IMG/VR virus record: IMGVR_UViG_3300030331_003025
Coordinates: 1 to 34,203 of that record
DNA length: 34,203 nucleotides
Strand: one strand, 5' to 3'
From: a virus
Shown here: positions 1 through 34,203 of the stretch, in pieces
How positions within the stretch are numbered: the first letter of the stretch is position 1
How the letters are laid out: each line of letters begins with the position of its first letter
Translations under genes and position numbers: made by a program
Notes under the pieces: generated by a model
What the model saw: only the letters and a program-made list of their open reading frames with translations
What the model was told of the DNA's origin: nothing
The model's database searches: none

Positions 1-334
1 AGTTCATGGCAGATGTGTAGGAGCCATAGGTTCCTCCGTAGTCATCTACGACAAAGCTACTGATGCCATATTCCTGGAGGTCTGACTTCAGGTATTCAGC
101 GACCTTCTTATTGTAGGTCCACTCGTTGATTCCTCCACATGATACAGCACCAGTATCGCCGGACCTGGAGTGTCCTACGCAGATAGCGACGTTAAGTTCA
201 TCTCTAGGTATACTGTTGGTTGGAAAGGGGATAGCAGTTGGTTGTTCTTTAAGCTTTTCTATTTCGTTGATGTGTTCAATGGCGTTACTGATGTGTTCTT
301 GAGCCTTGAACAGGTCTTCTTTAATGTCCTTCAT
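1..334 (-). CDS. N-acetylmuramoyl-L-alanine amidase-like endolysin (partial)
   Basis: Only the first 111 residues are inside the window; the gene runs off the left edge. After a charged, probably helical leader (residues 1-35), residues 48-98 match the start of an Amidase_3-type zinc amidase: a beta strand ending in VGHSRSGDTGA with His55, then GGINEWTYNKKVAEYL with Glu71. His and Glu at these places are zinc ligands in this family, which cuts the amide bond between muramic acid and the stem peptide. The start is supported by an AGAGGAA ribosome site just before the ATG. No signal peptide is visible, so release would need a holin. It is the last gene of the late operon, after the large terminase. 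The family call is from visible motifs; the C-terminal half is unseen. Confidence 0.8.
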   Translation of the reverse strand, partial: MKDIKEDLFKAQEHISNAIEHINEIEKLKEQPTAIPFPTNSIPRDELNVAICVGHSRSGDTGAVSCGGINEWTYNKKVAEYLKSDLQEYGISSFVVDDYGGTYGSYTSAMN

Positions 335-410
335 ATTTCCTCTACAAATCGTTGTTAATTTAAAATGAATACACACAGCCAAAAGCTGCTCTAAGCCCAC
401 CTCGTAAATC

Positions 411-2087
411 CTAAAGCCAGTTAGGGCTATTCCTGTGGTGTTGTTTGTTCCTAAAGTAGGCGTCGTGTATCTTTTCTAGCTCTGCGTTGAGTAGCTCTTC
501 TTTTCTGTCTTTAATTTTCTTCTCTGCGTCCTGTGCCATTTGTTCTGTCCAGTAGCTTACAGCCATAGCAAGTGCGTCAAGCCTGTCGTCGTGTGTTATA
601 GCTCCTCTGTCTCGTGTTATGCGTGACATCTGGTAGATCAGCTGGTAGCGAAGTTGTGAGTCAAGAGCGTAGTTTTGAGCTGTGGTAAAGTCGTTCTTTA
701 TAACCTCTGGGTCTATGACAAGCTTATGTTGACTCATGACTGGCTCCAGGGTGTCAATGATCCGTTTTTCTTTTTGAATACTATGCCTAACCTCCTCAAT
801 AGAGCAGGGGTGTATCTTGGTTAAAAAGGGCTTAAAGAGTTCTGAGAACATGCCGTCACCAAAGTTTGACTCAACGATGATGTAGTTGACTTTATGTTTC
901 TTGGCTTTCATAGCGAGGACTTTAAGCACGTCTTCGCCGTAGCCTCCCTGCATTCCGCCAGCGTCAGGTACGTAGAGATAACCGTTAAGCATCTTTACTA
1001 CTGCCCAGGATGTTTCATCACGACCACGACCGGAAGGGTCAATGGACATAACAGAGCCAGTGAACTCTACCATGTCTCCAACTTGCTTAAAGGGGCGGTA
1101 GAACCTGTCGCCTGTAAAGCCAACATTAGGCACATCGCCTCCCCAGGTTAGTTCAGGAGACTGCGCCCATACTACTTTTTCTGGTGCGACCTCTTCGTCT
1201 ATGTCCATCACAACTAAGTCGTTTATCTTTAGAGGGTAACGGTCGATGTCAGACAGGCGGCTATCCAACATAAACTGCATAGCGAACCCGGCTTTACCAT
1301 AACTGACTTCTCTTTCAGCTAGATCTATCTCACTGAATCTTGTTGGCTCTGTTGATCTGTTTGTTTGTTTTTTATCTTCGGCAACGCAAAGCGGACTCAC
1401 GCTCCCATAGTATGTCTTTTCATTCTTCTGGGGCGTGACGTACTTGCAGGGCCACACTCGCGATGTATAATCACGTTCGATCAATTTGTTATACAATGAG
1501 TCTTCGCATTGTGGCGTTCCTAAGAAGATAATTTTGGATTCCTCATCAGGCTTGAGAATGGACTCAAATTCTTTAACCTGCTCTCCAAGCTTATCTCTCA
1601 TGCCTTGCGTCGCCGAATTGTTGGGAACCTCGCAGTCATCGCTAACAATAATGTCAGCTCGGCTTCCTGTTAGCTGTGAGGTGATTCCCAAAGATTTAAC
1701 GCTGGGTGCATGTGAAGCTGGAGCTGGCCCAACGTCAAAACTAATTTTACTAAATCGTTGTTTGTCTTTAGGTATAAGATGTTCAAGAATAGGCATCTCA
1801 TGAATCAATCTTAACGTAAAAGTAGAGAAATCATCTGCTCTAGTTTTACTGGCTGAACAAACTAAAATGTTTTTTGAGGGATCTAGAAGCAGCTGGTGGA
1901 CAACATAAGCAGAACAGATCCAAGATTTGCCTACGCCTCGAAAGCCTTGAATGACGGCTCTCTTGGGTCCGTTTTGCATCCAGTCTGCTATCTCGTACTG
2001 AATTGGTGTAGGATCAGGTAAATTTAATTGTTTCCAAACTAGATATAAAAAGTTCCTGAAATCCTTTAATTCACTAGGGATTTCCAT
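411..2087 (-). CDS. terL: Terminase large subunit (T7 gp19-like)
   Basis: This is the 558-residue ATP-driven motor and nuclease that packages phage DNA into the prohead through the portal. The ATPase half shows Walker A GFRGVGKS (48-55), Walker B ADIIVSDDCE (144-153) and a coupling motif FLGTPQ (188-193). The nuclease half shows the acidic residues of the RNase H-like fold: Asp350 in SIDPSGRGRDE, Glu406 and Asp411 in VESNFGDGMF, and Asp500, Asp501 and Asp504 in THDDRLDALA. Length is close to T7 gp19 (586). It follows the HNH-like gene by eight bases and precedes the endolysin. All key residues appear intact. Confidence 0.97.
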   Translation of the reverse strand: MEIPSELKDFRNFLYLVWKQLNLPDPTPIQYEIADWMQNGPKRAVIQGFRGVGKSWICSAYVVHQLLLDPSKNILVCSASKTRADDFSTFTLRLIHEMPILEHLIPKDKQRFSKISFDVGPAPASHAPSVKSLGITSQLTGSRADIIVSDDCEVPNNSATQGMRDKLGEQVKEFESILKPDEESKIIFLGTPQCEDSLYNKLIERDYTSRVWPCKYVTPQKNEKTYYGSVSPLCVAEDKKQTNRSTEPTRFSEIDLAEREVSYGKAGFAMQFMLDSRLSDIDRYPLKINDLVVMDIDEEVAPEKVVWAQSPELTWGGDVPNVGFTGDRFYRPFKQVGDMVEFTGSVMSIDPSGRGRDETSWAVVKMLNGYLYVPDAGGMQGGYGEDVLKVLAMKAKKHKVNYIIVESNFGDGMFSELFKPFLTKIHPCSIEEVRHSIQKEKRIIDTLEPVMSQHKLVIDPEVIKNDFTTAQNYALDSQLRYQLIYQMSRITRDRGAITHDDRLDALAMAVSYWTEQMAQDAEKKIKDRKEELLNAELEKIHDAYFRNKQHHRNSPNWL

Positions 2088-2095
2088 GTGGTAAA

Positions 2096-2320
2096 TTATT
2101 TGTTTCGAGATCTGTTCCTGGCTCTGCTTTGTATTCTCAGGTTTCTCCTGCTGTTGTTTAGAGGGTTGCGGTCTTTATGATCAATGTCTTTACCTTTAAG
2201 AGCTGCTTTACCTTTTGACTTAACAACAAGCCGTCTCGCTTTGTTTCTTCCGGCTCTTCGTTTCTTTTGAGTTTCGGAAGCGTGATAAGTTTTATATTCT
2301 TTTTTATAGTTTCTTCTCAT
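2096..2320 (-). CDS. Small HNH-like basic protein between the terminase genes
   Basis: A 74-residue, strongly basic protein. Residues 46-63 read DIDHKDRNPLNNSRRNLR, which matches the core of small phage HNH endonucleases (Asp-His, then Asn-Asn and Asn-Leu). No zinc-binding cysteines are present and the flanks are Lys/Arg-rich, so it may be a minimal nicking nuclease or only a DNA-binding derivative. Its ATG overlaps the stop of the small terminase gene (TAATG), and the large terminase begins nine bases after it, so all three should be translated together. HNH proteins beside terminases are common in other phages and sometimes needed for cos cleavage; whether this one helps packaging is inference. 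Confidence 0.6.
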   Translation of the reverse strand: MRRNYKKEYKTYHASETQKKRRAGRNKARRLVVKSKGKAALKGKDIDHKDRNPLNNSRRNLRIQSRARNRSRNK

Positions 2321-2574
2321 TAATTAGCAGCGTGGTGTTTGACTACGTTATCTATTCCTTCTTCCTCTTTAAACGGAAGAACACTTACAAGGTCTTGAAG
2401 CTTAGTGTCTTGCTTTAAGCCTGAATGTACTCCGTTGTCCTTTAGATACTGGCGAGCTGCGTTTAGGAGTGAGGGTTCTGCGTCTCCCGTTTTAATTCTT
2501 GTTATAAATTCGTCTGTGAGTAGATCTTGTAGAGTATACATTCTACCCATGTTGTCTTTATCGTTGGCGTCCAT
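2320..2574 (-). CDS. terS: Terminase small subunit (T7 gp18-like)
   Basis: An 84-residue acidic helical protein in the place of T7 gene 18, between holin and large terminase. The segment LLNAARQYLKDNG (41-53) is typical of small terminases in marine T7-like phages, as I recall them. Its role would be recognition of concatemer DNA and control of the large subunit. The gene starts four bases after the holin stop and overlaps the HNH-like gene by one base. The call rests mainly on position, length and that segment, since the family diverges strongly. Confidence 0.7.
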   Translation of the reverse strand: MDANDKDNMGRMYTLQDLLTDEFITRIKTGDAEPSLLNAARQYLKDNGVHSGLKQDTKLQDLVSVLPFKEEEGIDNVVKHHAAN

Positions 2575-2578
2575 GTAG

Positions 2579-2740
2579 TTATTTACCTTTCTTACGTATT
2601 TCTGATATTATCTTTAACACCATGTAAACAAGCGTAGCAGCACCTACAAGCACTGCAAGAATCTCGTTTACGTCGTTGAGTGTTATGTTTGCTAGAAGAC
2701 CTAAAACACCGACTGTAGGTGTCGTGAATTGATTGTTCAT
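2579..2740 (-). CDS. Holin-like small membrane protein (T7 gp17.5 position)
   Basis: A 53-residue ORF: the N-terminal half ends in ITLNDVNEI, one membrane segment spans about 27-45 (ILAVLVGAATLVYMVLKII), and a basic tail SEIRKKGK follows. It sits exactly where T7 carries its class II holin gene 17.5, between the tail fibre and the small terminase. The layout (polar head, Leu-Asn turn, single membrane helix, lysine-rich tail) also resembles gp17.5. It would open the inner membrane for the cytoplasmic amidase encoded at the left edge. A second holin candidate lies at 15887-16069, so which sets lysis timing is open. Confidence 0.68.
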   Translation of the reverse strand: MNNQFTTPTVGVLGLLANITLNDVNEILAVLVGAATLVYMVLKIISEIRKKGK

Positions 2741-2748
2741 TGTGTGCG

Positions 2749-3639
2749 TTATGAAGTAAAATAAAACCCTGTTAGATTAATTCTATCGTTAACCGCATAA
2801 GATATTCCTGCTGTGTCACAAACTACGTCACTTCCAGACTCATCAACGGATGCTGTAGGAATTTGATCAAAGGCTTCAAAAGAATGTGAAGAATTAAGAA
2901 CAGACATTGACATGGTTCCTCGACTTACAACACTAAAGGGCAAACCTGTTATTGTAAAAGATCCGTTACCTATGCCACTTGAAAGTACGATATGCGCTGA
3001 AATAAAAACAACTCTTCCTATTTTCGTGTAGTCCTTGTTAGAGTTCGGGAGATCAACCACACTGCTACCATTGATTATAATATTAGGTGACCAAGTTCCT
3101 GTTCTATAAAAGTGATTGGCATTTGGATTGTTAAATATTCTAACTACTCCAGTTGCTGTCAGATCGCTTATACTCAAGTCTGTGCTTGAAGGGAGACTTA
3201 CAGTTCCGCTGGCGCTTAGAGCGTCTACGCTAGTAGTGCCGCCTAAAGACAAGTTAGTAACGTTTGTAAGTTGTGTTCCAACTCCCCCAGCGTCTTCAGA
3301 GACTTCTTGAGCAACAAACAGCCCTTGTTTATAAGCGGTATCCAGGTCATTTTCTGTCAGTCGCGCACCGTCAACAAAGTCTATTAAGGCGTTTGAAGAC
3401 GTTGACCTATATACTCTTACTTTCTCATAAGCAGATGGAGCTGTGCTAAGTGTGACTGTTTTTGCGTTTGTATCTCTTGAGGCTATTGTTAAATTTACTC
3501 TATTACCTCCTGATGTTTCTCCGAACGCGTTTATATCGTTTGCGTTTAGAACGTCTATGTTGCTAAAACTAAATGTCTTTTGTCCTAGTTGGTTGGCCCC
3601 GGTTCCTGATCCTGTATATTCAATGTATGAATTTGGCAT
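2749..3639 (-). CDS. Tail fibre protein (T7 gp17-like N-terminus)
   Basis: A 296-residue protein with two parts. Residues 1-116 match the T7 tail-fibre anchoring domain: MPNSYIEYTGSGTG at the start, VRVYRSTSSNALIDF (74-88) and DGARLTENDLDTA (90-102), which bind the tail. A short collagen-poor linker leads to a C-terminal beta domain, GTWSPNIIINGS (181-192) and KIGRVVFISAHIVL (206-219), a pattern common at fibre tips. T7 gp17 is 553 residues, so this fibre is short. It lies between gp16-like and holin genes, as in T7. It probably touches the receptor itself or docks another adhesin, for example the 939-residue protein at 18808-21627. Confidence 0.88.
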   Translation of the reverse strand: MPNSYIEYTGSGTGANQLGQKTFSFSNIDVLNANDINAFGETSGGNRVNLTIASRDTNAKTVTLSTAPSAYEKVRVYRSTSSNALIDFVDGARLTENDLDTAYKQGLFVAQEVSEDAGGVGTQLTNVTNLSLGGTTSVDALSASGTVSLPSSTDLSISDLTATGVVRIFNNPNANHFYRTGTWSPNIIINGSSVVDLPNSNKDYTKIGRVVFISAHIVLSSGIGNGSFTITGLPFSVVSRGTMSMSVLNSSHSFEAFDQIPTASVDESGSDVVCDTAGISYAVNDRINLTGFYFTS

Positions 3640-3668
3640 GGTTGATTGTAATGGTGTTTAAGTTTGTT

Positions 3669-6600
3669 TTATAATTTGTTTTGTAGATAATCACGTTTAG
3701 TCCTCATCGCCTCCTTATATTTTTCCTGTAGTTCAGGCGTTTCTTTCATCAACTCAAAGCGAGCTTTAGAGCTGTACCTATTAATAATTTCTGTGATTGC
3801 TTTTATCTTAGGAGACTTCATTGCTGTGCTGTCGTAGTAGTCTTCGTCAGCTAATTTTTGATAGCCTTCTTTTCCTATTAGATCTTTAAGTCTTTGCCTT
3901 AGAGTTTTGTTGCCTATCTTAACTGTTCCCCTCAGCTCCATCCATCGGTCATACGTGTCGTACTTGCCTTTTGTGGAAGCTATTTTTGTAAGATCAATGT
4001 TTGGAATGTTGAATAGTTTCTTAGACGGCATTTTAAATCCGTGTCCTAGTTTAGCGAGTTCGTTATCAACTGCGTCGTTTTTAACTTTTGAAACGTAAAA
4101 CGGATTTAGAGTTGACCCAAAGATTCCTCCAGGGTTGTCTCTTGTGATGACTTCTCCTAGAACAGTTCTTTTAGGCGCAACGTCTTTTGACTTTACAGGA
4201 ACCCTTCTAAGAGTGGCGTCGGCTACTGTCCGTGCTTCTCTAACAATTATTTCTGTGTCGGTGTTCTGAAGTTGGTTGGCTATGTTAGGAATAAAACCAG
4301 CGGCAACATCTTTGAACAACTTCGGTCCGTAGTACTCAGGTTCTCTAAGCACGTTGAACATGTTGTTGACACCTTTAAGGAATGTTTTGTCGGTAAGGTT
4401 TACAGCGTAAATCATCGCCATGTTAGCAAAGTTTATAGCTGCGTTTTCGTCGTTGTCGTCTGGAATCTCAAATTTCTGATAATCTCTAAAGTCAGCTGCC
4501 ATAGTTAGCATTGTTGCCAGTGGGTCAAGACGTTGATAACTGATGTATTGTTCTCCTCCTGGGAACCATTCAGGCGTTTTAAATGAGTAAGGCTGCCATC
4601 CAGCTTTTCTAAGAATGTCTCTTTCCTGTCTGCTTTGAGGTCCAGCTCCTGTTATAAACTCTGCGTTGCTGTTTACGTATGCAAGAGTAAATGCAGTTGT
4701 AAGAACGCTTGTCGCAAGTCTTCCTTTAAGTTCTGCTTTTTCTTGCGGTGTTCCCTCGTCCATTATTTTTCTATAGCGCTCTCTATGTTTTTTAAGGCCA
4801 TACATAGCCAGACCTATAGGAGTTCTCTCAAGTCCGAAGTTAACAATGTTTAAAGGTGTTTTAAGAAACGGAACAATAAATCTCAATTCCGGGTGCGCTT
4901 TAAGTATGGTTGCTCCTAAGTTACCCATAGATTCCAAAGCTGGAACCTGGAGTTCGTTGTAGTTAGATGTAAAGGTTGATTTTCTAGTGTAACGCGCAGC
5001 TCTTTCGGCCATCGCTGATCTAGTCTCGTCAAACTTTTGATCTAGTATCTTTTCCATCGCTTCTTCGCGACCATCGCCATACTTTAAGCCTTGCTCGTCG
5101 AGTACTCTATTGGCTTCTAAAATTCTTCCCATTTCACTGTAGTAAGTGCCAGCTTTGTTCATGGTTTTGCCCATTTCTCTTTCTACATAAGCTGCAATAG
5201 CTTTTCCATTCTTGGCTATATTTGGGTCACTCATTGCTTCCATAGCAAACTCAGTTCTTAGGTATTGTCTGAAAGCCATGTTCTTAAAGAACTCGTCGCC
5301 TCCAACAAGAAATCTTGAAGGCACTCGCGCTACGCCTCCAAAAAAGTTTACAGCTTGCCCAAGTGTTGATTCATTTGATAATCTAATATTACCGGGAAGA
5401 GGTATGTTTTCTGCTGTTATACTTCTCTCTTTAAGTCCGCTGTCTGATTCATCAAACTGTCTACTTCCACGCATCAATCTGGACTCGTCTGTTTTAAAGG
5501 CAATAGCGGCAGCTTTAAGAGCTTCAAAGAAAGTTTCAGAGCTGTACGCGTATTTAATAGTTGCTTTAGCTAGTTCTTTATCTCCGCTAAGTAAAGCTCC
5601 TATGCTCCTTTCTCCAACCATCAGCGTGTTAGTTAGCATGTTACCCATGACGTTCACTATCTGTGTAGTAGGTCCAGAAAGGATACTGTTGATCCAGAAC
5701 TCAGTTGTTATGTCTAACATTTTTCTTCCGGCAGTCTTTCTAGTTATCCTCTTGAGGCTAGTTATTTTCTCAACGTCGTTAAGTGTGCTTGCGTTTACTA
5801 GTTGGCTTACAAGTTTCTTTATGTCTTTCTGACCGAGTCTTTCTTGAAGAAACGCAGTGTAATCCTTTATGTCTGCTCCAGGTTGTGGAGACTTTACTCG
5901 TTTAAATCTTTTGTTTTCAAACGCTCCTGTTACGCCTCTTTTAAGAACTTTACGGTAAAACAGTCCAGCGGAATCTCTGGTTGCTCTAATCGAGTTTACT
6001 CGCGCTGCTTCATCAAAAGCGGCAAGTGCGTCGGCTACTTCAATTGTTGCTTCGTTGCTATAAATGTCACCTTCCCACTTCTTAGCTACGTTAACAACAT
6101 TCTCAGCTGACTTACGCATCACTAAGTAGGCTGAAGCATTTTCTGCAAGCCACTGTTCGTGTGTTGAAACATCTTCTCCTTCTCGTATCTTTTCCAAAGA
6201 TACCTTTACGTTTCCTGATTTTTCCGCAACAGTTTGTGTAATACCGTTTAAAACGTCAGCAGAGTATACTTTTCTTGCGTTTTTAAGTTTTGCTAGAGCT
6301 TGTCTTCCAGCAATCATAATTGCTAAAGTGTCTGCTGAAGAACTGGCTTCATCTGTGAGGTCTTCTATTGATTTAGCAATAACTTCGTAAGAAGCGTCAA
6401 CAGCCTGGTCACCTCCTCTTGTTTTAGGAGTAGACATTTCAGAAGCGCCTTCCTCTGTTTCTTTAATGTTAAATTGAAGCTGGCCTGTTTCTCTTTCGTT
6501 AAATTCTTTTTGGTTTTGAGCTATACGTTGTTCAAGTTTATCTACTGCTTTTTTGTTGAGGGTTACTTGATCAACTTCATTCTCTCTAGTTTTAAAGGGA

Positions 6601-7508
6601 CTGTCAACAAGCGCTGGATCTGCGTCTACGTCTGTAGTGGGTTTTTCAGTTGGGTCAAACTCAAACAACAGCTGACCTTCGTCGTCTTGTTTTAAATCTT
6701 CGTAAGCTGCTTTTCCGGCTTCCTCTGGGTCTTTGCCTTTTGCTTTTTCTTGTTTGTATTTTCTAAGACTCTTTATGCTCTTTACCATTGCGTAAAGAGT
6801 TCCTCCAACAACACCTTCAAGAACTAGACCTTCAACCATATTCTTCATTCTGCCTTCAAGTTCGGAGTCATCTTCATTGCCTGTGTAACTTAAATAAGAA
6901 AAAAAGTTTCCAAGCAATACTTCGTTATCTTTGAATAGATCTGAAAGTCTTTCCTCTTGTCCTTCAAAGGCTGTGAAGTCAGTTATAGCTCCAGCTACCA
7001 TAGGCTTTACAAAGTATTTACCAGCTTTAGCTAACTTTGAAGTAGGTCCGGCTAATCGAGCTGCTTCTGTTGCTTTAACTATTCCAGGCAATCTTCCGGC
7101 CCAACCAGCAGTTCCTAAACCAAACCCTAAGAAACCAGACAAGAACTGTGTAGCTCCTGTAACTAAACCTCCAGGTATTGTTTTAGACTCGCCAAGCCCG
7201 TAAGGCATGATACTACTAAGTTCAAACTCATCGTCATACCAATCGCCTAAGAAAGGAGTTACGGTGTCCGCTAAATCAGCAATACCGTCAAACATATCTA
7301 ACACGCCTCTAATAGGAGCGGCTGCGGTATCAACAAACACGTTTTCAGTCCACCAAGGTACGTCTTCCTTTTCTGGTTCGCGCATCAAGTCTGCTTCAAA
7401 AGAAGACTCTTGTAGTTGCGATGTAGTTGTAAAAGGAGTTTCCGCTGCTTCTTTAGCCCTGCTTACAGTCCCTTTAGCTCCCTCTCTAAATAATTGTGAT
7501 AAAGCCAT
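3669..7508 (-). CDS. Internal virion core protein (T7 gp16-like)
   Basis: At 1279 residues it matches the size and place of T7 gp16 (1318), the largest ejection protein, which leaves the capsid with the genome and helps form the channel through the cell envelope. Visible features are hydrophobic stretches near 105-130 and 230-245 and in LATSVLTTAFTLAYVNS near 955, and a segment reading HPELRFIVPFLKTPLNI that is typical of such proteins in related phages. I do not see the lytic transglycosylase motif that starts T7 gp16, so peptidoglycan cutting during entry may come from elsewhere. The start sits just after the gp15-like stop. Assignment is by size, order and these segments. Confidence 0.83.
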   Translation of the reverse strand: MALSQLFREGAKGTVSRAKEAAETPFTTTSQLQESSFEADLMREPEKEDVPWWTENVFVDTAAAPIRGVLDMFDGIADLADTVTPFLGDWYDDEFELSSIMPYGLGESKTIPGGLVTGATQFLSGFLGFGLGTAGWAGRLPGIVKATEAARLAGPTSKLAKAGKYFVKPMVAGAITDFTAFEGQEERLSDLFKDNEVLLGNFFSYLSYTGNEDDSELEGRMKNMVEGLVLEGVVGGTLYAMVKSIKSLRKYKQEKAKGKDPEEAGKAAYEDLKQDDEGQLLFEFDPTEKPTTDVDADPALVDSPFKTRENEVDQVTLNKKAVDKLEQRIAQNQKEFNERETGQLQFNIKETEEGASEMSTPKTRGGDQAVDASYEVIAKSIEDLTDEASSSADTLAIMIAGRQALAKLKNARKVYSADVLNGITQTVAEKSGNVKVSLEKIREGEDVSTHEQWLAENASAYLVMRKSAENVVNVAKKWEGDIYSNEATIEVADALAAFDEAARVNSIRATRDSAGLFYRKVLKRGVTGAFENKRFKRVKSPQPGADIKDYTAFLQERLGQKDIKKLVSQLVNASTLNDVEKITSLKRITRKTAGRKMLDITTEFWINSILSGPTTQIVNVMGNMLTNTLMVGERSIGALLSGDKELAKATIKYAYSSETFFEALKAAAIAFKTDESRLMRGSRQFDESDSGLKERSITAENIPLPGNIRLSNESTLGQAVNFFGGVARVPSRFLVGGDEFFKNMAFRQYLRTEFAMEAMSDPNIAKNGKAIAAYVEREMGKTMNKAGTYYSEMGRILEANRVLDEQGLKYGDGREEAMEKILDQKFDETRSAMAERAARYTRKSTFTSNYNELQVPALESMGNLGATILKAHPELRFIVPFLKTPLNIVNFGLERTPIGLAMYGLKKHRERYRKIMDEGTPQEKAELKGRLATSVLTTAFTLAYVNSNAEFITGAGPQSRQERDILRKAGWQPYSFKTPEWFPGGEQYISYQRLDPLATMLTMAADFRDYQKFEIPDDNDENAAINFANMAMIYAVNLTDKTFLKGVNNMFNVLREPEYYGPKLFKDVAAGFIPNIANQLQNTDTEIIVREARTVADATLRRVPVKSKDVAPKRTVLGEVITRDNPGGIFGSTLNPFYVSKVKNDAVDNELAKLGHGFKMPSKKLFNIPNIDLTKIASTKGKYDTYDRWMELRGTVKIGNKTLRQRLKDLIGKEGYQKLADEDYYDSTAMKSPKIKAITEIINRYSSKARFELMKETPELQEKYKEAMRTKRDYLQNKL

Positions 7509-7513
7509 GTTTA

Positions 7514-10054
7514 TTATTGTTGTTGTTGTTGTTGTCTTAGAACTCTAGCGTCTGGAAGAGATCTTGTTTGGAATAAAAGTTCTTGAGCTTCTATAAACTC
7601 TGCCGCTGTTAGCTTTTTTCCGCTTGAGTCTACAAGGTTATTCATGTCTATGATTGTTTGAACTTTTTGAATAACTCTATCTATGTTTTTGTTTTGAATT
7701 GAGTCGTAGTCCAAAACAGGAATGACTTGCCATCCGAAACTTTGCCCCATACCGGGCATTGTTTCAGTAGCTACTTTTGAAGATCTTAAAGCGTTTTCTA
7801 AGTCGTACTTATTTCTTTTTATTTCTACGTACCCTTGGGCTGCGTCGTCTTCTTCTATGCCGTACTTTAAAAGCTCCCTCATACTTCTTTGAAGTCTTAT
7901 TCTTTCTCCAACAGATATTCCAGAAGGTTTGTTATCAAACAATTCTCCTCTAGGAGACATAGAATAGAAACCAGGAAGCTGTGGATTTAATGAATCAAGT
8001 ATTGATACTATTTTGTCCGAGTTTTTAACCATGTCTTTATGAAACTTAAAGACAGTGTCTAAGTCTTCTAGCTTTCCCTCAAATAGTCCAAGATTACGAG
8101 TGTTTTGATATTTTTGTTCAAACTGTAAAATGTCTTCTATTTCATAGTTCGCCCCAACGTCTATAAAACCTAAAAGTTTTCCTCTATCAAAATCAAATAT
8201 GCTGTCGTCTTTTTTTATTATAAGATTTCCATTTTCATCAACTTTAAAAGTGTTTTCAGTACGCCGCGCTAAATCACGCCTAGCTCCTATGTTTGCTTGT
8301 TTTTCGTCTAAGGTAGGATCGGCCTCTAGGTACTCTTGAGTAAGCCTTCTGGCTGGAACTTGAGGTTTAGGTTTTATAGTGCTTTGAGATGCTTCTGGAA
8401 GTCCTAGGTCTTTTCTTATAGAATTTACAGTTGGATCAAAAGCTTCTCTTGCTAATCGTTCTGCGGTTACTTGAATAAATTTATTTCTGTCGGCAAGCGT
8501 CGGATTTGGGTTTAGTCTTACGTAGTTATCCGCTTCTTCATAAAGTTCGTTCGCTATAATATTTCCTTCAAATATTCCAATCTGCGTTTTTACTTGATTC
8601 ATTTTAGCTTCCGCAGGATAAAGGGCCATATCAAACGACCCAGAAGCTGTAGGTTTTTCAACATAAAAATCAGTATTGTTTCCGTATTGTTCTATAGGAA
8701 AAGCTTTTCTGTATACTTCGTCTGCGTTTAATATGCTTAGTATATAATTAGCCGCGTCCGCTTTTTGCGAATATTCAAAAGCTTTATCGCTTACTTTAGT
8801 TTCGTAGTCAGAAGAAAAATCTTCTAACAAATCTCTAAAAGCTATCTGCGTCTCGACGGTTCCGCCATACGGTCTTCCTTTTTCAGTCAAGTTGTGAACT
8901 TTAGTTAACTCTTGCATGAAAGAATTTAAATTATCAAAAGTTTGTCCGTTAAACTCAACTATTTCACCTGGATTGTTTGCAAGTATTTCAAGGTTTTTTC
9001 TTATGCCGTCTTCAAGCATTAAATCTTTAACGATGTCTGCTGGTAGGTTTTCGTTGTCTCTTTCAAACTTAGCTTCTGCTGCGTCAACTGTTTTATAGGC
9101 TGCTGCTAAAGCTGCTTGTCCTGCTCGACTTTTAAATGGAAGCTTTTTCCTAGCTACATCAAGAAACAACTTTGCTTTATCAAACCTGTCAGGCATGTCA
9201 GAGTCCGGAAGGTTGACGAAAGGGGCTACAGCTTCTGGAAGAGCTTTATGAATAGCTTGCATTTTTTCTGACGGACTCATGTTAAGACCTACAGCTCTAG
9301 CTTCAAAATTACTAATTATTGAATCTATCTTGTCTTCATAATAAGCTCCAAAGTTTATAGGTTCGTCAGCTCCTTTCAAACCTTGCGTAAGCGGCTCATC
9401 TCCGGCTTGAGTGTCGTTGAGCAAGTTAAACATGTTATTGCCAAGTATCTCTAGCTCTCTTGTGTTAGCCCAGGCGCTTTGTTTCTTTATGTACTTATCT
9501 CTTTCTTGAAGTGAAAATTTAGTCTTAACAGGCTCAAAGGCGGCGTTGTGAACTTGCATCTGAAACGGATTGTCTCCGATGTAACCTAAAGCTTTGTCCT
9601 CAATCTCTTTAACTTTACCAGCGATGAAATCGTCAAAGTCATCAACACCTTTTGCTTCAAACTCGTCTGCGTTTATGTTCGCAAGTTCATTACTAAGATC
9701 ATTGAACATAGGAATGACTTTAGTCTCAAGATAGCGCGAGTAGAGCTGCTGAGAGTATCCTTTTTGAAAACCGATACGTTCAGTTAAAGGAATCTTGTCC
9801 TGTTCCTGCTGCTTCTCAATTGCTGCAATCACCTCGTCGGTGGACATAACAGCTGCTGTATCCTGGCCTCTTTTTATCTGTATGTTGCTATACTGTCCTA
9901 AAATATTACTGAACTGCGCAAGTCCGCGAGACAGTTGCAACATAGAGTTGTCTTGAGGTACTTTAGGCATAACGACAGGTGTCTGTCCGCCGCCTTGAAT
10001 TGTTTCTCTTAGTCTTGGTTCTCCAAAAGGAACGTCTGTTTGTTTTCTTGCCAT
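7514..10054 (-). CDS. Internal virion core protein (T7 gp15-like)
   Basis: This 846-residue, mostly helical and hydrophilic protein lies between gp14-like and gp16-like genes, where T7 has gp15 (747). T7 gp15 forms the middle ring of the internal core and the periplasmic tunnel during ejection. No catalytic motif is visible. The N-terminus is a flexible Gly/Pro/Gln stretch. The last six residues are glutamines encoded by six CAA codons running into two stops (TAATAA), a slippage-prone tract. The gp16-like gene begins five bases after this stop, so translation is probably coupled. Function is inferred from order and length. Confidence 0.82.
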   Translation of the reverse strand: MARKQTDVPFGEPRLRETIQGGGQTPVVMPKVPQDNSMLQLSRGLAQFSNILGQYSNIQIKRGQDTAAVMSTDEVIAAIEKQQEQDKIPLTERIGFQKGYSQQLYSRYLETKVIPMFNDLSNELANINADEFEAKGVDDFDDFIAGKVKEIEDKALGYIGDNPFQMQVHNAAFEPVKTKFSLQERDKYIKKQSAWANTRELEILGNNMFNLLNDTQAGDEPLTQGLKGADEPINFGAYYEDKIDSIISNFEARAVGLNMSPSEKMQAIHKALPEAVAPFVNLPDSDMPDRFDKAKLFLDVARKKLPFKSRAGQAALAAAYKTVDAAEAKFERDNENLPADIVKDLMLEDGIRKNLEILANNPGEIVEFNGQTFDNLNSFMQELTKVHNLTEKGRPYGGTVETQIAFRDLLEDFSSDYETKVSDKAFEYSQKADAANYILSILNADEVYRKAFPIEQYGNNTDFYVEKPTASGSFDMALYPAEAKMNQVKTQIGIFEGNIIANELYEEADNYVRLNPNPTLADRNKFIQVTAERLAREAFDPTVNSIRKDLGLPEASQSTIKPKPQVPARRLTQEYLEADPTLDEKQANIGARRDLARRTENTFKVDENGNLIIKKDDSIFDFDRGKLLGFIDVGANYEIEDILQFEQKYQNTRNLGLFEGKLEDLDTVFKFHKDMVKNSDKIVSILDSLNPQLPGFYSMSPRGELFDNKPSGISVGERIRLQRSMRELLKYGIEEDDAAQGYVEIKRNKYDLENALRSSKVATETMPGMGQSFGWQVIPVLDYDSIQNKNIDRVIQKVQTIIDMNNLVDSSGKKLTAAEFIEAQELLFQTRSLPDARVLRQQQQQQ

Positions 10055-10056
10055 AT

Positions 10057-10608
10057 TTATGCGTCTTTAGTTGGCTTTGGTACTCCAAGGCCAGCGTTGT
10101 AAAGTGATGTGTAAGTGCTTAGTCCTGATTGAAGACCACCTAAAGCTGCTCCAATATAATTAGGCGGCTCTATAGGTTGATTGATCCTCAACATGTTTCT
10201 GTTAAATCCTATCCCGGCTTCTTTAAGTTGAAGCTCTCGGTTTACTGAAGTCAATTCAGCTTGTTTCTGTTCTGAAAAAGTATAGTCAGCTTCTTTACGT
10301 GTAAGGTCGCTCAACAAAGCCTGAACGCTTAGTCCGCTTACTCCGGCTTCTCCTGCCGAAACTCTTGCGGTTGCTTTAGCTTCCATCGCTCCCTTTGCAG
10401 CTGCTTGAAGGCGCTGTGAGCGCGTTATCATTTCTTGTTGCTCCTGCATTCGCATTGCTGAAACTTCAGCCAGATATCTTTGTCTCTCTTGTGCTGAAGC
10501 TACTTTTTGAGCTTGCGCTTGAGCGTCTGCTTGATATCTCTGTCCTTGAATTGAAGAGACAGTACCAGCTGCTCCAACGATTGAAGATACTATTAATGGG
10601 CTACACAT
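10057..10608 (-). CDS. Internal virion protein (T7 gp14-like)
   Basis: A 183-residue protein with a short hydrophobic N-terminus (SPLIVSSIVGAAGTVSSIQG) followed by an Ala/Gln-rich coiled-coil region (about 25-80) and a second helical part. This is the usual make-up of gp14 in T7-like phages (196 residues), which is ejected first and inserts into the outer membrane. The ATG overlaps the end of the gp13-like gene by eight bases and the stop lies two bases before the gp15-like start, so it is in a tight core-protein operon. The motif GVSGLSVQALLSDL (109-122) also recurs in gp14 proteins as I remember them. Confidence 0.85.
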   Translation of the reverse strand: MCSPLIVSSIVGAAGTVSSIQGQRYQADAQAQAQKVASAQERQRYLAEVSAMRMQEQQEMITRSQRLQAAAKGAMEAKATARVSAGEAGVSGLSVQALLSDLTRKEADYTFSEQKQAELTSVNRELQLKEAGIGFNRNMLRINQPIEPPNYIGAALGGLQSGLSTYTSLYNAGLGVPKPTKDA

Positions 10609-11104
10609 AAAATTCGTCGATTACGTCTTTGTTTATTAAAATGAATTGAAAAAAGGGTTCACCTTTGATTGTTAATTGTTGAGTAAAACTTGCTCCAAGC
10701 CAGTTAAGCCAGCGTACAGCCGGGCGGTTATAACAGTGAACAACATTCCCTGCCGCTCCGCCTGTAATTTTAAGAAGTTCTCTTATCCAGGTCTTTGAAT
10801 GTTTTATAAGATCTCTTCTAGCTACCTTTGGAAACTCTTCTGTACCGAGCATCCAAACATAAGGCATTTCGTCGTTTTCTCCTACGCCAAACATGGCAAT
10901 AGGTTTGTTTGTTTTGTCAACAACAGTCATAGTTGCCATGTCATACTCAAAGGCAGACATTAGAGCTTCTTTTGGTTTCTTTCCAAAAGCCATACACTCA
11001 ATCACATCTATTTCTCTTAGCTTATCTGCCAAGTAATCAGCGTGGTCTGGGTGTCCGTCAATGACGTCTACTTTATCATATCTTACAATGACTCTATCAA
11101 ACAC
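10601..11104 (-). CDS. Virion assembly protein (T7 gp13-like, GNAT-like fold)
   Basis: About 167 residues. It resembles the gp13-like proteins of marine podoviruses: a start like VIVRYDKVDVIDGHPD, ADKLREIDVIEC, then a GNAT-like pattern with PIAMFGVGE and CYNRPAVRWLNWLGASF. In T7 gp13 is needed for core assembly; acetyltransferase activity is not known. The start is uncertain. No ATG is available near the 5' end; the GTG at 11104 overlaps the tail-tube B stop (GTGTTTGA) and gives the length of homologues, while a TTG at 11134 would add ten residues. It lies between gp12-like and gp14-like genes. Confidence 0.75.
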   Translation of the reverse strand: MFDRVIVRYDKVDVIDGHPDHADYLADKLREIDVIECMAFGKKPKEALMSAFEYDMATMTVVDKTNKPIAMFGVGENDEMPYVWMLGTEEFPKVARRDLIKHSKTWIRELLKITGGAAGNVVHCYNRPAVRWLNWLGASFTQQLTIKGEPFFQFILINKDVIDEFYV

Positions 11105-13646
11105 GTCGAGATCTTGAGTGAATGAACGATTCAAACTCAGCGGACTGAAAGTTACCGGGTAACGCTGAATCGTTTACTATTTTTATTGTTGTGTCTTTTG
11201 CGGCAGACATGATTGGAAATGAAAATGAACCGGACTCTATGGGAAGTGTCCCAACAACCGTGCTGCCAACGATGTTGCTAGAAAATACGTTGTTGTAAGT
11301 CTGTCGGGCCTTGGGGGTAACTTGTACTTTAAAGCTTGCAGTGTCATCGAAGAACAAAGTGCCTCCCTTTAAGAAATGCCTTTGGTATCCTGAAGGACTG
11401 CTTTGTTTGTTAGCTCTCTGTCTAAACAACTGCTCACTAAATGTATAACTCATGGTGTACTTAACGCCTACCCATACTGGGGTGTTGTTATGGCTGGCGT
11501 CTACTGTTACAGTGGTTCCGTTAACAGTACAAGGTATCAAAGCTCCTGCTTTAGTTCCTCCGGCTTCTCTAGTGTAAACTTGAATTACATCGTCACTTTC
11601 TGGAGTAAATGAAAGAGTGATTTGTCCGTTTGCAATAGTAGCTTGTTGTCTTAAATCTAAATAGGTGTTAAAGGCTGCACCGTCGTCTATAAGCTTTTCT
11701 TCCATCGGTAGCTTTGCTAAGATAGTTTTATTGCTTTTTGTTCCAACAATAAATAGATCGCTTTCAATAAAATCAAAACCTACAATGGTAAACGGAAAAG
11801 TAAACTTGGACCAACTTGCTAATACTTTTTTGTTTCCTTCCCAGTAGTACTTATAGACGTACATATCTTTCTGGATAGAAGTATCGGTAGCTGTGTTCTT
11901 AGCTACAACACATATAACATTCTCTGCTGTTGATCCTGCCATGTCCATTATGTCTGACGGAACATATTGAGGTACGTGTCCTGTTATTTCAACAGAGTCA
12001 TAGGTGTCTACATTTGCATTAACTGTAAACTCTCTTACTCCTGAAAAGCTTCCCCTTGTAAACGGAAAGTAAACGTAACTTCCAAGTTCAAGCGGTGTTG
12101 TGCTAGTGTCAGTTTCGTAGTTTGTAACTGGTGTTATAGATACTGTTTTTGGAGTAAGTATATCTCCTCCTTTAAGAACAAACTGGCCGCGCTCTCCAAA
12201 CAAGATAAGGTTCTCTTGAAAACCTACAGCTGACTTTAGTTGTGTAACTTTTGTGCTAGCAACATTTACGTCAATAGGATCGGAGTCCAATAAAGTTCTT
12301 ACAGTGGTCCTGAAGAAGTTAAAGTATTCTCCTACTTCTGATAAGATGACGCTGCCTTCTGAAAGAAATCCTAGTCGGTTCTTGAAAAAGAATATGTTAG
12401 ATATCTTTCTGTCTCCGTTATTTGCCGATGAGGAGTTAAAGAAAGAAGGGAATGGGTTTGTATTGTCGTCTCCTGCTTGCTTTGTTGTCCAGGAACACGC
12501 TCCCATAGTAAAATTATTAGGCGATGTATTTACGAGTTTAAAGGGAAGAGTATTTTCATCTAGTTGTATAAACTCATCAAAGCCTACATCCTCAACGTAT
12601 CCTCCGTTACCTATAGCAGATCCGTCGTTAGTTTGAAACTTAACATAATAGTCATCCTCGTTATCCTCTACAGACCCTCTTACTTTTACTCTAAAATTAT
12701 TTGGAGCAGTCTTTGGTAAGTCAGAGATAGAGTCTACTTCTTTATAAACTACACCGAGGGCTGTTCCTGACTTGCTGTCAGATACTTTTATTTTAAAAGG
12801 AGAAGAAGAGCTAGAGGATATAGTAAAGAAGTTGTCGGGGTTTCCATTGCTGTCAATGTTGTTTGGGTCTGAGGCAGCGTTTGGTCCGTCGTCATCTTCT
12901 CCATCCTCAAAAAATATTTCTTGGTTAGCGGCTCCAGTGTTTTGAGAAGGTGTGGAAACAGAAAATATAGTAGAACTACTTATTGCTTGTTCTAACTCAG
13001 TGTTAAGCTTTTTAGCGATTACTCCAGAGCGAAGGCGTGAGTCTTTTATTTTATTACTTGGTTGCGCTCCTGAAACATAAGTTGCTTTGTATGTAGTTCC
13101 AAAGTCATCTGTAACTTCTACAGTGTATTCGGTTGCGTAATCTGCTTGCTTTATAAATACTATTGCTTTGTTATCGTTAAATATAGCTGCACTCTTTGAG
13201 TTTGTTCTTCCTACGTTTTTAGTTGTGTTAAGAATAAAGGTGTTGTCGTTGATTGTTAGAGCCTTTAAAACGTCTTTAGGGTTTGTACCTGAAGGAACGT
13301 GAAGGTATTCATTAGATGACATACCAGATCCAGAAGAAACCCCAGGGCCGGAGTAGTTAACTTGAGAAAAGTTTAAGATGTCAAATACACGTACAAAGTT
13401 GTTATTAATAATAAGAACATACTTCTCACCCTTGTCTCTATTAATGAAATGAACAAAGGCTCCGTCGGCTACTGCTGTGCTTATAAGTTCTGACAGGTAT
13501 CTTGTATTCGGCCTCTTTTTTAATCCATCAGCTACTGAAGACAACGCATTAAGTTGATCCTCACATTGTCCATCAAATCTTAAAGTGTCTGGTTGCTGAC
13601 TGACCCCCTGAACAAGGTTTGGAAGTGAAGTATTAATTAAAGCCAT
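11097..13646 (-). CDS. Tail tubular protein B / nozzle (T7 gp12-like)
   Basis: An 849-residue protein that begins with the family signature SLPNLVQGVSQQPDTLRF (8-25) and LKKRPNTRYL, found at the N-terminus of nearly all T7-like nozzle proteins. Length is slightly above T7 gp12 (794). It forms the lower tail tube beneath gp11 and holds the fibres. It starts four bases after the gp11-like stop and its end overlaps the gp13-like gene. A central acidic insertion (DGEDDDGPNAASDPNNID, about 248-265) looks like an exposed loop. Confidence 0.95.
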   Translation of the reverse strand: MALINTSLPNLVQGVSQQPDTLRFDGQCEDQLNALSSVADGLKKRPNTRYLSELISTAVADGAFVHFINRDKGEKYVLIINNNFVRVFDILNFSQVNYSGPGVSSGSGMSSNEYLHVPSGTNPKDVLKALTINDNTFILNTTKNVGRTNSKSAAIFNDNKAIVFIKQADYATEYTVEVTDDFGTTYKATYVSGAQPSNKIKDSRLRSGVIAKKLNTELEQAISSSTIFSVSTPSQNTGAANQEIFFEDGEDDDGPNAASDPNNIDSNGNPDNFFTISSSSSSPFKIKVSDSKSGTALGVVYKEVDSISDLPKTAPNNFRVKVRGSVEDNEDDYYVKFQTNDGSAIGNGGYVEDVGFDEFIQLDENTLPFKLVNTSPNNFTMGACSWTTKQAGDDNTNPFPSFFNSSSANNGDRKISNIFFFKNRLGFLSEGSVILSEVGEYFNFFRTTVRTLLDSDPIDVNVASTKVTQLKSAVGFQENLILFGERGQFVLKGGDILTPKTVSITPVTNYETDTSTTPLELGSYVYFPFTRGSFSGVREFTVNANVDTYDSVEITGHVPQYVPSDIMDMAGSTAENVICVVAKNTATDTSIQKDMYVYKYYWEGNKKVLASWSKFTFPFTIVGFDFIESDLFIVGTKSNKTILAKLPMEEKLIDDGAAFNTYLDLRQQATIANGQITLSFTPESDDVIQVYTREAGGTKAGALIPCTVNGTTVTVDASHNNTPVWVGVKYTMSYTFSEQLFRQRANKQSSPSGYQRHFLKGGTLFFDDTASFKVQVTPKARQTYNNVFSSNIVGSTVVGTLPIESGSFSFPIMSAAKDTTIKIVNDSALPGNFQSAEFESFIHSRSRRV

Positions 13647-13650
13647 TATT

Positions 13651-14250
13651 TTAAATTAAATCGTAGTTTCTATTTATTCCTATTCTTGTCGCTGTGTCGT
13701 AGTTGTCAAAAATAGTTCTGTCAGCGTTAGCGCCGTCAGCTCTCTCCAGGTTTGCTTTAGCTGCAAACTCGTCTCTTATAATGAGAGCTTCAAGTTCTCT
13801 AGAACCAACAAGTCTAGATTGTAAAGACCGGGTTGCTCTAAGTGTTATATATCGGCGAGCTTGTTCTGGAAGTTTGTCAAAATCTAACAGTCTTACTACA
13901 GTCACTTCAATAGGACTTGTAAACACCTCTGTGTTGTCTTTTCTGTTGTAAAGTGATCTTCCACGCTGCACTAGGTCAACATCATCGGCGCCTTCGTGGT
14001 CTACTTGTAAAACGTCTTCGTCTAAAGTTATCTTGCCGTCAGCCGCGCTTCCAGTAAGTGTAATTTTATTTTCTGTGTTGAAATGCCAGCCTTCACTTTG
14101 GACCTCTCTTGAAGTTTCTGCAAGAACAGTAACAGCGAGGGCAGCTGACACTGGAAGCTCCTGTGTGTTGCTTATGCTGTTTACAGGCGCTTCGCCTATG
14201 TATCCTAGCATTGTGTTTACAGCCTCAAGCTGTGTCGTAAGTGTTGCCAT
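13651..14250 (-). CDS. Tail tubular protein A / adaptor (T7 gp11-like)
   Basis: A 199-residue protein with the usual opening of gp11: LEAVNTMLGYIGEAPVNS (8-25), then REVQSEGWHFNTE and LDEDVLQVD, and late RRYITLRATRSLQSRLVGS. T7 gp11 has 196 residues. It forms the ring that joins portal to nozzle. It is the first gene after the intrinsic terminator that follows the capsid gene, so its level probably depends on read-through or on a promoter in the 109-bp gap. I could not identify such a promoter with confidence. Confidence 0.93.
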   Translation of the reverse strand: MATLTTQLEAVNTMLGYIGEAPVNSISNTQELPVSAALAVTVLAETSREVQSEGWHFNTENKITLTGSAADGKITLDEDVLQVDHEGADDVDLVQRGRSLYNRKDNTEVFTSPIEVTVVRLLDFDKLPEQARRYITLRATRSLQSRLVGSRELEALIIRDEFAAKANLERADGANADRTIFDNYDTATRIGINRNYDLI

Positions 14251-14288
14251 AAATTTTTAAGTCAATGTGAGTTGTTTGTTTGGTGGGT

Positions 14289-14325
14289 AAAAAGAAAAGG
14301 GCAGGAGCCGATATGACTCCCACCC
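14289..14325 (-). terminator. Intrinsic terminator after the capsid gene
   Basis: On the minus strand GGGTGGGAG (14325-14317) pairs with CTCCTGCCC (14307-14299) as a nine-pair stem with two G-U pairs around a nine-base loop, followed at once by TTTTCTTTTT. It lies about 35 bases after the capsid stop codon. T7 has its single phage-polymerase terminator (T-phi) at the same place, after gene 10, which keeps capsid RNA in excess over tail genes. Confidence 0.8.
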
Positions 14326-14359
14326 AATTCTCTGTGATGTTTATAAGTGTGTATAGATA

Positions 14360-15415
14360 TTATAAGGTAATTTCTACAGCGCACTCAGGTCTGAGGATTC
14401 CATGTCCAAGACCGTACTTTGCCAGGAACAATGTACCTTGGTGGGCAATACTGTACTCTGACTGAGTAGTAAGGTCCAATAAGGAAACAGTTCCAACAGC
14501 TGCTGGGTGTCCTCCGATGATTGCAGTTTGTGAAAGATCACCGTTGTATCCTTCTCCATCATTGCCGCCACCGAACACGTCGTTCTTAACAGCAGAACTA
14601 CCGTCACCAGTAGTTGTACTTGAGAAGTCTGATCTCACGTCTTTGATGTGCTGAGACTTGACAAGCTTAATGCCAGCTACCTGTGGTATCTGACCTGTAG
14701 CAACACTACCTACACCACCAGCATCACGATTAAGAGCTAGTGATACTGCTGAGTTATCAGAAGTAATTAGCTTATAGTAAAGCTCTGGTGGTAACACTGC
14801 AAAACGCTGTCCGTCGTCTGGCACGTTCTTCTCGTCAAGCACTTGAGCCATCTCGAAGAGCGCACCAATAAGTTCAGGAGCGCTACTAAGAGTGCCATCT
14901 CCTCCTGATGCTCCGTCAATACTAGTACCGCCGTCACCTCCGTTGATGTTAGCAGCAGATCTAGCAGCAGCTACCCAAGTCTTCATAACCGCAAGGTCAT
15001 AACGCTTGGCAAGTGCCTTTCCGATCTCTTTTGAGTAGGTTGCTCGCATTGAATAATGAGCTTTTAGTTCGTCAAATTCAGCAATGAATGTTGAACTAAT
15101 TAGCATGTCATCAATAAAGATAACCTTCTCGTTGTGCTTAATGTTACTGAGGTAACTATTGCCAGCGTCAAGAATGTCTTGACCAGGCTGGTAGTACTTA
15201 GCCTCGGCAATACCGCTTACAGGGAATTGAGCTGACTTTCCAGAAGTTATTGTTCTGGTAGTGTGCAAGTCCTTCATCACGTTTGTTTCGTCGAATGTGG
15301 TTAGGATCTCGTTAGAGAATACTTTAAGAAATAAAGCATCAGCATCGCCTGCGCTGCCGGTTGACACGTTATGCGACTGTCCTATCCTTGATGGATTTGT
15401 ATCTCCATTAGCCAT
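14360..15415 (-). CDS. Major capsid protein (T7 gp10-like)
   Basis: A 351-residue HK97-fold capsid protein of the T7 type. The N-terminus with ALFLKVFSNEILTTFDETNV (27-46) and the following TSGKSAQFPVSGIAEAKYY are characteristic of gp10 in this group; T7 gp10A has 345 residues. A 195-bp leader lies upstream, and an AAAGGA ribosome site precedes the ATG. An intrinsic terminator follows. I see no continuation in another frame that would give a long gp10B-like minor form. Codons are more GC-rich and more uniform than in the early genes, as expected for a highly expressed gene. Confidence 0.96.
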   Translation of the reverse strand: MANGDTNPSRIGQSHNVSTGSAGDADALFLKVFSNEILTTFDETNVMKDLHTTRTITSGKSAQFPVSGIAEAKYYQPGQDILDAGNSYLSNIKHNEKVIFIDDMLISSTFIAEFDELKAHYSMRATYSKEIGKALAKRYDLAVMKTWVAAARSAANINGGDGGTSIDGASGGDGTLSSAPELIGALFEMAQVLDEKNVPDDGQRFAVLPPELYYKLITSDNSAVSLALNRDAGGVGSVATGQIPQVAGIKLVKSQHIKDVRSDFSSTTTGDGSSAVKNDVFGGGNDGEGYNGDLSQTAIIGGHPAAVGTVSLLDLTTQSEYSIAHQGTLFLAKYGLGHGILRPECAVEITL

Positions 15416-15610
15416 AATTTAATATGTCCTTTCTATTTTATTTATTGTTTGTTGTTTATTAGTTTGGGTTGAACAACTCACTTAATGAATAAAACAAAAA
15501 GACCTATGAGTGTTTACTTAGCTTAGTTGTCCCTCGCAAGGGGCTAAACATAAAACAAACTTTCGGTTGCTTTTGTTGTGTGTTCTTCTGTGTGGTTGAA
15601 ATCTTTAAAA
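15416..15610 (-). promoter_or_regulatory. Long untranslated leader before the capsid gene
   Basis: These 195 bases hold no credible gene. On the minus strand they contain a small GC hairpin, CCCT-TGCG-AGGG (15543-15531), then an imperfect palindrome ACTAAGCTAAGT, and near the capsid start the ribosome site AGAAAGGA. T7 places its strongest late promoter before gene 10, so a promoter for the phage polymerase is expected here. The stretch AACACTCATAGG just after the hairpin faintly resembles the T7 core, but I could not confirm a repeated motif elsewhere in the window. Confidence 0.4.
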
Positions 15611-15808
15611 TTATCTTCGATGCTCCAAATCATTTACGTACTTTAGGATCTCTCCTATTGTTTCCTTTTCTGGAGCGCTGAACGAATGGGCTTTCAGTTT
15701 CGAGAGAAAATGGGGAATCTTGCTCTGAGGCGGCTGTATCGTCTTGCAGCCAGTCGTCAATAAGATCAATGTTGCGATTGCGACTACGACTATATGCCTC
15801 CTTTTCAT
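15611..15808 (-). CDS. Outer spanin-like lipoprotein (Rz1-like), embedded
   Basis: A 65-residue protein with basic start MKRRH, a hydrophobic segment (6-17) and a lipobox-like LTTGC with Cys21, so it should be lipidated and sent to the outer membrane. A proline pair (QPPQ) follows, then a helical tail. Its start lies inside the preceding 84-residue gene in another frame, and it ends 19 bases beyond that gene. An embedded small lipoprotein in this arrangement is the hallmark of Rz/Rz1 spanin pairs, which fuse inner and outer membranes at the end of lysis. The lipobox has Thr rather than Leu at position -3. The call is from structure and context. Confidence 0.62.
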   Translation of the reverse strand: MKRRHIVVVAIATLILLTTGCKTIQPPQSKIPHFLSKLKAHSFSAPEKETIGEILKYVNDLEHRR

Positions 15809-15884
15809 AAGCTTCGACTATTTTAAAAAAGTACTCGCAGATTTTTGGAAAATTGAAAAGAAAACCTACGAGTAACTTGATCAT
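15630..15884 (-). CDS. Inner spanin-like protein (Rz-like)
   Basis: An 84-residue protein with a hydrophobic N-terminus (KLLVGFLFNFPKICEYFFKIV, residues 3-23), then a charged helix (EAYEKEAYSRSRNRNIDLIDDWL) and a basic end. It begins four bases after the upstream holin-like gene with an AAGGA site, and it contains the start of the lipoprotein gene in another frame. This resembles short inner spanins of marine phages: one N-terminal anchor and a periplasmic helix. The membrane segment is interrupted by Pro and charged residues, so anchoring is uncertain. The assignment depends largely on the embedded lipoprotein. Confidence 0.5.
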   Translation of the reverse strand: MIKLLVGFLFNFPKICEYFFKIVEAYEKEAYSRSRNRNIDLIDDWLQDDTAASEQDSPFSLETESPFVQRSRKGNNRRDPKVRK

Positions 15885-15886
15885 AA

Positions 15887-16069
15887 TTATTCCTTTGGTT
15901 TTGCTTTTCCGACGTTAAGAGCAAGCCAGTTTATAAGTTTAAGGGCTACGCCTGTAATTTTGTTATCAGCTTTATTTGGTGTCATTGCCGATATAAGACT
16001 AGCAGCAGTGACAACAGCAGTAGCAATTGCTATAAGCTGTTCTTTATTGTCAATAATGTACGTTATCAT
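15887..16069 (-). CDS. Holin-like small membrane protein
   Basis: A 60-residue protein with polar start MITYIIDNKEQ, a membrane segment at about 12-29 (LIAIATAVVTAASLISAM), then TPNKADNKITG and an amphipathic end WLALNVGKAKPKE. The pattern of one membrane helix, then a TP-x-D turn, then ALNVGKAK is one I associate with small holin-type proteins near lysis genes in other proteobacterial phages. It begins eight bases after the scaffold gene and is followed immediately by the spanin-like pair, so the three genes look like a lysis cassette without its endolysin. Holin versus antiholin cannot be told from sequence. Confidence 0.52.
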   Translation of the reverse strand: MITYIIDNKEQLIAIATAVVTAASLISAMTPNKADNKITGVALKLINWLALNVGKAKPKE

Positions 16070-16077
16070 AATTTTTA

Positions 16078-16869
16078 TTATACCCTTGTTGATACTGCCA
16101 AGCGTCTTTCGACTTCTTCACGGTAGGCAGGATCTGTTTCATATCGTCTGTCTTTCATTGCTTCGACTACTTGAGCGTTACTATTAAAAGGCTGGACCGC
16201 AGCTCCTGAAGTTTGTCCTTGAGCTATGTTTATTGGTCCGCTACCAGACTCAGATCTGTACCGGGCATACAACCCTTTAACAGCTAACTTCGCAGCTTCA
16301 GGTGAAGACTCAGAAACTATTGTATCAAAAGTATCTATCTCATCAGCTGGCAAATATTCTGAGGCCCACTGAATCATAGCGTCATAGTTTTCTTGTCCTC
16401 CTATGCTGTTAGTAATATCTGCAACTTCAGACTCCATTGATGCTTCTTGACCGCGAACATAAGCCTCAACAAATTCTCTAGGTATGCCGTTTTCTTCAAG
16501 AGCTTTATAGTTTTCTTCAGATAGCTCTCCGTCGTTGTAAAAGGCATCACTAGCGTTTTGAATTGCTTGAGAAACATTAGAGTCCTGCGCTAGGTTTTCT
16601 TCAGTTGCTTGCTCTTGTTGTTTTGTTTCTCCAAGTTTCTTTTCTAAATTTTCATAAGCAACAACAAGATCTTCTTGGCTTTTAAATTTGCCTAAGATTA
16701 AATCTTGTTCTTGTTGCTGTGGTTCAACATTTTGAGGCTGCTGTTGTGCCTCTTGTCCAGAAGGGTTTTGCTGTGTTTGTTGAGCAGCTTCTTGTTGAGC
16801 TAATTGCTCCTCCAGGCTTATGTTCCCCTCTTCGGTTTTTTGTTTCTCGTTTACTATGTATTGTTCCAT
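16078..16869 (-). CDS. Capsid assembly scaffolding protein (T7 gp9-like)
   Basis: The protein is 263 residues from the first ATG (16869), which is preceded by GGAAG at a rather long spacing; a TTG nine codons earlier would overlap the portal gene. The N-terminal third is extremely Gln-rich, then comes LGKFKSQEDLVVAYENLEKKL, the usual mark of scaffolds in T7-like phages. The rest is acidic and helical, ending in RYETDPAYREEVERRL, a C-terminal part that in this family contacts the capsid protein. It lies between portal and the lysis-like genes, whereas in T7 the capsid gene follows directly. Confidence 0.92.
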   Translation of the reverse strand: MEQYIVNEKQKTEEGNISLEEQLAQQEAAQQTQQNPSGQEAQQQPQNVEPQQQEQDLILGKFKSQEDLVVAYENLEKKLGETKQQEQATEENLAQDSNVSQAIQNASDAFYNDGELSEENYKALEENGIPREFVEAYVRGQEASMESEVADITNSIGGQENYDAMIQWASEYLPADEIDTFDTIVSESSPEAAKLAVKGLYARYRSESGSGPINIAQGQTSGAAVQPFNSNAQVVEAMKDRRYETDPAYREEVERRLAVSTRV

Positions 16870-16888
16870 AATTTTTATCACTTCCCAT

Positions 16889-18448
16889 CTATTCAACTGG
16901 TGGTTGTTCTGCTTGCCCTTCTTGAGCTAAAGCTTGATCACTAGCTGCTTTTATTCCTGCTGGGCCAAGCTTTTCACTGAGAGCCAACAGTTGTTGTTGT
17001 TGTTGTTCTTCTGCCAACTGCTCCTGGGTTTTGATTAACCCGGCAGTCTTAATGCCTAAAGCAGTAGCGCGTCTCTTTATGTATTCAGAGACATTAACAA
17101 AGTTTGCTACAGCTTGCGGTCCAAGAACTTGACTTGAACCAACAAGAAATGAATCAAGACTGTTAAGATCTCCCTGTCTGCCTAGGCTGTCCAGACCTGT
17201 AACAATAACAGGACTTACAAGATCTTTAGGCAACTTAGGCATCTTCTTGTTTTTCTGCATGACGTCCATCAATCTAGAAAGCAACGGCGTCTGCAAGTCA
17301 TTACTAAGTAAACTAAATATTCCACCTAAAGCAGCGTTAAGCTCCTGAGAGATCAATCGTATCTCTTCAGCAGTCACGCGCTCTGCGTTTCTTATAGCGC
17401 TGCTAGTGAGCAAGAAGTTTTGAGCTAGTCTATCTTTAATTTGATTTATAGTTTCAGCGGCTACTCTAAAGTCGTTAAATTTATTAAGTTGTAAAACACT
17501 GACGTCTGCTGCGTTACCTTGCACTATAGCTCCATTAGGTGCGTTCATGTCTTTTGGTTTTGTTGTTCCGTTTGGATTTACAAGGAAAAGAATCTTACTA
17601 GCAGCTGCACTACCTTCAACAATAGCTTTAGTCAAAGCCTCCAGGGACTGAAGGTCGCCTAGGTATTCTTCAACATAACTACGTCCGAAGTTCTCTCCGT
17701 CAACACGACTAAATCTTAAAGGTATGTACGGATTTTTATCAAGAGGAAAAGTAGTCCCGGTCTGAGGTAAAATCACACCGTTGATGTCTTGCTTCAACAT
17801 CCACTTATCGCCGTGTTTACATACAGCAGTGTAAAGATTTACAGTACCTCCACTACCTACTCCAGAATCTTGTGGCTTCTGTATGGCTCCTTTAATGTCC
17901 TCATCGAGCGCTTCATAGCTTAAAGTTTCTTTTGTTGCTATTGTTAAAACATTATCCATAGGATCACGCTCAATAACAAACCTATCCAACCTAAAGGCTC
18001 GCATGCCTCCGTCTTGGTCAAGATAAAGCAAACTGTTACCAGTAACGATCAGCTGCTTTAAACTTTCATGTATAACTGTACGATAGCGCTCTCTTGCAAT
18101 CTCATCTGTTACTGCGTCTTCTACTTTACGCAAAGCGGAATCTATTTCACTTATAACTTCTTCCGGCGCTCCTTCTTGTTGTAATTTGTTTGTATCAACC
18201 TGGAGCCTAAAGAATGATATGTTAGGAGGCAACAAGGCCAGTAGGAGCTTTGAAGCTAAATTGTTAACGCCTCTTGCTCCTACACCTTGAAAAGGAGTTT
18301 CAAGTCTTGAGTGCTGCCCAAAACCTTCGTCAGGGAGGATATAAGGAATTGTCAGCTTTGAACACTGCCTGGCCCTATCAAGGTAACTATTTCTGCGCCC
18401 TTCGAGAACTGTATAAATATGTTCGGCGGTTTGATTTTCGTAATTCAT
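16889..18448 (-). CDS. Portal protein (T7 gp8-like head-tail connector)
   Basis: A 519-residue protein that matches T7 gp8 (536) from end to end in type: YLDRARQCSKLTIPYILPDE (22-41), GARGVNNLASKLLLALLPP (57-75), FRLDRFVIERDP, and GRSYVEEYLGDLQSLEALTK. It forms the dodecameric ring at the capsid vertex through which terminase moves DNA. The C-terminus carries five Gln codons in a row and an Ala/Gln/Glu-rich tail. It is followed closely by the scaffold gene and preceded by a 112-residue gene of unknown function. Confidence 0.96.
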   Translation of the reverse strand: MNYENQTAEHIYTVLEGRRNSYLDRARQCSKLTIPYILPDEGFGQHSRLETPFQGVGARGVNNLASKLLLALLPPNISFFRLQVDTNKLQQEGAPEEVISEIDSALRKVEDAVTDEIARERYRTVIHESLKQLIVTGNSLLYLDQDGGMRAFRLDRFVIERDPMDNVLTIATKETLSYEALDEDIKGAIQKPQDSGVGSGGTVNLYTAVCKHGDKWMLKQDINGVILPQTGTTFPLDKNPYIPLRFSRVDGENFGRSYVEEYLGDLQSLEALTKAIVEGSAAASKILFLVNPNGTTKPKDMNAPNGAIVQGNAADVSVLQLNKFNDFRVAAETINQIKDRLAQNFLLTSSAIRNAERVTAEEIRLISQELNAALGGIFSLLSNDLQTPLLSRLMDVMQKNKKMPKLPKDLVSPVIVTGLDSLGRQGDLNSLDSFLVGSSQVLGPQAVANFVNVSEYIKRRATALGIKTAGLIKTQEQLAEEQQQQQLLALSEKLGPAGIKAASDQALAQEGQAEQPPVE

Positions 18449-18459
18449 ATAAAAAATTT

Positions 18460-18798
18460 TTAGTCAGGTTGTACGAGGGCTTCGGGTTCGGGAGGATATG
18501 CCCAGTCGCTTGGAAGGGATTCGACAACCTCGTCTTCATCAGTAAGTATGTCTTTATCAACGGCAACAACTGTTGAAGAGATTACTTCACCTTCATCGTC
18601 TGTTTCTGTTTCCGTTGTTGTTGGTAATACTATCGCTGCTCTAGGGTTCTCTTCTTTGCTTTCAACAACAACAGAAAACCAGTACCTACTTCCAGTTCCG
18701 TTAAGCGACCAACTAAGTCCTCTCATGCCCCCTGCCTGTTCACTGCGAATATGTGCTTGGTCTTCGTTGTCGTATATAATGTAAAATGGATCGGTCAT
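18460..18798 (-). CDS. Hypothetical acidic protein before the portal
   Basis: I do not recognise this 112-residue protein. The first half is a mixed alpha/beta segment with FYIIYDNEDQAHIRSEQAGG and WSLNGTGSRYWFSVVVE. The second half is acidic and Thr/Val-rich (TTTETETDDEGEV) and ends in a Pro/Glu tail (SDWAYPPEPEALVQPD). It lies eleven bases before the portal gene and nine after the 939-residue adhesin, in the position of T7 genes 7.3-7.7, several of which are virion or tail-assembly proteins. A structural or assembly role is a guess from place only. Confidence 0.7.
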   Translation of the reverse strand: MTDPFYIIYDNEDQAHIRSEQAGGMRGLSWSLNGTGSRYWFSVVVESKEENPRAAIVLPTTTETETDDEGEVISSTVVAVDKDILTDEDEVVESLPSDWAYPPEPEALVQPD

Positions 18799-18807
18799 AA
18801 TGATACT

Positions 18808-21627
18808 TTAGAAAATGTTATGGAAGTCATTTATGTGTTTTTCAATGGAAGTCCTATTGGCTGACTGGTCAGAATCAAAGAAAATCCATTCGGAGAACTT
18901 GGTATTTTCAATGTTTAGACTGTAGTTGGTTATTCCTGCAAAGTGACCCATGTCAACGGCTCCCCAGAATCTTGTACTTGCATTTCTGTGATAAACAAGT
19001 TTCCGTCCTTGGTACGCTGTATGTACGTCATCCCTAGTTGAAGGTGATTGTTGCACTCCATTAATTTCTAGTACAGGAGAACCATATCCACTAACCAGAC
19101 CAGTAGCTGTAGATGAGTCTTCTGCTACAAATGCGTACCTATATCCAACTGTCGGGTCTACAGGATAGCCCAACGCTGCATCGCTCGTTTCTGCTACAAA
19201 GAAAGAATCTAACTTGAGTATATCTTGAAGCCCTTGTACTCTTAAATTCCTCTGAGGATTACTTACTGGATACTCCCAAGCAGGACTACTTCCAGATCTT
19301 ACAAGCAACCCTGCATTATATAATAACGGCTGATGTGCTTGAGTATCTTGAGTAGCATCTTCCCCTCCTGTCTGGTTGTATAGCACGACAATTCCTGCGT
19401 TTCCGTCTCTTGCTGTGCCTGTGGTCTTTTGGTACTTCTTGAGAGAGTCGGTGTTTACTTGATAACCAAACACATAAAAATTATCGCCAGTTGAGCTTGA
19501 AGAGCCTGAGTACAATTGAAACGTATCTGATCCTCCTGCTGGAAATGTATAAGCAAAGCTAACACGATACCAACCATCGGAGCCTACTGCTTCTATAGAA
19601 ACATCAGATGGTGAGCCTACCGCAGTAGAAATAGTGCCATTAGTTAAGTTTGCTTCTACTCGTATCGATGTTGTTCCTTGATCAATGACTCCCAGTTGAA
19701 CGCTGTCTGTTGTTCCTTTTTTTAGAAAGACAGAAATAAAATACTTACCTGCTGTTGTTGTTATGTTGTCTTGAATTTTAGAACCAATCCCATCAGCGTG
19801 GGATGTAAATATATGACTGCCTGTTCCCCCAAACGGGTCAGTTATGTTGCTTTCAACAATCTGTGCTGCTCCACCAAACAAATGAGGATTCCAAGCGTTA
19901 TTGTTAAAATCTTCAGAGTAAGGTATCAAATTCTCACCGCCAACGAAGCTGTCCAAGTCGGATTCTACAAATGTTAGTCCATCGTTACTCACCACTGGGG
20001 TGCTGATGTATTCGGAAGGGATTGGATCGAATTCTTTGATGCTTACGTTGTCTATTGATCCTACAAAAGCTGCTGTTGCTTCAAAATAAGCCGTACCTGT
20101 GTGCAATGCTGTGTAAGTGTATGTATGTGTTCCTACTCCTAATGCAGAAGTGAAAATATTTTGCGCTCCGTTGACCCAGAATTTTATATTTTCTCCATTA
20201 GTCGAAACTACATCAAATGTAAGAGTGTATTTTTTCCCTACAGTATGTACATTATATTGAATCAATCCTGAGTTAGTGCTTTGACTTCCGTCACTTGCAG
20301 CAACGCCATTAGCAATAGACCAACCAGTTCCCTTACTCCAATTTGTGTCAGTATCAAAGTCTCCATTAGTTACCTTCTCAGTTCCAGTGCTTTTGAAAGT
20401 GACTGTTTCCTCAAGCATGGCTCCGAAGATGTAAGTATTTTTGTTTGTAGCGTTTCTGTCGGGATAAAATATTAACGAATGATTAGATGCTGTTGCCGTC
20501 GCTTTGCCTACGAAGCTAAATCGATACCATCCATCATCTCCTATTTTTTCGTAAGATATATTTGTGGCGTTTAAATTACCTGTTGAGCTTGGAACCCCAC
20601 TAGAATCAAAAGTTGTCTCTGCCCAAAATATCCAACCACCTTGGTAAATACCTAGTCTAGTTTTTGTGGACGTGCCTTTTTTAATGTATAAAGAAGCTGT
20701 ATAGTTTGTGCCACTAGTTAACGAAATATTATCATTTTTGATTTGCGCAGCGTTGTTACTTCCTGCTGCTGTGAGTATTCCTGCATTATTTCCTCCAAAG
20801 GGATCAGCTATACCCTTCTGAAGTGTTGGTGTATATGTTGGGTGGTAGTTCCACTCACCAAAGTCCTCACTGTATGCAAGTAAATTCTGTGATGTATTTC
20901 TCACGACCGAAGACTCACTAACTCTATCACTCGCATCAAACATTACCTGTGCCTCGGTGTTGTCCGAGCTTCTTCTAATCCTTGCTGCGTATGGAGAAAC
21001 GTCTCCAAGCTTCCTAAGAGAAAAGGCTGCAACTGGTGCTTGCTTGATAGCTTTTTTAAGTGAAACATTATCAACTGTAAAAGACCAGTCTCCTGTTCCT
21101 GCATGTCTTTCAAATATAATTTCGTCTGAACCTGCTGTAGCTACAAAGGTAAATTCTATCTGCTGATCAGTTCCATCTAATGTCACTACCCCATTACTTA
21201 GTTTAAGCCCACCACTATTCCCAGCGTCATCTCGGCATCGCATGATTTTCCCTGACGTTCCGTTGACTGTAAAAGATACCTGATAAGTAGATCCTGTTTC
21301 GTAAGTAACTGGTTGGAAAGCAAAGACGTATCCTCCACCTGTAACAGTAAGCTTTAATTTACCATTTTCTAGCGACGAACCGCCTCCCGACCAGTCAACT
21401 ATAGTATTTGGAGAACCATCTGTATCACTAAAGTCTCCATTAGTTAACAACTCAGTGTTACTCAAAGTAAGCTTAAACTTCTCAAGAAATAGCTCCTCAA
21501 GTTCTGCACCTGTCAGAGATCTTGTTAGCTTTGCTGTAAGAGGTGTTGTCAATTTAGATGACGGCTTACTAGCGGAAACACTACTGCTACTCGAAGAAGA
21601 AGAAGAGGAAGACGATGAATAACTCAT
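18808..21627 (-). CDS. Large modular adhesin / tail-fibre-like protein
   Basis: A 939-residue protein. After a 13-serine run (4-16) and a charged segment (41-52) come two kinds of beta module in alternation: type A, TNGDFSDTDG...VDNVSLKK (about 58-192) and TNGDFDTDTNW...IDNVSIKEFD (419-534), like CBM4/9 carbohydrate-binding domains; and type B, NLLAYSEDFGEWN (248-408) and NLIPYSEDFNNNAWN (566-728). The end (about 795-939) looks like a LamG/concanavalin domain finishing in EWIFFDSDQSANR. Between modules lie pieces of a further domain (198-232 and 744-772). It probably binds surface glycans. It sits upstream of the portal, far from the gp17-like fibre. Confidence 0.8.
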   Translation of the reverse strand: MSYSSSSSSSSSSSSSVSASKPSSKLTTPLTAKLTRSLTGAELEELFLEKFKLTLSNTELLTNGDFSDTDGSPNTIVDWSGGGSSLENGKLKLTVTGGGYVFAFQPVTYETGSTYQVSFTVNGTSGKIMRCRDDAGNSGGLKLSNGVVTLDGTDQQIEFTFVATAGSDEIIFERHAGTGDWSFTVDNVSLKKAIKQAPVAAFSLRKLGDVSPYAARIRRSSDNTEAQVMFDASDRVSESSVVRNTSQNLLAYSEDFGEWNYHPTYTPTLQKGIADPFGGNNAGILTAAGSNNAAQIKNDNISLTSGTNYTASLYIKKGTSTKTRLGIYQGGWIFWAETTFDSSGVPSSTGNLNATNISYEKIGDDGWYRFSFVGKATATASNHSLIFYPDRNATNKNTYIFGAMLEETVTFKSTGTEKVTNGDFDTDTNWSKGTGWSIANGVAASDGSQSTNSGLIQYNVHTVGKKYTLTFDVVSTNGENIKFWVNGAQNIFTSALGVGTHTYTYTALHTGTAYFEATAAFVGSIDNVSIKEFDPIPSEYISTPVVSNDGLTFVESDLDSFVGGENLIPYSEDFNNNAWNPHLFGGAAQIVESNITDPFGGTGSHIFTSHADGIGSKIQDNITTTAGKYFISVFLKKGTTDSVQLGVIDQGTTSIRVEANLTNGTISTAVGSPSDVSIEAVGSDGWYRVSFAYTFPAGGSDTFQLYSGSSSSTGDNFYVFGYQVNTDSLKKYQKTTGTARDGNAGIVVLYNQTGGEDATQDTQAHQPLLYNAGLLVRSGSSPAWEYPVSNPQRNLRVQGLQDILKLDSFFVAETSDAALGYPVDPTVGYRYAFVAEDSSTATGLVSGYGSPVLEINGVQQSPSTRDDVHTAYQGRKLVYHRNASTRFWGAVDMGHFAGITNYSLNIENTKFSEWIFFDSDQSANRTSIEKHINDFHNIF

Positions 21628-21642
21628 TGAAAAATTTTATGA

Positions 21643-21990
21643 TTAATTAAGAGGTGAAATTACAACGTAAAGATCGTCGTTACCATCTCCAGATCCTCCA
21701 GAGACGACAAGCTGTAACTCAGTTTGAGTAGATGTGAATACACTTCCGCCTGGAGCTGTAAGGACTGTATCCGGCCCAATGGTTACAAAAGCGCCTCCTA
21801 CTTTGTGTTGAAGCGTTAAAGTTCTTCCCGAACCAAAAGTACCGCTAGCAAGGAAACAATAGGTTCCTGCTTTCGTTTTATTGATTACTGGGTTACTTGA
21901 AAAACCAAGCGTACCGTTCCCGTCTGCGTCTAACGAAGAAGTGCCGTGAGTGCTTCTGTTTAAGTTAATGTTAGTAATGTATGATGCCAT
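21643..21990 (-). CDS. Hypothetical small beta-rich virion-type protein
   Basis: A 115-residue protein with alternating short beta strands and Gly/Ser/Thr turns: TLGFSSNPVINKTKAGTYC, TFGSGRTLTLQHK, TIGPDTVLTAPGG and LQLVVSGGSGDGNDDLYVVI. The pattern (a GPD-VLTA turn, then a final SG-ss-LYVVI strand) resembles small decoration or fibre-associated proteins in marine phages, but I cannot name the family. It directly precedes the large adhesin gene with a 15-base gap, so it may be an adhesin partner or a capsid decoration. Confidence 0.7.
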   Translation of the reverse strand: MASYITNINLNRSTHGTSSLDADGNGTLGFSSNPVINKTKAGTYCFLASGTFGSGRTLTLQHKVGGAFVTIGPDTVLTAPGGSVFTSTQTELQLVVSGGSGDGNDDLYVVISPLN

Positions 21991-22009
21991 GTCTTTTTAT
22001 CTTTTTTTT

Positions 22010-22219
22010 TTAATAGTTAATGTTTGCTCCGCTTCCACCAGTCGGAAGGTTCACTGAAGGTCGTCTGATTGTAAGAGAAGATGTGCCTCGTCTTTTTGTT
22101 ATGTTATTATTCTTTTTCTTTTTAGTTTCGACCACTTCAGCTAAAGGCGTCGGCGGTGGGGGAGCCATAGGTGCAGGTTGACTTACAACTGATGGCATTT
22201 TAGGTCTTGATAAACACAT
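22010..22219 (-). CDS. Small Pro-rich conserved phage protein
   Basis: A 69-residue protein beginning MCLSRPKMP and followed by a proline-rich run (APMAPPPPTPLAE), a lysine/asparagine stretch (KKKKNNN) and a C-terminal segment RRGTSSLTIRRPS. Small proteins of this plan (Met-Cys start, Pro-rich middle, R-GT-SL-I end) are common in the head-tail region of marine podoviruses and are often assigned to the virion. No membrane segment or enzyme motif is visible. It lies between two other small genes in tight order. The role is unknown. Confidence 0.68.
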   Translation of the reverse strand: MCLSRPKMPSVVSQPAPMAPPPPTPLAEVVETKKKKNNNITKRRGTSSLTIRRPSVNLPTGGSGANINY

Positions 22220-22225
22220 GTCTTT

Positions 22226-22420
22226 TTAATCTATTTTTAAAATATTTTCTTGTTGTTCTGCGTTTTTTGATCGCAGAAAGTTTACGATGTTACGTTGTCC
22301 GAAAAAATAATCCATTTCTCTTAAATCATCTTTTGGACCAAATTCTTTTGCCGGAAAAATTTCATCCAGCTTTTTTATTAGTTCGTTAGAAACAAAGGGG
22401 AAACTATCTTCTTTAGGCAT
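22226..22420 (-). CDS. Small conserved phage protein of unknown function
   Basis: A 64-residue acidic protein: SNELIKKLDEIFP, a short linker, then FFGQRNIVNFLRSKNAEQQENIL. A conserved GQR-IV-FL core followed by EQ-ENIL is known to me from small genes upstream of the head-tail genes in cyanophages and other marine podoviruses; function is not established. It overlaps the upstream basic gene by eight bases and ends six bases before the Pro-rich gene, so all three are likely co-translated. Confidence 0.7.
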   Translation of the reverse strand: MPKEDSFPFVSNELIKKLDEIFPAKEFGPKDDLREMDYFFGQRNIVNFLRSKNAEQQENILKID

Positions 22421-22670
22421 ATTTTTTAACCTTTAGCTTCACTCTAGCTGCTTTAGTGTTTGCAACAAATTGTTTTCCCTTGGCTCCGGCTCTCTTCTTT
22501 TTCTTGGCTGTTGTCGCTCTTTGAGCTTTTGAAAGCCGACGAGCTTTAGCGAGAGGCAAACAACGATCTGGGTTCTTTTTATTTTTACTTGTACCGCATG
22601 GTCCTTTAATGCCTCCGTCGGTTCCAATACGAACCCACTTTTGTTTTCGCCATTCAGCTAAAGCGCCCAT
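22413..22670 (-). CDS. Small basic two-cysteine protein (DUF5872-like)
   Basis: An 85-residue Lys/Arg-rich protein. The conserved part is WRKQKWVRIGTDGG (7-20) followed by GPCGTSKNKKNPDRCLP (23-39), with the only two cysteines (25 and 37) twelve residues apart, then a basic helix-rich tail (LSKAQRATTAKKKKRAG). Proteins with this K-W-R-I ... GPCG ... RC-P pattern occur in marine phages; I recall the name DUF5872 but could not check it. No function is established to my knowledge. It is one of five tiny basic genes in a row. Confidence 0.75.
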   Translation of the reverse strand: MGALAEWRKQKWVRIGTDGGIKGPCGTSKNKKNPDRCLPLAKARRLSKAQRATTAKKKKRAGAKGKQFVANTKAARVKLKVKKYA

Positions 22671-22671
22671 G

Positions 22672-22842
22672 TTATTTCTTTCTTACTTTAAGAGATTTAC
22701 GGTTCTTCTTTTTGCTTTTGCCTTTAGCGTAGCTGGGGTCTTTACAGTAACGTGAGGCTGCCATATTAGCGTAAGCCGAAGGGTACTTATCAAAAGTCCG
22801 TTTGGCCCAGGCTATACCTTTAGGACATATTTTATTGCCCAT
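22672..22842 (-). CDS. Tiny basic two-cysteine protein (56 residues)
   Basis: A 56-residue ORF ending two bases before the next gene. It reads KICPKGIAWAKRTFDKYPS (4-22), then AYANMAASRYCKDPSYAKG and a tail of KSKKKNRKSLKVRKK. Two cysteines (6 and 33) flank the amphipathic core; the CPKG-AWAKR-F-KYPSAYANM-AS pattern recurs in small proteins of marine phages as I remember them. No enzyme motif is visible. A purine-rich AAGGAGG lies upstream, inside the end of the preceding gene, though farther from the ATG than usual. Confidence 0.72.
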   Translation of the reverse strand: MGNKICPKGIAWAKRTFDKYPSAYANMAASRYCKDPSYAKGKSKKKNRKSLKVRKK

Positions 22843-22846
22843 AGCA

Positions 22847-23008
22847 TTATTTACCTACCTCCTTGATAGCTCTTTTATGTGCTTCAGTAAAAGACATGCC
22901 GCCTAGCATTGCTTTGCGCATGAACATCATGTGTTTTTTAGTGTGGTGCTTAGAGTGACGCTTCATCGTCTTCTCTTGCCTGACACTTAGACCTTTCCGT
23001 GCTTTCAT
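22847..23008 (-). CDS. Tiny basic His/Met-rich protein (53 residues)
   Basis: A 53-residue ORF with no cysteine but five histidines and seven methionines, concentrated in MKRHSKHHTKKHMMFMRKAM (15-34), then GGMSFTEAHKRAI and VGK. A pattern of RQ-K-MKRHS-HH-KKHM followed by SF-EAHK-A occurs in small proteins of cyanophages and other marine phages, from memory; function is unknown. The start codon overlaps the stop of the 25-residue gene upstream (ATGA). The His/Met block could bind metal or nucleic acid, which is only a guess. Confidence 0.7.
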   Translation of the reverse strand: MKARKGLSVRQEKTMKRHSKHHTKKHMMFMRKAMLGGMSFTEAHKRAIKEVGK

Positions 23009-23082
23009 TTTTTAATTTTTAGATCTTTACGCTTTTTCTTAGCTTTTTTCTTTTTGGGTTTAGGTGTTGTATATCCGTACAT
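23005..23082 (-). CDS. Minute lysine peptide (25 residues)
   Basis: A 25-codon ORF, MYGYTTPKPKKKKAKKKRK then DLKIKK: thirteen of 25 residues are Lys or Arg. It fits exactly between its neighbours, starting four bases after the 89-residue gene and sharing ATGA with the next start, which is the main reason to believe it is translated. Similar MYGY-P-K peptides occur in this position in other marine phages to my recollection. It could be a protamine-like DNA or RNA binder, or simply a linker for coupled translation. Confidence 0.5.
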   Translation of the reverse strand: MYGYTTPKPKKKKAKKKRKDLKIKK

Positions 23083-23086
23083 GTTA

Positions 23087-23356
23087 TTAGCAGTCCCACT
23101 TTCTAAGGGCTTTATTTATTCGTGAATTAGGATCTCTGGCTGTTTTTGCAGAGGTTAACCTTCGTTTCATTCCTTTCATCCTGGCGCAAAACGAACGTCT
23201 CCTTGCAGCTGACTTCTTGCTTTTTTTAGCTTGTTTAGCTGAAACAGGAGGTTTGAGATTACTTCCCTGTCGTTTGGCTGCGCGTCTTCCTGCTGCATTT
23301 AAGCCCCCAGAAGGTGACTTATGTTTTGAGGTAAGCTTAATGCGTTTTTTAGCCAT
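23087..23356 (-). CDS. Small basic two-cysteine protein (DUF6321-like)
   Basis: An 89-residue basic protein with three conserved blocks: KSPSGGLNAAGRRAAKR (13-29), LKPPVSAKQAKKS followed by RRRSFCARMKGMKRR (52-66), and the end DPNSRINKALRKWDC (75-89). Its two cysteines are at 57 and at the very last residue. I associate the SPSGGLN ... SFCARM-GM ... ALRKW-C pattern with a family of unknown function in T4-like and T7-like marine phages, probably DUF6321, not verified. It opens the tiny basic gene cluster, just after a 33-base gap behind the nucleotide hydrolase gene. Confidence 0.78.
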   Translation of the reverse strand: MAKKRIKLTSKHKSPSGGLNAAGRRAAKRQGSNLKPPVSAKQAKKSKKSAARRRSFCARMKGMKRRLTSAKTARDPNSRINKALRKWDC

Positions 23357-23389
23357 TTGGATGTTTTATTCTTCATATAGTCGAACAAA

Positions 23390-23752
23390 TTAAATATCTT
23401 TTAATTTATCAGGCAATTTACCCTCCTTTACCCATTCGTCAGTTTGATACAAACACATAGCGTTCCAGATCACTGCACTAAGATGATCTTCGTCCTCAAA
23501 GCCTTCCATATAGGCCCAGAGATGTCGGTAAATAGCGTCGATGTATCTACTGAAAAACTGACCCTTCTCCCAGTTGCGCGCCCCATACTTGTAAGATCCA
23601 TCCTCGAACCTGCGACTGACTGCGCGTAAGCTACTGATGGGCAGTTGGTTAGGAAAACCTTTACCTTTCATTGAATCGCGCACCGATCCGGTTTCAAATT
23701 CAGTGCGTTCGCCGCTATCTGGTAGTTCGTTTACTTTTTCGTTGGTGTCCAT
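23390..23752 (-). CDS. dATP/dGTP diphosphohydrolase-like protein (MazG-like fold)
   Basis: A 120-residue protein with the core of phage dATP/dGTP diphosphohydrolases: GSVRDSMKGKGFPNQLPISS (22-41), KYGARNWEKGQFFSRYIDA (55-73), HLWAYMEGFEDEDHLSAVIW (77-96) and NAMCLYQTDE. The Glu/Asp residues in the EG-EDEDH block are those expected to bind metal. Such enzymes turn dNTPs into dNMPs; the relative MazZ serves 2-aminoadenine phages, but no PurZ-like gene is in this window. The start overlaps the exonuclease gene by 22 bases. It may trim host dNTP pools or remove damaged nucleotides. Confidence 0.82.
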   Translation of the reverse strand: MDTNEKVNELPDSGERTEFETGSVRDSMKGKGFPNQLPISSLRAVSRRFEDGSYKYGARNWEKGQFFSRYIDAIYRHLWAYMEGFEDEDHLSAVIWNAMCLYQTDEWVKEGKLPDKLKDI

Positions 23753-24471
23753 AACTTGACCTGTCCTTTCTGTTTATTGTATTCGTTTTTGTTTCGTAGT
23801 ATGTATGATAGTCGAGCGTTTAGAAGCGCGTCCTCTTCCGTCTGACCTTTGGATTCATAAGTCTTAACAACTGTTTCCCAGGTTGCTCCTTTTTTATCCA
23901 ATATTTTATTAGCTGTTACAGGTCCAACACCGGAAGCACCTGAGAAGCCGTCAACACTATCGCCTGATAAAGTTTGAGAAAGGTGATTATAGTTGGCTTC
24001 TTCTTCTGTTGTGTGGCTAGTCTCTGCTTTTAAAAAATTAAACCATTCACACGGAAGCGTACCAAAGTCCTTATCGCCACTTACAGCAACCATGTTGTCT
24101 TGCTTACAGCAAAGCATTCCGATTACGTCATCCGCTTCAAGGTTCTTCCAGCGCTTGCCGTTATAGTTTTCAAACATCCAATCTGTAATCGCTTGTAAAC
24201 CTAAAGGCTTTCTTTTGTTTTTTCTGTTGGCTTTATATTCGGAAAACAATTCATATCTAAAGTTTTTTGAATCAGAAAATACAACACAATAATCATCTGC
24301 CTCTACAGTATCGAGGATGTACTCCATCATATCATCAACAATAAGTTTCATTTGATCCTCACTACTATGTAAAGTCCATATAGCATCGGACCACCGCGTC
24401 TCTACTTCGCTCGCAAAGCCAGCTTTATAAATTATCATGTCGCCGTCTATGGCCGCTGTTCTTTTACTCAT
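23731..24471 (-). CDS. 5'-3' exonuclease (T7 gp6-like)
   Basis: A 246-residue member of the flap endonuclease/RNase H superfamily. The N-terminal strand AAIDGDMIIYKAGFA holds the first acidic ligand (Asp9), and the later acidic sites are visible in LEADDVIGMLCC and VAVSGDKDFGTLP. The helix-hairpin-helix part is DSVDGFSGASGVGPVTANKIL. In T7 this enzyme degrades host DNA to nucleotides and removes RNA primers. T7 gp6 has 300 residues, so this is a compact form. It starts one base after the small gene behind the DNA polymerase. Confidence 0.93.
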   Translation of the reverse strand: MSKRTAAIDGDMIIYKAGFASEVETRWSDAIWTLHSSEDQMKLIVDDMMEYILDTVEADDYCVVFSDSKNFRYELFSEYKANRKNKRKPLGLQAITDWMFENYNGKRWKNLEADDVIGMLCCKQDNMVAVSGDKDFGTLPCEWFNFLKAETSHTTEEEANYNHLSQTLSGDSVDGFSGASGVGPVTANKILDKKGATWETVVKTYESKGQTEEDALLNARLSYILRNKNEYNKQKGQVKLWTPTKK

Positions 24472-24472
24472 C

Positions 24473-24727
24473 TTAATCTTTTGTTGTTTTAGTTAAATAG
24501 AATGGCGTGAACTCTCCTACGTACGCACCTAAGATGTTGTACTCAAAGTGTTCTATAGCTTCTTCATAAGTAAGACCGTCAGCTACAAGATCTTCAATTA
24601 TTTTTGGTTTGTCGTAACAAGCAGTTGGCATCTGTCCGGATCGTTCAACAAATCCTATAAAAGCTTTTTCAAGACCGTCGGCCTGGAGCGCATCTGGGTT
24701 TATTTCTGAAAGTTTTTCTAAAGACAT
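24473..24727 (-). CDS. Small conserved phage protein next to DNA polymerase
   Basis: An 84-residue acidic protein: ALQADGLEKAFIGFVERSGQ, AVYDKP-like ACYDKPKIIEDL, then DGLTYEEAIEHFEYNILGAY (50-69) and VGEFTPFYL. The DGL-YEEA-EH-EYN--GA-VGE-TP pattern is shared by small proteins in very many unrelated tailed phages, often close to replication genes; no function is established that I know of. Here it sits one base from the polymerase stop and one base from the exonuclease start, so it is a fixed part of the replication operon. Confidence 0.78.
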   Translation of the reverse strand: MSLEKLSEINPDALQADGLEKAFIGFVERSGQMPTACYDKPKIIEDLVADGLTYEEAIEHFEYNILGAYVGEFTPFYLTKTTKD

Positions 24728-24728
24728 A

Positions 24729-26579
24729 TTAGTGTGTCTCCTTCCAGTTTTTACCTACTTTAAAGTCACCTTCAAAAGGAACTTTAAGGTTAAGAGTTTT
24801 CCCTGCTTTTTTAATAGCGTTACAAAAGTCATTGCCTAAATCATCAGCATGTTCTTCAAGACAACTAAATTGAACTTCATCATGAACGTTGGCATGCATC
24901 TCGTATGGATGGCGCGCGTCCTGCCTAAAACAAACAGCAGCTTGTTTCATAATAATGCTGCCAGCCGATTGTATTAACAGATTTAAAGATGACCGTTGAG
25001 AGCGTACAGTAATCATTCTGCCATCAACTGTTTTGATAGCGTTAGTTGTAGCCACTGATCGCTGGACCGCATCGATAAGTTTTTGGAAAGCCGGAAGCTT
25101 TGTCATAAAAAGGTTGCGTAGTCTTTTTCCTTCTCGCATTCCTTTACCAACAATTTCTCCAAGCTTCTGATTTCCGGCGCCATATAAAAGGGCATAGATG
25201 AATGTTTTACCTTCTCCTCTAGTTACGCCAATAGCATCAGCGTTGGCTTGATGTATGTCTCCCTCAACAACTTCTTTAGCATAGGCTCCGTCATCGAATG
25301 GATAAAGATATTCAGAAACAACTCTAAGCTCGATGGATTTTGCATCAGCTCCAACAAGTACCTTACCTTCAGGAGCAGTAAACAGCTCTCTACATTCTTT
25401 TCCGTAGATAGAGCGCACCGCAGGAATTTGCGCAAGGTTTGGTTTTGAATGAGTGCAGCGTGTGGAGATTGCAGAACAACTGTCAATTGACCCGTGTATT
25501 CTCCCTTCAGGTGTTACAAGACGCAGCCACGCGTACTTACCTTCAGACAACATTCCTATTCTTTTGTTTACAAGATTGTATTCAAGCAGCTTTAAAGATT
25601 CTGTTGTGTTGATCTCTTTGAGTACAGCTTCGTTGATTGCAGGTCGCTTGCCCTCGTAAGCCTTCGGAACCCATCCAGCTTCCATAAGTCTCTCAGCTAT
25701 CTGATCTCTTGAAGCCGGGTTGAAAGGAATTGTTTTGACCCTGGAGCCTGTCTTTTCTGCTTCGTTGGCGTAGCTTTGTTTTAACCCTGCATCTTTAAGA
25801 AGCTTTTTCAAAGCGGCTTTTGTTTTAGCTTCGTACTCAAAACCTTCTACCTCTACCTTCCATCCTTTTGGTTGTTTCATTTCCTCTTTCTTTGGCGGAA
25901 AGACTTCTTGAACTTCTTTCTCAAGTTCAGCCCTGCGGACCGTTAGTTCTTTTGCTAGCTTCTTTGCTTTTTCTACATCAAACGGAAAACCGTTTAGTTC
26001 TTGAATGGTTAGAGTTTTTGCAAACTCGTGTTCCATGACAAGCGCCTTAGAACTCTTTGGCTGCTGCAACAGGAACTCATAAACTTTAAGGTTGGTGCGT
26101 ACGTCTTGATTGCAATAAATTTGCATCTCAGGTGTACATGTAGTCCAGTCTTCTGTCTCGCCATGCGTTGATTTATGTTCACCAACTCTGATCCCCCAGG
26201 CTGCTAGTTTGTGTCTATCCCACGAACCTTTAAAAGGGAACTCAAACTTCTTAGTTCGGTCGTAGTCTTCAAGAGCCGGATACATGACCTTACTCATTAT
26301 GTAAGTATCAATGATCTTATTTAATTTTATGTCGAACAGTTTATACAAAGCTGGAGCGTCGAACCCAATAAAATTATGACCACAAACATATTCAGCTTCT
26401 TGCAACATCTTCAGACCGTCTTCAACGTTGTCTTTCATTGTGTTGAATTCGTAAAGCTCTTTTGTGGCTACATCAATAATTGATATGCAATGGCAAGTCT
26501 CAAGACCTTCAAGTGTCTGCCAATTTTTTATAGCGTTAGTCTCTATGTCCGCTACAAGTATTTTATATTTATAGTTCAT
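24729..26579 (-). CDS. DNA polymerase, family A (T7 gp5-like)
   Basis: A 616-residue replicative polymerase with proofreading. The exonuclease ligands are Asp11 and Glu13 (VADIETNA), Asp74 (GHNFIGFD) and Tyr155/Asp159 (YCNQD). Polymerase motif A is GADAKSIELR with Asp412; motif B is RGEGKTFIYALLYG (454-467) with Arg454, Lys458 and Tyr466; motif C is VHDEVQF with Asp567. Tyr462 is at the place of E. coli Phe762 and T7 Tyr526. It is shorter than T7 gp5 (704): the thumb region that in T7 carries the thioredoxin-binding loop is present but reduced, so use of thioredoxin is unclear. Confidence 0.97.
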   Translation of the reverse strand: MNYKYKILVADIETNAIKNWQTLEGLETCHCISIIDVATKELYEFNTMKDNVEDGLKMLQEAEYVCGHNFIGFDAPALYKLFDIKLNKIIDTYIMSKVMYPALEDYDRTKKFEFPFKGSWDRHKLAAWGIRVGEHKSTHGETEDWTTCTPEMQIYCNQDVRTNLKVYEFLLQQPKSSKALVMEHEFAKTLTIQELNGFPFDVEKAKKLAKELTVRRAELEKEVQEVFPPKKEEMKQPKGWKVEVEGFEYEAKTKAALKKLLKDAGLKQSYANEAEKTGSRVKTIPFNPASRDQIAERLMEAGWVPKAYEGKRPAINEAVLKEINTTESLKLLEYNLVNKRIGMLSEGKYAWLRLVTPEGRIHGSIDSCSAISTRCTHSKPNLAQIPAVRSIYGKECRELFTAPEGKVLVGADAKSIELRVVSEYLYPFDDGAYAKEVVEGDIHQANADAIGVTRGEGKTFIYALLYGAGNQKLGEIVGKGMREGKRLRNLFMTKLPAFQKLIDAVQRSVATTNAIKTVDGRMITVRSQRSSLNLLIQSAGSIIMKQAAVCFRQDARHPYEMHANVHDEVQFSCLEEHADDLGNDFCNAIKKAGKTLNLKVPFEGDFKVGKNWKETH

Positions 26580-26605
26580 CTTTTTGTTTTGGTTTAGTTA
26601 TTATT

Positions 26606-28213
26606 TTAAAAGTCATGTTGTTCCTCTTGCAGTCTACCAGTCTCAGGGTCGTAACGCAGATGGCAAGCAACACCTGTATCGCCTGTAAATCTGTTTTTCA
26701 AAACTGAGACTGTTGTGACGTGCCGCTCCTCCGACATCAAATTTCTGCTCAAGCTATAAACTTGATCCGAAAGCTGCGCGAGGCTGGCGCTGCCTCTAAG
26801 TGCTGAAAGGTTTGGAGCTAATCCATCTTCATATCCTCTGTTGCCTTCAGCACGTCTAAGATGACTAACTAAAAACAAAGCGAATTTGCTTTCCTCAACA
26901 AGAGTCCGCAACTCAGTCATCAAAACGTCAAGTGCTTTTCGTTCGTCTCCTAACTGAAACACAAGGCCACTTACCACAATGCTGACGTGATCTAAAAATA
27001 TTACGTCTACGTCAAGTGACTGCACATAAAATCTTATGTCACTCAACAACTCTTCTGTCTTCATTGATCCCCATTGATCGTAAAGATAGAACTGATGTTG
27101 TTTGCCTAGAGTTTTATTCCAGGCTATGTCAAAGGCTTCTCTGCTTGTAATGTTAGAGTCAGATCTAAGGTTAGCTCCCATCTCAATACCAACAATTGAT
27201 TGAGCTGTCTGGATGTTGTTTTCTTCCAAAGCGATGTAAGCAATCTTTTTATTTTCCTTTGTTAAAAGATGATGCGCTATGGTCCTGCATACTTGAGATT
27301 TACCAACACCACTTCCAGCACATAGGGTAACAATTTCTCCTTTACGAATACCACCACCAGATTTTTTATTGAGACCCTCAAATGGATACGAAGCTGACTC
27401 TACTGGCTTTAAGTATTTTAAGTCATCGTAAAGCGAGCTTGCTTCTATAATGTGAGGAGGCGCCCACTTTCCGGCATCCCACATTGCGCGAATAACTTTT
27501 GATCCTTCACCTTTAACAAGAAGTGAGTTGGGATCTTCTCCTTCAGGTAGCTTTGCAACGAATGCTTTTCCTGGGGGTAGGATACGAATGATTGACTCAA
27601 CACCTTCACGTCCGGCGGCATCGCCGTCAAACATGACAACAATCTCTTCAAATTTATCGAGCCACTTTAATTGTGTTTTTACAACCTGTTTTGCGCTGTT
27701 AGTTCCTGAAGGTATCGATACACAAGGATAACCTTTGTTGAGTTGGCTGACAGTAAGGCAATCTATTTCGCCTTCAGTGATCACAAGTTTCTTACCGCCG
27801 TTCTGCCAAAGGTGTTGACCAAAGAACCTGTGAGTTATGTTTCCGTTGATGCTAAAACTTTTATCTGCCTTTCTTAGTTTTTGACCAACAAGAACTCCCT
27901 CATCATCGTAATAATTAGCAATGTGCGTATCGTTACCGTCAATGTAATATGAATACTTTTTACACGTCTCTTCGTGTATCTTTCTCTCCGGTATTGGCTC
28001 TATAGCTCCAACGACTTGTTGAAATTTCTTGGCGTGTTTTTTAAAAGCTTTTTTACGAGAGGGATTTACGGCATCCATTTTATGTTCGTTGCAAACAAAA
28101 CAATGGGTACTGCCGTCCGCGTTGATTGCTAGCCCGTCTGAGCTGCCGCAGTCGTCGCAAGGTTGGTGTGTTTTTACAAATGTATTTTCTTCTGGTTTTA
28201 AGGTTGCGTCCAT
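26606..28213 (-). CDS. Primase/helicase (T7 gp4-like)
   Basis: A 535-residue fused replisome protein. The zinc finger has Cys19, Cys22, Cys38 and Cys41 (CDDC ... CFVC). The TOPRIM primase domain shows ITEGEID with Glu147 and MFDGDAAG with Asp196 and Asp198. The hexameric helicase shows Walker A AGSGVGKS (299-306), Walker B FLDH (406-409) and an arginine-finger region near NRFTGD (507-512). The last residues, EEQHDF, are acidic and end in Phe, as in T7 gp4 where this tail docks on the polymerase. T7 gp4A is 566 residues. Its start overlaps the endonuclease gene. Confidence 0.97.
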   Translation of the reverse strand: MDATLKPEENTFVKTHQPCDDCGSSDGLAINADGSTHCFVCNEHKMDAVNPSRKKAFKKHAKKFQQVVGAIEPIPERKIHEETCKKYSYYIDGNDTHIANYYDDEGVLVGQKLRKADKSFSINGNITHRFFGQHLWQNGGKKLVITEGEIDCLTVSQLNKGYPCVSIPSGTNSAKQVVKTQLKWLDKFEEIVVMFDGDAAGREGVESIIRILPPGKAFVAKLPEGEDPNSLLVKGEGSKVIRAMWDAGKWAPPHIIEASSLYDDLKYLKPVESASYPFEGLNKKSGGGIRKGEIVTLCAGSGVGKSQVCRTIAHHLLTKENKKIAYIALEENNIQTAQSIVGIEMGANLRSDSNITSREAFDIAWNKTLGKQHQFYLYDQWGSMKTEELLSDIRFYVQSLDVDVIFLDHVSIVVSGLVFQLGDERKALDVLMTELRTLVEESKFALFLVSHLRRAEGNRGYEDGLAPNLSALRGSASLAQLSDQVYSLSRNLMSEERHVTTVSVLKNRFTGDTGVACHLRYDPETGRLQEEQHDF

Positions 28214-28596
28214 GATGTAGGTATTTTTTTATGCGCCCACTTAAAGCCGTGTCGGTCCGCCCATTTGGCATACGTGGTCGCGCTGGTTTTTGAAATGCGG
28301 ACATGTGCATCTTGGAACAAAAATCTTATGTCCAATTCCGGATGCTGCTGTGAGATTAAAATATGTTTCGTCCTATCTTTCGGAGGCATGTAGCCCTTAG
28401 CTTCTATTATAACGCCGTTACCTAGAATAAAATCGGGAGTGTAAACTGCATGCTTCACATACTTAATCCTTAAAGTTTCATATTCAAACTCAACTCCCTC
28501 CCTTTTCAGGGAGAGAGCTACTGTTTCCTCAAAGCCGGACCTAAAACGGGACCGACGATGCTTTATCCTGTGTTTGGCCTTCTTCACTTTTATCAA
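28198..28596 (-). CDS. Endonuclease I, Holliday junction resolvase (T7 gp3-like)
   Basis: A 132-residue junction-resolving enzyme that also cuts host DNA in T7. The catalytic set is visible: Glu23 in FRSGFEE, Asp55 in YTPDFIL, and Glu65 and Lys67 in IIEAKGY, spaced as in T7 (E20, D55, E65, K67). HILISQQHPELDIRFLF follows as in the family. There is no ATG at the 5' end. TTG at 28596 or GTG at 28587 both lie inside the end of the SSB gene in another frame; the GTG gives an N-terminus closer to T7 length. It overlaps the primase/helicase start. Confidence 0.92.
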   Translation of the reverse strand: MIKVKKAKHRIKHRRSRFRSGFEETVALSLKREGVEFEYETLRIKYVKHAVYTPDFILGNGVIIEAKGYMPPKDRTKHILISQQHPELDIRFLFQDAHVRISKTSATTYAKWADRHGFKWAHKKIPTSWTQP

Positions 28597-29158
28597 ATTC
28601 TAATGACTCACTAACAAAACCATTCTCAACAGCTTTGAATCCAAGACTCTCGGCTGTACTTCCTCCTCCATATTCAACAAGCTCGATAAGCTGGACTCCT
28701 TTTGGGCTTAAAGTGTAACCAAAGCCAAGCGTGTTGACGAACCAAGTTCTTACTTCCAAATTTAAAGAAAGCATTGAGCCTGATCCAATGTTTGGTGGAT
28801 CTTCAATTTTGTTTCCCTGACTGTCGTAAATCGGAAAAGAAAAATTGATTTCACCTTTTGAAGTTTGCTTTTTAGCTACTTGTTTAGCTCTTACTTCATA
28901 GTCGCCTTCGTCCGTGATTCTCATCGGACCTGGCGTGTGTCTGTGCAACTTTTCCTTTCCCTCTTTGGCACAAGCTTTGTTGTACCCAGCTTCAACTATA
29001 GCATCAACTTTGACTTTAAGTTCTTCCCACTGCTCCTTTGAAAGATGCAGACGACAAGAATACTCTCCGTCTTGAGTGTTGAATTTGAAGTCAGGCTCAA
29101 CAAGTCTTGGATAGACTGCTTTACCTACTCCTGTTACGACGTTATTTGATTTACTCAT
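28541..29158 (-). CDS. Single-stranded DNA-binding protein (T7 gp2.5-like)
   Basis: A 205-residue protein with the gp2.5-type OB fold: VVTGVGKAVYPRLVEPD at the start, GEYSCRLHLSKEQWEEL, then NFSFPIYDSQGNKIEDPPNI and the pattern VRTWFVNTLGFGYTLSPKGV. The C-terminus is acidic with a final Phe (FDKSEEGQTQ ... SSVPF), the part that in T7 contacts polymerase and helicase. It begins about 40 bases after the RNA polymerase gene, behind a stable hairpin. T7 gp2.5 is 232 residues. Its 3' end overlaps the endonuclease I gene. Confidence 0.92.
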   Translation of the reverse strand: MSKSNNVVTGVGKAVYPRLVEPDFKFNTQDGEYSCRLHLSKEQWEELKVKVDAIVEAGYNKACAKEGKEKLHRHTPGPMRITDEGDYEVRAKQVAKKQTSKGEINFSFPIYDSQGNKIEDPPNIGSGSMLSLNLEVRTWFVNTLGFGYTLSPKGVQLIELVEYGGGSTAESLGFKAVENGFVSESLEFDKSEEGQTQDKASSVPF

Positions 29159-29186
29159 TTTATTTTATTCCTTTTATTTATGTTTA

Positions 29187-29213
29187 GTTTTTCGCTTTTA
29201 CGAAAAGAAAAAC
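29187..29213 (-). other. RNA hairpin at the end of the RNA polymerase gene
   Basis: On the minus strand GTTTTTC (29213-29207) pairs with GAAAAAC (29193-29187), and inside it TTTT pairs with AAAA around CGT. The RNA polymerase stop codon lies within the structure. No T-run follows, so it is not a normal intrinsic terminator. It may be an RNA processing or stability element between the polymerase and SSB, comparable in place to the RNase III sites between T7 early genes. That role is inference. Confidence 0.5.
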
Positions 29214-31645
29214 GGACTGTCCCGTATCAAGGACACATCCGCAGAACCGTATTTGGGCGGCTCTGGAAACTCTATGCCAGGGTTTTGTTTTTTAATCTGG
29301 TCCAACCAGTCACGCAACAAATCAGGCGTGAACATTTTTACAGCTTCATCTCTTATTACCTCGGCTAAGAACTGACAGTTTGGACTGTGAGTTCCATAGC
29401 TGTCGTGTATCATTGAAAAGTCATAAATACCTTTATGCTGCTTTGTGCCTTTGTTAGCAGAAACAACAGTCAAATGAAGCAGCGAAGAGTCCAAACTGTG
29501 AGTTACGTTAGGGGCCACGCCGTTAGCTTGCTTACGTGGACTCAACTGGTCGGTAGTGTTGTTAAATTTTATGTGTATAGCTTCGCCTGAAATCCAAGTG
29601 CTTACTTTGCTGTCTTTTATTTTTTTATAGGATTGTTTTACAACAAAACCTGAAGGTGTTTTCCACCAAAGAGGCTGTCCGTTATTACAAGCGATTTTAG
29701 AAACCTCTTGGAACCAATCCATACATCTCTTTGGCAAATCTAAAACTTCTTCAATGGCGTTCCAAACTTTATCGTTCAAATAATGTACGGCTTTGTAATA
29801 TTCTTTTTGATCAAAAGGTGAGGGGCATTGATCGCCATGAATTTTATCATCAAACCAATCTGCAATGTACTGTCGCGAACTATACTTGCTAAGTCCATAC
29901 GGAAAACACATCACACACTTTTTGGTTGTCGATCTGTTTATTCCATACTCAAGCCAAGTAGAAGCAAAAGGATGGTTGTTTGAAGCGTCTTCGCGCATCC
30001 TAGATTCAGCCCTGACTTTAACAACATCATAAATATCTGCCGGAGTGTTTGTTGAACTTGGAGTGCAATTAGTGGCTACAGTTCCATAGTCGCATCTTGT
30101 GAGAATGGAAAGTATCTGCAAACCGTTGTTGGTTGCGTCCATCATGACCGGGATCTTCGTCTTTAATCGATGCTTTCCTTTTTTAAAGTTTTCATAATAC
30201 TCAGCCCACTCAAACACCCACGCCAAAAAACTAAAAGGTTTGTCAGCATCCAGCCAAAGCGTAAAGGACTTAGGGTCGCTAGCAATTTTTATAGCGTCCT
30301 CACCAAAGTCATAGGACCACTTTATTCTATCTTCGAGGCTAACTTTATCATAACCCCAACAATTAGCTCCGTGGATCGCTAGCCACTTTGCACCTTCAGC
30401 GCTCTTTATTCTTTCCTCTCTGTAAAACTGCATCAGACCGCGGCATAAGTCTGGTCCCTGGGGATTTAGAAATACCGGAGTGTTGTAAACTCTGCCTCTA
30501 AAATCACAATTGCTTGGCAAGAAAAACCTTTCACCTTTAAATTTACTTGCAAGTCTTAAAATCTTGCTAGTCAACATTCTCTTTGATCGTGTTGATAAAT
30601 TTCTTTTATGAATGACCCTTGCAACTTTAGCCCACTTATCTCTAACATGTTTATTTTCTTCTCCGTCTTCTGGAAAAGGAGGTATAGGCATATCGTCTTG
30701 TTCAGGTAATCCTTTTATTGGTACGCCGTTATTCCATGCCCACTCAACAACATCAAAAACTTTTTCGTTGATTTCCCAAGGTGTTCTTTGGATTAGATTT
30801 ACAGCCTCTCTTGGAATCTTCATGTCAGTCGGCTTTATCATTCTTAAAAAAGAACTGTCTGCTGTTTTTATAAACGGAGTTTGCGGAAGGTTTAAAGTTT
30901 CACTTGGCCTGTAACCGCCCACCCAAACATTTTTCCAATCTACAGGTGGATCTAAAGTTGGCATCCAAAAAGGTTCAAGCACTGCGTGGTAACTGTTGAA
31001 ATCTGCAACCCATTGTAAAGTCTCAGGCGTAGCTGATACAAATCTTGTCGGATACTTTCGTCCCTTTTCAGTGAAATAATAATACTCAATCAAACCAGTT
31101 GAAGCACGTAGCAGTTCAACAAAATTCATACCACAACTGACTCTATCTTTACGTGACCAGTCCTCGAATTCCGGCATGCCTTTTTTCTTTGCCTCATTAC
31201 GCATCGACAGTTGGATGTGTCGCATCTGAGAACTTGTAACGCGACGCTTGGCTCCCAAAATAATTCCTTTTCCTTTTTCAGGATTTGTGTCTACTAAAAA
31301 CTGACACTTGACCTCATGCTCAATCATCCGGCCAACCCAATAACTTGTAGCAGCCATAGTCTTCTTAAAAGCGATAGAGTCCATGATGACTTTGATTGCA
31401 ACAAAGGCTAACACCTTGGGATCAAAACGCTGTAGGTCTTCTTTCCACCGCGTCGGTCTGCCTTTTGATCTTTCAAGCAACGTTGCTACTTGTTTTGTGT
31501 ATTCAGGAAGTAAATCTCTGAGGAGTCTTTGCCCGGCTTTTGAACGCGATATCTTTTCGCTTTCTTTTGCTTTGTTCCACTGAGAGTTAAATCGACCTAT
31601 GCCAATTTCAACCATCTCTCTGTTTAAGTCGTCCTGATCTAACAT
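29198..31645 (-). CDS. Single-subunit DNA-directed RNA polymerase (T7 gp1-like)
   Basis: An 815-residue phage RNA polymerase that would transcribe the middle and late genes from its own promoters. Catalytic residues align with T7: Asp503 in MMDATNNGLQ (T7 D537), Lys575 and Tyr583 in KKCVMCFPYG (K631, Y639), and Asp748 in MIHDSYGTH (D812). CDFRGRVYNTP (380-390) matches the DWRGRVY block. T7 gp1 has 883 residues; the shortening is mainly N-terminal. Its promoter specificity loop would be around 660-705. It lies directly behind the attP region, and no good ribosome site precedes the ATG. Confidence 0.97.
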   Translation of the reverse strand: MLDQDDLNREMVEIGIGRFNSQWNKAKESEKISRSKAGQRLLRDLLPEYTKQVATLLERSKGRPTRWKEDLQRFDPKVLAFVAIKVIMDSIAFKKTMAATSYWVGRMIEHEVKCQFLVDTNPEKGKGIILGAKRRVTSSQMRHIQLSMRNEAKKKGMPEFEDWSRKDRVSCGMNFVELLRASTGLIEYYYFTEKGRKYPTRFVSATPETLQWVADFNSYHAVLEPFWMPTLDPPVDWKNVWVGGYRPSETLNLPQTPFIKTADSSFLRMIKPTDMKIPREAVNLIQRTPWEINEKVFDVVEWAWNNGVPIKGLPEQDDMPIPPFPEDGEENKHVRDKWAKVARVIHKRNLSTRSKRMLTSKILRLASKFKGERFFLPSNCDFRGRVYNTPVFLNPQGPDLCRGLMQFYREERIKSAEGAKWLAIHGANCWGYDKVSLEDRIKWSYDFGEDAIKIASDPKSFTLWLDADKPFSFLAWVFEWAEYYENFKKGKHRLKTKIPVMMDATNNGLQILSILTRCDYGTVATNCTPSSTNTPADIYDVVKVRAESRMREDASNNHPFASTWLEYGINRSTTKKCVMCFPYGLSKYSSRQYIADWFDDKIHGDQCPSPFDQKEYYKAVHYLNDKVWNAIEEVLDLPKRCMDWFQEVSKIACNNGQPLWWKTPSGFVVKQSYKKIKDSKVSTWISGEAIHIKFNNTTDQLSPRKQANGVAPNVTHSLDSSLLHLTVVSANKGTKQHKGIYDFSMIHDSYGTHSPNCQFLAEVIRDEAVKMFTPDLLRDWLDQIKKQNPGIEFPEPPKYGSADVSLIRDSPFFFS

Positions 31646-31841
31646 GTTGATAAATTATGTCAGCGTTTTGTCACCTCCAAGAAGTTTTCGCAGAACAGTA
31701 TTTTGGTATTTGACTGGTGACAAAGCTTTGAAGGACAACGGTTATAGAATAATCGATAAGAACCCCCAGTACCTAAATCTGGCGCGTCTACCAGTTCCGC
31801 CACAGCCGCACAAAGCTTAAAACCTATACTGGACATACGTT
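31646..31841 (-). other. Phage attachment region (attP) between int and RNA polymerase
   Basis: A 196-bp non-coding interval holding a partial tRNA-Leu gene as core and copies of a TTTGTCAC motif: plus strand 31666-31676, minus strand 31724-31716, with two more on the plus strand just inside int (31900-31908 and 31910-31920). Such repeats on both sides of a tRNA core are what integrase arm-type sites look like. AAGCTTTG occurs on both sides of the core too. A weak host-type promoter may exist near 31722-31695 (TTGTCA, 17-base gap, TACTGT) ahead of the polymerase, but it is not convincing. Confidence 0.7.
31766..31809 (-). other. Partial tRNA-Leu(UAG) sequence, attP core
   Basis: Read on the minus strand, the 44 bases are the 5' half of a leucine tRNA: acceptor strand GCGGCTG, TG, D-arm GCGGAACTGGTAGACGC, anticodon strand CCAGA, loop TTTAGGT (anticodon UAG) and ACTGG. 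The variable arm, T-arm and the complementary acceptor strand CAGCCGC are missing, so it is no functional tRNA. Cyanophage P-SSP7 has a 42-bp piece of a tRNA-Leu gene at the same place beside int. This is the expected crossover region with the host chromosome. Confidence 0.85.
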
Positions 31842-32954
31842 TCAAGCTATTTTGTTGTTCTCCTTTTTAGACTTTAAATTGTCCCTAAATTGGGACACAT
31901 TTGTCACTGTTTTGTCACTTAACTCCAGACCCCTGTCTAAAGCGCATAAAGCTTGTCGAAGGTTGCTTGGAGATAGCTTTGCGTAACGCATAGATTGCTC
32001 TAGCGATTTATGACCCAACATCTCCTTTACAAGATAGATGGACCCGGTCGCTTCAACAATCCTTGAGCCACAAGTATGCCGAGTCAAATAAAAGACAAAA
32101 TCCTTGTCACGCGTTCTTCCCATGTGTTTTCTGACCTTATCCCACACCGTTCTAATTCGCTCTTTCGTCCAATAATCCCAAAGTTTATCTCTATGAGCTT
32201 GGTTTTTATAAGAGACAATTGCTCGTCTTGTCAATGGAATCGTTCTATTTACTTTTGACTTTGTGTTCTCTGCATACAAATCAACAACCAATCCAAGATT
32301 GTCATCTGTCCTTACATGTTCAGGTCTTATAGATCTTGATTCCCCAGGACGGCAACCAGTATCCATTTGCCAGCAAAAAAAGTCATAAAAATAATCTTCG
32401 CCTGACGCTTCAAGAAATTCCAGTATCTCTGCTTCCTCCTCACGGGAAAAGAAAACATACCTTTCATTATCAACTTTAATTTTTGGAAAGGTCGGCTTTG
32501 ATTGAATGTATCCGGCCTTCAAAACTTCAGTCATGGCCGTTGAGAGTGTAGCAAATTTAAGCTTGCGTGTTGCATCACTGTTACCAGCTTGTTTTAAATG
32601 CAGATTTAAAGCGTTTAATTCAACAAGATCAATGTCCTTTACTTTCATCTTAGAACCAAAATACTCACAGATCATTTTAGAATGGCTGAAGGCATTGTCA
32701 TAGTTTGCTTTACCTTTCCAGTGAGTATCCAAAACTAAATCAAACATCTCCTGTAAGTTAATCTCTGATTTTAGTTTCTGTTTTTGTTCGCTCGTCTTCG
32801 TAAACTTATCGATTGACCACCCAGCTTCAAGATGCCTTTTAAAATCTAACTCTTCTGCTTGTGCGTCTTTTTTATCAGTAAAGCTTTTTCTGTAACGCTT
32901 GCCAGCATACATAAAGTCATACTGCCATTTTTTTCCTTTAGGTCTTATTGACAT
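31842..32954 (-). CDS. int: Tyrosine integrase
   Basis: A 370-residue tyrosine recombinase. An N-terminal AT-hook-like/arm-binding part (1-60, with KKWQYDFMYAGKRYRKSF) is followed by a SAM-like core-binding domain (65-160) and the catalytic domain. Visible active-site residues: Arg202 in DTGCRPGESRS, Lys232/Lys234 in NTKSKVNRTIPL, Arg292 in YLTRHTCGSR, His315 in MLGHKSLEQS and the nucleophile Tyr324 in MRYAKLS. The usual His of the HxxR box is Tyr289. It should recombine attP, directly downstream, with a host tRNA-Leu gene. Its own 3' end carries two of the likely arm-type repeats. The ATG follows GGGTAAAAG. Confidence 0.95.
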   Translation of the reverse strand: MSIRPKGKKWQYDFMYAGKRYRKSFTDKKDAQAEELDFKRHLEAGWSIDKFTKTSEQKQKLKSEINLQEMFDLVLDTHWKGKANYDNAFSHSKMICEYFGSKMKVKDIDLVELNALNLHLKQAGNSDATRKLKFATLSTAMTEVLKAGYIQSKPTFPKIKVDNERYVFFSREEEAEILEFLEASGEDYFYDFFCWQMDTGCRPGESRSIRPEHVRTDDNLGLVVDLYAENTKSKVNRTIPLTRRAIVSYKNQAHRDKLWDYWTKERIRTVWDKVRKHMGRTRDKDFVFYLTRHTCGSRIVEATGSIYLVKEMLGHKSLEQSMRYAKLSPSNLRQALCALDRGLELSDKTVTNVSQFRDNLKSKKENNKIA

Positions 32955-33017
32955 CTTTTACCCTTTCATTTGTTGGTTTTAATTTCGGTTTTTATAAACA
33001 GTACTAAATTGGTCCTG

Positions 33018-33036
33018 ATTGTAATATTATAACAAT
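33018..33036 (-). promoter_or_regulatory. Probable int promoter -10 element inside a palindrome
   Basis: The minus strand reads ATTGTTATAATATTACAAT, a 19-bp palindrome with one mismatched pair, and it contains a perfect TATAAT. It lies about 65-80 bases before the int ATG and directly behind the early terminator. The -35 is poor at normal spacing, so the promoter may need an activator or a phage factor. A dimeric repressor or activator would bind such a palindrome and cover the -10 box. This is inferred from the sequence alone. Confidence 0.5.
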
Positions 33037-33040
33037 TTAT

Positions 33041-33102
33041 AAAAAAAGCAAGGGACGCACACTTATTGGGAAAACCAAAACCCGAATATAAGCATGCGCC
33101 CC
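33041..33102 (-). terminator. Strong intrinsic terminator of the early operon
   Basis: Minus strand GGGGCGCATGCTTAT (33102-33088) pairs over all 15 positions, three of them G-U, with ATAAGTGTGCGTCCC (33066-33052). An inner GGG/CCC stem closes a ten-base loop (TTTTGGTTTT). TTGC and a run of seven T follow at 33047-33041. It starts 16 bases after the stop of the 41-residue membrane gene, so it ends transcription of the early genes and separates them from int and the RNA polymerase. Confidence 0.85.
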
Positions 33103-33117
33103 TCTAACTCCTCATCA

Positions 33118-33243
33118 TCATGAATGTTTAGTTTTTTTATTTTCATTGCCAGTATCCCTTTTGTCAAGAGAACAGACAGCAAAAAATCTAAGGATAACAA
33201 ACATCAAAAAACCCCATACTATACAACCAAATAATAAAAGCAT
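33118..33243 (-). CDS. Small membrane protein (41 residues)
   Basis: A 41-codon ORF: MLLLFGCIVWGFLMFVILRFFAVC gives one strong membrane helix (1-24), then a polar tail SLDKRDTGNENKKTKHS. It starts four bases after the stop of the helix-turn-helix gene, and its stop lies 15 bases before the terminator hairpin, which fits the last gene of an operon. A longer reading from 33330 would overlap the previous gene by 83 bases and is less likely. No ribosome site is obvious. Small membrane proteins of this kind often act in exclusion or host inhibition, but nothing specific is visible. Confidence 0.45.
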   Translation of the reverse strand: MLLLFGCIVWGFLMFVILRFFAVCSLDKRDTGNENKKTKHS

Positions 33244-33247
33244 TATT

Positions 33248-33616
33248 TTAAAGCGCAATATCGTTGTAAAGCTTTTCCATATAGGGAACCAACCGGATGT
33301 CGTATTGGTCTTCTTCCAACATCTTGTCAAATTTATCTAAAATCTGGTTTACAGCTGAAGCACTCATGCCAAAAGCTTTACCAGCTGACTCTTGGGTCCA
33401 TTCCATCTTTTGTACCAGTATATAAACGCCAAGGCGCCTCCACCATGAGCAGTCGCGCGTGTTGCAATTGTAAAGCTGATCTTTTGAATAGCCTGACATC
33501 TCCGTTAACGATTGTATACAACGGTCCATCAATAAATTCCTATTCACAAAGTTTGGAATGTCAGTTTTATGTTTACGATAAGGTCTTCTTTTTTTCTTTT
33601 TTATTTCTGTTTTCAT
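33248..33616 (-). CDS. DnaA domain IV-like helix-turn-helix protein
   Basis: A 122-residue basic protein. After a Lys/Arg head (KKKKRRPYRKHK), residues 30-100 look like the DNA-binding domain IV of DnaA or the Trp-repressor fold: a helix (MDRCIQSLTEMSG), Y-KDQLYNC, an Arg pair in SWWRRLGVYILVQKM, then helix-turn-helix WTQESAGKAFGMSASAVNQIL (73-93). DnaA has R--A-YL--------IG--FG--D--TV in this place. No ATPase part exists. It could be the regulator of the int promoter or an origin-binding factor. Start ATG overlaps the previous stop (ATGA). Function is inferred. Confidence 0.65.
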   Translation of the reverse strand: MKTEIKKKKRRPYRKHKTDIPNFVNRNLLMDRCIQSLTEMSGYSKDQLYNCNTRDCSWWRRLGVYILVQKMEWTQESAGKAFGMSASAVNQILDKFDKMLEEDQYDIRLVPYMEKLYNDIAL

Positions 33617-33867
33617 AATGATTGTTTAAGCATAACATCAAGCTCACTGATTGTTTCTAATTCTAATTCAATTGGCTCCATGACGATTTGATTGCGTAAA
33701 GCATCCGCAGTAAAATCAATTACCTCTCCAACAAGCGGCTCCTCATCATCAAGCTCCGGCGATAAAGGAAACATTAAACCCTTTTTTATTTTCAACGTTT
33801 CCGGATCGTATTCTAAATGAAAAATACATGGCGCCCCATCAGGGCGTAAAGATCTCCAAATGTGCAT
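33613..33867 (-). CDS. Hypothetical early protein (84 residues)
   Basis: An acidic 84-residue protein that I do not recognise: IWRSLRPDGAPCIFHLEYD at the start, LKIKKGLMFPLSPELDDEEP in the middle and a Glu/Leu-rich end (MEPIELELETISELDVML). No membrane segment or enzyme motif is seen. It is translationally coupled on both sides: its ATG overlaps the stop of the gene before, and its TGA overlaps the start of the helix-turn-helix gene. An early role against the host is possible from place only. Confidence 0.65.
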   Translation of the reverse strand: MHIWRSLRPDGAPCIFHLEYDPETLKIKKGLMFPLSPELDDEEPLVGEVIDFTADALRNQIVMEPIELELETISELDVMLKQSL

Positions 33868-34163
33868 CAGTCTTCTATTTTAGGTTCCCAATCATGCCAA
33901 CCAATCGCACTTTCAATGCCTTTTATAAAAGCCTTTTTCTCTTCTGCGGAGTCAAAAGAATAACTCTCGGTCCAGTCTTTATCTGCACCCCAGATGATTG
34001 TGACGTCGACTGGTTCCTTTTCGAGCTTTAAAAACTCCTTGGCTGCGTCAATGCGATCTTGCCAATGCTTTGGAATTAATCCGTATTCCTTTATAATCAT
34101 AACTTCGTAATCACTGATTAGATCGCGTAAACAGTCCTTGTTGAATTCTTTAATTTTAAACAT
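33867..34163 (-). CDS. Hypothetical early protein (98 residues)
   Basis: A 98-residue protein of unknown function, the first gene seen in the early operon. The first half is helical and charged (EFNKDCLRDLISDYEVMIIK, KHWQDRIDAAKEFLKLEK). The second half reads VDVTIIWGADKDWTESYSFD followed by EEKKAFIKGIESAIGWHDW. The YSFDS--E--AF--GI----GW--WE pattern is familiar from small phage proteins of unknown role. It overlaps the next gene by one base. The 40 bases upstream to the window end show no clear promoter. Confidence 0.68.
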   Translation of the reverse strand: MFKIKEFNKDCLRDLISDYEVMIIKEYGLIPKHWQDRIDAAKEFLKLEKEPVDVTIIWGADKDWTESYSFDSAEEKKAFIKGIESAIGWHDWEPKIED

Positions 34164-34203
34164 GGTTTTTTATTTATGGTTTTTGGCTTACTACCAGAAT
34201 GAT

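Follow-up and report, generated by a model that had tools for sequence, protein, structure and literature searches.

What could five adjacent genes for tiny, strongly basic proteins be doing in a marine phage that places them between its nucleotide metabolism genes and its virion genes? The locus lies on the minus strand of a viral sequence of 34,203 nucleotides (IMG/VR record IMGVR_UViG_3300030331_003025), the whole of which was analyzed and is referred to here as the window. Below, the cassette is characterized, its families are traced through other phages, and the resulting explanations are weighed.

A five-gene cassette in a T7-like phage

In reading order on the minus strand, the cassette consists of gene 1 (positions 23087 to 23356; 89 residues, with Cys57 and a C-terminal Cys89), gene 2 (23005 to 23082; 25 residues), gene 3 (22847 to 23008; 53 residues), gene 4 (22672 to 22842; 56 residues, with a YPSAYAN module), and gene 5 (22413 to 22670; 85 residues, with a PCG..DRCLP module). 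The genes are tightly packed, with a 4-nt gap, a 4-nt overlap (the end of gene 2 with the start of gene 3), a second 4-nt gap, and a 1-nt gap. Lys and Arg make up 34, 52, 30, 32, and 32% of the products of genes 1 to 5, and the calculated pI values are 12.0, 10.6, 11.5, 10.4, and 11.4, respectively. The 89-, 56-, and 85-residue proteins contain exactly two Cys each, and the 25- and 53-residue proteins contain none. The 53-residue protein is rich in His and Met (five and seven residues), and 13 of the 25 residues of the smallest protein are Lys or Arg. On the 5' side, the cassette is preceded by a dATP/dGTP pyrophosphohydrolase-like gene (23390 to 23752) and an exonuclease gene; on the 3' side, it is followed by tail and portal genes. 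A first-pass annotation, made by reading the DNA without database searches, had reported five tiny coupled genes at this position, their richness in Lys and Arg, the two Cys in each of the three longest products, and the unusual composition of the two others, and all of these descriptions proved accurate.

Comparison of the window with PHROGs gave matches to terminase, capsid, portal, scaffold, two tail proteins, and three internal virion proteins, as well as to phage RNA polymerase, DNA polymerase, exonuclease, and integrase. The window is thus a temperate T7-like phage. A scan of the 20 larger window proteins revealed no prohead protease family, and T7-like phages are not known to encode this protease. 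A short ORF between the RNA polymerase and integrase genes (31660 to 31845) marks a possible attachment site; its peptide resembles a translated tRNA end, and ARAGORN called no tRNA in this interval.

Family assignment of the cassette genes

Gene 1 matched the Pfam family DUF6321 (PF19846) over residues 12 to 87 (E value, 8.8e-20) with a score of 71.6 bits, above the Pfam cutoff of 28.5 bits. Genes 3, 4, and 5 matched PHROGs 31838 (3.9e-10), 27331 (2.1e-24), and 23735 (1e-25), all three of which are families of unknown function. Because these four genes belong to Pfam or PHROG families, the cassette is beyond chance. The families of genes 1, 3, 4, and 5 are designated F1 (DUF6321), F3, F4, and F5. 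Counterparts of gene 2 were recognized at three other loci (L020, L034, and L170) as Lys-rich ORFs that begin with MYGY and overlap the next gene, that of the gene 3 type.

DUF6321 relatives were detected by tblastn in 280 of 50,697 phage records, mostly those of marine cyanophages and pelagiphages. F3 was found at 70 loci in viral contigs. The F5 profile converged on one superfamily of 213 ORFs, which includes a Cys-less LPSAA form and a CGR..YPKCVP form. A PDB sequence search with genes 1 and 5 returned nothing useful. Our literature search found no paper naming DUF6321 or T4-GC 119 (a cyanophage gene cluster described below), and the titles and abstract openings listed for papers on cyanophages and either prohead protease or basic proteins of small size named nothing similar. 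Two features of the database records may be mentioned. The DUF6321 genes at L009:4001-4246 and in Pelagibacter phage Greip are annotated "RecA-like recombination protein," a label without support here. Records OQ594354, OL906435, and PP438419 are named for three different hosts, have 65,014 bases each, and carry the same DUF6321 match; they may represent one phage.

Co-occurrence of the families in other phages

Neighborhoods were collected from viral contigs around F5 (80 loci), F4 (77 new loci), F3 (68 new loci), and F1 (80 loci). Loci whose flank was shorter than 1.5 kb to either side of the anchor were dropped (24/80, 23/77, 28/68, and 31/80, respectively). The four sets consist of nearest relatives and partly share contigs, so the counts that follow are not independent of one another. 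Within 2 kb of F5, F4 was present at 55 of 56 usable loci and DUF6321 at 36 of 56; within 2 kb of F4, F5 was present at all 54 usable loci and DUF6321 at 25. Around F3, F5 was nearby at 19 of 40 usable loci, DUF6321 at 17, and F4 at 12. Around DUF6321, F5 was nearby at 8 of 49 usable loci, F3 at 1, and F4 at none; DUF6321 therefore often occurs without the other three. Every nearby match lay on the same strand as its anchor, and F4 matches numbered 78 in the 308 kb near F5 versus 1 in the 501 kb far from it. The order F1-F3-F4-F5 was kept at 17 of the 28 loci outside the window that have all four families. The first-pass annotation had named a lack of co-occurrence in other phages as a refuting outcome; the families instead proved to co-occur strongly.

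Single-linkage clustering of the carriers merged nearly all loci, and a stricter graph gave 18 groups from 143 loci; the cassette is therefore not confined to one close lineage. DUF6321, F4, and F5 also lie close together among virion genes in C75C1, a phage of another build. The ORFs form a conserved cassette, and the 53- and 25-residue proteins travel with the set.

Two neighborhoods contained other genes of note. One region of C75C1 (L001:5325-8006) contains genes for a gamma-glutamyl cyclotransferase and an amidoligase. In HTVC034P (L002:20549-21091), DUF6321 is followed by a different tiny basic set, which comprises a 45-residue protein, a 60-residue KAGNYTKPG protein, and an 82-residue Cys-less protein of the F5 type; the latter two types are fused in other contigs.

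The two-Cys families are modules of long cyanophage proteins

F4 and F5 occur as one protein in eight ORFs, and six further ORFs combine F5 with F8, another tiny family. Joining goes much further in T4-like cyanophages, where the T4-GC 119 proteins (phrog_727 and relatives) range from 134 to 994 residues with variable module content and order. Among 15 cyanophage proteins examined by profile, DUF6321 was found in 14, F4 in 9, and F5 in 6. All three were found in four proteins, those of S-SCSM1 (517 residues), P-SSM2 (271 residues), ACG-2014f (939 residues), and S-CAM9 (696 residues), and F4 with DUF6321 was found in S-SM1, S-SSM5, Syn33, and S-RIM8. The 495-residue S-SM1 protein additionally has an F5-like stretch that the profile missed; PHROG 12753 contains both this stretch and the F5 stretch of S-SSM7. 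In S-CREM2, F5 and F4 are on ORF160 and DUF6321 is on ORF137. Since phrog_727 covers the whole S-SM1 protein (E value, 2.3e-191) and matches parts of both S-CREM2 ORFs, the latter look like one protein split in two. The families of the three two-Cys proteins are therefore joined modules within one or two long proteins of T4-like cyanophages. The final Cys of DUF6321 is the last residue of the protein in 175 of 207 ORFs, as it is in 12 of 14 cyanophage proteins. Genes 2 and 3 were not found within the multimodule cyanophage proteins. A prohead protease gene was seen in both S-CREM2 and S-SCSM1.

Putative cut sites between modules

T4 gp21, a prohead protease, cleaves after L/I-X-E (PMC9026906), and the proteases of giant phages are described as cleaving after other short motifs that end in Glu (PMC9026906, PMC5694885). 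In 15 proteins from 14 cyanophages, profile matches or short Cys patterns were used to locate module starts, and the 16 residues preceding each start were inspected. The pattern [LIVMF]xE preceded 28 of 40 module starts; shuffled linkers had a mean of 7.6, and none of 2,000 trials reached 28. The strict T4 motif, [LI]xE, preceded only 12 of the 40 (shuffle mean, 2.9). When other linker windows of these proteins served as the comparison, with one Cys pattern of the 40-start count omitted, [LIVMF]xE preceded 27 of 39 starts (10.3 expected; 0 of 20,000 draws) and [LI]xE preceded 11 of 39 (4.4 expected; 31 of 20,000 draws). Relatedness among the cyanophage proteins makes all of these motif counts nonindependent. 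A site of the expected kind is present at positions 54 to 58 of the capsid protein in S-CREM2 (LTE) and in S-SCSM1 (LAE).

The starts of the single genes match the module junctions. Among 193 single F5 ORFs, 150 have their first Met 6 residues ahead of the conserved Trp. In F5 modules, a Glu lies 6 residues before this Trp in 4 of 11 cases and 12 residues before it in 4 more, and the start Met of the P-SSM2 and ACG-2014f proteins lies 12 and 6 residues before it, respectively. In DUF6321 modules, a Glu was found 3 to 5 residues before the Trp in 13 of 13 cases, 6 of which lack the full motif. A pattern resembling a capsid-targeting peptide gave five matches (shuffle mean, 0.4), which are only a lead because the pattern was chosen after the sequences had been seen.

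Cysteine pairing and predicted fold

The first-pass annotation had offered, as one of several suggestions, a redox- or metal-linked complex in which the proteins would be joined through their cysteines. This suggestion draws on three neighboring proteins with exactly two Cys each and on families that are adjacent or fused. The cysteines were found to be kept or lost in pairs: among aligned F4 rows, 172 had both Cys, 10 had neither, and none was mixed; F5 had both in 184 and one in 2, and a further 26 F5 ORFs had none; and all 193 aligned DUF6321 pairs had both. Subsets of these counts at 70% identity contained only 6 to 14 usable pairs. Such pairwise retention or loss within a module disfavors links between different proteins and weakens the proposal of a complex, which we now regard as very improbable. 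The pattern fits a predicted disulfide bond inside each module.

AlphaFold2 predicted DUF6321 as a small, all-helical domain (pLDDT, 88.1; pTM, 0.69), and its model of an F4-F5 fusion was only fair (pLDDT, 72; pTM, 0.42). In Foldseek searches of the PDB, the DUF6321 model had no match and the fusion had only matches with E values of 9 to 10, to which VIA-align added none. In a viral structure library, DUF6321 had 16 matches with E values of 1e-3 or below, of which 12 were named DUF6321, 3 were unnamed, and 1 was an S-SCSM1 "Virion protein." Outside this range, an apparent DUF6321 fold (E value of about 0.1; 34% identity) was seen in a 679-residue Ferritin/DPS-domain protein and a 1,143-residue AAA-domain protein of uncultured phages; these could be cargo joined to the domain.

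A confidently modeled small fold would suit ordered structural parts of the particle, that is, capsid decoration, cement, or neck proteins, and the DUF6321 gene of P-SCSP1d, a relative of P-SCSP1u, lies directly 3' of the major capsid gene. The modules, however, occur singly or spaced along proteins of widely differing length. Moreover, the cryo-EM account of P-SCSP1u, a DUF6321 carrier, describes a capsid made of the major capsid protein only, with no decoration proteins (PMC10575957), so DUF6321, if present in that virion, does not form an ordered component of its shell. We consider a structural role of this kind unlikely.

Virion evidence in relatives

The suggestion that these are virion DNA-condensing proteins was examined against published virion proteomes. 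Mass spectrometry of purified S-CREM2 virions detected ORF137 (4 unique peptides) and ORF160 (7 peptides) (PMC10665884, Table 3). A genome scan covering all positions outside 100001 to 103999 found no other module-bearing ORF at E values below 0.01. Detection of both is weak evidence alone, because it amounts to 4 and 7 peptides, 52 proteins were detected in all versus 221 annotated features, and carry-over is possible. Both terminase subunits are absent from the same virion table. S-SCSM1 gp029, which has all three modules, is labeled "virion protein" in its record; the text of the S-SCSM1 paper reports a mass spectrometry total of 45 proteins but does not itemize them, and the label probably derives from those spectra. 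In all six records viewed that have T4-GC notes (P-HM1, S-SSM7, P-SSM2, P-SSM4, S-SSM5, and Syn33), the T4-GC 119 gene is tagged "similar to Synechococcus phage S-SM1 protein." The same tag is on GC190, reported to be in the virion (PMC3037559), and it is absent from gp16 and gp17 where these were seen and from P-HM1 gp8; it may therefore be a sign of virion detection.

Other proteomes gave less. The S-SZBM1 DUF6321 protein, gp084 (entry _192, with numbering matched via the neighboring 87- and 424-residue entries), is absent from the 30 proteins of virion Table 1 of PMC9146016. A different S-SZBM1 protein in that table, S-SZBM1_139 (L326:23989-25362; 457 residues), has a two-Cys CWxGY stretch and a long Ala/Lys-rich region resembling histone H1. 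None of the families was found in the first 40 kb of P-SS2, for which a virion table is published. Our literature search found no virion proteome of the window phage or of any T7-like carrier, and the portions of the P-SSP7 and P-SCSP1u literature consulted contained no peptide lists.

A virion location is thus supported in relatives by same-family modules in S-CREM2 particles and by the S-SCSM1 label, with the S-SZBM1 result standing against it; of the earlier suggestion, the virion part gained ground to this extent. The principal competing explanation places the proteins in the infected cell and not in the virion: they would bind nucleic acid or the nucleoid of the host, or would help head assembly or DNA packaging, and their detection in cyanophage virions would reflect carry-over. 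The low S-CREM2 peptide numbers and the missing S-SZBM1 protein would be accounted for in this way, as would the placement of the genes, which in cyanophages lie among terminase and neck genes and in the window follow DNA metabolism just before the virion genes. Carry-over sits poorly, however, with a virion table that contains both S-CREM2 module proteins and neither terminase subunit, and with the S-SCSM1 label, and it leaves the motif enrichment at module borders without a reason. We judge a role confined to the infected cell to be rather improbable, with an appreciable chance of being correct.

DISCUSSION

The best explanation of the cassette, in our view, is that it encodes small, basic internal proteins of the virion, which lie alongside the phage DNA and act like the internal proteins of T4; we put this at about an even chance. 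In T4-like cyanophages, the prohead protease would cut at hydrophobic-x-Glu sites between the modules, and the freed pieces would resemble the proteins that the T7-like phage of the window encodes as separate genes. Each module would be a small fold held by a disulfide bond between its own two cysteines. Its charge would keep the protein on the packaged DNA, along with which it may be ejected.

More broadly, and more tentatively, a kit of disulfide-stapled basic minidomains may be shared, as DNA-side virion cargo, by marine phages of unrelated kinds (T7-like, T4-like, and others) and, in its DUF5872 form, in algal giant viruses, with a polyprotein bearing cut sites where a prohead protease is present and tiny separate genes where there is none. 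We regard this generalization as possible, with the balance against it. The connection of tiny genes to cyanophage proteins detected in virions would assign hundreds of genes annotated as "hypothetical" to the virion and would offer prohead processing as a mechanism that can be tested. It also suggests that small basic ORFs, which gene callers readily miss, are virion cargo.

How does the cassette compare with known systems? DUF5872 (PF19197) is common in giant viruses. Genes 4 and 5 had no match to it at E values up to 1 (Pfam cutoff, 27.5 bits); unlike these separate 56- and 85-residue proteins, an F4-F5 fusion ORF (L253) and an F5-type ORF (L300) scored above the cutoff. The family is listed for a Chrysochromulina virus (PMC12085832).

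The T4 internal proteins IPI, IPII, and IPIII are about 8 to 20 kDa in size and number some 300 copies per head; an N-terminal targeting sequence is removed by gp21, and many are ejected into the host (PMC9026906). The cassette proteins, at 25 to 89 residues and pI values of 10.4 to 12, are likewise small and basic, and the two groups are likened by these properties, not by homology. The families described here differ from the T4 proteins in being mostly two-Cys modules, encoded as single genes in the T7-like phage and as several modules per protein in cyanophages, and the window phage differs from T4 in having no recognized prohead protease among its 20 scanned larger proteins. Another close counterpart is the T4-GC 119 protein, which has the same modules as the cassette (DUF6321, F4, and F5) and differs from it in carrying them on one long protein, in phages such as S-CREM2 and S-SCSM1 that have a prohead protease gene.

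Follow-up and report, generated by a model that had tools for sequence, protein, structure and literature searches.

The window, by which we mean the whole stretch of DNA analysed here, is a 34,203-bp virus record with a T7-like gene order on the minus strand: terminase and virion proteins are followed by a DNA polymerase, a primase/helicase, a single-subunit RNA polymerase (RNAP) and an integrase (int). The RNAP, integrase, endonuclease and capsid are those verified against the family libraries Pfam and PHROG. The record is the free (attP) form of a T7-like phage in which int adjoins the single-subunit RNAP gene, and is not a prophage. Between the two genes lies the 5′ half of a tRNA-Leu(UAG), flanked by copies of a short repeat (Table 1). 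Upstream of int, near the position held by a MarR-type regulator in relatives, a 122-aa protein (33248-33616, minus strand) had no match in Pfam or PHROG; its sequence suggests a helix-turn-helix. Elsewhere on the minus strand, long single-residue runs are seen at protein ends (18808-21627 and 7514-10054), in the form of a poly-Ser start (MSYSSSSSSSSSSSSS) and a poly-Gln tail, and these are possible slippage tracts.

Table 1. Features of the int–RNAP region of the window.
Feature	Position	Strand	Evidence or remark
int, tyrosine integrase, 370 aa	31842..32954	-	PF00589 1.5e-16, phrog_1 1.6e-51
GTGACAAA, second candidate arm-type Int site within int 3′ end	31911..31918	-	
GTGACAAA, candidate arm-type Int site within int 3′ end	31900..31907	-	
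Gap from int stop to tRNA nt 1, 32 nt	31810..31841	-	29-32 nt across relatives
attP core, tRNA-Leu(UAG) nt 1-39, spanning acceptor strand, D-arm and the 5′ strand plus loop of the anticodon arm	31771..31809	-	exact match to 8 host genes
TTTAGGT, anticodon loop; predicted 7-bp overlap (strand-exchange) region	31771..31777	-	inferred
ACTGG, one mismatch to host TCTGG, then anticodon-stem 3′ strand	31766..31770	-	sequence comparison
GTGACAAA, candidate arm-type site, RNAP side; region conserved in relatives	31717..31724	+	
GTGACAAA, candidate arm-type site, RNAP side	31667..31674	-	
T7-like single-subunit RNA polymerase, 815 aa; first phage gene after core	29198..31645	-	phrog_414 6.8e-215, PF00940

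Read from 31809 to 31766 on the minus strand, the segment behind int is GCGGCTGTGGCGGAACTGGTAGACGCGCCAGATTTAGGTACTGG. An earlier note on this DNA had taken all 44 of these bases as an attP core consisting of the 5′ half of tRNA-Leu(UAG), and had placed it in the same direction as int and the RNAP gene. Both the identity and the direction were borne out: the half lies on the minus strand 32 nt behind int, with the RNAP gene after it and all three in one direction, and the stretch from 31809 to 31771 equals nt 1-39 of tRNA-Leu(UAG), without a mismatch, in 8 genomes out of 84,980 species scanned. These eight are marine Rhizobiaceae-group MAGs or Ahrensia sp. R2A130, with no others among them, and an exact identity over 39 nt cannot be due to chance. 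The proposed length needs correction. At base 40 of the tRNA the phage has A and 8/8 hosts have T, while the following CTGG matches again, so the exact core is 39 nt rather than 44, and a search for the core in host tRNA-Leu(UAG) genes accordingly recovers those 39 nt but not all 44 bases. Since all eight matching genomes belong to the Rhizobiaceae group, a marine Rhizobiales host is a reasonable guess, drawn solely from the tRNA match.

CTGG forms an inverted repeat with CCAG, as expected for core-type Int sites, and strand exchange is predicted to occur in the anticodon loop between the two, on the basis of classic anticodon-loop sites (PMC8371274) and of the point at which host identity ends. 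Joined to a host 3′ half, the phage half gives the host tRNA letter for letter. Searches with Rfam and ARAGORN found no complete tRNA in the window, and a 42,420-bp close relative of the phage contains no complete cognate tRNA. The attP has no tRNA 3′ part, and is thus not of the standard kind of tRNA-gene integration site that keeps the host promoter. Most integrases do use the 3′ end of a tRNA, as the earlier note had stated (Islander counts 3760 islands with a 3′ fragment and 159 with a 5′ fragment; PMC4383910), but its view of the core position as exceptional did not hold, a 5′ half being usual for T7-like cyanophages (PMC8776855) and, in the present comparison, for several pelagiphage groups. 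The core strand was rejected as a self-standing structure, as it folds no better than shuffles. Behind the core, GGGGGTTC resembles a tRNA T-arm; most relatives lack it, so the likeness is probably due to chance.

The 34-kb window contains just four copies of the 8-mer GTGACAAA, all of them within 31667-31918, a 252-bp region around the core. Two copies sit inside int near its 3′ end, and the other two lie between the tRNA half and RNAP. With these candidate arm-type sites, the locus appears to have the layout of a lambda-type attP, in which a repeated arm motif is found on either side of the core. Repeats of GTGACAA are likewise seen at both ends of a related prophage, that of genome G529.

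Within the integrase group of the window, the half is found at the same position in 13/13 relatives, including one (L185) with an altered anticodon loop. In 14 group members the conserved block begins exactly at tRNA nt 1, and the bases just upstream vary. The D-stem differs from phage to phage (GCG/CGC, GTG/CAC, ACG/CGT, GAG/CTC) with pairing kept in every case; two of its three pairs vary on both sides, and slid controls lose the covariation. The sample for this comparison is small, with 6 distinct halves that were possibly copied from different hosts, and pairing is preserved either way. Taken together, the D-stem covariation and the start of the block at nt 1 argue from the alignments that the half is maintained as part of a tRNA, beyond its use as a recombination core. 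The int–RNAP region of L185 itself carries a half with a damaged anticodon loop, GATTATGTT in place of GATTTAGGT, and its attP is possibly dead or shifted. A small minus-strand ORF (31660-31845) that starts where int ends and spans the tRNA half is open in 13/14 relatives. It was rejected as a coding sequence and is probably spurious: nearly all differences between the window and relative L181 change a residue, and relative L006 breaks the frame.

Prophage relatives were found by searching genomes with integrase alignments. No lysogen of the window phage or its close relatives was obtained from 385 genomes of the class of Ahrensia and 297 of its order, which gave only more distant integrases. 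In genome G529, a host 5′ fragment of tRNA-Leu(UAA) stands at 32750, and an open RNAP frame follows. Over 41 nt the fragment shows no difference from the tRNA gene found in four relatives of the same genus. About 9.9 kb beyond this fragment we find int and then an intact tRNA-Leu(UAA), with 435 bp of other sequence separating the two. The 5′ half of the intact gene differs from the host version at three bases and can be read as the phage copy. The anticodon-arm pattern of tRNA-Leu(UAA) has only two matches in the genome, namely the host fragment and the int-side tRNA. The 9.9-kb element as a whole (G529:C1:32750-42776; L062, L063) encodes an open T7-like RNAP of 841 codons, an endonuclease, a helicase and int; the DNA polymerase and virion genes of the window have no match there, and the element is either a decayed prophage or satellite-like.

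A second genome, G324, contains a 40-kb T7-like prophage in which 11/13 tested window proteins have a match. Here the host tRNA-Leu(CAA) is split, with the host promoter and 5′ half lying upstream of RNAP, while at the other end 39 bp separate int from a complete tRNA-Leu(CAA) supplied by the phage, beyond which lies the host 3′ half. The empty site is seen in three relatives, with both host flanks joined around one tRNA gene. There is no second tRNA-Leu(CAA) in the G324 genome, so that the sole intact copy is phage-borne, and the integration core is only 10-15 bp. In G415 (C1:579587-580816), a non-T7 element with a related integrase carries a complete tRNA-Leu(UAA) downstream of int, and the 3′ half of the host gene comes next. 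No further tRNA-Leu(UAA) copy is present in that genome; because this element does likewise, tRNA replacement extends beyond T7-like phages. In G598 an intact tRNA-Leu(UAG) comes after int, and the opposite end was not found. The arrangement put forward in the earlier note, with the host promoter and a broken 5′ fragment ahead of RNAP and the sole intact cognate tRNA downstream of int, is therefore what is present in G529 and G324. Its promoter swap stands as a geometry in the window and as an outcome in these two relatives, but not in a lysogen of the window phage, none having been found.

Comparison across temperate T7-like phages reveals a rule: a phage has either a long 5′ half (of tRNA-Leu, -Cys, -Phe or -Arg) without any complete tRNA, or a core of 10-15 bp from the anticodon arm together with a complete cognate tRNA. 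All 57 of the 57 classified phages conform. Long halves are carried by the window group (Leu UAG), HTVC109P and its relatives (Leu UAA), P-SSP7 (Leu), the HTVC120P group (tRNA-Arg), 33 pelagiphage contigs (Cys) and four contigs whose half reads as tRNA-Phe. The available sequence of these carriers, which includes 11 records of 36-43 kb, contains no complete tRNA, and neither do the isolate genomes of HTVC109P, HTVC120P and P-SSP7. The 10-15-bp cores are those of HTVC119P, HTVC200P and S28C10 with their contigs, LUZ100, RHEph01/21, HTVC019P and its relatives, G684, L193 and G324, and a complete tRNA matching the phage's own core is found in all of them wherever the sequence extends far enough. 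Within the tRNA-Cys integrase family, considering members with enough flanking sequence, a complete tRNA is seen in 0/21 half-carriers versus 13/13 short-core phages. On the integrase tree of the 57 phages there are 6 switches of state, at least 4 of them on well-supported branches, and both traits always change together. Applied to 4 independent pairs, a sign test reaches only p = 0.125; what carries the rule is therefore its freedom from exceptions and not this statistic. The count leaves aside CRP-171, CRP-804, BB8, Pasto, S45C18, Lo5R7ANS and some contigs, in which a tRNA-derived attP near int was not recognised. Desulfovibrio phage ProddE has an ordinary tRNA 3′ part, the sole such case among the T7-like phages surveyed.

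We consider it very probable that the locus is the lambda-style attP of a temperate T7-like phage, with crossover in the anticodon loop and an intact tRNA rebuilt on the int side and transcribed from phage DNA. Int would bind the GTGACAAA arm sites on either side of the core, and strand exchange would take place at the anticodon loop of the tRNA-Leu(UAG) gene in the host. Since tRNA nt 1-39 are part of attP, the product next to int would be an intact gene in which a phage 5′ half is joined to a host 3′ half, while the host promoter and host 5′ half would end up ahead of the phage RNAP gene. In the lysogen, the intact copy at the integration site would then be transcribed from phage DNA. The attP anatomy is seen in the window, and the predicted junctions and the sole-copy state are seen in its relatives; from these we infer that the window phage integrates, what its host would be and what would transcribe the rebuilt tRNA.

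The half might instead be a recombination core only, under no selection for tRNA function and with integrated states that are transient. Two observations would fit: T7-like cyanophages of the same layout integrate yet gave no stable lysogens (PMC8776855), and L185 has its damaged anticodon loop. However, an anticodon arm suffices as a core, and related phages such as that of G324 integrate with 10-15 bp, whereas conservation of the half extends to tRNA nt 1 and its D-stem covaries. Complete cognate tRNAs are found in short-core phages and not in half-carriers, and G324 and G529 represent established prophages with the sole cognate tRNA on the phage side. We therefore see a pure core as improbable. 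The chances are slimmer still that the half merely dates from an imprecise excision out of a tRNA gene of the host and has no present function. An origin of this type has been proposed for the complete int-adjacent tRNA-Leu of LUZ100, explained as a possible relic, and in pelagiphages (PMC10134795), but it sits poorly with a half that occupies the same place in 14 divergent phages with paired D-stem changes, that is flanked by candidate arm sites, and that stands in a strict either/or relation with complete tRNAs.

Sigma-70 scoring upstream of the half gave no signal in the window (p=0.63), nor did it for 7 host tRNA-Leu upstream controls (p 0.1-0.84), and the score thus has no power to tell whether a promoter is present. 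A second scan for promoters and terminators gave nothing exceeding shuffles, with no terminator between core and RNAP; two Rhizobium phages have a terminator-like hairpin between these elements. A dedicated tRNA promoter in the window, if any, would have to lie within 31810..31841 or the end of int. As a refinement of the preferred reading rather than an alternative to it, the tRNA in the lysogen could be made by read-through from int, which would tie its supply to int expression. This we regard as a tentative possibility, to which we give somewhat less than even weight. The steady gap of 29-32 nt behind int in the window group is consistent with it, as are the 39-bp gap between int and tRNA in G324 and the reported placement of the tRNA under the integrase promoter by archaeal pTN3-like integrases (PMC8371274). 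In the tRNA-Cys group, however, the half is antisense to int, which makes read-through impossible and means that a separate phage promoter is needed; the 435 bp between int and tRNA in G529 also argue against it, and in LUZ100 the transcripts of the int operon mostly end just behind int (PMC10134795). The stronger claim of the earlier note, that the host tRNA depends on int transcription, is unsupported in view of these tRNA-Cys pelagiphages.

The window attP is itself a known type of site and is not new. The attP sites of T7-like cyanophages match the first half of tRNA-Leu, and S-TIP37 and P-SSP7 integrate into tRNA-Leu, with int and attP both required in S-TIP37 (PMC8776855). These two T7-like phages have a core of ~39-42 bp directly downstream of int, with RNAP next, as in the window. 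Unlike the window phage, they have another host and another integrase, and the tRNA half and its promoter consequence are not discussed in the accessible text of that account. The temperate pelagiphages HTVC109P, HTVC120P, HTVC019P and HTVC119P share the int–attP–RNAP order, and the window integrase is ~30% identical to theirs. HTVC109P and HTVC120P resemble the window in having a 5′ half, of tRNA-Leu(UAA) or tRNA-Arg, whereas in HTVC019P and HTVC119P the core is short and is accompanied by a complete tRNA-Cys or tRNA-Leu.

A similar consequence is known from the tRNA-dependent lysogeny of actinobacteriophages such as Fionnbharth (PMC10865867), in which attB lies over the anticodon and the host is left dependent on phage DNA for an essential tRNA. 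In that system the core is ~10 bp, the host tRNA is not rebuilt and the phage supplies a complete tRNA, whereas the window has no complete cognate tRNA and its 39-nt half rebuilds the host gene exactly. The T7-like counterparts of Fionnbharth are G324, G684 and the HTVC019P-, HTVC119P-, LUZ100- and RHEph-like phages. For pTN3-like archaeal integrases, attB is also a tRNA 5′ half, and expression of the recombined tRNA comes from the side of the integrase. Such placement of a tRNA behind the integrase promoter is described as rare in bacteria (PMC8371274). The archaeal integrase gene is split upon integration, while int of the window stays whole. Among Islander islands, those with a displaced 5′ fragment (159 of 3919; PMC4383910) likewise have this fragment upstream and an intact tRNA at the far side. 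They form a rare general class, but in the phage group of the window the arrangement is the rule.

Across these phages, we think it likely that temperate T7-like phages seize the transcription of an essential host tRNA by two interchangeable means, between which there have been 4-6 switches, and that the complete tRNAs next to int are required for lysogeny. As part of this reading, the combination of a short core with a complete tRNA would be tRNA-dependent lysogeny outside Actinobacteria, and hosts including SAR11 would depend on prophage DNA. The either/or rule was not found described in the searchable literature, and we provisionally regard it as new. The same literature gave no description of complete T7-like prophages whose sole cognate tRNA is phage-borne, nor of the HTVC019P-, HTVC119P-, RHEph- and LUZ100-like tRNAs as counterparts of the attP on the same phage.

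T7-like phages abound in the sea, and many authors call them lytic. Accounts of integration into tRNA genes mostly treat it as harmless, on the grounds that the host retains its promoter. If T7-like lysogens do depend on phage DNA for an essential tRNA, loss of the segment would kill the host except when excision of the prophage is precise, and this would help the retention of prophages and their remnants. In LUZ100-like phages and pelagiphages, the genes for tRNA-Leu and tRNA-Cys would then have a testable job, in lysogeny at the normal site and not in lytic growth. A further gene of this type was seen in RHEph21 (L225; MW980070.1), where a complete tRNA-Leu(UAG) adjoins int at 1487-1571 on the minus strand and is unannotated in the public record.
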